A DNA stretch of 52,478 nucleotides from Deltaproteobacteria bacterium (GTDB taxonomy: Bacteria; Desulfobacterota; JACPFL01). Shown piece by piece: positions 1 through 52,478 of the stretch (position 1 is its first letter; each line of letters opens with the position of its first letter). Both the position numbers and the translations under genes were made by a program. The notes below the pieces were generated by a model. That model did no database searches. It worked only from the letters and a program-made list of their open reading frames with translations, and had not been told where the DNA came from. The DNA lies in the NCBI GenBank assembly GCA_016183025.1, contig JACPFL010000094.1, positions 1 to 52,478 of the forward strand. The letters are read 5' to 3'.

Positions 1-570
1 GGCGGTTCCGACTACGAGGGTCCGCTCCCGGAGCCGTCCGTCGAGGAAGACCCCCTCCAGTGTGGCGCTGGGCGGCAGTGTGGCGCTGGGCGGCGGGGCT
101 GGCGCCTCGCCTGCTGTCGCGGGAGTCGCCCTCGATGGCGCACCCGCCGCGGGCCGGCCCCGCAGCTCCGCCCTCAGCCCGGCCACGGCCTGATCAGCCC
201 GGGCGAGCCGGCTGTGCACCCCCCTCAGCTCCGCGCCGAGGCGCGTCAGGTCAGCTCGGACCCCAGCCTGGGCCCGCTCGGCCTGCGCCTGATCCCGGGT
301 CACGGCCTCCAGCCGCCCTCGGACCCCGACCACTTCACGCGCGAGCCGCTCCATCTCCCGGCTCTGGGCGCTCCCCTGCTGGGCCAGCCGCTTGATCTCT
401 CCCACGAGCGGTGACAGCATGGCCCGTGTCTGGCGTTGCTGCCAGATACTGGCAGCCACGACGCCCACCACCACGAGGCAGGCCACCGCCGCAATCACGC
501 CCAGCCCCCATCCGCTGCGCGCGGCCCGCTGCCGCTGGTACCGACCCGGCACAATTATCGGCTCCGTCAT
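1..570 (-). CDS. Membrane-anchored coiled-coil protein, partial (C-terminus beyond window)
   Basis: I do not recognise the family. The frame is open from an ATG at 570 to the window edge (190 codons), so it is missing from the ORF track only because no stop lies inside the window. The start has a GGAG Shine-Dalgarno six bases upstream. The protein opens MTEPIIVPGRYQRQRAARSG, has one hydrophobic helix at about residues 22-41, then a long charged segment rich in Glu, Arg, Ala and Gln with coiled-coil character (about 50-125), then a Pro/Ala-rich linker holding a short tandem repeat (PPSATL twice, from a duplicated gtgtggcgctgggcggc at about 60-95). It is probably an inner-membrane protein with a periplasmic coiled coil. 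It is transcribed divergently from the small membrane protein at 838. Function unknown; the reading frame is well supported, the product is not. Confidence 0.6.
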   Translation of the reverse strand, partial: MTEPIIVPGRYQRQRAARSGWGLGVIAAVACLVVVGVVAASIWQQRQTRAMLSPLVGEIKRLAQQGSAQSREMERLAREVVGVRGRLEAVTRDQAQAERAQAGVRADLTRLGAELRGVHSRLARADQAVAGLRAELRGRPAAGAPSRATPATAGEAPAPPPSATLPPSATLEGVFLDGRLRERTLVVGTA

Positions 571-606
571 CGTGGGCTCCACCCGGCTCAGCCGCGTTTT
601 ATTTTC

Positions 607-636
607 AGCCTACCCCCGCCTCGTTCGGCGCGTCAA
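607..636 (-). promoter_or_regulatory. Putative sigma-70 promoter of the partial coiled-coil gene
   Basis: On the minus strand TTGACG (636-631) and TAGGCT (612-607) are separated by 18 bp, placing a start near 600 and a leader of about 30 nt before the ATG at 570. The -35 is 5/6, the -10 is weak (3/6). It is a plausible match in a GC-rich genome, not proof. Confidence 0.4.
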
Positions 637-730
637 GCGCTGGAGTGGCAGGAACTGCATAAGCCACGCCAGGTTAAGGGACCAACGGCGACCTCTGACG
701 GTGCACAGTTCGAAGGGGGCACGGCGCAGT

Positions 731-744
731 GTGACCCCGGTCAC
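731..744. promoter_or_regulatory. Perfect palindrome in a divergent intergenic region
   Basis: GTGACC-CC-GGTCAC is a perfect 6+2+6 dyad in the 267-bp gap between the divergent genes starting at 570 and 838. Position and symmetry suit a dimeric regulator operator. No regulator is encoded in the window. Confidence 0.35.
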
Positions 745-791
745 TGCATCCCGTTCGCCTCTATGCGATGAGGATGGCCTTTGCTGCGGGT

Positions 792-813
792 GGCCCGAGT
801 CGGGACTCGAGCC
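792..813 (+). promoter_or_regulatory. Leader hairpin before the small membrane protein
   Basis: GGCCCGAGT (792-800) pairs with ACTCGAGCC (805-813) in 8 of 9 positions around a CGGG tetraloop. It ends 15 nt before the Shine-Dalgarno of the gene at 838. No U-run follows, so it is not an obvious terminator; it may affect stability or translation. Confidence 0.35.
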
Positions 814-837
814 GGGACGCGGCCGCGAGGAGGAGCC

Positions 838-1089
838 ATGGGCTTCCTGCTGTTCGCCGGGATCATCATTGCAGGCTACGGCGTCATCAGCCTCGCCAGT
901 CCGGAGCTGCTGCACCGTGCAGCCCTCTGGTGGGACCACCTCTTCCTGCAGGCGAGCGACGCGGCGGAGCTCCACCGGCGGCCCATCGGGCTCGTCTGCC
1001 TGCTCGTGGCCGTCGTCCTCTTCATCTCGGCCTACCGCCTGCGCCAGGTCAGCATCGGGGCCATGTTCCGGCTGTTCTTCTGCCCATGA
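838..1089 (+). CDS. Small two-helix membrane protein
   Basis: An 83-residue hypothetical protein. The ORF track starts it at a TTG at 781, but the ATG at 838 has GAGGAG at optimal spacing and removes an Arg-rich, shadow-like extension, so I use 838. Two hydrophobic helices are visible (about residues 2-22 and 49-65), separated by an amphipathic loop with paired Trp (LWWDHLFLQ), followed by a short basic/aromatic tail. It is most likely an integral inner-membrane protein. Length and topology resemble many small uncharacterised membrane proteins and I cannot name a family. It stands alone: divergent from the coiled-coil gene, and followed by an inverted repeat overlapping its stop codon that may end the transcript. 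Confidence 0.6.
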   Translation: MGFLLFAGIIIAGYGVISLASPELLHRAALWWDHLFLQASDAAELHRRPIGLVCLLVAVVLFISAYRLRQVSIGAMFRLFFCP

Positions 1090-1109
1090 CTTCTCCCGGC
1101 CATGGGCAG
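1080..1109 (+). terminator. Inverted repeat overlapping the stop of the small membrane protein
   Basis: CTGCCCATG (1080-1088) and CATGGGCAG (1101-1109) form a perfect 9-bp stem around a 12-nt loop; the stop codon lies at the loop entry. There is no immediate U-tract (the next T-run is about 20 nt on), so it would be a weak or factor-assisted terminator. Confidence 0.45.
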
Positions 1110-1171
1110 ATCCGGCCCTCCCCCGCACTTTTCCCCTTGCCCTCTTTCTTCAGGCGCAGTATAAACAGCCC

Positions 1172-1186
1172 TGGCACACGGCTTGC
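1172..1186 (+). promoter_or_regulatory. Sigma-54 (RpoN) type -24/-12 promoter
   Basis: TGGCAC-ACGGC-TTGC has both invariant dinucleotides (GG at -24, GC at -12) at the correct spacing of the RpoN consensus TGGCAC-N5-TTGC. It is oriented toward the FecR-domain gene, predicting a start near 1197 and a leader of about 200 nt. An RpoN-dependent activator would be needed; none is encoded in the window. Confidence 0.6.
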
Positions 1187-1313
1187 GACCCTGGAGCACC
1201 GTGACCCGGCGCCGAAGAGAAGGAAAGCCGGAATGAGGCCATCAGGCCAGAGAACGCTCCAGCAGTTGCTTGCGGTTGCCTCCCCCCAGGCAGCCCATGC
1301 GCGCGCAGCGGTC

Positions 1314-1348
1314 GGGCTTAGCCTCCCGCCCGCTGAGCTACCCTTTTT
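1314..1348 (+). promoter_or_regulatory. Attenuator-like hairpin in the FecR leader
   Basis: GGG-CTTAGC (1314-1322) pairs with GCTGAG-cta-CCC (1332-1343), with one G-U pair and a 3-nt bulge, directly followed by TTTTT (1344-1348). The loop segment CCTCCCGCCC (1322-1331) is also complementary, with one bulge, to GGGCGGAGG (1380-1388), the Shine-Dalgarno of the gene starting at 1397. Two mutually exclusive folds are therefore possible. Structure only; not experimentally supported. Confidence 0.4.
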
Positions 1349-1396
1349 GTGGCTCTCACCCCGGAAGTTGTAGCCCGCTGGGCGGAGGGTAGAGCG

Positions 1397-2608
1397 ATGG
1401 AGAGGCGTGGATCCTGGCTCACGGCCGGCGGCGTCCTAGGAATCGGGCTCATCCTTCTCGTGGTCGGCGTTCAGCCGGCCTTCCCCATGGGGGGACGCCC
1501 CGAGGCGGAGGTGGCGGCCCCCGTGATCACGGTCAACCACGGCACCGTGGAGGTCCTCCCCCGTGGCGCCACGCAGTGGAAGCGCGCCTTCATCAATATG
1601 GCCCTGGCTCCCGGCGACACCCTGCGTACGGCCCCTCGCTCCAAGACGGAGATCCGCTTCCCTGGCGGCACCATCCGGGTCTTCGAAAACACGATCTTCG
1701 AGCTGCCGATGCGCCAGGAGGGCGGCAAGGTCTTCATTGACCTGGTCCGCATGCAGCTTGGCGACTCCCTGTTCAGCGTCACCAAGGGCAAGCTCCAGCA
1801 CGGCTTCGAGGTCCATACCCCGCACATGATCGCGGGCGTGCGGGGCACGCTCTTCGGCGTGCACACCGGCCCGCGCACCACGCGCCTGGCGGTGTACGAG
1901 GGCGTGGTGGCCGTCACCGACCGGCAGGCGCGGGCTGAGGGGCTGCGGGAGGTCCGGCCCTCGCAGATCACCGAGGTGGTCCGTGGCGCCCTGCCGACCG
2001 CGCCCAAGACCGTTCCGCTCACCAACCCGTGGCGGGGGTGGGAACAGCCGACGAACAACCGGATCCAAGATCTCGCGCCAAAGGGAGCGCCCACCCCCCC
2101 CTCGACCCCCGGTTCCTCCACACAGGGGAGCACAGGTGGCCGCGATCGCCAGGGCACGGCTAGCGGCACCTCCGCGTCCAGCACCGGATCAGACGCCCGT
2201 GCCACCACCAGTAGCACCGCCGCGCCAACCCCAGGCACCGGCGGTTCTACAGGGGCAGATCCCCGGGCGACCACCCGGGGGACTACCGGGGAAACCCTGC
2301 AGGGCCTGAGGGCGAGCAGCGAGTCCACACGGTCCCTGAGCGGCGAGGCTGCCAGGACTGCCCAGGAAGCCGCGAAGGAGGCTGCCAAGGCTGCCACGGA
2401 AGCGGCAAAGGCGGCGGCAGAAGCTGTCAAGGACGCGGCCAAGGCGGCCACCGAGGCCGCCAGAGAGGCGGCCAGGGAGGCCGCAAGGGAAGCGGCTAAA
2501 GCCGCCACCGAGACCGCCAAGGAGGCGGCCAAGAGCGCTGCCAAGGAGGCGGCCAAGCTCGCCAGCGAAGCCGCCATCGCAGGCAGCCGTTCGCCCTGCT
2601 TGCTGTAG
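1397..2608 (+). CDS. FecR-domain secreted protein with Ala/Lys-rich repeat tail
   Basis: A 403-residue protein. I start at the ATG at 1397 (MERRGSW), which has GGAGG 8 nt upstream, rather than at 1349. Residues 8-30 form a signal peptide or N-terminal anchor. Residues 43-200 are a FecR domain: the beta-rich body (VITVNHGTVEV) and the hallmark GVRGTLFGVHTG near 147. In iron uptake FecR transmits signals, but stand-alone periplasmic FecR domains are common in surface and polymer loci. Residues 225-315 are a Thr/Ser/Gly/Pro-rich disordered linker. Residues 320-395 are Ala-Lys-Glu helical repeats (EAAKAATEAAK style). The ending after the repeats (GSRSPCLL) does not resemble the rest, and the same frame resumes with more repeats at 2699, so this stop may be secondary. 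Downstream lies a TPR/outer-membrane barrel gene. A sigma-54 promoter lies upstream. Confidence 0.75.
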   Translation: MERRGSWLTAGGVLGIGLILLVVGVQPAFPMGGRPEAEVAAPVITVNHGTVEVLPRGATQWKRAFINMALAPGDTLRTAPRSKTEIRFPGGTIRVFENTIFELPMRQEGGKVFIDLVRMQLGDSLFSVTKGKLQHGFEVHTPHMIAGVRGTLFGVHTGPRTTRLAVYEGVVAVTDRQARAEGLREVRPSQITEVVRGALPTAPKTVPLTNPWRGWEQPTNNRIQDLAPKGAPTPPSTPGSSTQGSTGGRDRQGTASGTSASSTGSDARATTSSTAAPTPGTGGSTGADPRATTRGTTGETLQGLRASSESTRSLSGEAARTAQEAAKEAAKAATEAAKAAAEAVKDAAKAATEAAREAAREAAREAAKAATETAKEAAKSAAKEAAKLASEAAIAGSRSPCLL

Positions 2609-2704
2609 TTGGTTCAGTGTCCACTGTCAGTCCATAGTGGGAGTGATTCGAACGACCTTACAGAGTTGAGCGCAGCTGATCTTCGACTTCCTGACTGACA
2701 TCAC
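2576..2704. other. Non-repetitive lower-GC segment splitting two repeat blocks
   Basis: About 129 bp (43 codons, so frame-preserving) separate the Ala-rich tail of the FecR gene from the AKD repeats. The segment is visibly lower in GC, has no repeat character, and carries the in-frame TAG (2606) and TGA (2696). It includes an imperfect stem CCACT...AGTGG (about 2621-2640) and a TTCGAAC motif near 2647. It could be an inserted fragment or an assembly patch between repeats. Confidence 0.45.
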
Positions 2705-3112
2705 GCCAAAGACACGGCCAAAGAGGCGGCCAAGGACGCCTCCAAAGAGGCCGCTAAAGACGTCGCCAAGGACACCGCCAAAGAGGCGGCCAAGGACGCC
2801 TCCAAAGAGGCCGCCAAGGACGTCGCCAAGGACACCGCCAAGGACGTGGCCAAAGACGTCGCCAAAGACACGGCCAAAGACGTGGCCAAAGACGCCGCCA
2901 AAGACGCCGCTAAGGACTCCTCCAAGGCCGCCTCCGAGGTCGCCAAGGAGGCCACAAAGGATGCTGTAAAGGACGCGACCAAGGACGTGGCAAAGGATAC
3001 TGCGAAGGAGGCGACAAAGGATGTGGCGAAGGATGCGGTAAAGGATGTGGCCAAGGAGAGTGCCAGCGGGAGTGGAAAGTCCGACGGCGGGAGCGAGAAG
3101 AAAGGGAAGTAG
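2699..3112 (+). pseudogene. AKD/AKE tetrapeptide-repeat segment, probable detached tail of the FecR-domain gene
   Basis: The frame is open from 2699 to a TAG at 3112 and is the same frame as the FecR gene, but lacks a credible start: the first usable codon is a GTG at 2846 inside the repeats, with no Shine-Dalgarno. It encodes about 30 tetrapeptides of the form AKDx/AKEA (AKDT, AKEA, AKDA, SKEA, AKDV) and ends in a Gly/Ser/Lys-rich tail (SGSGKSDGGSEKKGK). Such repeats predict a long, strongly charged helix, like LEA-type or histone-H1-like repeat proteins, but I assign no function. Either this is the original C-terminus of the upstream protein, or an independent small repeat protein starting at 2846. 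The opposite-strand ORFs rich in LAASLA are shadows. Confidence 0.45.
2705..2824 (+). repeat. Two tandem copies of a 60-bp coding repeat
   Basis: 2705-2764 and 2765-2824 encode the same 20 residues (AKDTAKEAAKDASKEAAKDV) and differ at only a few third-codon positions. Shorter 12-bp AKDx units follow. The synonymous differences suggest an older duplication with selection on the peptide, and the structure is prone to slippage or misassembly. Confidence 0.8.
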
Positions 3113-4634
3113 TCCGGCCGGGTGCTCTTCGGACACCCTCTCTGCGCGATCTGCTTACAGTCGACCCCTGTCCGGCGTAGCCCTCCTCATTGTGGTGACC
3201 CTGGCCCCTTCATGGACCCGGGCTCAAGAGGCCCGGGAGTGGCTCAGCCGGGGCCAGGCCCACTTCGAGCGCCAGGAGTTCGAGCAGGCCGCCGAGGCCT
3301 TCGAGCGGGCCACCGAGGCCGCCCCCGACGAGGCAGAGCCCCACTTCCTCCTGGGCCTGACGTATGCCCGCCTCCGCGACTACCCGCGCGCGGCTGCCGC
3401 ACTCCTGAACGCTCGCGACCGGGACCCGGACCTGGAAGGACTCCCGCGCGAGCTTGGCGTGGCCCTCTATCGGATCGAGAGCTACGAGGCCGCGGCCGAG
3501 GCCCTCGAGGGGGCGGTGGAGCTGGAGCCCGACAACGCGGTGGCGCGGTACTACTTAGGCCTGGCCCGCTACCAGCTCGGGGAGTACCAGGCGGCCATCG
3601 AAGAGCTGGCCAGGGCGCGGGAGCTGGAGCCGGAGTTCACCACAGCCGTGACCCTGTACACCGGGCTGGCCTGGTTCCGGGCCGGCCGCTACCGCGAGGC
3701 CCGCGACAGCTTCGCCCGGCTCGTCACGGCCAGCCCCGGCTCCGAGGAGGCCAACCTGGCCCGCCGCTACCTGGAGACTATCGAGGAGCGGCTGCGCGGG
3801 CCGAAGCGCTGGAGCCTGCAGGCCAGCGCCGGGGTCGAGTACAACGACAACGTCACCACGTCCGCAGTCGAGACGATCACGGGCGAGCCGGACGTGGCTG
3901 CCGTCTTCACCGTCTCGGCCGAGGTCAAGCCGCTCCTGACCCCGACCTGGGAGGCGGCCCTCGACTACAACTTCTTCCTGACGGTGTACGAGGAGCTGAA
4001 GGCCCAGAACATCGAGGCCCACACGCCCGGCCTCACCCTCGCCTTCAAGCAGGGGCCGTGGGAGTTCGGGCTGCGCTACGCCTTTGACTACATCTACCTG
4101 TCGAGCAGCCGCGATGGCCTCCTCCGGATCCAGAACCTGAGCCCCACGGTCAGCGTGCTCGCCACCCCCACCCTGTACACCCAGGTTCGCTACCGCTTCC
4201 AGGACAAGGACTTCTTCACCAGCCCCGACCGCACCGGGACCAACAACGGGGTCGGGATCACGCAGTACGTGTTCTTCGACGGGGGCAAGGGCTACGTCTC
4301 CGGGACCTACCGCTACGAGCTGGAGAACACCCGCAGCCCCGACTTCGATTACCAGGGGCACCGCCCTAGCCTGAGCCTCCGCCTCCCCCTGCCCCTCGAG
4401 GTCCGCTTCGACCTGAACCTGGAGTACTACGTCAAGCAGTTCCGCCACATCGACTCGACCGCGGGCAACCAGCGGCACGACGAGCGCTGGGGCTTCTCCA
4501 CCCGGTTCTCCAGGCCGGTCGCAGCCCCCCTCCGGTTGACCCTGGAGTACAGCTACACCAACAACCACTCCACGATCCGGAGCTTCACGTACCGCGAGAA
4601 CATCGTTGGGCTCAACCTGACCGCATCCTTCTGA
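3045..4634 (+). CDS. TPR protein with C-terminal outer-membrane beta-barrel (SLAM-like architecture)
   Basis: A 529-residue ORF. A signal peptide lies at about residues 41-60 (VALLIVVTLAPSWTRA, cleavage before QEAREW). Residues 62-255 hold about five TPR units (WLSRGQAHFERQEFEQAAEAFERA; AVARYYLGLARYQLGEYQAA). Residues 260-529 are alternating aromatic/polar beta strands with frequent Tyr-Asn and Arg-Tyr pairs, ending LNLTASF with the terminal Phe typical of outer-membrane proteins. A periplasmic TPR domain followed by a barrel of about 270 residues is the layout of surface-lipoprotein assembly modulators (SLAM, DUF560). That is an architectural analogy; I see no diagnostic motif. The start is uncertain: the ATG at 3045 overlaps the repeat segment by 68 bp and lacks a Shine-Dalgarno; GTG 3072 or CTG 3168 are alternatives, the last giving a compact signal peptide. 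It converges with the O-antigen ligase gene, the stops 11 bp apart. Confidence 0.7.
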   Translation: MWPRRVPAGVESPTAGARRKGSSPAGCSSDTLSARSAYSRPLSGVALLIVVTLAPSWTRAQEAREWLSRGQAHFERQEFEQAAEAFERATEAAPDEAEPHFLLGLTYARLRDYPRAAAALLNARDRDPDLEGLPRELGVALYRIESYEAAAEALEGAVELEPDNAVARYYLGLARYQLGEYQAAIEELARARELEPEFTTAVTLYTGLAWFRAGRYREARDSFARLVTASPGSEEANLARRYLETIEERLRGPKRWSLQASAGVEYNDNVTTSAVETITGEPDVAAVFTVSAEVKPLLTPTWEAALDYNFFLTVYEELKAQNIEAHTPGLTLAFKQGPWEFGLRYAFDYIYLSSSRDGLLRIQNLSPTVSVLATPTLYTQVRYRFQDKDFFTSPDRTGTNNGVGITQYVFFDGGKGYVSGTYRYELENTRSPDFDYQGHRPSLSLRLPLPLEVRFDLNLEYYVKQFRHIDSTAGNQRHDERWGFSTRFSRPVAAPLRLTLEYSYTNNHSTIRSFTYRENIVGLNLTASF

Positions 4635-4645
4635 GCCGGGCCCGC

Positions 4646-6907
4646 TCAACGTGAGGCTTCGAGGGCGGGGATCAGCTCCCGGAGAAAGCCCTGGGAGGGG
4701 TCCTCGGTGAGGGCCCGGCGGAAGGCCGCAGCGGCCTCGGGCCGCCGCCCCTGGCGCAGGGCCGTCCACCCCATCCCCAGCAGCGCCGGGACAAATCGGG
4801 GGTTCGCGGCAAGGGCCTCCCGGAACTCAGCCTCAGCCTCCCTGACCCGCCCCTGCCCCAGAAGCGTCCGCCCGATCTCCACTCGAACCACTGCCTGCGG
4901 CCCGGGCGCCGCCAGGGCGTCCCGAAAGGCCGCCAGGGCCTCCTCGTACCGGCCGAGCTGGCGCAGGAGCTGACCGGTCAGGTACCGGACGGCGGGCTGG
5001 TCGGGTCCGGGGCGCGCGATCGGCTGGAGCACGGCGAGCCCCTCCGCAGGCTGTCCGGTCCGCCCATAGGCCTCGGCCAGGACGAGTCGTGCCTGCAGCG
5101 GGGCCTCGCCCCGGCGGACGGCCTCGCGGAGCAGGGCGATGGCCCGATCGGGCAACCCCGCCTGGAGCAGGGCGCGGCCGACCTGGTAGGCCGAGAGGTG
5201 GCGGCCCGGGTTCAGGCGCCGCGCCTGCTCCAACAGCTCCCCGACCTCGGCCTGGCGCGCCTGCGCCTGCTCCCCGCCGTGCACGAGGTAGAGCTGGGCC
5301 AGGAGCCAGTACGGCGCATCGTCCCGCGGGCTCAGGGCCATGCCACGGCGCAGCGCGGTCTCGACCTCCACGAGCAGGCGCCCCTGCCCGGTGCGCCGAT
5401 ACTGGGCCAGCAGGGCTCCGCCGAGGTTGACCACATAGCCCGCCACCACCGGGTCCAGTCGGGTGGCCAGCCGGAAGGCCCGGGCCGCCTCTTCAGGCTG
5501 TCCGGCCTTCAGGCGGGCAATGCCGCGCTGATTGATGAGGGAGACGACGTACGGGTGGACCAGCGCCAGGGCCAGCAGGAGTCCGGCCGCGGTCACGACG
5601 GCCTGCCCCCGCCGGGCTGCCCACCCCTCCGCGGCCCAGGCCATCCGATGCACGGAGAGGACCCCCGCGCGCGCGGCGAGCTGCAGCACGAATGCGGCAT
5701 AGCCGGCGAACAGCAGGAGCAGCCCCGGGACGCGGAGGTTGAAGTCCCCCCCGCTGTGGAGCAGCAACCCCACGGCCCCGGCCAGCGCCCCGCCCAGGGC
5801 GAGCTGCTCCTGCGGGCCCAGTCCGGGCGCGCCCACTGCCCGAAGCCCCGCCAGCAGGATCGCCCCCAGGAAGAGCAGCAGGGGCAGGGTCCCCAGCGCG
5901 CCTACCTCCGCCCAGAACTGCAGGTAGTCGTTGTGCGCGAAGAAGTGCACCTCGTTCGGGAAAAAGCGGGTGTTCATGAACTGCGGGTAGACCTGGTGGT
6001 AGGTGGCGATCCCCGTGCCCAGGATCGGCTGGCGGCGGATCACCTCCCAGGCGCTGCCCCACATGATCAGCCGGGCCTGCCACCCGCCCGGCACCGCGAC
6101 CGTCGGCGCCTCGGGCCCGACCGGCTGGAGGAGCTCGGCCGTCCGCCCCCCCAGGATCACGCGGGACTCGGAGGGGATCGTCCTCAGGAGGACGGCCGTG
6201 ACCAGGAGGAGCATGACACCGAGCGCTGCCAACCACCCCCGGTTGGCCCGGACCATCTCCCGGAAGCCGCCCCAGCGCCACGTCAGGACGATCAACAGGG
6301 CCAGGGCTCCCCCGACCCCGCCGATCCAGGCCCCGCGGCTCCCGCTGAGCAGGAGGGCCGCGTAGTGGAGGAGCACCAGGCCCAGCCCGCCAAACCGTCG
6401 CCAGGGCGAGGGCGGCCCCCCAAGCCAGGCTAGGGCGAGGGGCGGGAGGACGAGGACCAGGAGGGCGGCAAAGGTGTTCGGCACGACGAAGATCGAATGG
6501 GCCCGCGGCCCGTACGCCCCGCCCCCCAGGTAGACCTGCGCGATCCCGTGGACGGAGGCGGCGGTCGAGAAAGCCAGCAGCACCTGGAAGAGCCGCCGCC
6601 ACGCGGCCCAGGGCCAGCGGGCGGCCAGCAGCGCGTACAGCACGCCCAGGGTCATCCCGTAGAGCACGGTGCCGTACCGGCTCAGGGCCCGATCGACCGC
6701 GTAGAGGTTCGAGAGGACGACCACGGCCAGGAAGGCGAGGGCAGCCAGGTGCAGCCGCCGTCCCGGGATGGTGACCTCCCCCTCATCGAGGACCTGTCGG
6801 GCGATCACCAGAACCAGGAGGAGCGCCAGGAGCGAGACTGCCGTGATGAAGCCATACCGGTAGGGGCCCGGATCGAAGGGCGCCAGCAGGAGCAGGGCCG
6901 CGGCCAC
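4646..6907 (-). CDS. O-antigen ligase / Wzy-type polymerase with C-terminal TPR domain
   Basis: A 753-residue polytopic membrane protein. Residues 1-430 contain about a dozen hydrophobic helices. The O-antigen ligase domain includes SGSRGAWIGGVGG near 187 and a long periplasmic loop (about 255-330: WGSAWEVIRRQPILGTGIATYHQVYPQF, then HFFAHNDYLQFWAEVG), which carries the His and Arg typical of WaaL/PglL/Wzy enzymes. Residues 450-750 are TPR repeats (GIARLKAGQPEEAARAFRLA; LGRYEEALAAFRDAL). The family transfers or polymerises undecaprenyl-linked glycans at the periplasmic face; the substrate (lipid A, protein or polymer) cannot be told. The GTG at 6907 is used, 56 nt after the ABC permease stop; CTG/GTG alternatives exist nearby. 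It is the last gene of the long minus-strand run and converges with the TPR-barrel gene. Confidence 0.8.
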   Translation of the reverse strand: MAAALLLLAPFDPGPYRYGFITAVSLLALLLVLVIARQVLDEGEVTIPGRRLHLAALAFLAVVVLSNLYAVDRALSRYGTVLYGMTLGVLYALLAARWPWAAWRRLFQVLLAFSTAASVHGIAQVYLGGGAYGPRAHSIFVVPNTFAALLVLVLPPLALAWLGGPPSPWRRFGGLGLVLLHYAALLLSGSRGAWIGGVGGALALLIVLTWRWGGFREMVRANRGWLAALGVMLLLVTAVLLRTIPSESRVILGGRTAELLQPVGPEAPTVAVPGGWQARLIMWGSAWEVIRRQPILGTGIATYHQVYPQFMNTRFFPNEVHFFAHNDYLQFWAEVGALGTLPLLLFLGAILLAGLRAVGAPGLGPQEQLALGGALAGAVGLLLHSGGDFNLRVPGLLLLFAGYAAFVLQLAARAGVLSVHRMAWAAEGWAARRGQAVVTAAGLLLALALVHPYVVSLINQRGIARLKAGQPEEAARAFRLATRLDPVVAGYVVNLGGALLAQYRRTGQGRLLVEVETALRRGMALSPRDDAPYWLLAQLYLVHGGEQAQARQAEVGELLEQARRLNPGRHLSAYQVGRALLQAGLPDRAIALLREAVRRGEAPLQARLVLAEAYGRTGQPAEGLAVLQPIARPGPDQPAVRYLTGQLLRQLGRYEEALAAFRDALAAPGPQAVVRVEIGRTLLGQGRVREAEAEFREALAANPRFVPALLGMGWTALRQGRRPEAAAAFRRALTEDPSQGFLRELIPALEASR

Positions 6908-6963
6908 CCCGACGGCTGCCCCGCCAGCGCCCGCGCCCAGGCCGGGGCCCGGGGTTCCGGGGG

Positions 6964-7728
6964 CTATCGGAGGTCCCTCCGCTGGAAGATCGCCGCTGCC
7001 AGTAGGAAGAGGACCGCGGAGATCAACAGCCCGTAGAGCAGGGCCCCGCCTACGACGCTGGCGGGGACCGGGAGCCGGTAGACCACCTGGCCCTTGATGT
7101 TGAAGGTGCTCAGGTTGGGGACCAGGTAGTAGAGGAGTTCCCCCGCGGTCCGGGCCGCGGGACTGCCGATCTTGCCCGCCAGCAGGCGGAAGTTCACCGT
7201 CATGTGCCCGATCACGACGAGCAGCAGCGAGAGCATCGCGCTCAGCGTCCCGGTGGTGAAGGTGGAGAAGAGCAGCGCGATGGCGATGATCAGCATGAGC
7301 TCCATGAAGATGAGGAGCACCGCCGGCAGCAGGCTCAGGTCAAAGGCCCGCTCGGTGAATGCCAGGATCCAGTACATCCAGAGCGTCATCAAACCGATGT
7401 TGACCCCGACGGTGAGCACGAGCCCCAGGTACTTGCCCAGGAGGAACTGCGCCCGGGCCACGGGCTTGGCCGCGATGACGGAGATGGTCCGGCGCTCGAT
7501 CTCCTTGTAGACCAGGCCGATCCCCAGGAACACGCCCATCAGCGTCCCCACGATCCCCATGGCCGCCAGGGAGAAGTCCACCACGATCTTCACGTCCTGA
7601 TGGATGGACAGGGTCCGGAGGAACAGCGAGAGGACGATCAACGCGAGGGCGAAGATCAGGAGGTTGTAGAGGATCCGGTCCCGGATGGCCTCCCGGAAGG
7701 TGTTCAGGGCAATGGCCAGGACCTTCAC
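6964..7728 (-). CDS. ABC-2 type transporter permease
   Basis: A 254-residue protein with six predicted membrane helices and the layout of ABC-2 permeases: MKVLAIALNTFREAIRDRILYN at the N-terminus, a conserved cytoplasmic segment (GLVYKEIERRTISVIAAKPVARAQFLLGKYLG) that contacts the nucleotide-binding subunit, and helices at about 18-38, 52-75, 103-125, 135-160, 165-185 and 225-250. Members export polysaccharides, lipids or peptides, or act in motility and resistance. The ATPase normally encoded next to such permeases is absent here; the upstream gene is a membrane TPR protein instead. It starts with GTG overlapping that gene by 4 nt (GTGA), implying translational coupling. Substrate unknown; the downstream O-antigen ligase makes an envelope glycan role conceivable. 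Confidence 0.8.
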   Translation of the reverse strand: MKVLAIALNTFREAIRDRILYNLLIFALALIVLSLFLRTLSIHQDVKIVVDFSLAAMGIVGTLMGVFLGIGLVYKEIERRTISVIAAKPVARAQFLLGKYLGLVLTVGVNIGLMTLWMYWILAFTERAFDLSLLPAVLLIFMELMLIIAIALLFSTFTTGTLSAMLSLLLVVIGHMTVNFRLLAGKIGSPAARTAGELLYYLVPNLSTFNIKGQVVYRLPVPASVVGGALLYGLLISAVLFLLAAAIFQRRDLR

Positions 7729-8600
7729 CGCCCCCCCGGGAGGACGCTCTCGGGCTCCCCCGTGACCGGGTCGAGCCGGTACCGGCCGCCCCGCGGGTGG
7801 GGGGGGATCTCCCGCAGCAGGCCGGCCCGGACCAGCTCATGCAGCGAGCGGGGGTGGCGGCCGGCGCGCGCGACGAAGGCCCGGGCCGCGGCCCGCAGCC
7901 CCTCCAGGTGCTGCCGGGTCACCAGGTCCTTCAGCGCCTCCCCGAAGATCTCCGTGGTCACGGGGTCGGGCGACTCCTCGACAATCCGCTGGAGGAACGC
8001 GATGGCTTCCTCCATGTCCCCGCCCTCGGCCAGCAGCTTCGCGGCCAGGCGCGGCAGGTAGCCCGGGCTCCCCGGCATCTCGGCGGCCATCGCGTAGTAG
8101 GCGCCGGCCTGCGCCGGATCATTCAGATAGAAGAAGTGGTTGAATCCCAGGAAGAACGGGACCCACCACCCCATGGGGTCGCGCTTCAGGTCGTCGCCGA
8201 GCTGGTCGATGGCCTTGCGCAGGATCCGGTTGCTCTCCTCGTATTGATGGGCAAAGGCCGCGAGGATGCCGCCGCTGGCCACATAGGGGCTCACGTAATT
8301 CGGGTCCAGCGTGGTGACGGTCTCCGCCAGGTTGTAGAGGGTCCGGTCCCCGGGCGGGAACGTGCGGGTGCTCCCGATGTACTGGACCGTCTGCAACCAG
8401 AGCAGGTCGGCCAGGAGCTGCTCGTAGCCCAGCGAGAAGAACCGGAGGGCCTCGCCAGAAGGGAGGTAGCGGAGCCGCTCGGCCAGGGCGGGGCCTTTGC
8501 GCAGCGCCTCGAGGCGGCCCTGGACCAGTGCGGCGCCCGCCCAGGCCAGCAGGGCTCCGAGCAGGAGCAGTTCCGTGGTGCGTCGGGCCAGGCCGACCAC
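7725..8600 (-). CDS. Membrane-anchored TPR-like protein
   Basis: A 291-residue protein with an N-terminal helix (LLLLGALLAWAGAALVQGRL, residues 11-30) that anchors it or serves as a signal. It is followed by helical repeats: LPSGEALRFFSLGYEQLLADLLWLQ (47-71), then TPR-like units (NLAETVTTLDPNYVSPYVASGG; ESNRILRKAIDQL; GAYYAMAAEMPGSPGYLPRLAAKLLAEGGDMEEAIAFLQ). The C-terminus (RGGRYRLDPVTGEPESVLPGG) resembles a substrate-like beta tail seen in lipoprotein-type TPR proteins. No enzyme motif is visible. It sits between a 47-codon ORF (1 bp away) and the ABC permease (4-nt overlap), so it may be an accessory subunit of that transporter. That link is inference from operon position. Confidence 0.65.
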   Translation of the reverse strand: MVGLARRTTELLLLGALLAWAGAALVQGRLEALRKGPALAERLRYLPSGEALRFFSLGYEQLLADLLWLQTVQYIGSTRTFPPGDRTLYNLAETVTTLDPNYVSPYVASGGILAAFAHQYEESNRILRKAIDQLGDDLKRDPMGWWVPFFLGFNHFFYLNDPAQAGAYYAMAAEMPGSPGYLPRLAAKLLAEGGDMEEAIAFLQRIVEESPDPVTTEIFGEALKDLVTRQHLEGLRAAARAFVARAGRHPRSLHELVRAGLLREIPPHPRGGRYRLDPVTGEPESVLPGGR

Positions 8601-8601
8601 C

Positions 8602-8745
8602 CTAGCGCCCGTTGGACACCGCCACCAGGAACGCGAGGCCCTGTCGGCTCTGGCCCCGCCACACCCGGTCCACGTCCGCGTCGGTCTCCTGGCACTCGAT
8701 GAGCGAGGCGCGCGGGGCGACGGCGGGCAGCGGCGAGACGGCCAT
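8602..8745 (-). CDS. 47-residue ORF wedged between thrC and the TPR gene
   Basis: Below the ORF-track size cutoff. An ATG at 8745 overlaps the thrC stop by one base (TGATG), and the stop at 8602 is one base before the next GTG start, so the ORF fills the gap exactly. The peptide begins MAVSPLPAVAPRASLIECQE and is otherwise polar, with no helix or metal motif. No Shine-Dalgarno is seen; translation would rely on reinitiation after thrC. Its perfect fit argues that it is real, or that it only serves to couple translation. Function unknown. Confidence 0.45.
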   Translation of the reverse strand: MAVSPLPAVAPRASLIECQETDADVDRVWRGQSRQGLAFLVAVSNGR

Positions 8746-9803
8746 CAGAAGCGGAGGTGCTTTAGCACGGCCTCGGTGGTGGGCGAGATGGTCGCGGGCC
8801 GGCGGGAGACCCGCAGCGCGCAGTCCAGGTCCTTCAGGCCGTTGCCCGTGAGGGTGCACACGATCCGGTCCCCCCTGCGGAACCGGCCGGCCTTGTTCAG
8901 CTTGATGACCCCCGCCACCGAACTCGCCGAGGCCGGCTCGCAGAAGATCCCCTCCAGCCCCGCGATGAGCTGGTAGGCCTCCAGGATCTGGTCGTCGGAG
9001 ACCATGTCGATCACGCCGCCGGACTCGTCCCGGGCCGCCACCGCCTGCTGCCAGCTCGCGGGGTTGCCGATCCGGATGGCCGTGGCCACGGTCTCGGGAT
9101 GCTCGACCACGTGCCCCCGGACGATGGGGGCGGCCCCCTCGGCCTGGAACCCGAGCAGGATCGGCAAGCCACTCGTGCGGCCGGCCTCCCGGTAGCGCCG
9201 GTACCCCTTCCAGTAGGCGGTGATGTTCCCCGCGTTCCCCACGGGGAGGCTCTGGTAGGTCGGAGCGTCCCCGAGCTGGTCGCAGATCTCGAACGCGGCG
9301 GTCTGCTGCCCCTCGAGGCGGTAGGGGTTGATGGAGTTGACGAGGGCGACCGGGTAGCCCCGGGCGACCTCCTTGACGATGGCCAGGGCCTCGTCGAAGT
9401 TCCCCTGCACCTGCAGGACCTCGGCGCCGTGCATGATGGCCTGGGAGAGCTTGCCCAGGGCGATCTGCCCTTCCGGGATCAGGACGAACGCCCGCAGCCC
9501 CGCCCGGGCGGCGTAGGCCGAGGCCGACGCCGAGGTGTTCCCCGTGGAGGCGCAGATGACGGCGGTGATCCCCTCCCGCAGGGCCTGGGAGACCGCCAGG
9601 GTCATCCCCCGGTCCTTGAACGACCCCGTGGGGTTGCACCCCTCGTACTTCAGGTAGAGCTCGATCTCCCGGTTGATCCAGTCCCGCAGCCGCACCGACC
9701 GGATCAAGGGCGTTCCCCCCTCGAGCAGGGTCACGATGCTCTCCTCTTCCGTCGGGGGGAGGAACTCCCGGAACTCCCGGATGACCCCGCGCCAGGGTGG
9801 CAT
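8745..9803 (-). CDS. thrC: Threonine synthase
   Basis: A 352-residue PLP enzyme of fold type II that converts O-phosphohomoserine to threonine in the cytoplasm. The PLP lysine is K63 in GSFKDRGM; the cofactor phosphate loop is seen as PVGNAGNITAYWKG, and ASTGNTSAS is the substrate loop. The length fits the short thermophile/Gram-positive-type threonine synthases rather than the longer gamma-proteobacterial form. The start is ATG at 9803, 3 nt after the hom stop. With hom it provides the last steps of the aspartate-to-threonine branch; thrB (homoserine kinase) is not in the window. Confidence 0.93.
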   Translation of the reverse strand: MPPWRGVIREFREFLPPTEEESIVTLLEGGTPLIRSVRLRDWINREIELYLKYEGCNPTGSFKDRGMTLAVSQALREGITAVICASTGNTSASASAYAARAGLRAFVLIPEGQIALGKLSQAIMHGAEVLQVQGNFDEALAIVKEVARGYPVALVNSINPYRLEGQQTAAFEICDQLGDAPTYQSLPVGNAGNITAYWKGYRRYREAGRTSGLPILLGFQAEGAAPIVRGHVVEHPETVATAIRIGNPASWQQAVAARDESGGVIDMVSDDQILEAYQLIAGLEGIFCEPASASSVAGVIKLNKAGRFRRGDRIVCTLTGNGLKDLDCALRVSRRPATISPTTEAVLKHLRF

Positions 9804-9806
9804 CGT

Positions 9807-11111
9807 CTACTCCAGCGCCTCGTCCTCGATCCGGAGGACCATCGTCCGATCCAGCACCGCAGGCAGGGCGTCGATGGCCTTCAGGGCCTGGCGGATGTTG
9901 CGCTCCCGGGCCCAGTGGGTGAGCAGGACCACCGGCACCCCCCCCTCGCTCCGGCGCCCCTTCTGGATGACGGAGGAGATGCTGATCTCGTGCCGGCCGA
10001 GGATCCCGGCGATCTGCGCGAAGACCCCGGGACGGTCCACCGCCTGGAATCGGAGGTAGTAGTGGGTCATCAGCTCTTCCACCGACTGGACCGGGGGCGG
10101 CGCGGCCGGCCAGGCCACCACGGGGCTCCGGCCGGCTGTCCCGGCCAGCACCTCCCGCCCGATCTCCAGCAGGTCGCTCACCACCGCGCTGGCCGTCGGC
10201 ATCATCCCGGCCCCCCGGCCGTAGAAGAGCGTCGGGCCCACGGCATCCCCGTCGACGGCGATCGCGTTGAACACGTCGTCCACGCGGGCCAGCAGGTGCC
10301 CCTCGGGGAGCATGGTCGGGTGGACCCGGGCCTCCAGCTCGCCGTCGCGATCCTTGGCGATGGCCAGCAGCTTGATCCGGTACCCGAACTCCCGGGCGAA
10401 CTGGATATCCAGGGGGGTGATCTGCCGGATCCCTTCGGTGTGGAGGTCCTTGGGCCGCGCCTCGACCCCGTAGCCGAGCAGGAGCAGGATGGCCAGCTTC
10501 TGGGCCGCGTCGATCCCGTCCACGTCGAGCGAGGGGTCCGCCTCCGCGTACCCGAGCCGCTGGGCCTCGGCCAGGACCTCGTCAAACGGCCGCCCCTCGT
10601 CGGTCATCCGGGTCAGGATGAAGTTCGCGGTGCCGTTGATGATCGCCAGGATCTCCCGGAAGCGGTTGGCGGCCAGCCCCTGCCGCAGCCCGCGCAGCAC
10701 GGGGATCCCGCCTCCGACACTCGCCTCGAAGCCCAGCGCCCGGCCAGCCCGCTCCGCCGCGGCGAAGAGCTCCCGGCCGTGGCTGGAGAGCAGGGCCTTG
10801 TTGGCCGTGACGACGTGCTTGCCGGCGCCCAGCGCCTGGAGGACATACTGCAAGGCCGGCTCCACGCCGCCGATCAGCTCGACCACGATCTCGACCGCGG
10901 GGTCCTGGATCACGGCCGCAGGGTCGGTGCTGAGCAATTGGCGGTCCACCGCGCGGTCCCGCGCCTTCGCCGGGTCGCGCACCACGATGCGCCTGAGCGT
11001 CAGCTCCGCCCCGAGCCGCCCCCGCAAGCGCGCCCCCTGCTCGGTGAGCAGGCGGACGACGCCGGTCCCGACGGTCCCGCAGCCGAGCAGCCCGATCCCG
11101 ATCGACCTCAC
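9807..11111 (-). CDS. hom: Homoserine dehydrogenase (with C-terminal ACT domain)
   Basis: A 434-residue NAD(P)-dependent enzyme reducing aspartate semialdehyde to homoserine. The track ORF extends to 11606, but the part before 11111 is a shadow of the aminotransferase. The GTG at 11111 forms a GTGA overlap with that gene and puts the Rossmann motif [13 protein letters not shown] at the N-terminus, as in the family. Catalytic-domain marks are [11 protein letters not shown] and [17 protein letters not shown]. Residues 350-434 ([27 protein letters not shown]) form an ACT domain, implying feedback inhibition by threonine. It lies directly upstream of thrC. Confidence 0.93.
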
Positions 11112-12320
11112 CGGGCCGCCCTCCCGCGCCGTCCCACCGGCACGGCCTTCTTCGGCGGCTCCGGGAGCTGCCGGAGCACGCTCCGGATCCCTTTGACCGC
11201 CTGGCGGATCCGCTGCTCGTTCTCGACCAGGGCGAAGCGGACGTACTCGTCGCCGTACTCGCCGAACCCCACACCGGGGGAGACCGCGACCCTTCCCTCC
11301 GCGAGCAGGAGCTTGGCGAACTCCAGCGACCCCAGGGCCCGGTACGGCTCGGGGATCCGCCCCCAGACGAACATCGTCCCCTTCGGCCGCGCGATCGGCC
11401 AGCCGGCCTTGGTCAGCCCGTCGCACAGGGCATTGCGGCGACGCCGGTAGATCTCGACGATCTCGCCCACGCACTCCTGCGGGCCGTTCAGGGCAATGAT
11501 GGCCGCGATCTGCACCGGCTGGAAGACCCCGTAGTCGAGGTAGCTCTTCAGCCGGGCCAGGGCCGCGATCATCCGCCGGTTGCCCACCGCGAACCCCACG
11601 CGCCATCCCGGCATGCTGTAGCTCTTGGACAGGGTGTAGAACTCCACCCCTACCTCGCGCGCCCCGGGCGCCTCCAGGAAGCTCGGCGCCCGGTAGCCGT
11701 CGAAGACCAGGTCCGCGTAGGCGAAGTCATGGACGACGAGCAGGTGGTGCTCCCGGGCGACCTCCACGACCCGCTTGAAGAAGTCGGGCCCCACGACCTC
11801 CGTGGTCGGGTTGTGCGGGAAGGAGAGGATGAGCATCTTCGGCCCCGGCCAGGTCTGCCGGATGGCTGTCTGCCTCCCCCGGGATGAGCGGCACCCCGCG
11901 CAGGTCCCCGCCCGCGATGACCACCGAATAGGCATGGATCGGGTAGGTGGGCGTCGGCACCAGGACGGAGTCGCCGGGCCCGACCGTGCCCAGCACCAGG
12001 TGGGAGAGCCCCTCCTTGGCGCCGATGGTGACGATCGCCTCCTCCTCGGGATCCAGCTCCACGCGATAGTTCCGGCGGTACCAGTCGCAGATGGCCACCC
12101 GGAGCTTGGTGATCCCGCGGGAGGCGGAGTAGCGGTGGTTGCGGGGGTTGCGCGCTGCCTCGACGAGCTTGTCGACGATGTGCCCGGGGGTGGGGAGGTC
12201 CGGGTTCCCCATCCCGAGGTCGATGATGTCTTCCCCCCGTCGCCGTGCCTGGATCTTCAGCTCGTTGACGATGTTGAACACGTAGGGGGGGAGCCGCTTG
12301 ATCCGAGGGAATTCGTCCAC
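11108..12320 (-). pseudogene. Alanine/aspartate-type aminotransferase (class I/II), frameshifted
   Basis: Two frames together make one fold-type-I PLP aminotransferase of the alanine transaminase type often found beside hom. The N-terminal frame begins at GTG 12320 ([38 protein letters not shown]) and is valid down to GVPLIPG. The C-terminal frame resumes at about [19 protein letters not shown], carries the PLP lysine motif [16 protein letters not shown], and ends at 11108. The junction lies near 11870-11885. Compared with the family (typically PGGDFLxDLExAIKxxWP), about five residues are missing as well as the frame change, so a deletion of non-multiple-of-three length fits better than a single miscalled base. 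It could be a true pseudogene or an assembly/consensus error. It overlaps hom by 4 nt. Confidence 0.75.
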
Positions 12321-12328
12321 GCCGTCTC

Positions 12329-13245
12329 CTAGAACACGCGTTCAGCCGCGGCCCGGGGGCCAACCTCCCTCAGGCGGTCGGCAACCCGACCTCCGGCACC
12401 CAGGCGGCCGGAGCCGCCGTCCGTCGCCGTGGCGCCATAAGCTCCGCCCACCGCGCTCTGCTCCCGGGCGTGGCGCATCGCCTCCTCGGCGTTGTACGAG
12501 CTTCGCACCAGGGGCCCGGCGAACACATAGGGGAAGCCGAGCTGCCGGCCGAAGGCCTCATAGTCCCGAAACACCTCCGGCGGCACGTACTCGGCCACGG
12601 GGAGATGGTGACGGGTGGGCCGCAGATACTGCCCGATGGTCAGGATGTCGCAGCCGGCCGCCCGGAGGTCGCGCATCACGCCGGCGACCTCCTGCCGCGT
12701 CTCGCCGAGCCCGACCATGAGCCCCGACTTCACCGGGATCCCCCGGCCGAGGGACTTGGCCATGGCCAGCACGCCGAGGGAGCGCTCGTACACCGCCTGC
12801 GGGCGAACCTGGCGCTACAGCCGCGGCACCGTCTCCACGTTGTGGTTGTAGATGTCCGGCCCGCGCTCAGGCGGCGGATCGCCCGGATCGTCTCGGCGAA
12901 GATGGGCGCCCCGCCGTCTTCCCGCTCGTCGCGGTTCACCGACGTGATCACGACGTGCCGGAGCCCCAGGGCCTGCACGGCCCGGGCCACCCGCTCCGGC
13001 TCCTCCCAGTCCAGCCCGGTGGGCCGTCCGGTCTTCACGGCGCAGAAGCCGCAGCTCCGGGTGCAGACGTCGCCGAGAATCATGAAGGTGGCGGTCCCCC
13101 GTGCGAAGCACTCCCCGATATTGGGGCAGCGGGCCTCCTCGCAGACCGAGTGCAGCCCCCGGGCACGGAGCACGGCCTTGACCCCATGGATCTGAGGGGT
13201 GAGCACGCCCCGATTGATGACCCAGCGGGGAAGGCGATCAGACAT
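12329..13245 (-). pseudogene. lipA: Lipoyl synthase, broken by an internal deletion/frameshift and an in-frame TAG
   Basis: LipA is a radical-SAM enzyme inserting sulfur into octanoyl-lipoyl domains. The intact N-terminal part starts at ATG 13245 and has both [4Fe-4S] motifs: [12 protein letters not shown] (auxiliary cluster) and CTRSCGFC (SAM cluster), then [10 protein letters not shown]. After AIRRL (near 12866-12872) the frame changes and about 25-30 family residues (the segment around EVLIPDFxGD) are missing. The sequence resumes in another frame with [14 protein letters not shown], then TAG at 12817-12815 where LipA has Tyr, then continues in that frame ([20 protein letters not shown]) to a stop at 12329. 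Two independent lesions argue for decay, but a locally poor assembly is an alternative. A promoter-like element lies just upstream. Confidence 0.8.
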
Positions 13246-13255
13246 GATCCATTTG

Positions 13256-13284
13256 AAACTACAACAGTTACCGGTGTGAGTCAA
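13256..13284 (-). promoter_or_regulatory. Putative promoter of lipA
   Basis: TTGACT (13284-13279) and TAGTTT (13261-13256) are 17 bp apart, in a short AT-richer patch just upstream of lipA. The predicted start near 13249 would leave an almost leaderless message. The -10 is weak. Confidence 0.35.
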
Positions 13285-13292
13285 AGCAAACC

Positions 13293-13310
13293 GGCCGTGC
13301 CTCGACGGCC
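13293..13310 (-). terminator. Hairpin after recG
   Basis: GGCCGT (13293-13298) and ACGGCC (13305-13310) form a perfect 6-bp stem with a 6-nt loop. On the minus strand it is followed by GGTTTGCTTTG, a broken U-tract. It lies 37 nt past the recG stop and before the lipA promoter, which suits a partial terminator. Confidence 0.4.
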
Positions 13311-13346
13311 CGCGCCGGGCAACCGGGACCCTCGGAGGCGGGGGGA

Positions 13347-15449
13347 TCAGCCGATCCCGACCAGCTCGAGCCGTCCCTGCCAGCGTCGGCGAAGGACCAT
13401 CCGGGTGGCCGGCTCCCCCCGAAGCCGGGGATCCTCGCGGACCAGGGCAAAGGCCGCCTCGCGCGCCTGGGCGAGCAGGGATCCGTCCCGGAGGAGGTTC
13501 CCCACGCGGAAGTCGGGCAGCCCTGACTGGCGGGTCCCCAGGAACTCCCCCGGGCCGCGCAGGGCTAGGTCCTCCTCGGCGATCTGGAAGCCATCCGCGG
13601 TCCGGGCCATGGCCTGCAGCCGCCGCCGCACCTCCTCGCTCTGGGCGCGCGGGGCCACGAGCACGCACTGGGAGGGGTGGCTCCCCCGGCCCACCCGGCC
13701 GCGGAGCTGATGGAGCTGGGAGAGGCCGAAGCGCTCCGCATGCTCGACGACCATGAGGGTCGCGTTGGCGACGTCGATGCCCACCTCGATCACCGTGGTC
13801 GCCACCAGGACGTCCACGCGGCCCTCCCGGAACTCCGCCATGACGCGGTCCTTCTCCTCCCCCGACAGGCGCCCGTGCACGAGCCCCACGCGGCAGGGCC
13901 GGGGGAGCGACCGCAGCGTCTCGTGGGCCGCGAGCCGCTGCTGGAGCTCCTCGGCCATCCGCGTGGCGTCCCGCAGCTCCGCCGCCTTCTCGGACTCCTC
14001 CACGAGCGGGTAGACCACGTAGGCCTGTCGCCCCGCCTGCACCTCCCCCGCGACCAGCCGCTCGATCAGCGCCCGGTGTTCGGCCGGGACGACCCGCGTC
14101 CGGATCGGCTGGCGTCCGGGGGGCATACCGTCGATGACTGCGAGATCCAGGTCACCGTAGACGGTCAGGGCCAGGGTGCGCGGGATGGGGGTGGCGGTCA
14201 TGACCAGGATATCCGGGTGGGCCCCCTTGGCCCGCAGGGCCGCGCGCTGCAGGACCCCGAAGCGGTGTTGCTCGTCGATGACCGCGAGGCCGAGGCGTGC
14301 GAAGGCCAGCGGCTCCTGGATCAGGGCGTGCGTCCCCACCACGATCTCGTAGAGCCCCTGGGCCACGTGGCGGTGCAGCCGCTCCCGCTGGGCCGGCGTG
14401 AGGGCGCTGGTGAGCAGGGCCACGCGCACCCCGAGCGGGGCCACGAGCTGGTGGACGGTGCGGTAGTGCTGCTCGGCCAGGATCTCGGTGGGGGCCATCA
14501 GGGCTGCCTGGTAGCCGCTCTCCACGGCCATCAGGGACGCCAGCACGGCCACCAGGGTCTTCCCGCTCCCCACATCGCCCTGCAGCAGGCGGTTCATGGG
14601 ACGCGGGGCCTCCATGTCCCGACGGATCTCCTCCAGCACGCGGGCCTGGGCGTTGGTCAGGGCGAACGGCAGGCCACCGAGCAGGCGGTCCGTCAGGCGC
14701 CCGGTGGGACGGAAGGCGATGCCGGGCTCCTCCTGCACGCCCTGGCGACGCAGGGCGAGGCCCAGCTCCAGGAAGAAGAACTCGTCGAAGATGAGGCGGC
14801 GGTGGGCCGGGGAGCCTTCACGGTTCAGGGCCTCGACATCGGCGTCCTCCGGCGGGAAGTGGACGTCGCGCAGGCTGTCGGCCAGGTCCGGCAGGACATG
14901 CTGCGTGCGGACCGCCGCGGGCAGGCCCTCCAGCGCGCCGGCCGCGTACTCGTCCACCGCGTGCTTCATGATCCGGCGGAGCTGCCGCTGGTACAGCCCC
15001 TCGGGCAGGGTGTACACGGGCACGATCCGCCGGAAGTGCAGCGGCTCCGACCCCTCCCCCTCCTCCTCGGCCAGCTCCACCTCCGGATGGATCATCTCCC
15101 GGCTCCCCCCGTAGGCCCGGACCTCGCCGTAGAGGATCAGCCGCTGGCCCCGGCGGAAGCGGGCCATCATGGTTCGGGGGTGGAACTGGAACCACTTGCA
15201 CGAGAGCGTGCCGCTCCCGTCGCCGACCACGAGCTCGAAGAGGTGACGACGTCCCCCGGCGATGGGACGGGTGCCGAGCAGGAGGACCTCGCCAAGGAGG
15301 CTCTGGTGGGTCCCGATCTGCGCCTGCGCGATCCGGGTGAAGTGGCGCCGGTCCTCGTAGCGCCGGGGGAGGGTATAGAGGGCGTCCTCGACCGTGACCA
15401 CCCCGCGCTGCAGGAAGATCTGAGCGAGGCGCGGGCCCACCCCCTTCAC
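13347..15449 (-). CDS. recG: ATP-dependent DNA helicase RecG
   Basis: A 700-residue (or 722-residue) helicase that remodels stalled forks and Holliday junctions. An N-terminal wedge/OB domain ([38 protein letters not shown]) precedes two RecA-like domains: Walker [15 protein letters not shown], a DEQH box in [21 protein letters not shown] (motif III), and the C-terminal motifs [27 protein letters not shown] and [11 protein letters not shown]. The track start is GTG 15449, but the conserved lead-in LGTPFQYV lies just before it in frame; a CTG at 15515 forms a CTGA overlap with the greA stop and is a likely non-canonical start. No ATG, GTG or TTG exists between. Confidence 0.92.
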
Positions 15450-15511
15450 GTACTGGAACGGGGTGCCGAGGTCGCGGGTCGGAGCGGGGCTCTGCGCCAG
15501 CGGGGCCTCCG

Positions 15512-15984
15512 TCAGTCAAAGAGGATATCGAGGACCTGGTACTCCTTGGTCCCGGAGGGGACCTTGACCCGCACGGTGTCGTCCACCCCGTGCCCGATCA
15601 GGGCCCGGCCCACCGGCGAGGTGACGGAGATCTTCCCCTCCTTGATGTTCGCCTCGTCCACGCCCACGATCTTGTACGTCACCCGCTCCCCGGTCTCCAT
15701 GTCCTCGAGCAGCACCCGGGCGCCGAAGACCACCTTGTCCCGGGGGACGCTGGAGGGGTCGATGACCTGGGCCCGCGCCAGCTTGTCCTCGATCTCCTGG
15801 ATCCGCCCCTCGATGAACGACTGGCGCTCCTTCGCGGCCAGGTACTCCGCATTCTCCCAGAGGTCCCCGTGCCCGCGGGCCTCGGCGATATCCCGGATCA
15901 CCTTGGGGCGCTCCTCGCGCTTCAGCCGCTTCAACTCTTCCTGGAGGCTCTCGTAGCCCTCGCGGGTCATCGGGATGTCCTGGC

Positions 15985-15988
<4 letters not shown>
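15512..15988 (-). CDS. greA: Transcription elongation factor GreA
   Basis: A 158-residue protein that stimulates RNA polymerase to cleave backtracked transcripts. The N-terminal coiled coil ([43 protein letters not shown]) carries the acidic tip; the C-terminal FKBP-like domain includes [25 protein letters not shown]. The ORF track begins at 16117, but the ATG at 15988 has GGTGGAGG immediately upstream, overlaps the carB stop as ATGA and gives the family length. GreA behind carAB is a recurrent neighbourhood in several phyla. Confidence 0.95.
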
Positions 15989-19253
<3,265 letters not shown>

Positions 19254-19257
<4 letters not shown>

Positions 19258-20423
19258 CCCCTGCCGGCCGGCCCCTCACGGCCGGGCCAGGCGCGCATGA
19301 GCGCGACAAACCGGTCGAAGAGGTACCGCGCGTCGTGCGGCCCCGGTGAGGCCTCCGGGTGGTACTGGATCGCGTAGGCCCCGAGCGCCGGGCAGGCCAG
19401 CCCCTCCAGCGTCCCGTCGTACAGGTTCCGGTGCGTCGCCTCGACCCCCACGGGGAGCGACTCGCCGTCCACCGCGAACCCATGGTTCTGGCAGGTGATC
19501 TCGATCCGCCCGGTGGCCACGTCGAGCACCGGGTGGTTGGCCCCGTGGTGGCCGAACTTCAGCTTGTAGGTCCGCGCCCCCAGCGCGAGCCCCAGGAGCT
19601 GATGCCCCAGGCAGATCCCCAGGATCGGGCGCTGTCCCAGCAGCCGGCGCACCGCCTCGATCGCGTAGGGGACGCCCTCGGGGTCACCCGGCCCGTTCGA
19701 GAGCACAATGCCGTCCGGATCCAGAGCCAGGCAGGGCTCAGCGCCGGTCATGGCCGGCACGACCGTGACCCGGCACCCCCGGGCCACGAGCTGCCGGAGA
19801 ATGCTCCGCTTGATCCCGAAGTCGTAGGCCACCACATGCCAGGGCCGTCCCTCCGGTCCCGAGGCGCTCCCTGCCGGGCTTGGTTCCAGCGGATGCGGGG
19901 CCTCGCCCCAGGCGTACGGAGCCGGACACGTGACCTCCCCGGCGAGGTCGCGGCCGACCAGCCCCGGCGCGGCCCGGGCCCGCGCGACCAGACGCTCCCG
20001 GTCGCGCTCCACGGTCGAGAGCACGGCCTGCTGGGCCCCGAGGGTCCGGATGCGGCGTGTCAGGGCCCGCGTGTCCACCCCCTCGATCGCCACCATCCCC
20101 CAGCGGGTCAGAAACGCGGGCAGGCTCTCCCGGGCCCGCCAGCTGCTGGGCGCGGGGGGGAGCTCCCGGACCACCAGCCCGCAGGCGAAGGGGCGGGCCG
20201 CCTCCATGTCCTCCGGGGTGGTCCCGACGATCCCGATCTCCGGCGCGGTCATCGCGACGATCTGCCCGTGGTACGAGGGGTCGGTCAGGATCTCCTGATA
20301 GCCGGTCAGGCTGGTGTTGAAGACCAGCTCGCCCACCACCTCGCCGGGCGCGCCGCACGCGTGTCCCTCGAAGACCGCGCCGTCTGCCAGGGCCAGGAGC
20401 GCCGGCCGATCCCCCGCCCTCAT
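19254..20423 (-). CDS. carA: Carbamoyl-phosphate synthase small (glutaminase) subunit
   Basis: A 389-residue class I glutamine amidotransferase releasing ammonia for CarB. Its N-terminal domain ([38 protein letters not shown]) is followed by the GATase domain with nucleophile Cys in [16 protein letters not shown] and the His/Glu pair in [18 protein letters not shown]. The track ORF starts at 20567; the ATG at 20423 overlaps the pyrB stop (ATGA) and matches the family N-terminus. Pairing with carB and pyrB suggests that pyrimidine supply dominates its regulation. Confidence 0.97.
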
Positions 20424-21619
20424 CGGAACAGCTCCCCTCGGCCCCGCGTGGGCGGTCTCACCTCGACCTCGCAGTACGCGCAGCGCAGCCCCCCCGCCTC
20501 GGCGGCCGGCACGAAACGCGGGCGGACATCGGGCTCGCTCAGGCTCACGCACCGGTCGTTGATGCACCGCACCCCCCGCACCCGGACCGACCGGACGGAG
20601 AGGCGGGGCCGCGGTCCGGGGGCGAAGCCCCCGGAGCGCACCACGCCCAGGAACAGCGCCGTCAGGGCCATCCGCACGGCCACCCCGTAGGAGGCCTGGC
20701 GAAAGTATCCGGCCCGCTTGTCCTCGTCTACGTCGTAATCCAGCTCGTTCACGCGCGGGAGCGGGTGCAGCACGAGCGCGTCCTCCTGGGCCTTGCGGAG
20801 GAGGGCCCGGCTCAGCCGGAAGCTCTCGGCGGCCAGCGCCGGCCCCTCCCCCCGCGGCAGGCGTTCCTTCTGGACGCGGGTCAGGTACAGGACGTCGAAC
20901 TGCTCGATCAGGTCCTGGTAGAGGCCGTCCCCCGAGCGGCGTCGCGGGGCCGACGCCTCGCCCGCGATCGCCTCGTCGAGCCGGCTGAATTCACGGATCC
21001 GGCAGCCGTACTCGCGGAGCAGGCGCTCCCGCACGTGGGCGGGGAGCTGGAACCCGGGGGGCGCCACGCACGTGATCCGGGCGCCGAAGCGGGCCAGGCC
21101 GTACGCCAGGGAGTGGACCGTCCGGCCGTACCGGAGGTCGCCGCACAGGGCCACGTGCAGCCCCTGCACCTTGCCCTTCTCCTTCCGCATGGTGTAGAGG
21201 TCGCACAGCGTCTGGGTCGGGTGCTCGTGGGTCCCGTCCCCTCCGCTGATCACGGGGATCCGCGCGCACTCGGCCGCCACCCGCGTGGAGCCGTCCAGGT
21301 AGTGGCGCATGACCAGCAGGTCCGCGTAGTGCTGGACCACCCGGACCGAATCCCGGATGGTCTCCCCCTTCGCGGCCGAGGAGCTCACCCGGGCGTTCTC
21401 GGTTGAGAGCACCGCCCCGCCCAGGCGGTGCATGGCGCTCTCGAAGGAGAGCCGCGTCCTGGTCGAGGGCTCGTAGAACAGCGTGCAGAGGATCTTCCCC
21501 CGGCACAGGTCCAGGGGGCCGCCGCGCCGGAGCAGGCTGGCCATCTCGTCGGCCCCGACGAAGACGGCCTCCACCTCTTCGTTGGTGAGGTCGTTAATGG
21601 AGACCAGGCTCCGCCGCAC
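20420..21619 (-). CDS. pyrB: Aspartate carbamoyltransferase catalytic chain with fused PyrI-like zinc domain
   Basis: A 399-residue enzyme (from GTG 21619) that condenses carbamoyl phosphate with aspartate. The carbamoyl-phosphate site STRTRLSFE is at about 52-60, then [19 protein letters not shown] and LHPLPRV. After the usual end ([15 protein letters not shown], about residue 325) there is a 70-residue extension with Cys at 352, 357, 380 and 383. That C-x4-C-x22-C-x2-C spacing and the sequence around it ([12 protein letters not shown] ... LRCAYCE) match the zinc domain of the regulatory chain PyrI, while PyrI's N-terminal effector-binding domain is absent. The track places the start at ATG 21688, but that reading crosses a terminator hairpin and a T9 run, so 21619 is preferred; both are in one frame. 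pyrC is missing from the usual pyrB-pyrC-carAB order. Confidence 0.93.
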
Positions 21620-21645
21620 GCCTACGCCCCGCCCCGGCCGCCGGC

Positions 21646-21678
21646 AAAAAAAAACCTCCCGCCCCGTGCCCAGGAGGT
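21646..21678 (-). terminator. Transcription attenuator in the pyrB leader
   Basis: On the minus strand ACCTCCTG (21678-21671) pairs with CGGGAGGT (21661-21654), 8 bp including one G-U, around a 9-nt loop, immediately followed by a run of T (nine T, 21654-21646). This is a textbook intrinsic terminator located about 50-75 nt after the predicted transcript start and before the preferred pyrB start. It lies inside an ATG-initiated frame (21688) continuous with pyrB, so ribosomes translating the leader would melt it. Confidence 0.7.
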
Positions 21679-21735
21679 CCTCCGCCATCGCTCGGCCGCC
21701 TCAGGACCGATGCCCGTCGCCCCTCTGGTCAGCCG

Positions 21736-21764
21736 TGTATAGCACCCCCCGCCCCGGCCGTCAA
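21736..21764 (-). promoter_or_regulatory. Promoter of the pyrB-carA-carB unit
   Basis: TTGACG (21764-21759) and TATACA (21741-21736) are separated by exactly 17 bp, with the -35 starting 12 bp past the lepB stop. The predicted start is near 21729, giving a 110-nt leader that contains the attenuator. No convincing PyrR-binding loop was found. Confidence 0.6.
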
Positions 21765-21775
21765 CCCCGCCCCGG

Positions 21776-22456
21776 TCAGTGGATGAGGTGGGCCAGGCGC
21801 CGCCAGCGCACCACGTGATCGTTCGAGTCCCAGGACCAGTAGATGATGAAGGCCCGCCCCTTCACGGCGGAGAGCTTCACGAACCCCCAGAACCGGCTGT
21901 CATAGCTGTGGTCGCGGTTGTCCCCCATGACGAAGAGCGAGCCGGGCGGGACGACCACGGGACCGAAGTTGTCCCGCGGAGAGGCCGACCGGGGGAGCGG
22001 GGGCGAGTCGTCCTCGAACACCGCCCACGGATCCGGCACCGTCTGCCCGTTCACGAAGATCTTCTTGTTGACGACCTCGACGCGGTCGCCCTCGACGCCG
22101 ATCACGCGCTTGATGAAGTCCTTGTCCGGGTCCACCGGGTACACGAAGACGATGACGTCGCCCCGCGTGGGGTGCTCCAGGGGCAGGACCCGGAGGTCCG
22201 TGAACGGGACCTTGGTCCCGTAGGTGAACTTGTTCACGAGGATGTGGTCCCCCACCTGGAGGGTCGGCTTCATGGACCCCGAGGGGATCTTGAAGGCCTG
22301 CACCACGAAGGTCCGGATGACCAGGGCCAGGAGCAGGGCGATGACGATCGCCTCGCCGTACTCCCGGACCCAGGACTTCCGTCGCGCCTGGGCCTTCTCG
22401 GCCTCCGGCTTCTCCCGGGCCTCCTCGCGGGCGGCCTGCTGCAGCTCGGTCCCCAT
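21776..22456 (-). CDS. lepB: Signal peptidase I
   Basis: A 226-residue membrane serine protease that cleaves signal peptides at the periplasmic face. A charged cytoplasmic start (residues 1-33) precedes one membrane helix (about 36-52, AIVIALLLALVIRTFVV). The catalytic Ser is S61 in IPSGSMKPTL and the general-base Lys is K116 in DFIKRVIG; box E is VMGDNRDHSYDSRFWG. ATG 22456 is used; a GTG at 22468 would overlap the lepA stop (GTGA) and add four residues. It follows lepA as in many genomes. Confidence 0.95.
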   Translation of the reverse strand: MGTELQQAAREEAREKPEAEKAQARRKSWVREYGEAIVIALLLALVIRTFVVQAFKIPSGSMKPTLQVGDHILVNKFTYGTKVPFTDLRVLPLEHPTRGDVIVFVYPVDPDKDFIKRVIGVEGDRVEVVNKKIFVNGQTVPDPWAVFEDDSPPLPRSASPRDNFGPVVVPPGSLFVMGDNRDHSYDSRFWGFVKLSAVKGRAFIIYWSWDSNDHVVRWRRLAHLIH

Positions 22457-22464
22457 CGGCCGGC

Positions 22465-24264
22465 TCACTCGTGCATCCGCAAGATGGCCAGGAAGGCCTC
22501 CTGGGGAATCCCCACCCGCCCCACCTGCTTCATGCGCCGCTTCCCTTCCTTCTGCCGCTCCAGCAGCTTGCGCTTCCGCGTGATGTCCCCGCCGTAGCAC
22601 TTGGCGGTCACGTGCTTCCGCAGGGGCTTGACGCTCTCCCGGGCGATGACCCGGCTCCCGATGGCCGCCTGGATCACCACCTCGAACAGCTGCCGGGGGA
22701 TCAGCTGGCGCATGCGCTCGGCCAGCTCCCGCCCCCGGTGGTAGGCCTGCTCGCGGGGCACGATGAGCGAGAGGGCGTCCACCGTCTCCCCGTTGACCAG
22801 GATGTCCAGGCGGACCAGGTCCGCCTCCCGGCAGTCCAGGTACTCGTAGTCCATCGAGGCGTACCCGCGGGAGACCGACTTGAGCCTGTCGTAGAAGTCC
22901 ATCACGATCTCGCCCAGCGGGAGCTCGTAGGTCAGCATGACCCGGGTCGCCGTCAGGTACTTCAGCTCCCGCTGCACCCCGCGGCGCCCCTCGCACAGCG
23001 CCAGGATCGGGCCGACGTACTGCTCCGGGAGGTGAATGGTGGCCAGGATGTAGGGCTCCTCGATCTTCGCGATGAACTGCGGGGAGGGCAGCGACGCCGG
23101 GTTCTCGATCTGCACCACCTCCCCGCTGGTCCTGGTCACCCGGTACACCACGGTGGGGGCGGTGGTGATCAGGTGGAGCCCATGCTCCCGCTCCAGGCGC
23201 TCCTGGACCACCCCCATGTGCAGGAGCCCCAGGAACCCGCAGCGGAACCCGAACCCCAGCGCCAGGGAGGTCTCCGGCTCGTAGGTGAACGAGGAGTCGT
23301 TCAGGCGGAAGCGCTCCAGGGTGTCGCGCAGCAGCTCGTACTCGCCGGAGTCCTGCGGGTACAGCCCGCAGAAGACCATGGGCTTGGCGGCCTTGAACCC
23401 GGGCAGCAGCTCGCTGGCCGGGCGGGCGGCCTCGGTCAGGGTGTCCCCGATCCTGGCATCCCGGACCTCCTTGATCCCCGCGAGCACGCACCCGACCTCC
23501 CCCGGGCCCAGGCAGTCCACCTCGACCAGGTCCGGAGCGAGGACCCCCACCCGCTGGACCTCGTAGGTCTTCTGCGTGCCCAGCAGCAGGATCCGCATCC
23601 CCTTGCGAACCTCCCCCTCGACCACCCGGACGAGAACCACCGCGCCCTGGTAGGGGTCGTACCAGGAGTCGAAGACCAGGGCCTTCAGCGGCCCCCCCTG
23701 TCCGGGCGTCGGCGGCGGGATCCGCTGGACGACGGCCTCGAGGACCTCCTGGGTGCCGATCCCCTCCTTGGCGCTCGCCAGGATCGCCCCCGACCCGTCC
23801 AGACCGATGATCTCCTCGATCTCGCGCCGCACCCGCTCGGGGTCGGCGTTCGGCAGGTCGATCTTGTTCAGGACCGGGACGACCTCGAGGTTGTGCTCCA
23901 GCGCCAGGTACACGTTGGCCAGGGTCTGGGCCTCCACCCCCTGCGAGGCGTCCACCACCAGGATGGCCCCCTCGCAGGCCGCCAGGCTGCGCGAGACCTC
24001 GTAGGTGAAGTCCACGTGTCCCGGCGTATCGATCAGGTTGAGCACGTACTCCTCACCGTCCGCCGCCCGGTACCGCATCCGGACGGTCTGCGCCTTGATG
24101 GTGATCCCCCGCTCCCGCTCGATCTCCAGGCGGTCCAGGAACTGGTCCACCCGATCCCGTCCCACGACCGTCCCCGTGAGCTCGAGGAGACGGTCCGCCA
24201 GGGTCGACTTCCCGTGATCGACGTGGGCGATGATGGAGAAGTTCCGAATGAGCCGGGTATCCAT
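22465..24264 (-). CDS. lepA: Elongation factor 4 (LepA), ribosome back-translocase GTPase
   Basis: A 599-residue translational GTPase that acts on stalled or pre-translocation ribosomes and helps subunit biogenesis. G1 is [16 protein letters not shown]3 [12 protein letters not shown]4 [12 protein letters not shown]5 ASAKEG; LepA-specific C-terminal motifs include [23 protein letters not shown] and [12 protein letters not shown] with [24 protein letters not shown]. Full family length. It is first in the lepA-lepB block, read from the promoter at 24364-24336. Confidence 0.97.
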
Positions 24265-24307
24265 GCTCCCCGTACGCCTCGGCGAGGCCGGCAGGTAGAT
24301 AAACGTT

Positions 24308-24329
24308 GGCCGGGTTCCCCAACCCGGCC
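24308..24329 (-). promoter_or_regulatory. Perfect hairpin at the predicted 5-prime end of the lepA message
   Basis: GGCCGGGTT (24308-24316) and AACCCGGCC (24321-24329) form a perfect 9-bp stem with a 4-nt loop. The stem begins at the expected start site of the promoter at 24336-24364, so the transcript would open with a blunt hairpin, an arrangement known to protect mRNA 5-prime ends. It could instead be a terminator for the ROK gene read in the same direction, but no U-run follows. Confidence 0.5.
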
Positions 24330-24335
24330 GTCATC

Positions 24336-24364
24336 ATTATCACGCAGGGGGTGCCTGTTGTCAA
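24336..24364 (-). promoter_or_regulatory. Near-consensus sigma-70 promoter of lepA-lepB
   Basis: TTGACA (24364-24359, 6/6) and GATAAT (24341-24336, 5/6) are separated by exactly 17 bp. This is the best housekeeping promoter in the window, in an AT-richer island between the ROK kinase stop and lepA. Confidence 0.75.
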
Positions 24365-24382
24365 AAGGAAAAGGCACGCCCG

Positions 24383-25345
24383 TCAGCGGGGGGCGCCGCG
24401 GAGGGCCAACCGCGCCGCGCCGAGGATCCCCGCGTCATCGCCGAGCTCCGCCTGGACGACCCGGACCGTCCCCGAGGCGGCCACGTAAGAGCGGCGGCAC
24501 AGCTCTTCGATCAGCGGGGGCCCCAGGAACGTCCAGGCCTGGCTCACCTGCCCCCCGATCACGACCCCCTGGATGTTGAGCACGTTCACCAGCCCCCCCA
24601 GCGCGATGCCCAGGGCCACGCCGGCCTGGTGAAAGGCCTCCTGTGCCACCCGGTCACCCGCCCTCGCCGCCCTGTGGACGGCCTCGGCCGTGAGCGGCTC
24701 TGCCGCGGCCAGGGCGCTCTCGCTCCCGGCGGCGAGGGCCTCCCGGACCCGGCGCGCGATCCCCCGGCCGGAGGCATACTGCTCGAGGCACCCCCGGTTC
24801 CCGCAGTTACAGGCCGGGCCGCCCGGCTCCACCGTGACGTGCCCGACCTCCCCTGCCATCCCGTCGGCCCCACGCCACAGCCGTCCCTCCAGGATGAGGC
24901 CGCCGCCCACGCCCGTGCCGAGGGTCAAGCAGAGAAAGCTCTCGAAGGCCCGGCCGGCCCCGCGCCACTGCTCGCCCAGCGCTGCCGCGTTCGCATCGTT
25001 GTCCACCACTACCGGAACGGGGAGCTGGCTCTCCAGCCCGGCCCTGACAGGAAACTCCCGCCAGCGCGGGAAGTTGGGGGACGCCACCACCACGCCGGCG
25101 GGGAGGCGGACGATCCCCGGGACCCCCAGTCCCACGGCCTCCACCCGCGCACCGGACCCTCCTGCGTTCCGGACGAGCGCGCGGAGCGCCTCGGCGAGGC
25201 GCTCCAGCAGCGCCTCCTGGGGCGCGTCCCGAAACGCGCCGGAATGGAAGCTCTCCCGGTGCCGGAAGGCCCCGGCGCTGTCCACCACCGCGAGGCGGGC
25301 GTTGGTCCCGCCCAGATCGACCCCGATGACCTGCTCCGCGGCCAC
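24383..25345 (-). CDS. ROK-family sugar kinase (glucokinase-like)
   Basis: A 320-residue cytoplasmic kinase of the ROK superfamily. The N-terminal phosphate motif is GVDLGGTNARLAVVD, the catalytic Asp is in VVDNDANAAALGE, and the ROK zinc/sugar signature is GPACNCGNRGCLEQYASG. Such enzymes phosphorylate glucose, N-acetylglucosamine or mannose analogues; with no DNA-binding domain it is a kinase rather than a NagC/XylR-type repressor. The substrate cannot be read from sequence, though its tandem placement 3 nt after a nucleotide-sugar epimerase gene points to sugar-nucleotide or polysaccharide precursor metabolism. GTG start. Confidence 0.88.
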   Translation of the reverse strand: MAAEQVIGVDLGGTNARLAVVDSAGAFRHRESFHSGAFRDAPQEALLERLAEALRALVRNAGGSGARVEAVGLGVPGIVRLPAGVVVASPNFPRWREFPVRAGLESQLPVPVVVDNDANAAALGEQWRGAGRAFESFLCLTLGTGVGGGLILEGRLWRGADGMAGEVGHVTVEPGGPACNCGNRGCLEQYASGRGIARRVREALAAGSESALAAAEPLTAEAVHRAARAGDRVAQEAFHQAGVALGIALGGLVNVLNIQGVVIGGQVSQAWTFLGPPLIEELCRRSYVAASGTVRVVQAELGDDAGILGAARLALRGAPR

Positions 25346-25348
25346 CGG

Positions 25349-26254
25349 TCACTCCGGCCCCGGCCAGGGCCGCCCCCGGCGGAAGGCCTCGACGCTCTGC
25401 CGGAGCCCCTCGGCGAGGGACGTGGCCGGGCGCCAGCCAAGCCACGCCTGCGCCCGACTCGCATCCAGGGCGCTCCGCCGCTGCTCCCCGGCCTTCGGAG
25501 GGCCGTGCACGGCCGGGGTCTGCTGGCCCACCACGGCGCAGAGCTGCCGGTACAGCTCGTTGACCGAGGTCTCTTGCCCGGTCCCGATGTTCACGGGGCC
25601 GACCGCCTCCGGCGCCAGGGCGAGGTAGTCCCGCGTCTGCTCCCCGTCTCCGTTGATCACGGGGGAGCGCCCGGCGAGCAGCCGGTCCGTGAAGATCGCC
25701 ACGACGCCCGCCTCGCCGGCCGGGTCCTGCCGGGGACCGTAGACATTGGCGTAGCGCAGCGCCAGGTACGGCAGCCCATGGAGGCGGTGAAAGACCCGGA
25801 GGTAGTGCTCCCCGATGAGCTTGGACGCGCCGTACGGGCTCACCGGGGCCGGCGTCGCGGTCTCGGGCGTCGGCAGCGCGCACCCCTCGCCATAGATCGC
25901 GCCGCCCGAGGAGGCGAAGACGACCCGGGCGACCCCGTGTCGGACGCAGGCCTCGAGCACGCGCAGCAGCGTCATCACATTGCGCTCCGCATCGAGGGCG
26001 GGCGCGGCGACGGAGCGGCGCACCTCGACCAGGGCCGCGTGCTGGTTCACGACCTCGGGGCGGAAACGCCGGAAGAGATCGTCCAGCGGGGCAGCGCGCA
26101 GGTCCGCCTGGCAGAACTCGGCCCGGGGGTGGACCTGCCCGGGACGTCCGGTGGACAGGTCGTCCAGGACCAGGACCTCGTGCCCGGCCCCCACGTAGGC
26201 GTCCACCACGTGGGAGCCGATGAACCCCGCGCCCCCGGTCACCAGGATCCGCAT
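25349..26254 (-). CDS. NAD-dependent nucleotide-sugar epimerase/dehydratase (GalE-like), with a likely internal deletion
   Basis: A 301-residue short-chain dehydrogenase of the extended type. The NAD motif is MRILVTGGAGFIGSHVVD, the catalytic Ser is in VFASSGGAIYGEG and the YxxxK motif is PYGASKLIGEHY; then LRYANVYGPRQDP and INGDGEQTRDY follow. Relatives usually continue after TRDY/F with a segment like VYVDDVARANLLAL before GPVNIGTG; here TRDY is followed directly by LALAPEAVGPVNIGTG, so about 12 residues that line the active site are missing in frame. The track start (26416) is upstream; ATG 26254 gives the correct Rossmann start. Substrate probably a UDP-hexose; activity is doubtful if the deletion is real. 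Confidence 0.85.
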   Translation of the reverse strand: MRILVTGGAGFIGSHVVDAYVGAGHEVLVLDDLSTGRPGQVHPRAEFCQADLRAAPLDDLFRRFRPEVVNQHAALVEVRRSVAAPALDAERNVMTLLRVLEACVRHGVARVVFASSGGAIYGEGCALPTPETATPAPVSPYGASKLIGEHYLRVFHRLHGLPYLALRYANVYGPRQDPAGEAGVVAIFTDRLLAGRSPVINGDGEQTRDYLALAPEAVGPVNIGTGQETSVNELYRQLCAVVGQQTPAVHGPPKAGEQRRSALDASRAQAWLGWRPATSLAEGLRQSVEAFRRGRPWPGPE

Positions 26255-26378
26255 CGGGCCACCCAGGGGCTCAGCCCGCCGGGCGTGAGACCGGGAGTGG
26301 ACGGGACAGGGCGCGCGGGCGCAGCGCGGCGGTCGAAAGAGGGTCAGCGAACAGGGACAGCATCGAGCACGGGTGGGG

Positions 26379-26417
26379 GGTGGGGGACCCAGGCGGCGCG
26401 CCCGCCCGGGTCCCACC
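26379..26417 (-). terminator. Strong GC hairpin after fbp
   Basis: GGTGGGggACCC (26379-26390) pairs with GGGTCCCACC (26408-26417) with a 2-nt bulge, enclosing a GC-rich loop. It begins 7 nt after the fbp stop. No U-run follows, as in many GC-rich terminators. The rest of the 169-bp gap to the epimerase start shows nothing recognisable. Confidence 0.45.
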
Positions 26418-26423
26418 CCGACC

Positions 26424-27527
26424 CTACTTGTCCTCGCGGACCTTGAAGCGGGTGTCCAGCACCTTCATCTTCTCGACGATCCCGCCGTACTCCAGCTCGT
26501 CGTACGGGAGCATCGCCGCGCCCGAGAAGCCCTGCTGGCGCATCTCGACGGACTTCCGGGCGACGTTGTCGCGGATATGGTCCCAGAACGGGTGGTCGAA
26601 GAGGTCCACCGGCCCGCTGAGCTTGCCCTCGCGCACGCAGAAGCCCAGCGCGCTCACCACCGGCGGCCCGTCGAAGTAGGAGATGGGCGAGTTGCGCTTC
26701 ACGGGCATGAGCGGCATCACGTGGCTCCCCCGCATGCACCCCGCGACGAAGTGCCCGATGCTGTACGGGGAGAGGATCTCGCCCGTCGCCGGGAAGTTGC
26801 CCTGGGCGCGGACGAGCGCCACCGGGTCGTCCTTCCCGGTGTACTTCCCCGCGATGTTGTGCAGGCGGGTGGTCGAGACCGCCGCCGCGATCTGCCCATC
26901 ATGGGTGTGAACCGACTCGATCGAAAAGCGCTGGTTGTCCCGGAGCAGGGCGGCCAGGTCGTACTGGTCCTGCGGCGAGTGCAGCTCGATCAGGCGGTCG
27001 CCCTTGGTGTAGTTCTGGTCCATGATGGTGAACCGGAACCCCCTGGAGAGCGACGGGGAAAGCATGAGGCCGGGGCAGTGCATGGGGTCGGCGAAGCTGA
27101 GGTACAGGGGCAGGTTGTAGGCCCCGGGGTCGGTCTTGTCGGCCATGAACATGACGAAGGGCTCGCCCGGCCGCTCGTCGATCTCCATCTCGGCCACGGC
27201 CGGCCCCATCCCGCGGACATTGCCCGCGAAGGCGTCCTTGAGCAGGTCCTGCCCGGCCCCGTACAGTCCCTGGTCCTTGGCGACCTTGGTGGCCGCCATG
27301 AAGGCGTCAAACCCGAGCTTGTGGATCCGCTCGCTGTTCACCCCCTCCCGGTGGGTGAACAGGATGGAGATGTCGTCCCCTGTCGACCCGAGGTAGAAGT
27401 CCAGGACCAGGCTCCCCTTCACCGCCCCCACCATCTCGGCGATCCGGTCCAGCATCTCCCGGCTCGGCGTCACGTGCCCGCCGATGCTTCCCACATCTGC
27501 CTTGATGATGCTCAGGGTGATTCTCAT
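26424..27527 (-). CDS. fbp: Bifunctional fructose-1,6-bisphosphate aldolase/phosphatase
   Basis: A 367-residue enzyme of the archaeal/deep-branching bacterial type V family. One active site condenses triose phosphates and then hydrolyses fructose-1,6-bisphosphate, making gluconeogenesis one-way. Starting at ATG 27527 (MRITLSIIKADVGSIGGHV) places Tyr229 and Lys232 in NIAGKYTGKDDPV exactly at the numbers known for the Schiff-base Lys232 and partner Tyr229 of archaeal homologues. Mg-binding acidic clusters are visible (STGDDISIL; FMADKTDPGAYNLPLY; IMDQNYTKGD). It is preceded by a 13-codon ORF and has the strong leader GAGGAGGGGGGGTGAG. Presence suggests an autotrophic or gluconeogenic lifestyle and often a thermophilic ancestry. 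Confidence 0.96.
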   Translation of the reverse strand: MRITLSIIKADVGSIGGHVTPSREMLDRIAEMVGAVKGSLVLDFYLGSTGDDISILFTHREGVNSERIHKLGFDAFMAATKVAKDQGLYGAGQDLLKDAFAGNVRGMGPAVAEMEIDERPGEPFVMFMADKTDPGAYNLPLYLSFADPMHCPGLMLSPSLSRGFRFTIMDQNYTKGDRLIELHSPQDQYDLAALLRDNQRFSIESVHTHDGQIAAAVSTTRLHNIAGKYTGKDDPVALVRAQGNFPATGEILSPYSIGHFVAGCMRGSHVMPLMPVKRNSPISYFDGPPVVSALGFCVREGKLSGPVDLFDHPFWDHIRDNVARKSVEMRQQGFSGAAMLPYDELEYGGIVEKMKVLDTRFKVREDK

Positions 27528-27544
27528 GTGCTCACCCCCCCTCC

Positions 27545-27586
27545 TCACCCGACGATCCAGGGGACGGTGTACCAGACTTTCGCCAT
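27545..27586 (-). CDS. 13-residue micro-ORF (MAKVWYTVPWIVG) upstream of fbp
   Basis: Too short for the ORF track. ATG 27586 is preceded by GGAGG with an 8-nt spacer, one of the best Shine-Dalgarno sequences in the window; the stop is at 27545, 17 nt before fbp, whose own Shine-Dalgarno follows directly. The peptide is aromatic and hydrophobic with two Trp and one Tyr. It lies between lptD (49 nt away) and fbp in the same direction. It may be a leader peptide controlling fbp, a genuine microprotein, or chance. I know no named family. Confidence 0.4.
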   Translation of the reverse strand: MAKVWYTVPWIVG

Positions 27587-27635
27587 CTCGTCAACCTCCA
27601 ACCGGCTCGCCGCAGCGAGAAGGACCCGCGGCAGC

Positions 27636-29723
27636 CTAGCGGGGGGCCCCGCTCCCCAAGGAGCCGAGCCCGCGCAGGGTGAAGGTGAAGGCGAACTCCG
27701 TGTCGTTGGGCCGTTTGCGGTCGATGATCGAGAAGCCGAGCTCCCAGCAGCCGCACCGCGAGTGCAGCTTGAGGCGGTAGATCGACTGCAGGAACCGGCT
27801 GGCGGTGTAGGAGTACGGGCTCTCGTAGGCAAACGCCAGCAGGTCGGCCAGCCGGAGCTGGAAGCGCGGGGAGAGCTGGTTGATGTTGTCGGGCTTGGAG
27901 TAGCGGTAGTCCACCGAGGCGGCGTGGCCCAGCGGGTGCCGGTAGCTGAGGAGGGCGTCGTAGGCGACGATGTGCCCCTTGGTGTGGCTGTAGCTCCCGC
28001 CGATGGTCGCCGAGAGGTCGTCCGCGGGGTTCGCCACGAGCTGCCCTGTCAGGTTCTGGAGCGGCTGGCGGCCGCCGGCCGGAGGGGGCTGGACCTCCAG
28101 CTGCGTGAAGGCCACCGGCTGAGAGAAGGCGAGCCGCCCCAGCTCGCGGACCGGCGCTCCAGGGGCGCCGGCGAGCCGCCCCTGCAGCCGGTTGGTCAGC
28201 CCGACGGTCAGGAGGTTCGTGCGGGGGACCCGGTCCACGTCGTCGAACTCGGGCAGGCTGCGCTGGGAGATGGTCGGGATGAAGCTGTAGGTGACGCTGG
28301 GCTCGACGGAGTGCCGGAGCCGCTCGAACGCCCCGCCCGCCAGCGGGTAGATGCGCTCCAGGCTGGTGAGGACGCTCAGATCGGCCTGCACGAGCTGCCG
28401 ATGCTGGAACCCGCTGATGCCCTGGCTGGTCTCGTACATCGTCTCGCGCAGGCGCAGGCCCGGAACCACGTCCAGCACCCCGAGGGGCTGGGTCACCCAC
28501 GAGAGCCCCGGGAGGATGTCCAGTCGCTGTCCCCGCAGGCCGCGGTCTCGCTCGAAGTGCGTGAAGGAGGAGTCGAGGTTGTAGTAAAGCGGGCCGCCCT
28601 CGATGGCCTGGCGCACCCGCGTGTAGGTGATCCGCGGCAGCGTGTGCAGCACCGGGGCCTGGTCGGGCAAGGTGAGGTCCCGGAAGTACGTGAACTGTGT
28701 CACCAGGGAAGAGCCCTCCGCCGCCTTGGCCACAATGACCTGGGAGCGGAGTTGGGGGGCGGCGGCGTCGAACCCGTCCCGGCTGAAGTCGGAGACGTAC
28801 TCGTTGTCGCTGACCAGGTTCAGGTCCACCTTCGCCGTGGTGCCGTCGGGGAAGGGCTGATCGTGACGGGACCGCAGCGCCCATCGGGTCCGCTCCCGCC
28901 GGGCGTCGTCGAGCCAGAAGACGTTGGTCTGCCCCTCGACCTGCCCGGCGAGGGCGTATCGAAACTCCCCCCCCCACTTCACCCCCCGCTTCGCCAGGTA
29001 CTCGGGGGACAGGGTCGCATCGGTCTGGTCGGAGATGGCCCAGTAGACCGGGAGCTCCAGGGACAGGCCGTGTCGCTTGGACTGGGAGAAGTGCGGCGTC
29101 AGGAGCCCGCTCTGCCGGTCACGCTTGATGGGAAAGACCCCGTAGGGGAGGTAGAGCACGGGGACGTCCAGGAGGCGGAACGTCGCGCCCGTGACGAAGG
29201 CGTACTCGTTCAGGATCACGTCCACCTCCCGCCCGGTGATCACCCAGGTCGGTCGGCGCCCCAGCTCGCAGCCGCAGGTCGTGAGCGCGCCGTCCGTGAG
29301 CCGATAGCTCTCGCGCCCCGTCTTCTCGATCCGTGGCCCGGTGATCCGGTAGTGCTCCTTCTCCAGGATGAGGGTACCGTCGACGATCACCCCGCGTTCG
29401 GTGTTCAGGTTCAGGGTCAACTCCTCGGCGAAGAGGAGGTCCGTGCCCTGCTGGAGCACGACCCCCCCCCGGGCCCGCGTCTCGCCCGTCAGGGCCTCCA
29501 GGGTCACCTCGTCGGCCTTCAGGATCAGCCCGCGGGTCTCGATCTCGACCCGGCCCGCGGCGTGGTAGGTGTCCGTGTCCCGGTCGAAGGTGAGGGCATC
29601 GGCCCGGACGCGGACCTCCTCCCCCGCGACGCGGAGCTGGGCGCGCGCGGGGTCCGGGACGAGCGCCCCGAGGAGGAGGATGGACAGGAGCCACCATCCC
29701 GGCAGGCGTCGCGGTCGGATCAC
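27636..29723 (-). CDS. lptD: LPS-assembly protein LptD
   Basis: A 695-residue outer-membrane protein that with LptE inserts lipopolysaccharide into the outer leaflet. The signal peptide is residues 1-28 (LLSILLLGALVPDPARA). An OstA/LptA-like beta-jellyroll follows (about 30-180: VRADALTFDRDTDTYHAAGRVEIETRGLILKADEV), then a long barrel with motifs such as VPVLYLPYGVFPIKRDRQSGLLTPHFSQSKRHG. Paired cysteines at both ends (TTCGCELG near 150 and SRCGCWELGF near 660) fit the interdomain disulfides of LptD. GTG start overlapping folC (GTGA). Its presence shows an LPS-bearing outer membrane. Confidence 0.93.
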   Translation of the reverse strand: MIRPRRLPGWWLLSILLLGALVPDPARAQLRVAGEEVRVRADALTFDRDTDTYHAAGRVEIETRGLILKADEVTLEALTGETRARGGVVLQQGTDLLFAEELTLNLNTERGVIVDGTLILEKEHYRITGPRIEKTGRESYRLTDGALTTCGCELGRRPTWVITGREVDVILNEYAFVTGATFRLLDVPVLYLPYGVFPIKRDRQSGLLTPHFSQSKRHGLSLELPVYWAISDQTDATLSPEYLAKRGVKWGGEFRYALAGQVEGQTNVFWLDDARRERTRWALRSRHDQPFPDGTTAKVDLNLVSDNEYVSDFSRDGFDAAAPQLRSQVIVAKAAEGSSLVTQFTYFRDLTLPDQAPVLHTLPRITYTRVRQAIEGGPLYYNLDSSFTHFERDRGLRGQRLDILPGLSWVTQPLGVLDVVPGLRLRETMYETSQGISGFQHRQLVQADLSVLTSLERIYPLAGGAFERLRHSVEPSVTYSFIPTISQRSLPEFDDVDRVPRTNLLTVGLTNRLQGRLAGAPGAPVRELGRLAFSQPVAFTQLEVQPPPAGGRQPLQNLTGQLVANPADDLSATIGGSYSHTKGHIVAYDALLSYRHPLGHAASVDYRYSKPDNINQLSPRFQLRLADLLAFAYESPYSYTASRFLQSIYRLKLHSRCGCWELGFSIIDRKRPNDTEFAFTFTLRGLGSLGSGAPR

Positions 29724-31021
29724 CGCACCCCGGCCGCCGGCTCCGCGGACGTCTCCCCGAGCAGCCAGGCCCGGGCCTCACCGACCACGTAGAGGGAGCC
29801 GGTCACGCAGATGAGGTCGGCCGGACCGGCCCGCGCGAGGGCCTGGCGCAGGGCGTCGGGGACCGTCGGGCAGCACGTCAGCCGGCGGGCGAGCGGGGCC
29901 GCGTGCTCGCGGAGGAGCTCCAGGTCCGCGGCCCGTGCCGCCCGGGCGCGGCAGAGCCACAGCTCGTCGCTGAGCGGGGCCAGCACCCCGAGGATGCCCG
30001 GGATGTCCTTGTCCTCGAGGATCCCGATGACGAGCAGGAGGCGGTGGTACCGGAACTCTTCCCGCAGGGAGCACCGGAGCGCCTCGGCCCCATCCGGATT
30101 GTGGGCCCCGTCCAGCAGCACGGTGGGGCGCTGGCGGAGCACCTCCAGGCGGCCGGGCCAGATGACCTCCCGGAGCCCCTGGCGGACCGCGGCATCGGAG
30201 ACCGGCAGGCCCTCTTGCGCCAGGCATTCCACGCCGGCCACGGCCAGGGCGGCGTTCCAGACCTGGTGACGCCCCCGAAGGTTCAGCTCCAGGTCGCGCA
30301 GGGTCCAGCTCCGACTCCGGTAGTGGAAGCGGCCGGACCCGGCCGGCTCGGCGGCGATCGCGTCCCCCAGCACGGACAGGGGCGCCCCGCGCTCCGCACA
30401 GGTCTCCTCGATGACCTCCAGGCCCTGGTGCGGACGGGCTCCCGTGAGCACGGGCACTCCGGGCTTGATGATCCCCGCCTTCTCGCGGGCGATCTCCTCG
30501 ACGGTCTTGCCCAGGTACTGCAGGTGGTCGAGCCCCACGTTCGTGATGATGGCCGCGGCCGGGCGCACGACGTTGGTCGCGTCCAGGCGCCCGCCGAGCC
30601 CCACCTCGAGCACGGCGACGTCCACGCGCTCCCGGGCGAAGTGCACGAGCGCCATGGCGGTCGTGAACTCGAAGAAGGTCGGGCGCAAGGCCTCCTCCCT
30701 CTCGGCCGCCGCGCGGACGGCGTCGGCCAGGGCCACGGCCTGGGCCTCAGGGATCGGGCGGTGGTCCACCTGGATGCGCTCGGTGAAGGCCGTCAGGTGC
30801 GGGGAGGTGTACAGGCCGACGTGGAGTCCCGCGGCCCGGAGGATGGCCCCGGCCATGGCCGCGGTGGACCCCTTGCCGTTGGTCCCTCCGATATGCAGGA
30901 CCGTCAGGGCGCGATGGGGATTGTCCAGGGCCTCGAGGAGCCGGGCGATGTTGTGGAGCCCCAGCTTGATGCCGAACCGCTGCAGCCCGTAGAGGTAGGC
31001 CAGCGTGTCCCGGTAGGACAT
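29720..31021 (-). CDS. folC: Folylpolyglutamate synthase / dihydrofolate synthase
   Basis: A 433-residue Mur-ligase-family ATPase adding glutamate to dihydropteroate and to folates. Motifs: substrate loop FGIKLGLHNIARLLEALDNP, P-loop HIGGTNGKGSTAAM, YTSPHLTAFTERIQVD, VGLGGRLDATNVV, and the central ITNVGLDHLQYLGKTVEEIAREKAGIIKP with LDGAHNPDGAEAL in the C-terminal domain. ATG start at 31021, 4 nt after the phosphodiesterase-like gene. In many bacteria folC follows accD and trpA; here trpA is upstream but accD is replaced by a metallo-beta-lactamase-fold gene. Confidence 0.95.
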   Translation of the reverse strand: MSYRDTLAYLYGLQRFGIKLGLHNIARLLEALDNPHRALTVLHIGGTNGKGSTAAMAGAILRAAGLHVGLYTSPHLTAFTERIQVDHRPIPEAQAVALADAVRAAAEREEALRPTFFEFTTAMALVHFARERVDVAVLEVGLGGRLDATNVVRPAAAIITNVGLDHLQYLGKTVEEIAREKAGIIKPGVPVLTGARPHQGLEVIEETCAERGAPLSVLGDAIAAEPAGSGRFHYRSRSWTLRDLELNLRGRHQVWNAALAVAGVECLAQEGLPVSDAAVRQGLREVIWPGRLEVLRQRPTVLLDGAHNPDGAEALRCSLREEFRYHRLLLVIGILEDKDIPGILGVLAPLSDELWLCRARAARAADLELLREHAAPLARRLTCCPTVPDALRQALARAGPADLICVTGSLYVVGEARAWLLGETSAEPAAGVR

Positions 31022-31025
31022 GCGT

Positions 31026-31790
31026 TCAGAAGACGAGCACCTGCCCCTGTCGCAGCAGGGAGAGCCGCCGCTCCTTCAGCGCCCTCAGCTCGCGCACGAT
31101 GTCCGGCATGTAGCGGGGCTTCATGTGATTGATGTAGACGCGCACATCCGGGGACCTGAGCTTGCTCAGCTCGGCCCGCAGCAGGGCCGGGGTCAGATGG
31201 CCGCTCACCCCCGCCAGGGGGGCCAGGCGGTTGGGGAAGGAGGCCTCGATGAAGACCGCCCGGAGGTCCGGGGTCCGGTTCGCTTCCTCCCAGAGCCGGT
31301 CGCAGGGGCCGGTATCCGAGCTGTAGAGCAGGCTCCCCCCGCGGTCCCGGATGAGGAACCCCACGGTCTCGACGCTGTGGTTGACCCGGATCGGCTTGAC
31401 GCTGAAAGCCCCCACGCGGCTCGCCCGTCCGGGCGTCAGGGCGCGCAGGCGGAAGACGGAGTGGTCGGGGACGGGGATCATGGTGAAGTCCGGCCAGATG
31501 ACGTTATTGAACAGGTGCGCCTTGAGGTGGCGCAGGATCCCGGCGGTGGACAGGAGCGTGATGCTCTCACGCTTCCGCCCGTACACGTTGTCCGCCAGGA
31601 TCGGGATCCCCTTGATGTGGTCCAGGTGGGAGTGGCTGACCAGGATGTGGCGGATCCGTCCCTGCTCCCGGAGGGACAGGGCGGCGCTGATCGTGCCCGC
31701 GTCCAGGAGCATGGAGTCGTTGAGGAGGAAGGCCGTGGTGCGCCGGCTGTCCAGCTCCGAGCCGTAGCACCCCAGGACCCGCACCTTCAC
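31026..31790 (-). CDS. Metallo-beta-lactamase-fold phosphodiesterase-like protein
   Basis: A 254-residue cytoplasmic protein. The metal motif HSHLDHIKG (about 53-61) follows VSHSHLDHIKGIPILADN; further ligands are likely His in IRVNHSVETVGF, Asp in YSSDTGPCDRLW and His in GHLTPALLRAEL/YINHMKP. The order matches class-II cyclic-nucleotide phosphodiesterase and RNase Z-like enzymes (the strand LLYSSDTGP is typical), so it may cleave cyclic nucleotides or another phosphodiester. GTG start; a plausible promoter is at 31963-31991. It opens the block leading to folC, lptD and fbp. Confidence 0.75.
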   Translation of the reverse strand: MKVRVLGCYGSELDSRRTTAFLLNDSMLLDAGTISAALSLREQGRIRHILVSHSHLDHIKGIPILADNVYGRKRESITLLSTAGILRHLKAHLFNNVIWPDFTMIPVPDHSVFRLRALTPGRASRVGAFSVKPIRVNHSVETVGFLIRDRGGSLLYSSDTGPCDRLWEEANRTPDLRAVFIEASFPNRLAPLAGVSGHLTPALLRAELSKLRSPDVRVYINHMKPRYMPDIVRELRALKERRLSLLRQGQVLVF

Positions 31791-31962
31791 GCGGCACCCC
31801 CGGTCCCCGTGGCGGGCGCGTGCTCGGGGCGCTCGGCGGCCGGGCCGGCCGGGAGAGGCGCCCCCAGCCCGTCGGTGTCAGCCCAGCAGCACGTCGTCAT
31901 CATGTCCAGGTCGCAGGCCATGGACACCGGCTCCTCGTACCCCCCGCGGGGTGGGAGGAAAT

Positions 31963-31991
31963 GATATCTTTTCCCCTGCCTGATCGCAATG
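31963..31991 (-). promoter_or_regulatory. Putative promoter of the phosphodiesterase-folC-lptD block
   Basis: TTGCGA (31991-31986, 4/6) and TATCAT (31968-31963, 5/6) lie exactly 17 bp apart in a local AT-richer patch, followed by an untranslated leader of about 165 nt. Confidence 0.5.
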
Positions 31992-32007
31992 GCGACGAAG
32001 GGTCCCC

Positions 32008-32022
32008 CAGGGAGCCTGGGCG
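32008..32022 (-). terminator. Hairpin after trpA
   Basis: CCCAGG and CCTGGG (6 bp, 3-nt loop) lie 15 nt past the trpA stop, followed on the minus strand by GGGACCCTTCG. With the promoter just beyond, it probably marks the end of the ribosomal-trp superoperon, though it lacks a real U-run. Confidence 0.4.
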
Positions 32023-32037
32023 GCCCCCGGGCCCGCG

Positions 32038-32829
32038 TCAGCGACCCGAGAGGGCCCCCTTCAGGTCGCGGATGAGCGCTTGCACCGGCGCCGGCGCCCC
32101 CCGGTGGGCCTCGACGAGCTGCACCAGGGCGCTCCCCACCACCACGCCGTCGGCCATCCGCCCGGCCTCGACGGCCTGCTGCGCGGTGGCGATCCCGAAC
32201 CCGACGCAGATGGGCAGGGCCGTCAGCCGGCGGATCTCACGGATGCGCTCATCCACGGCATACGCCAGATCGGGCCTGGCGCCTGTGACCCCGGTCACCG
32301 CCACCAGGTAGAGGAACCCGCTCGCCTCCCTGACGATCCATCGGAGCCGGTCCGGCGTCGTGGTCGGCGCCACCAGCAGGATCGTGTCCAGCCCTGCCGG
32401 CTCGCTCTCGGCCTTCATCTCCGCCAGCTCCTCCGGCGGGAGGTCCACGACCAGCAGCCCGTCCACCCCGGCCTGCCCCGCAGCCGTGGCCAGGGCCCGG
32501 AGCCCGAAGGCGTAGAACGGATTGTAGTAGCCAAACAGGACCAGGGGGACCGGGGAGTGCTTGCGCACGGCCTCGACCAGCCGGAGCACGCCGCGCAGGG
32601 TCGTTCCTGCGGCCAGGGCCCGCTGGCAGGCCTGCTGGATCACCGGGCCGTCGGCGACCGGATCGGAAAAGGGGACGCCCAGCTCGATCACGTCCGCCCC
32701 CGCCTCGGCTGCGGCCAGCACCAGCTCCTCGCTGGCGCGCAGGTCCGGGTCGCCGGCGGTCAGGTAGGCGACCAGGGCCCGCTCGCCGCGCTCGCGCAGG
32801 GCCGTGAAGGTCTGTCCGAGGCGCCTCAC
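32038..32829 (-). CDS. trpA: Tryptophan synthase alpha subunit
   Basis: A 263-residue TIM barrel cleaving indole-3-glycerol phosphate to indole and glyceraldehyde-3-phosphate. The catalytic Glu lies in [17 protein letters not shown], with the Asp in the same signature; the phosphate site near the C-terminal end reads [10 protein letters not shown]. Overlaps trpB by 4 nt and is the last gene of the trp block. Confidence 0.96.
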
Positions 32830-34061
32830 GGCGGGCCCGCGCCGAGCCCCAGGGTGTCTGCCACCAGCGGGACATCCTTGTCGCCCCGTCCCGAGAGGTT
32901 CAGGAGCACGAGCGTGTCGGGCGCCAGCCGGGGGGCCAGACGCGCGAGCACGGCGAGGGCATGGGCGCTCTCCAGGGCCGGCAGGATCCCCTCGGTCGAG
33001 GCCAGCTGCTGGAAGGCGGCCAGGGACTCTTCATCCGTGGCGCGCTCGACCTGCACCCGCCCGCCGGCCACGAGCGCGCTCAGCTCTGGGCCGACCCCGG
33101 GGTAGTCCAGTCCCGGGGCGATCGAATGGGTCGGCAGGATCTGCCCGTCCGCGTCCTGCAGGAGGAGCGTCCGGCTGCCGTGCAGGACCCCGGCCTGCCC
33201 GGCTGAGAGCGAGGCCGCATGGGCGCCCGGCTGGAGCCCTCGCCCTCCGGCCTCGGCCGCGACCATCCGCACGCCCGGATCACCGAGGAAGGGGTGAAAG
33301 AGGCCGAGCGCGTTGCTGCCGCCGCCCACGCAGGCCACCAGGAGATCCGGCAGACGTCCCTCTACCTGGAGGAGCTGGGCCCGGGCCTCCCGCCCGATCA
33401 CCGCCTGCAGCTCCCGGACCAGCCACGGGTACGGGTGCGGCCCGGCCACGGTCCCGATCAGGTAGTGCGTGGTGGCCAAATGGGTGGTCCAGTCGCGCAG
33501 GGCCTCGTTCATGGCGTCCTTCAGGGTGCGGCTCCCTGCCTCCACCGGGGTCACCCGGGCCCCGAGCAGGCGCATGCGGACCACGTTCAGCGCCTGCCGG
33601 GCCGTGTCCTCGGCCCCCATGAAGACCTCGCAGGCAAAGCCCAGCAGGGCCGCGACGGTGGCCGTGGCCACCCCGTGCTGCCCCGCGCCGGTCTCCGCGA
33701 TCAGGCGGCGCTTGCCCATGCGGCGCGCCAGCAGGGCCTGTCCCAGCGCGTTGTTGATCTTGTGGGCGCCGGTGTGGCAGAGGTCCTCCCGCTTCAGGAA
33801 GACGCGCAGGCCGCCGAGGGCCTCGCCCAGCCGCCGTCCCCGGTACAGGGGGGTCGGCCGGCCGACATAGTCACGGGCCAGGGACTCCAGCTCCTGGTGA
33901 AATGCCGGGTCCTGCCAGGCCCGCGTGAAGGCCGCTTCCAGCTCGATCAGGGCCGGCATGAGGGTCTCGGCCACGTACCGCCCGCCGAACAGGCCGAAAT
34001 GCCCCCGGGCATCGGGCCCGGTGGAGACGGACGCACCCGCCTCTGCTGGCCGCGGCGTCAT
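32826..34061 (-). CDS. trpB: Tryptophan synthase beta subunit
   Basis: A 411-residue PLP enzyme joining indole and serine. The PLP lysine lies in [19 protein letters not shown], the substrate carboxylate loop in ETGAGQHG, and the phosphate-binding GGGSNA in [14 protein letters not shown]. The length fits the TrpB1 class that complexes with TrpA. Overlaps both trpF and trpA by 4 nt, as expected for a stoichiometric complex. Confidence 0.97.
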
Positions 34062-34687
34062 CGCCCCGCCGTCTCCGGCCCCGGGTCAGGGCCCGCCGCC
34101 CGATCCGCCGCCTGCACGGCCTCGACAAAGGCCCGCAGGCGGGAGAGGTCCTTCCGCCCCGGCGCGGCCTCCACCCCCGAGCAGACATCCACCGCATAGG
34201 GACGGACCCGTGCGATCGCTGCGCCCACGGTCTCCGGCGCGAGCCCGCCGGCCAGGATCACCCGCCCGCGGCGCCGGGCGGCCTCAGCGGCCTCCCAGGG
34301 GAAAGCCAACCCGGTGCCGCCATACAGCCCCTCGGCGTAGGTGTCCAGCAGGTCCGGGTCCCACCCCGCGCTCACCCGGAAGGCCTTGATGACCGGCGTC
34401 CCGAACTCCGCGCAGTAGGCCGGGGCCTCGTCCCCGTGGAACTGCAGGGCCGTGAGTCCGCAGCGCCCGACCACCTCCCGCACCACCGTGGGGCGCTCGT
34501 TGACGAAGACCCCCACCGCGGTCACGAAGGGTGGCAGGGCCCGGACGATGGCCAGGGCCGTCTCAGGCGTGACCCCGCGCGGGCTGGGCTGGTAGAAGAT
34601 GAGCCCGATCGCCTGCGCCCCCAGCTCGACGGCGGCCATGGCGTCCTGGACCGAGGTCATCCCGCAGACCTTGATCCGGGTCATCAC
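34058..34687 (-). CDS. trpF: Phosphoribosylanthranilate isomerase
   Basis: A 209-residue TIM barrel performing the Amadori rearrangement of phosphoribosylanthranilate. The general-base Cys lies in [14 protein letters not shown], and the acid Asp region in [27 protein letters not shown] is a family marker. ATGA overlaps on both sides. Confidence 0.95.
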
Positions 34688-35460
34688 CGCTCCCTGCCGA
34701 GCAGGGCCCGCAGGCGGGCGCTCGGCTCGGGCGCCCGCATCAACGTCTCCCCGATGAGGAACGCGTGCACCCCTTCGGCCTCGAGCGCCACGATCTGCTG
34801 CCGGCTCTGGATCCCGCTCTCGCTCACGACCACCACGCCCGCCGGCACGCGCTTGAGCAGGCGTCGCGTCACCCCGAGGTCCGTGGAGAACGTGTCCAGA
34901 TCGCGGTTGTTGATCCCGAGCAGGGTCGCCCCGGCCTCGAGGGCCGCGCCGAGCTCCGTCTCGTCGTGCACCTCCACCAGGGCGTCAAGGCCGAGCCCCT
35001 CCGCCGCCTGCAAGAGCGCCCGGAGCCGCGCGGGGCTCAGGGCCCGCGCGATCAGCAGGACCGCGTCCGCGCCGTGGGCGGCGCCCTCGCGGACCTGCAG
35101 CTCATCGACGATGAAGTCCTTGCGCAGCAAGGGGAGCGCGCTGGCGGCCCGGGCCCGGACGAGGTCGGAGAGCCCGCCCCGGAAGTAGGTCTCGTCCGTC
35201 AGCACGGAGAGGGCCGCGGCCCCAGCGGCCTCGAGGTCACGGGCCAGGGCCGCCGGGTCGAACGGTTCCCGCAGCAGCCCGGCCGACGGTGAGGCGTGCT
35301 TGATCTCGGCGATGATCCGGGTGCCGGGGGCCGCGCCTGGACGGAGGGCCTGGCGCAGGCGGTAGGGGGGAACCCGGGGCTCGGGCGCGGGCCCTGCGGG
35401 GTGCTGCCTCAGTGCGGCCACCTCGGCGGCCTTGGTCGTCAGGATCTGCTGGAGAATCAC
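34684..35460 (-). CDS. trpC: Indole-3-glycerol-phosphate synthase
   Basis: A 258-residue TIM barrel closing the indole ring. Motifs: IIAEIKHASPSAGLL (catalytic Lys), SVLTDETYFRGGLSDL, LLRKDFIVDELQV (second Lys), GINNRDLDTFSTDL and VVSESGIQSRQQI. GTG start at 35460 without a strong Shine-Dalgarno; the 76-nt gap to trpD is the only sizeable space in the trp block and shows nothing obvious. Confidence 0.95.
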   Translation of the reverse strand: MILQQILTTKAAEVAALRQHPAGPAPEPRVPPYRLRQALRPGAAPGTRIIAEIKHASPSAGLLREPFDPAALARDLEAAGAAALSVLTDETYFRGGLSDLVRARAASALPLLRKDFIVDELQVREGAAHGADAVLLIARALSPARLRALLQAAEGLGLDALVEVHDETELGAALEAGATLLGINNRDLDTFSTDLGVTRRLLKRVPAGVVVVSESGIQSRQQIVALEAEGVHAFLIGETLMRAPEPSARLRALLGRER

Positions 35461-35536
35461 CAGGCGTCCGGGAAGCGCCCGCCGGGGAGCCGGAAGGGCT
35501 GGGCGGAGAGGCCCGGGGTGGACGCCCCGCTGGCCG

Positions 35537-36583
35537 CTAGCCGCTCCGGGTCATCTCAACGAGCTTACGGAGCTTCTCCATCGCCGCCCCGGTATCGATG
35601 GAGTCGGCGGCCAGGCGCACCCCCTCCTGGAGGGCGGCCGCCGTGCCCGCGGCCATCAGCGCCGCCGCGGCGTTCATGAGGACGATGTCCCGCTTGGGGC
35701 CCGGGGCGCCACGCAGGATGCTGAGGATGATCTCCGCGTTCTCCTTCACGTCCCCACCTTGCAGCTCCGCCAGGGTCGCCCGTGGGAGCCCCAGCTCCTC
35801 GGGCGTGACCACGTAGGTCTTGACCTCCCCGTCCCGCACCTCGGAGATCTTGCTCGGCCCGGTGTTGGAGAGCTCGTCCAGGCCGTCGGCCCCGTGCACG
35901 ACCAGCGCGCGCGCGACCCCCAGCCCGCCGAGCACGGTGGCCAGGACCTCGGTCAGCGCTCCGTCATAGACCCCCATGACCTGGGCGTTCGCGTTGGCGG
36001 GGTTGGTGAGCGGCCCCAGGATGTTGAAGACCGTGCGGATGCGCATCTCCCGCCGGGCGAGCATGACGTACTTCATGGCCGTGTGCAGCAGCGGGGCGTA
36101 GAGGAAGCCGATGCCGACCCGGTCGATGCAGCGCGCGACCTTGGACGCGGGCAGGTCGATCGACACCCCCAGGGCCTCGACCACATCGGCGCTGCCACAC
36201 AGGCTGGAGATGGAGCGGTTGCCGTGCTTGGCCACCCGGAGCCCGGCCCCCGCCACCACGAAGGCGGTGGCCGTGGAGACGTTGAACGTCCCGCTCGCGT
36301 CTCCCCCGGTGCCGGCCGTATCCACCAACATCTCCCGCTCGGTGCCCGACAGGCCGGCCCCGACGTCCGACTGGGTGCGCACGGGGGTCGCCTTCCGGCG
36401 CATCACCTGGGCGAAGCCGATCAGCTCCTCGACCGTCTCCCCCTTCATCCGCAGGGCCGTGAGGAAGGCGGCGATCTGGGCATCGGTGGCGCCGCCGGAC
36501 ATGATCTCGTCCATGACCGCGGCGGCCTCTTCCCGGGTGAGGTCCTCCCGGCTGACGACCTTCTTCAGGACATCGGTGACCAT
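35537..36583 (-). CDS. trpD: Anthranilate phosphoribosyltransferase
   Basis: A 348-residue enzyme adding PRPP ribose to anthranilate. The PRPP loop is [22 protein letters not shown], and [21 protein letters not shown] and [21 protein letters not shown] are family signatures. The track ORF starts at 36829; ATG 36583 with GGAG five bases upstream gives the family N-terminus. It starts 19 nt after the rplQ stop, so trp expression is likely joined to ribosomal-protein transcription. The anthranilate synthase genes trpE/trpG are absent. Confidence 0.95.
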
Positions 36584-36602
36584 CGGTCTCCAGGCGCGCG
36601 GG

Positions 36603-37091
36603 TCAGGCGTTCGCGGCCCTGCCGCCGCCGGCCGGCGCCTTCCCCTTCCCGGCCCGCCGCCCCGGGGCCTTCCCGCCTTCCGCCTTGGGGCGCGTCCGCT
36701 TCGCCCTCTTGGGTGCCCGCTCCCGCTTCCCCCCGGCCTCGGGGAGCAGCTCGACCACTGACATGGGCGCGCCATCCCCTGGACGCGGCCCGACCTTGAC
36801 GATCCGGGTATACCCGCCGCTCCGCTCACGAAAGCGGGGCGCCAGGGTGTCGAAGAGCTTCTTCGCGACCGCCTGATCCCGGATGACGCGCAGCGCCCGC
36901 CGCCGGGCGTGCAGCGTGCCCGCCTTCCCCAAGGTGATCATCCGCTCGGCGAGCCGCCGGAGCTCTCTCGCCTTGGCATGGGTCGTGGTGACCCGCTCGT
37001 GCTCCAGGAAGGAGGTCACCAGGTTCCGGAGCATGGCCAGCCGGTGGGCGGTGGGACGCCCGAGCTGGCCCCGCATCTTGAGGTGTCTCAT
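36603..37091 (-). CDS. rplQ: 50S ribosomal protein L17, with basic C-terminal extension
   Basis: A 162-residue protein, the last of the alpha operon. The core ([55 protein letters not shown], then [24 protein letters not shown]) is about 118 residues as usual. A further 45 residues are Lys/Arg/Gly/Ala/Pro-rich and probably disordered, resembling rRNA-binding tails. trpD follows after 19 bp. Confidence 0.97.
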
Positions 37092-37150
37092 CCGTCAGGC
37101 CCTCTGGTCGCAGGCGGGCATGCGGAGCCCGGGGGCCGTCGCGGCCGCGA

Positions 37151-38161
37151 TCATTGCTGCTGGGCCCGCAGGCGCTCCACCTCCTCCCGGCTGGGGAAGT
37201 TCTCCAGCTTCATCCCCAGGGAGAGGTCCATCTCGCTCAGGATCTCCTTGATCTCGTTGAGCGACTTGCGCCCGAAGTTCTTGGTCCTGAGCATCTCGCC
37301 CTCGGTCCGCTGCACGAGCTCGCCGATGTACCTGATGTTGGCGTTCTTCAGGCAGTTGGCCGAGCGCACCGAGAGCTCCAGCTCGTCCACGCTCTTGAGG
37401 AGGTTCTCGTTGAACTCCGTCTGCTCCAGGGGGATCTCCGCCCGCTCCTCCTCGACCTCCTCCTCGAAGTTGATGAAGATGTTGAGCTGGTCCTGGAGGA
37501 TCTTGGCAGCGAACGCCACCGCGTCCTCGGGGGCGATGGAGCCGTTGGTCCACACCTCGATGGTCAGCTTGTCGTAGTCGGTGATCTGACCCACGCGGGC
37601 GTGGGAGACGGCGTAGTTGACCTTGCGGACGGGGGAGAAGACCGCGTCCAGGGGGATGGTCCCGATGGGCATCCCCTCCTCCTTGTTCCGTTCGGCCGGG
37701 ACGTAGCCCCGTCCGCTCTTGACGACCATCTCCATCTCCAGCCTGGCATCCTTCGCCAGGGTGGCGATGTGCTGCTCCGGGTTCAAGATCTCCACGGACT
37801 GGTCCGTGAGGATGTCCCCGGCCGTCACCACCCGCTCTCCCTGGCCCTTGATCCGGACGGTCCGGGGGCCCTGGCCGTGGAGCTTCACCACGACCTCCTT
37901 CAGGTTGAGGATGACGTCCGTGACGTCCTCCTTCACGCCGGGGATCGTGGAGAACTCGTGCAGCACCCCCTCCATCTTCACCGAGGTGATGGCCGCCCCC
38001 TGGATCGAGGAGAGCAGGATACGCCGCAGGGCGTTGCCGATGGTGATCCCGAAGCCCCGCTCGAAGGGCTCGCCCACGAACCGCGCGTAGGTGGGCGACT
38101 TCGTCTCCTCGTCGATCTCCAGCCGCTTGGGCCGGATCAGGTCCCGCCAGTTCCGATACAT
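37151..38161 (-). CDS. rpoA: RNA polymerase alpha subunit
   Basis: A 336-residue subunit that nucleates the polymerase and binds UP elements and activators. The N-terminal dimerisation domain shows [27 protein letters not shown]; the C-terminal domain (about 250-320) has [48 protein letters not shown], including the helix-hairpin-helix and the DNA-contacting Arg and Asn. Sits between rpsD and rplQ. Confidence 0.98.
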
Positions 38162-38216
38162 AGGTCCTCCGCTTCACCGCCCCGGACGGGTGGGCGGGCC
38201 GGTCGGCCTCGCCCCC

Positions 38217-38843
38217 CTACCGGGAGTAATGCTCCACGATGAGCTGTTCCTGGATGGGCAGGGTCAGCTCCTGCCGCGCGGGCATGGCCTTGACCACCCC
38301 CCGGTAGTTCGGGCGGTCCAGCTCCAGCCACCCGGGGATCCCCCGCTTCACCCCCGCATCCAGGCACTCGTTGACCCTGGTGATCCGGCGGCTCTTCTCC
38401 TTCAGCTCGATGACATCACCCCGCGAGGTGATGTGCGAGGGGGTGCTGGCCTTGCGGCCGTTGACCAGGATGTGCCCGTGGCGCACGAGCTGGCGCGCCT
38501 CGGCCCGCGACGCCGCGAACCCCAGGCGGTAGACCATGTTGTCCAGCCGGCGCTCGAGCAGGACGAGCAGGCTCTCGCCCGTGATCCCCTTCATGCGGTC
38601 GGCCCGCTCGAAGTACCCCTTGAGCTGGCGCTCCATCAGGCCGTAGATCCGCTTGACCTTCTGCTTCTCCCGCAGCCGCGCCCCATATTCGGAGAACTTG
38701 CGCCGCTGCTGGCCGTGCTGGCCGGGGGCGTAGTTCCGTCGCTCCACGGGACACTTGTCCGTGTAGCACTTGTCCCCCTTCAGGAAGAGCTTCATCCCCT
38801 CCCGTCGGCACAGTCGGCAGACGGCCCCGGTGTACCTCGCCAA
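38217..38843 (-). CDS. rpsD: 30S ribosomal protein S4, zinc (C+) form
   Basis: A 208-residue primary 16S-binding assembly protein. Cys at 9, 12, 26 and 31 (CRLC ... CYTDKC) form a complete zinc knuckle, so this is the C+ paralogue. The S4 RNA-binding domain is at about 97-160 ([33 protein letters not shown]). In many bacteria S4 represses its own operon; I did not identify the operator. Confidence 0.97.
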
Positions 38844-38873
38844 CGCCCTCCCCCCTCCTTCGGGACGCCCCCG

Positions 38874-39266
38874 CTACACCCGCCGGCGCTTGGGCGCCCG
38901 GCAGCCGTTATGCGGGATCGGCGTGACATCCCGGATCAGATTGACGCTGAACCCCGCGGCCTGGAGGGCCCGGAGGGCCGACTCCCGCCCGGACCCCGGC
39001 CCCTTCACGTAGACCTCGATGTTCTTCATGCCGTGCTCCATGGCCTTCTTGGCCGCATCCTCGGCGGCCATCTGGGCGGCGAAGGGGGTGGACTTGCGCG
39101 AGCCCTTGAACCCGACCACGCCGGCCGAGGACCAGGAGACGACGCTCCCCTGCAGGTCCGTGATGGTGATGATCGTGTTGTTGAAGGTCGCCTGGATGTG
39201 GGCGATCCCGTTCAGGATGTTTTTCTTCTCCCGCTTCTTCTTCAGCCCCTTCTTCGGCTGAGCCAT
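38874..39266 (-). CDS. rpsK: 30S ribosomal protein S11
   Basis: A 130-residue platform protein contacting mRNA in the E site. Family motifs are [41 protein letters not shown] and the C-terminal [19 protein letters not shown]. Basic N-terminus [12 protein letters not shown]. 19 nt after rpsM, before rpsD. Confidence 0.98.
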
Positions 39267-39285
39267 CTCCCCCCTCCCGCCGCGG

Positions 39286-39672
39286 TCAGGCCGTCGGCGC
39301 CGGCTGCTTCTTCCGGCCGATGATGGAGCGCCGCGGCCCCTTCCGGGTACGGGCGTTGGTGTGGGTCCGCTGCCCGCGCACCGGCAGCCCGCGGCGATGC
39401 CGGAGCCCCCGGTAGGTCCCGAGGTCGATGAGCCGCTTGATGTTCTGGGCCATGTCGCGGCGCAGATCGCCCTCGACCTTGTAGTCCCGGTCGATGAGGT
39501 CCCGGATCTTGGTGACCTGCTCCTCGGTGAGCTGGTCGGTCTTGGTGTTCCAGTCCACCCCGGCCGCCGACAGGATCCGCTGGGCGCTCGAACGCCCGAG
39601 CCCGTAGATGTAAGTCAGGGCGATCTCCATCCGTTTGTTCCGGGGGAGGTCCACCCCCGCGATGCGCGCCAT
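39286..39672 (-). CDS. rpsM: 30S ribosomal protein S13
   Basis: A 128-residue head protein contacting the P-site tRNA and L5. Motifs: [24 protein letters not shown] (helix-two-turn-helix), [46 protein letters not shown]. First gene of the classical alpha group, after rpmJ. Confidence 0.98.
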
Positions 39673-39727
39673 CTCTCCTCACCCTCCCCGGCGAGGGGCC
39701 CCCAGGGGCTCCAGGCCCCGCCGCCCC

Positions 39728-39841
39728 TCAGCCCTGCCGCTGCTTGTGCTTCGGGTTCTCGCAGATGACCCGGAGGAATCCCTTGCGCTTGATGATCTTG
39801 CATTTCTCGCACATCTTCTTGATCGAGGCCTTGACCTTCAT
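39728..39841 (-). CDS. rpmJ: 50S ribosomal protein L36, zinc (C+) form
   Basis: A 37-residue protein below the ORF-track cutoff, starting at ATG 39841 ([20 protein letters not shown]). Zinc ligands Cys11, Cys14, Cys27 and His32 are all present. It lies in its conserved place between infA and rpsM. Confidence 0.96.
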
Positions 39842-39862
39842 GCCGCCGCCCGCCCTTCCGTC

Positions 39863-40081
39863 CTACCGCGCCCGGTAGGTGATCCGCCCCCGGGAGAGGT
39901 CGTACGGGGAGAGCTCCACGGTCACCCGGTCCCCGGGCAGGATCTTGATGAAGTGCATCCGCATCTTGCCCGACACGTGGGCCAGGACCCGGTGCCCGTT
40001 CTCCAGCTCCACCCGGAACATGGCGTTGGGCAGGGGCTCGACGACGACCCCCTCGACCTCAATCGCGTCTTCTTTCGGCAT
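39863..40081 (-). CDS. infA: Translation initiation factor IF-1
   Basis: A 72-residue OB-fold factor that blocks the A site during initiation. Sequence [20 protein letters not shown] ... [49 protein letters not shown] is the family pattern. ATG 40081 chosen; the track ORF (to 40384) runs into a shadow of map. Confidence 0.97.
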
Positions 40082-40104
40082 CCAACCTCCCTCGCCCGCA
40101 CCCT

Positions 40105-40854
40105 TCAGCGGCACGTCAGGATCACCGGCCCGTCCTCGGTGATCGCCACCGAATGCTCGAAGTGCGCCGACAGGCTGCGGTCTCGCGTGACGGCGGTCCA
40201 GCCGTCCGAGAGGATCTCGACCTCCGGCCCCCCCGCGTTCACCATGGGCTCGATCGCCAGGACCATCCCGGGCACGAGCTGGACCCCGTGGCCGAAGGTG
40301 CCGAAGTTGGGGACCTGCGGCGGCTCGTGCAGGCTCCGGCCGATCCCGTGCCCCACGAACTCCCGGACCACCGAGTACCCGCACGCCTCGACATGATATT
40401 GCACGGCCAGGGAGACGTCCGAGAGCCGGTTGCCCGGCACCGCCTTGGCGATGGCCAGGTACAGGGCCTCCTCCGTGGCCTGGATGAGCCGCTCGGCCTC
40501 GGGCGTGATCCCCCCCACCCCGACCGTCACCGCGGCGTCGCCGAAGTAGCCGTCGCAGACGGCCCCGAAGTCCAGGCCGATGATATCCCCCTCCCGGAGG
40601 ACCCGCCGGGGCGAGGGGATCCCGTGGACCACCTCCTCGTTGACGGAGGTGCAGAGAACCGCCGGGTACCCGTGGTACCCCTTGAAGGCGGGCTGGGCCT
40701 TCCGGGCCCTCAGGGCCTGCTCGGCGTGGCGATTCAGCTCCAGGGTGCTGACCCCGGGCTTCACCATCTCCCGCAGCTCCTCCAGGATCTCGGCCACCAC
40801 CCGGCTGGCAGCCCGCATCCGGTCGATCTCCTGGGGCGACTTCAGGATGATCAT
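40105..40854 (-). CDS. map: Methionine aminopeptidase type I
   Basis: A 249-residue enzyme removing the initiator Met. All five metal ligands are present: D95 (GLDFGA), D106 (FGDAAVTV), H169 (FVGHGIG), E202 (AIEPM) and E233 (FEHSVAI), plus H77 in EVVHGIP. ATG 40854 overlaps the adk stop (ATGA); the track ORF from 41115 is a fusion with an adk shadow. Confidence 0.97.
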
Positions 40855-41510
40855 GCCCGTGGCGATCCCTCGCTCACGACCGCCAGCAGCCGCTGGAGCA
40901 CCTCCTCGATGGGGCCCACCCCGTCCACGACGCGCAGCAACCCCCGCGCCTCGTAGTAGGCCAGCAGGGGCAGGGTCTTCTCCTGGTAGGCGTGCAGGCG
41001 GGCCCGGACGGTGCCCTCGACGTCGTCCTCGCGCTGGTGCAGCTCCCCGCCGCAGCGCCCGCAGCGTCCCGGGTGGGGCGGGGGGTCGTACAGCAGGTGG
41101 AAGCCCTGGCCGCAAGCCCGGCAGACGCGACGTCCGGAGAGGCGCCTGATGATCTCCTGCTCAGGGGCGTCCAGGCTGATGGCGAGGTCCAGCCGGGTCC
41201 CCATGGCGGCCAGGGTGGCCGCCAGCGCGTCCGCCTGGGGGACGGTCCGGGGGAACCCATCGAGGATGAACCCCGGCTGGCAGTCCGGGCGGCGGAGCCG
41301 CTCCGCGACGATGCCGATCATCACGTCGTCCGGGACCAGGTCGCCGGCCTCCATGAAGCCGCGCGCCTGCTCCCCCAGCACCGTCCTGGCGCGCATGGCC
41401 TCCCGGAGGATCTCGCCGGTGGAGATCACGGGGATGCCGAACTTCTCCCCGAGCAGCTTGGCCTGGGTCCCCTTCCCGGCCCCGGGGGGGCCCATCATGG
41501 TGAGGGTCAC
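40851..41510 (-). CDS. adk: Adenylate kinase with four-Cys zinc LID
   Basis: A 219-residue kinase interconverting AMP, ADP and ATP. P-loop [17 protein letters not shown] site [10 protein letters not shown] and [14 protein letters not shown]. The LID has [15 protein letters not shown] then CGRCGG, a CxxC/CxxC zinc site as in Gram-positive and thermophile enzymes. GTG 41510 overlaps the secY stop (GTGA); ATG five codons later is an alternative. The track ORF to 42311 is partly a secY shadow. Confidence 0.96.
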
Positions 41511-42817
41511 CCGCGCCTCCCCTTGATCCGGACCTTTCGCATGAACCCCTCGTAGTGCCGGGTCAGCATGTGGGCCTCGATCTGCTGGACCGTGTCCAGC
41601 GCCACGCCCACCACGATCAGCAGCGAGGTCCCGCCGAAGAAGAAGGGAACATTGAACTGCACCACGAGGAGGGTGGGCAGCACGGAGACCGCCGAGAGGT
41701 ACAGGGCGCCCCACAGGGTGATGCGCGTGAGGATCCGGTCGATGTACTCCGCCGTCTTCTTCCCGGGCCGGACCCCGGGGATGTACCCGCCGTACTTGCG
41801 CATGTTCTCCGCGACGTCCATGGGGTTGAACTGGACGGCGGTGTAGAAGTAACAGAAGAAGATGATGAAGCCCACATACAGGAGCTCGTAGAGCACCGTC
41901 CCGGGATTGAACTGCCGGGCCAGGTTCTGCACGAAGGGGACATTGACGAAGTTGGCCACCGTGGCCGGGAACAGGATGATGGAGGACGCGAAGATCGGCG
42001 GGATCACCCCGGAGGTGTTCACGCGCAGGGGGAGGTGCTGCTTCTGCCCCCCGTACACCCGCCGGCCCACGACCCGCTTGGCGTACTGCACCGGGATGCG
42101 CCGCTGTCCCCGCTCCACGAAGACGATGAAGCCCACCACCGCCACCATGAAGGCCATGAGGAACAGGATCACGATCACGGAGAGCTCGCCCGTGCGGATC
42201 AGCCGTCCGGTGGAGATGATGGCGGAGGGGAGCCTCGCCACGATCCCGGCGAAGATGATGAGGGAGATGCCGTTGCCGATCCCCCGCTCCGTGATCTGCT
42301 CCCCGAGCCACATGATGAACGCCGTGCCGGAGGTCAGGGTGATCATCGTCATCAGGCGGAAGTACCAGCCAGGATGGGGGACCACGAGCTGGCCCCCGGG
42401 ACCCGTCATGTTCTCCAGCCCGATCGAGATCCCGAGAGACTGCACGAGGCTGAGGAGCACCGTGCCGTAGCGGGTGTACTGGATGATCTTCTTCCGGCCG
42501 AGCTCCCCTTCCTTCGAGAGCTTCTCCAGGTAGGGGACGACCACCGTGAGGAGCTGGAGGATGATGGAGGCCGAGATGTAGGGCATGATCCCGAGCGCGA
42601 AGACCGAGAAGCGCTCCAGGGCCCCTCCCGAGAACATGTCGAACAGGCCGAGCAGGGTCCCGCGGGCCTGGGCGAAGAAGGTGGCCAGGGCCTGGGAGTC
42701 GATCCCGGGCGTGGGGACGAACACCCCCACCCGGTAGACGGCCAGCATGATGAAGGTGTAGAGGATCCGGCGCTTGAGCTCGGGGATCTTCCCGATGGTC
42801 TGAAACCCGGCGAACAC
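41507..42817 (-). CDS. secY: Preprotein translocase subunit SecY
   Basis: A 436-residue channel with ten membrane helices. Family marks: N-terminal [36 protein letters not shown], the plug region ([25 protein letters not shown]), [18 protein letters not shown] in the ribosome-binding loop, and the C-terminal [21 protein letters not shown] start 42817, 3 nt after rplO. Position in spc is conserved. Confidence 0.98.
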
Positions 42818-42820
42818 GGC

Positions 42821-43261
42821 CTAGATGACCTCCGCCCGCCCGCCCGCCGCCTCGATCTTCGCCCGCGCCTGGGCGCTGAAGCGATGCGCCCGGACCACCA
42901 GGGGGCGGTCGAGGCTCCCCTCGGCCAGCACCTTCACCCCGGCGCGGACCCGCCTGACGAGCCCCCGCTCGCGGAGCGCCTGGACATCCACGGTGCTCCC
43001 CGCCGCGAAGGCCTCGAGGTCGCGGAGGTTGACGACGGCGTACTCCTTGCGGAAGGGGTTCGTGAACCCGCGCTTGGGCACCCGGCGCTGCAGCGGCATC
43101 TGGCCGCCCTCGAACCCCGGCCCCTTGGCCCCGCCGGCGCGCGCCTTCTGCCCCTTGGCCCCGTAGGTCGCATAGCGCCCGTGGCCGGAGCCTGGTCCCC
43201 GGCCCACGCGCTTGCGGCGCCGCCGGGAGCCAGGGACGGGCTTCAGCTCCGACAGGACCAT
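42821..43261 (-). CDS. rplO: 50S ribosomal protein L15
   Basis: A 146-residue late-assembly protein. N-terminal glycine/arginine extension ([32 protein letters not shown]) and [16 protein letters not shown] are diagnostic. ATG overlaps the rpmD stop by one base (TGATG). Confidence 0.97.
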
Positions 43262-43458
43262 CAGCGCTCCTCCCCGGCGCTCTCCCGGACCTCGACGAGG
43301 TGCGCGACGTGCTGCAGCATCCCCCGCACGGCCGGGGTGTCGTCCACGACCACCGTCTGGTGGAGGCGGCGCAGGCCCAGCCCCCTCACGGTCTGCCGCT
43401 GCCGCACCGGGTAGCCGATCACGCTCCGCCTGAGGGACACCACGAGCTTCCTGGCCAT
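43261..43458 (-). CDS. rpmD: 50S ribosomal protein L30
   Basis: A 65-residue protein ([56 protein letters not shown]). ATG 43458 is chosen over the track start 43476 since MARKLVV matches the family start. Present here although some phyla lack it. Confidence 0.95.
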
Positions 43459-43476
43459 CTCCTGCGCTCCCGCCAC

Positions 43477-43974
43477 CTACTGGACGTCCGCCAGCCGCTT
43501 CCCGCGCTGCCGGGCGATCTCCTCGGGAGCCCGGAGGCCCCGCAGGGCCTCGAAGGTCGCCTTCACCAGGTTGTGGGGGTTGTTGGACCCCAGCCGCTTG
43601 GTCAGGATGTTCTGGATCCCCGCGGACTCCACCACGGCCCGCACCGGCCCGCCCGCGATCACGCCGGTCCCCTCGGAGGCCGGCTTGAGCAGCACGGTGG
43701 CCGCCCCGAACTCCCCGCGCGCCTCGTAGGGGATCGTGTTGTCCCGGATGGGCACCTCGATCAGGCTCTTCTTGCCGTGCTCGATCCCCTTGCGAATGGC
43801 CTCGGGGACCTCTTTCGCCTTGCCCATCCCGTAGCCGACATGGCCCCGTCCGTCCCCCACCACGACGAGGGCGCTGAAGGAGAAGCGCCGGCCCCCCTTG
43901 ACCACCTTGGCCACGCGGTTGATGTGGACTACCCGGTCCTTGAGATCGAGCTCCTCAGCGCTGACCTTCGCCAC
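43477..43974 (-). CDS. rpsE: 30S ribosomal protein S5
   Basis: A 165-residue decoding-fidelity protein. The double-stranded-RNA-like N-terminal domain has [45 protein letters not shown]; the C-terminal domain has [40 protein letters not shown] start. Confidence 0.98.
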
Positions 43975-43987
43975 CCCCGTCCTCCCT

Positions 43988-44365
43988 TCAGAACTCCAGC
44001 CCGGCGTCGCGAGCCCCGTCCGCCAGGGCCTTGACCCGGCCGTGGTACAGATATCCCCCGCGGTCGAAGACCACCTGCCGCACGCCGCGCGCCAGCGCCT
44101 TCTGCGCGACGAGCTGCCCGACCCGCTTGGCCGCCTCGGCCTTGCGCTTCCCGCTGGCCGCCGTCGCCCCCCGCAGCTCCGGGCTCAGCGAGGAGGCCGC
44201 GGCCACGGTCCGTCCGTCAGCATCGTCGATCACCTGCGCGTAGATATGCCGGGCGCTCCGGAAGACGCTGAGCCTGGGGCGCTGGGCGCTCCCCACCACC
44301 CTCTTGCGGACCCGCCGCCTCCGCCGGAGGCGGGGGGTCAGGTCCTTGCTCCGCAGCACTGCCAT
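43988..44365 (-). CDS. rplR: 50S ribosomal protein L18
   Basis: A 125-residue 5S rRNA-binding protein. [41 protein letters not shown] and the ending [26 protein letters not shown] are diagnostic. Between rplF and rpsE. Confidence 0.97.
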
Positions 44366-44384
44366 GTCCGCGCTCCCGTCCCGC

Positions 44385-44924
44385 CTACTTTGCCCCGGCC
44401 TTGCCCACCTTCCGCCGGACCTGCTCCCCGCTGTACCGGACCCCCTTGGCCTTGTAGGGGTCCGGCGGGCGGAAGGCGCGGATCTTGGCTGCCGTCTGCC
44501 CCACCAGCTCCTTGTCGATCCCCCGGACGCGGACCGTGGTCTGGCGCTCCACTTCGACCTGGATCCCCTCAGGGATCGGAAACCGCACCGGGTGGGAGAA
44601 CCCCAGGCTCAGGTTCAGCACCCGCCCCTGGACGTCCGCGCGGTAGCCCACCCCCCCGATCTCCAGCACCTTCTCGAACCCCTGGGTGACCCCCTGGACC
44701 ATGTTGGCGAGCAGGGTCCGGGTCAGCCCGTGCAGGGCTCGGGCCCGGCGCTCGTCGTTCCGGCGCCGCACCCGGATCTGCCCCTCGGCGACCTCGACCT
44801 CCACCTCGGGCACCAACACGCGGCTCAGGCCCCCCTTCGGCCCCTCCACCTGCACGGTGGAGTCCTGCAGGGCCACCCTCACCCCGGCCGGCACCGCAAT
44901 GGGCAGCTTCCCGATCCTGGACAT
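44385..44924 (-). CDS. rplF: 50S ribosomal protein L6
   Basis: A 179-residue protein near the GTPase centre. [30 protein letters not shown] and the C-terminal [37 protein letters not shown] are family motifs. Two repeated alpha/beta domains of about 85 residues. Confidence 0.98.
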
Positions 44925-44959
44925 CTCAACATCCCCTCAGCGGCTGGCCCCCGGCGCCC

Positions 44960-45358
44960 CTACCAGACGGTGCACAGCAGCTCCCCTCCCACGTTGGCCT
45001 GCCGCGCGCCCTTGTCGGACATGACCCCCTTGGGGGTGGAGAGGATGGCGATGCCAAGCCCGTTCAGGACCGGCGGGATCCGGTCTCGGCCGACGTAGAC
45101 GCGCCGGCCCGGCTTGCTCACCCGCCGGATCCCCGAGATGACGGTCTGCCGGTCGGGGGCGTACTTGAGGAAGACGCGCAGCACCTCATGCCCACCCTCC
45201 TCCACCACCTGGAAGTGCTTGACGTACCCCTCGTCCCGGAGCACCTGGGCGATGGCCAGCTTCAGCTTCGACAACGGCACGTCCACCTTCTCGTGCCGGG
45301 CCGTGTTGGCATTCCGGATGCGGGTCAGCATGTCGGCGACGGGGTCCGTCATGGACAT
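44960..45358 (-). CDS. rpsH: 30S ribosomal protein S8
   Basis: A 132-residue 16S-binding protein: [42 protein letters not shown] at the N-terminus, and the C-terminal [26 protein letters not shown] signature. In E. coli it represses spc; no operator was identified here. Confidence 0.98.
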
Positions 45359-45368
45359 CTTATGCCCC

Positions 45369-45554
45369 CTACCAGCTCGCCTTGATGACGCCCGGCAGCT
45401 CCCCCCGGAGGGCCATGTTGCGCAGGCAGATCCGGCACATGTTGAACTTCCGGTAGTACCCGCGCGCCCGGCCGCAGATCGGGCACCGGTGGTGCGCCCG
45501 GGTGGAAAACTTCGCGGGGCGACTCGCCCGCACCTTCTGAGAGACCTTCGCCAC
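45369..45554 (-). CDS. rpsN: 30S ribosomal protein S14, zinc type (S14Z)
   Basis: A 61-residue short S14 with CPICGR ... [25 protein letters not shown]: four Cys for zinc, as in Gram-positive, Thermus and many deep lineages, unlike the long zinc-free form of enterobacteria. GTG 45554 chosen; the track ORF upstream is a shadow of rplE. Confidence 0.97.
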
Positions 45555-45568
45555 GACCGCCTCCCTCG

Positions 45569-46222
45569 CTAGCCCTGCCGGAAGGGCATGCCCAGCCGCT
45601 GCAGCAGCGCCCGCGCCTCCTCGTCGTTCCGCGCGCTGGTGCAGATGGTGATATTCATGCCCTTGACCTTCTCCACCTTGTCGATGTCCACCTCGGGGAA
45701 GATGACCTGCTCCCGCACCCCCAGGGTGTAGTTGCCGCGGCCGTCGAACCCCCGGGGGGAGACCCCCTTGAAGTCCCGCACCCGGGGCAGGGTCACGTTC
45801 ACCAGGCGGTCGAAGAAGTCGTACATCCGGCCGCCCCGCAGGGTCACCATGGCCCCCACGGACATCCCCGTCCGGAGCTTGAAGGCCGCGATGGACTTCC
45901 GGGCGCGGGTCACCACGGGCTTCTGGCCGGCCAGCGCCGCCAGGTCGCGCGTGGCGGAGTCCAGGATCTTGATGTTCTGGCTCGCCTCGCCCAGCCCCAT
46001 GTTGACGACGATCTTGCCCAGGCGCGGGACCTGCATGACGTTGCGGTAGCCGAACTCCTTCCGGAGCGCCGGCACGACCTGAGCGCGGTACAGCTCCTTC
46101 AGCCTGGGGGCGTAGGGGCCCTGGGGCTCTTCCGGTTCGGGCTCCCGCCCCTTGGCCGCCGGGCCGGGCCGGCCCGCCGCCTCCTTCGCCTTCTTCGTCT
46201 TCGCCGGCTCCTTCGCCATCAC
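45569..46222 (-). CDS. rplE: 50S ribosomal protein L5, with charged N-terminal extension
   Basis: A 217-residue protein that binds 5S rRNA and contacts the P-site tRNA. The normal core begins at about residue 38 ([44 protein letters not shown]), with [23 protein letters not shown] and [31 protein letters not shown] following. The 37-residue Lys/Glu/Pro/Ala-rich N-terminus is not part of the usual 180-residue protein; no credible later start lies near the core, so it appears genuine. Confidence 0.96.
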
Positions 46223-46231
46223 GCGCTCCCG

Positions 46232-46570
46232 CTAGGCCCGCCTGTCGAGGATCTCGCCGCACCGCTTGCAGACTCGCGCCTTGCGCCCGTCCTCCAGGAT
46301 CCGGTGGCCGGCCCTGACCGGCTTCCGGCAGCGCTCGCACAGGAGCAGCACGTTGGAGATGTGGATGGAGGCCTCGCGCTCGATGATCCCTCCCTGGGGC
46401 GCCTTCTTGCTCGGCTTGGTGTGGCGCTTGATCAGGTTCACGCGCTCCACCACCAGGCGGTCCCGCTTGGGGAGGATGCGGAGCACCTTCCCCGACCTGC
46501 CCCGCTCCTTTCCGGCGATGACCATCACCAGGTCGTCCTTGCGCACGTGGTAGCGCGGCCTCAAGTTCAC
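46232..46570 (-). CDS. rplX: 50S ribosomal protein L24
   Basis: A 112-residue assembly initiator. KOW motif [45 protein letters not shown], and a C-terminal CxxC pair ([13 protein letters not shown], then VCKRCGE) seen in many L24 proteins. GTG 46570 with GAGG six bases upstream; the track ORF extends into an rplN shadow. TTG two codons on is an alternative. Confidence 0.95.
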
Positions 46571-46578
46571 GGCCGACC

Positions 46579-46947
46579 TCACAGGACCTCGGGGGCCAGG
46601 GAGATGATCTTCATGAACTTCCTCCCCCTGAGCTCCCGGGCCACCGGGCCGAAGATCCGCGTGCCCACCGGCTCGTTCTGGGGATTGATGAGCACGGCCG
46701 AGTTCGTGTCGAACTTGATGTAGGTCCCGTCGGGCCGTCCCACCTCCTTCGTGGTGCGGACGACCACCGCCTTCATGACGTCCCCCTTCTTGACCTTGGA
46801 GAACGGGAGGGCCTCCTTGATCGAGACCACGATGATGTCCCCGACCGTGGCGTAACGCCGGTGGGACCCGCCCAGCACCCGGATGCAGAAGAGCTTCTTC
46901 GCCCCCGAGTTGTCCGCCACGTCCAGCATCGTCTGCTGCTGAATCAT
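46579..46947 (-). CDS. rplN: 50S ribosomal protein L14
   Basis: A 122-residue protein, the standard length. [47 protein letters not shown] and [24 protein letters not shown] are diagnostic. ATG 46947 replaces the track start 46980. Confidence 0.98.
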
Positions 46948-46976
46948 CGCCGCCTGATCCCCACACGCCCCGGGGC

Positions 46977-47234
46977 TCACCCCGCCCGCTGCAGGATCTC
47001 CCGGACCCGCCAGCGCTTCTCCTTGCTCAGCGGGCGCGTCTCCACGATGAGGACCCGGTCGCCCACCTGGCAGGCGTTCTGCTCGTCATGCGCCTTGTAC
47101 TTGACCCGCTTCCGCACGAACTTCTTGAAGCGCGGATGCTGCACCATCCGCTCCACCGTCACCACCACGGTCTTCTGCATCTTGTTGCTGACGACCGTCC
47201 CGATCCGGGTCTTCGGCTGTCCGCGCCCCGCCAC
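46977..47234 (-). CDS. rpsQ: 30S ribosomal protein S17
   Basis: An 85-residue OB-fold protein: [44 protein letters not shown] and [23 protein letters not shown] start; last gene of the S10 group. Confidence 0.97.
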
Positions 47235-47238
47235 CGCC

Positions 47239-47436
47239 CTAGCCCCCCTGCGCCGCCCGCTCCCGCAGGAGGGTCTTCACCCGGGCGACGTCCCGCCGGA
47301 CCAGGCGCAGCCGGGCCGGGGACTCGAGCTGGTTGGTCCGGTGCTGGAAGCGCAGGTTGAACAGCTCCCGCTGCAGCTCCCGCTCCTTCTGGCGGAGCTC
47401 CTCGAGTCCGAGGTCCCTGAGCTCCTGCGGCGTCAT
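47239..47436 (-). CDS. rpmC: 50S ribosomal protein L29
   Basis: A 65-residue helical hairpin near the tunnel exit ([55 protein letters not shown]). ATG 47436 overlaps the rplP stop (ATGA); the larger track ORF is a shadow extension. Confidence 0.96.
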
Positions 47437-47849
47437 GCGTGCTCCTCCCGGGCCACGAAGCGCGCCGCGATGGGGAGCTTGTGGGCGGCGAGCCGGCAGG
47501 CCTCCCGGGCCACATCTCCCGGGATCCCCTCCAACTCGAACAGGATCCGCCCCGGGCGGACCACGGCCACCCACTCCTCCGGGTTCCCCTTCCCCTTGCC
47601 CATCCGGGTCTCGGCGGGCTTCTTGGTGACGGGCTTGTCCGGGAAGACGGTCACCCAGACCTTGCCCCCGCGCTTGATGAATCGGGTGACGGCGATCCGG
47701 GCGGCCTCGATCTGGCGGGCCGTGAGCCAGCAGCACTCCAGGGCCTGCAGCCCGTAGTCGCCGAAGCCCAGGGTGTTGCCCCTGGCGGCCAGCCCGGTCA
47801 TCCGGCCGCGCTGCTGCTTGCGGAACTTGACCTTCTTGGGCATCAGCAT
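47433..47849 (-). CDS. rplP: 50S ribosomal protein L16
   Basis: A 138-residue protein that helps A-site tRNA binding. [36 protein letters not shown] and [38 protein letters not shown] are diagnostic. ATG 47849 or the ATG two codons later. Confidence 0.98.
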
Positions 47850-47852
47850 GGG

Positions 47853-48515
47853 CTAGACCTCGGCCCGGCGGGCCGGCTTGACCTCCCCGTGGAAGAGCCA
47901 GGCCTTCACCCCGATCACGCCGTAGGTGGTCCGGGCCAGGGCCGTCCCGTAGTCGATGTCGGCCCGGAGCGTGTGCAGGGGGACCCGCCCCTCCCGGTAC
48001 CACTCGCTCCGCGACATCTCCGACCCGCCCAGCCGTCCCGCGCAGGCGACCTTGATCCCCGTGGCCCCCAGCTTCATGGCCGTGGTCACCGCGCGCTTCA
48101 TGGCCCGCCGGAAGGCGATGCGGCGCTCCAGCTGCAGGGCGATGTTCTCGGCCACGAGCTGGGCATCGGTCTCGGGCCTCCGGACCTCGATGATGTTCAG
48201 GTAGATCTCCTTCTTGATCTTCCCCTCCTGGGTCATCCGTTCGAGCTCTTTCTTCAGGGCCTCGACCTCGGTCCCCTTCTTCCCGATGACGATCCCCGGC
48301 CGGGCGGTGTGGATGTTGATCCGGACCTTGGTGGCCGCCCGCTCGATCTCGATCTTCGAGACCCCGGCGTGGTAGAGCTTCTCCTTGAGGTGCGTGCGCA
48401 CCCGGTGGTCCTCATGGACCAGCTTGGCGTACTCCTGCCGTTCCGCGAACCAGCGGGAGTCCCAGGTCTTGAGGATCCCGAGCCGGAACCCCACGGGATG
48501 GACCTTCTGCCCCAC
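47853..48515 (-). CDS. rpsC: 30S ribosomal protein S3
   Basis: A 220-residue mRNA-entry-channel protein. N-terminal [25 protein letters not shown] domain GXXG loop in [18 protein letters not shown], and the C-terminal domain [44 protein letters not shown] start. Confidence 0.98.
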
Positions 48516-48524
48516 GATCGCCTC

Positions 48525-48857
48525 CTACTCCTCGTCCAGCACCACGGTGATGTGGCTCGACCGCTTCAGGACGCGGTGGGCCCGGCCGAAGGCCACCGGC
48601 TGGATCCGCTTGAGCGAGGGCCCCGGCCCCACCTCCACCCGCTTCACGTAGAGCGTGTCCACGTCGATCTTCTGGCTCTGCTGGGCGTTCGCCACGGCCG
48701 ACTTCAGGACCTTGGCGACCACCCGGGCCGCAGCCTTGGGGGTGAAGGCCAGGACGTTCAGCGCCTCGCCGATCTTCTTGCCCCGGATGAGCTCCGCCAC
48801 CAGCCCCACCTTGCGGGGGGGGACCCGCATGAACCGTGCGACCGCCCGCGCCTCCAT
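48525..48857 (-). CDS. rplV: 50S ribosomal protein L22
   Basis: A 110-residue tunnel protein. ARAVARFMRVPPRKVGLVAELIRGKKIGEALNVLAFTPKAAARVVAKVLKSAVANAQQ is the family signature, with the tunnel-lining hairpin near VEVGPGPSLKRIQPVAFGRAHRVLKRSSHITVVLDE. Confidence 0.97.
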   Translation of the reverse strand: MEARAVARFMRVPPRKVGLVAELIRGKKIGEALNVLAFTPKAAARVVAKVLKSAVANAQQSQKIDVDTLYVKRVEVGPGPSLKRIQPVAFGRAHRVLKRSSHITVVLDEE

Positions 48858-48901
48858 CCTCGCCTCGCCTCACGCCCCGGAGGGCCCGCCAGATCGCCCC
48901 G

Positions 48902-49195
48902 CTACCGGCCCGGCCGCTTGACCACCTTGGTCTTCCGGTCCCCCGAGTGACCGTGGAAGGTCCGGGTTGGGGCAAACTCCCCCAGCTTGTGCCCGACCAT
49001 GTGCTCGGTGACATAGACCGGAATGAACTTCCTGCCGTTGTGCACCGCCAGGGTATGCCCCACGAACTCCGGCAAGATGGTCGAGCGCCGGGACCAGGTC
49101 TTCACGACCCGCTTCTGGTTGGTCCGGTTCAGCTCCTCCACCTTCTCCAGCAGATGCCCATCGACGAAGGGCCCCTTCCGCAGTGACCGCCCCAT
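48902..49195 (-). CDS. rpsS: 30S ribosomal protein S19
   Basis: A 97-residue head protein: [74 protein letters not shown]. Forms the usual S13-S19 pair; 12 nt after rplB. Confidence 0.98.
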
Positions 49196-49207
49196 CCCAG
49201 GCCCCCC

Positions 49208-50032
49208 CTACCGGCGCCGCTTCACGATGTACCGGTCCGTGGTCCGGCGGCGTCGGGTCTTGTACCCCTTGGTCGGCCACCCCCACGGGCTGACCGGGTG
49301 CGGGTTGCCCTGGGGCGCCTTCCCCTCGCCACCCCCGTGCGGATGGTCCACCGGGTTCATGGCCACCCCCCGCACGTGGGGGCGCCGCCCCAGCCACCGG
49401 GAGCGCCCGGCCTTCCCGATGGAGAGGTTCCCGTGCTCCAGGTTCCCCAGCTGGCCGATGGTCGCCATGCAGTTCAGGTGCACCAGCCGGACCTCGTTCG
49501 AGGGGAGCTTCAGGGTGGCGTACTCTCCCTCCTTGGCGAGGAGCTGGGCGTAGGTCCCGGCGCTCCGGGCGAGCTGCCCCCCTTTGCCGGGCTTCAGCTC
49601 GATGTTGTGCACCGAGGTCCCCAGCGGGACCTCGCGCAGCGGCAGGGCGTTGCCCGGCCGGATCTCCGCCTGGGCCGAGGCCAGCACGCTGTCGCCGACC
49701 CGCAGGTCCTGCGGCGCCAGGATGTAGCGCTTCTCGCCGTCCGCGTAGTGGAGGAGGGCGATCCGGGCGGAGCGGTTCGGGTCGTACTCGATGGCCGCCA
49801 CCCTCGCCGGGATCTCCCGCTTGTCGCGCCGGAAGTCGATCACCCGGTAGTGCCGCTTGTGGCCCCCGCCCCGGAAGCGGACCGTCATCCGACCCTGGTT
49901 GTTGCGTGCCCCGCTGGAGCGCTTGGGCCGGAGCAGCCGCCGCTCCGGGACGGTCTTGGTGATCTCCTCGAAGGTCGACCCGGTCTGGAACCGGCGCCCC
50001 GGCGAGGTCGGTTTGTGCACCTTGACGGCCAT
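49208..50032 (-). CDS. rplB: 50S ribosomal protein L2
   Basis: A 274-residue core protein needed for subunit joining and peptidyl transfer. [61 protein letters not shown] and the conserved His loop [22 protein letters not shown] are all intact. Confidence 0.98.
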
Positions 50033-50033
50033 C

Positions 50034-50324
50034 CTAGGCCCCCTCGAAGAACTCGATCTTCTGGCCCTGGCGGAGCGTCACGACGGCCTTCTTCCAGTCC
50101 GGCCGCCGGCCGGCGAACCGTCCCAGGCGCTTGCGCTTCCCCTCGATGTTCAGCGTCCGGACCTTCGCCACCTTCACCCGGAACAGCTGCTCCACCGCCT
50201 GCTTGATCTCGATCTTGTTGGCGTCCGGGGCCACCTGGAAGACGTACTGGTTGGCGGCTTCCCGCAGGGCCGTGCTCTTCTCGGTGATGAGCGGCCGCAT
50301 GAGCACCTGATGGATGTCCCTCAC
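50034..50324 (-). CDS. rplW: 50S ribosomal protein L23
   Basis: A 96-residue tunnel-exit protein that docks trigger factor and [61 protein letters not shown] overlaps the rplD stop by 4 nt. Confidence 0.97.
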
Positions 50325-50950
50325 GGCTCGAGCGCTCCTTGGATCTGCTCCAGGGACGGCTCGGTCAGCACGAGGTGCTCGTGGCGGAGCACGTCATAGA
50401 CGTTCAGCCCCTCGGCCCGGAGCACCTTCACGCGGGGGACGTTCCGGGCCGCCCGCTCCAGGGCCGTGTCCGGAGCCGCGGTCACGACCAGCCCGTTCGA
50501 CACGCCCAGCCCCCGCATCACCGCCACGAACCCCTTGGTCTTGCCGTCGGGGACCCGCAGGTCGCGGACGACCAGGAGCCGCCCCTCCTGGAGCTTCTGG
50601 GTCAGCGCGACGCGCAGGGCCGCCCGCCGCACCTTCTTGGGGACCGAGAAGCCATGATCCCGCGGGTGCGGGCCGAAGATGATCCCGCCGCCCCGCCACA
50701 GGGGAGACCGGATGCTCCCGGCGCGCGCCCGCCCCGTCCCCTTCTGGCGCCAGGGTTTGCGCCCACCCCCCGAGACCTCCGCGCGGGTCTTCGTGTCGTG
50801 GGTCCCGGCCCGCCGGCTGGCGAGCTGCATCCGCACCACCTCGTGCAGCAGGTGCCGCTTCACCTCGGCCTCGAAGATCCCGGCCGACACCTCCACCTGG
50901 CCCACCTTGGCCCGGGTGATGTCCAGCACGTCCAGCACCGGCACGGTCAT
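50321..50950 (-). CDS. rplD: 50S ribosomal protein L4
   Basis: A 209-residue protein whose loop reaches the tunnel: [48 protein letters not shown]. In some bacteria L4 represses the S10 operon through its leader, which would lie outside this window. Confidence 0.97.
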
Positions 50951-50957
50951 CCTCCCG

Positions 50958-51611
50958 CTAGGCCCGCGCCGCGCGCGCCCCCTGGGGCTTCTTCACGGCC
51001 GGGCGGATCAGCACGTAGCCCCCGCGGGGGCCCGGCACCGATCCCCGGATCAGCAACAGGTGCCGCTCGGGCTGCACGCCCACCACCAGCAGGCTGAGGG
51101 CCGTCACCCGGTCATGGCCCATGTGACCGGGCATGTGGTGGCCCGGCCAGACGCGGGAGGGGTCACTGGAGGCGCCGATGGAGCCGGGGGCCCGGTGGAA
51201 CATGGACCCGTGGCTCATGGGCCCGCCCCAGTAGTTCCAGCGCCGCACCCCGCCCTGGAACCCCTTCCCCTTGCTCGTCCCGGTGACGTCCACATACTCG
51301 CCGGGGTGGAACAGCTCGGCCGAGATCCGTTGCCCGACCTGGAAGACGCCGGGGTCCGCCACCGGGAACTCGCGGAGCAGGGCGAAGGCCTTCTCCCCGG
51401 CCTTCTTCAGGTGGCCCTGGAGGGGCTTGGGGGCCCGCCTGAGCGGGCGCTCGTCGAACCCGAGCTGGACCGCGCCGTACCCGTCCCGCGGCGAGGTCCG
51501 CGTCTGCACCACCGTGCAGGGGCCCGCCTGCAGGACCGTCACCCCGACCAGGCTCCCCACCGCGTCGAACACCTGCGTCATCCCGAGCTTCTTGCCGATC
51601 AACCCGATCAT
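50958..51611 (-). CDS. rplC: 50S ribosomal protein L3
   Basis: A 217-residue early-assembly protein: [31 protein letters not shown], then [57 protein letters not shown] near the peptidyl-transferase centre. ATG 51611, 34 nt after rpsJ. Confidence 0.98.
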
Positions 51612-51645
51612 CGTCGTCCCGCCGCAGGGCGCGCCCCCCGGGGCT

Positions 51646-51963
51646 CTACTGCAGCTTGATCTCCACGTCCACCCCGGCGGCCAGGTCGAGCTTCATCAGG
51701 GCGTCCACCGTCTGCTGGGTGGGTTCCAGGATGTCCACCAGGCGCCTGTGCGTCCGGATCTCGAACTGCTCGCGGGACTTCTTGTCGATGTGGGGGGAGC
51801 GCAGCACGGTGTAGCGGTTGATGGACGTGGGCAGGGGGATGGGCCCTGCGACGCGCGCCCCGGTGCGCCGGGCCGTGTCCACGATCTCGTTGACGGACTG
51901 GTCCAGGAGCCTGTGGTCGTAGGCCTTCAGCCGAATCCGGATCTTCTGGCTCGCGTTCGCCAT
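51646..51963 (-). CDS. rpsJ: 30S ribosomal protein S10 (NusE)
   Basis: A 105-residue protein of the head, also the NusB partner in antitermination. [40 protein letters not shown] and [24 protein letters not shown] are diagnostic. 18 nt after tuf, giving the common str-S10 junction. Confidence 0.98.
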
Positions 51964-51981
51964 GGCTCACGTCCCCGGGGG

Positions 51982-52478
51982 CTACTCGATGACCTCGCTG
52001 ACCACCCCGGCCCCCACCGTCCGGCCCCCCTCCCGGATCGCAAACCGCAGCTCCTTCTCCATCGCGATCGGCGTGATCAGCTCCACCGCCAGCCCCACGT
52101 TGTCCCCCGGCATCACCATCTCCACCCCCTCCCGCAGCGTCACCACCCCTGTCACGTCCGTCGTCCGAAAGTAAAACTGCGGCCGGTACCCGTTGAAAAA
52201 CGGCGTGTGCCGCCCCCCCTCCTCCTTCGTCAAAATGTACACCTCCGCCTGAAACTTCCGGTGCGGCGTGATCGACCCCGGCTTCGCCAACACCATCCCC
52301 CGCTCCACCTCCTCCTTCTTCACCCCCCGCAGCAGCACCCCGATGTTGTCCCCCGCCTGCCCCTGGTCCAGCAGCTTCCTGAACATCTCCACCCCCGTCG
52401 CCACCGTCTTGCGCGTCGGCCCCAGCCCCACCACCTCCACCTCGTCCGCCACCTTCACCACCCCCCGCTCCACCCGCC
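51982..52478 (-). CDS. tuf: Elongation factor Tu, C-terminal part (5-prime end beyond window)
   Basis: About 165 residues of domains 2 and 3 are present; the GTPase domain lies outside. [79 protein letters not shown] and the end [16 protein letters not shown] are EF-Tu. The internal GTG at 52473 used by the track is not a start. Codon choice is heavily G-ending (GCG, ACG, GGG, CCG), unlike the neighbouring ribosomal genes, which use more C-ending codons. Confidence 0.98.

Follow-up and report, generated by a model that had tools for sequence, protein, structure and literature searches.

In some genes, a sigma-70 promoter overlaps a sigma-54 promoter. A known theme among the functions of sigma-54 is to control the cell exterior (PMC3162934). 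Promoters of this class carry -24/-12 elements, as exemplified by the glnK site TGGCACATCCTTTGC in the sigma-54 regulon table of Salmonella, and their activator-binding sites often lie about 70-150 bp upstream (PMC3844500). The closest described systems also include the PEP-CTERM genes governed by PrsK/PrsR, in which the mean distance from the sigma-54 site to the start codon is 71 nt (PMC1569441). Here, we compare these systems with the region ahead of a FecR-domain gene in a stretch of bacterial DNA of 52,478 nucleotides, the whole of which is called the window. We propose, with a probability of roughly 0.7, that two overlapping promoters, one of the sigma-70 type and one of sigma-54, serve this envelope gene, and that it is controlled at the DNA level.

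The locus shares the GG and TGC elements, their spacing, the intergenic position, and the orientation on the same strand as the gene with the -24/-12 promoters (PMC3844500). As is general for sigma-54 promoters, rpoN and activators are encoded in the genome, and the gene is of the envelope type, as in PMC3162934. It departs from typical members in the length of the FecR-gene leader (about 200 nt) and in a putative activator motif that is not common to the other sites of this genome. A surface-directed product, a sigma-54 site, a sizeable intergenic region, and a nearby O-antigen ligase-like gene (4646-6907) recall the PrsK/PrsR PEP-CTERM genes (PMC1569441). In contrast to them, the FecR product lacks a PEP-CTERM tail (its ORF ends in AIAGSRSPCLL, and the in-frame continuation terminates in GSGKSDGGSEKKGK), and the site stands 210 nt from the start codon. 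The locus also resembles genes whose sigma-70 and sigma-54 promoters overlap: both types stand in about 50 bp ahead of the gene, an overlap that here is predicted from sequence. The features are collected in Table 1.

Table 1. Positions in the window of the features upstream of and at the FecR-domain gene
Feature	Coordinates	Strand	Remark
Perfect 10-bp inverted repeat TCTGCCCATG-N12-CATGGGCAGA	1079-1110		About -119 to -88 from the predicted sigma-54 start
Sigma-70-type promoter-like site TTGCCC-N17-TATAAA	1137-1165	+	9/12 consensus positions
Sigma-54 (RpoN) -24/-12 promoter element TGGCACACGGCTTGC (TGGCAC-ACGGC-TTGC)	1172-1186	+	Exact match
Predicted leader from the sigma-54 start	1198-1396	+	199 nt
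Leader ORF	1233-1373	+	46 codons; AAGGA 8 nt before ATG; weak candidate leader peptide
Terminator-like stem plus T5	1315-1348	+	Judged no functional terminator
Putative anti-Shine-Dalgarno CCTCCCGCCC	1322-1331	+	Duplex with the Shine-Dalgarno, -17.5 kcal/mol
Shine-Dalgarno of the FecR-domain gene, GGGCGGAGG	1380-1388	+	8 nt from ATG 1397
FecR-domain protein gene	1397-2608	+	PF04773, residues 74-171, Pfam 1.7e-11, over cut-off

The FecR-domain protein consists of a signal-like N terminus, the FecR domain, and an Ala/Lys-rich tail. The core of its Shine-Dalgarno sequence is GGAGG at 1384-1388, and a gap of roughly 300 bp separates the gene from the small upstream ORF at 838-1089. The tail is encoded by a 12-nt repeat, which is split at 2585-2705 by an unrelated stretch of about 110 bp containing the stop codon at 2608, and the repeat picks up again in the same frame at about 2702-3112. 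The interrupting stretch has no second copy in the genome, and it may be an insertion or an assembly join. Directly 3' of the FecR gene lies a gene for a TPR protein (3045-4634), which probably bears a C-terminal outer-membrane barrel (weak TIGR03016 match at 420-508) and which is possibly in one operon with the FecR gene.

The TGGCAC-N5-TTGC element reported in the initial annotation was found as described. Its GG (-24) and TGC (-12) stand at the correct fixed spacing, and the window has no second exact copy; shuffled sequences have 0.05 on average (5 of 100 shuffles contain one). The start predicted from it is the A at about 1198. The genome encodes RpoN itself (DNA-binding domain PF04552, E = 1.3e-62, contig C154), together with 21 matches to the enhancer-binding activator domain PF00158 (AAA+), 18 of which are strong (E < 1e-50). 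The pattern as such is not numerically enriched genome-wide, since its counts do not exceed those of a reversed-pattern control: four exact copies in 3.68 Mb compare with four of the reversed pattern, and 114 copies with one mismatch allowed compare with 169. These counts, together with the sigma-70-type site and its 17-nt spacing, favor the alternative that the -24/-12 match arose by chance and that the FecR gene is transcribed solely from the site at 1137-1165. The positions of the matches speak against it. All four exact copies are non-coding and have a same-strand gene 76-274 nt downstream according to our own gene caller, whereas only one of the four reversed-pattern copies is at such a promoter position and the other three are inside coding sequence. 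Moreover, the exact match in question falls within the intergenic region ahead of the FecR gene, and a paralogue of that gene carries a similar site with correct spacing (see below). A chance match is thus considered rather unlikely.

Among the matches listed (30 of each kind), non-coding positions account for 18/30 forward sites versus 8/29 control sites. Of the TGGCAT-N5-TTGC sites, 12 were examined and 10 proved to be non-coding, but these were picked after the site list had been seen, so that only the four exact sites constitute an unbiased positional test. The gene caller is a simple codon-usage model trained on the genes of the window, and its site-to-gene distances are approximate because it is crude; the start of the FecR gene, for example, was placed at 1460 instead of 1397. 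Genes located 3' of sigma-54-like sites include two sensor kinases, a PilZ protein, a PilA-like pilin, a DUF1344 protein, and one with a weak trypsin-like match. The pilin site (L121) was not counted as firm evidence, being just 16 nt from the start codon. One of the two sensor kinases directly follows a sigma-54 activator gene. At locus L120, an activator gene (3-1307) is followed by a PAS/HAMP sensor kinase gene (1772-3013) with TGGCATGACGTTTGC between them, an arrangement that suggests an autoregulated two-component pair.

No orthologue of the FecR gene was found in two gene scans of the genome contigs and a search of 395 genomes of the phylum, the latter giving FecR-domain homologues at 28-39% identity only. 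The gene's nearest relative lies in the same genome, on contig C70; this paralogue is 39% identical overall and 44% identical over the FecR part. It carries TGGCATGGATCTGGC 84 nt before its GTG start, with 8/10 consensus positions and the right spacing. When two mismatches are tolerated, the window has about one match per 4 kb on each strand (25 found versus 42 expected from shuffles), and from this frequency the probability of a chance site on the right strand within about 150 nt is a few per cent. The paralogue site is therefore suggestive of sigma-54 control, not proof of it. A sigma-54 site was absent from the upstream sequence of all 27 distant FecR homologues, a result that says little because these are not orthologues. 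The paralogue (L024:673-2676, minus strand) has a different charged repeat tail of the ERVERVERPERVE type, and the low-complexity tails of the two FecR proteins of the genome are unrelated to each other.

On the strength of the promoter-like placement of the exact sites, and because the genome encodes RpoN and many activators, a sigma-54 promoter for the FecR gene, as originally annotated, is well supported by sequence. We regard it as probable and as ordinary in kind. A second promoter-like site, of the sigma-70 type, was overlooked in the initial annotation. Its -35/-10 spacer of 17 nt is the best spacing (16-18 nt expected), and its TATAAA is the sole copy of TATAA[A/T] on either strand of the window. 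The window contains three sites of this class, not one of them within a called gene, and the reversed-sequence control contains none. The stricter promoter scan missed the site because it required T at the last -10 position. No such site was found near 13 other sigma-54-like sites of the genome. The start predicted from it, at about 1172, falls on the -24 element.

Further upstream, the inverted repeat at 1079-1110 possibly represents an activator-binding site, to judge from its suitable distance. It overlaps the stop codon of the ORF at 838-1089, and for that reason a hairpin at the 3' end of this ORF is an equally likely interpretation. An activator-binding motif common to several sites was considered and rejected: the genome has no second copy of the repeat even when three mismatches are allowed, and the inverted repeats at the other sigma-54-like sites bear no resemblance to it. 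A shared activator site accordingly lacks support.

Here, we propose how the two promoters may act together. The sigma-70-type promoter would direct transcription from near 1172 and supply a basal level. Transcription from the sigma-54 promoter would require an activator and begin near 1198, with a leader of about 200 nt, and induction would depend on one of the enhancer-binding proteins of the genome, possibly bound at the inverted repeat. The predicted sigma-70 start lies on the -24 element, so only one holoenzyme could occupy the DNA at a time. The positions of the starts, the exclusion of one holoenzyme by the other, and the involvement of an activator with a site of its own are inferred.

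The leader ORF at 1233-1373 offers a different kind of control, in which it would be translated and coupled to the FecR gene, with ribosomes opening the pairing around the Shine-Dalgarno sequence and stopping 23 nt before the ATG. The AAGGA at a proper distance from its ATG agrees with this idea, as does its length, which is reached in only 27 of 1000 shuffles. The ORF also covers the pairing partners 1322-1331 and 1359-1363. However, its codon usage is not coding-like. The codon score of the leader region is negative in every frame, the best forward frame giving -25.7, compared with +55.6 for the FecR domain and +35.1 for the ORF at 838-1089. Translational coupling through the leader ORF is therefore regarded as improbable.

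The initial annotation also proposed an RNA-level switch on the same gene, in which a terminator-like stem competes with a helix that sequesters the Shine-Dalgarno sequence and thereby tunes expression of the FecR gene. The motifs behind the two folds are where they had been placed (CCTCCCGCCC at 1322-1331, GGGCGGAGG at 1380-1388, and T5 at 1344-1348), and both helices can be drawn, but the terminator geometry and the population of the Shine-Dalgarno pairing did not hold up. On folding, the stability of the leader is like that of shuffled sequences (z = -0.44 for the stretch 1187-1440), and an Rfam search of the leader with E up to 10 gave no relevant match. A Shine-Dalgarno duplex at least as strong as the proposed one was obtained in 36 of 500 shuffled leaders (7%) and in 17 of 262 genomic segments. 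In the predicted ensemble, the Shine-Dalgarno region is partly paired with 1359-1363 and 1373-1376, not with 1322-1331, and forcing the proposed helix costs +4.9 kcal/mol. A tRNA-like stretch at 1310-1345 (minus strand) raised the possibility of a tRNA remnant, which was rejected; ARAGORN reports only a tRNA-Val at 32205.

The terminator-like stem has 8 bp (-10.7 kcal/mol) with a 9-nt region between its arms. It stops at 1338, so that ACCCT intervenes and the stem ends 5 nt short of the T-run, and forcing it in the leader costs +17.1 kcal/mol. The terminator scan does not include this stem among its hits. A T5 preceded by folding this strong was seen in only 1 of 500 shuffles, which speaks for the switch; this rarity mostly reflects the scarcity of T-runs at 71% G+C, and the fold that yields the energy ends farther from the T-run than the annotated stem. 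The T-run is thus mildly notable, and the geometry does not fit an intrinsic terminator. A search of 58 related genomes for the leader turned up no homologue; one 28-nt match was attributed to chance. Taken together, the folds look like generic chance pairing in a very G+C-rich RNA, and we consider the RNA switch very improbable. If there is a second layer of control, the overlapping sigma-70-type promoter is more likely to provide it than an RNA switch.

A fuller scheme, in which mutually exclusive sigma-70 and sigma-54 holoenzymes act on roughly 50 bp, produce two leaders about 26 nt apart at the 5' end, and have both coupled to the FecR gene by a translated leader ORF, is likewise very unlikely.

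The attractive drawing of an RNA switch in a leader of such high G+C content is of the kind expected by chance. The proposed promoter region implies that sigma-54 probably controls the gene for a secreted FecR-domain envelope protein in a poorly sampled lineage, and the four exact, promoter-placed sigma-54 sites are a starting point for the regulon of that lineage.
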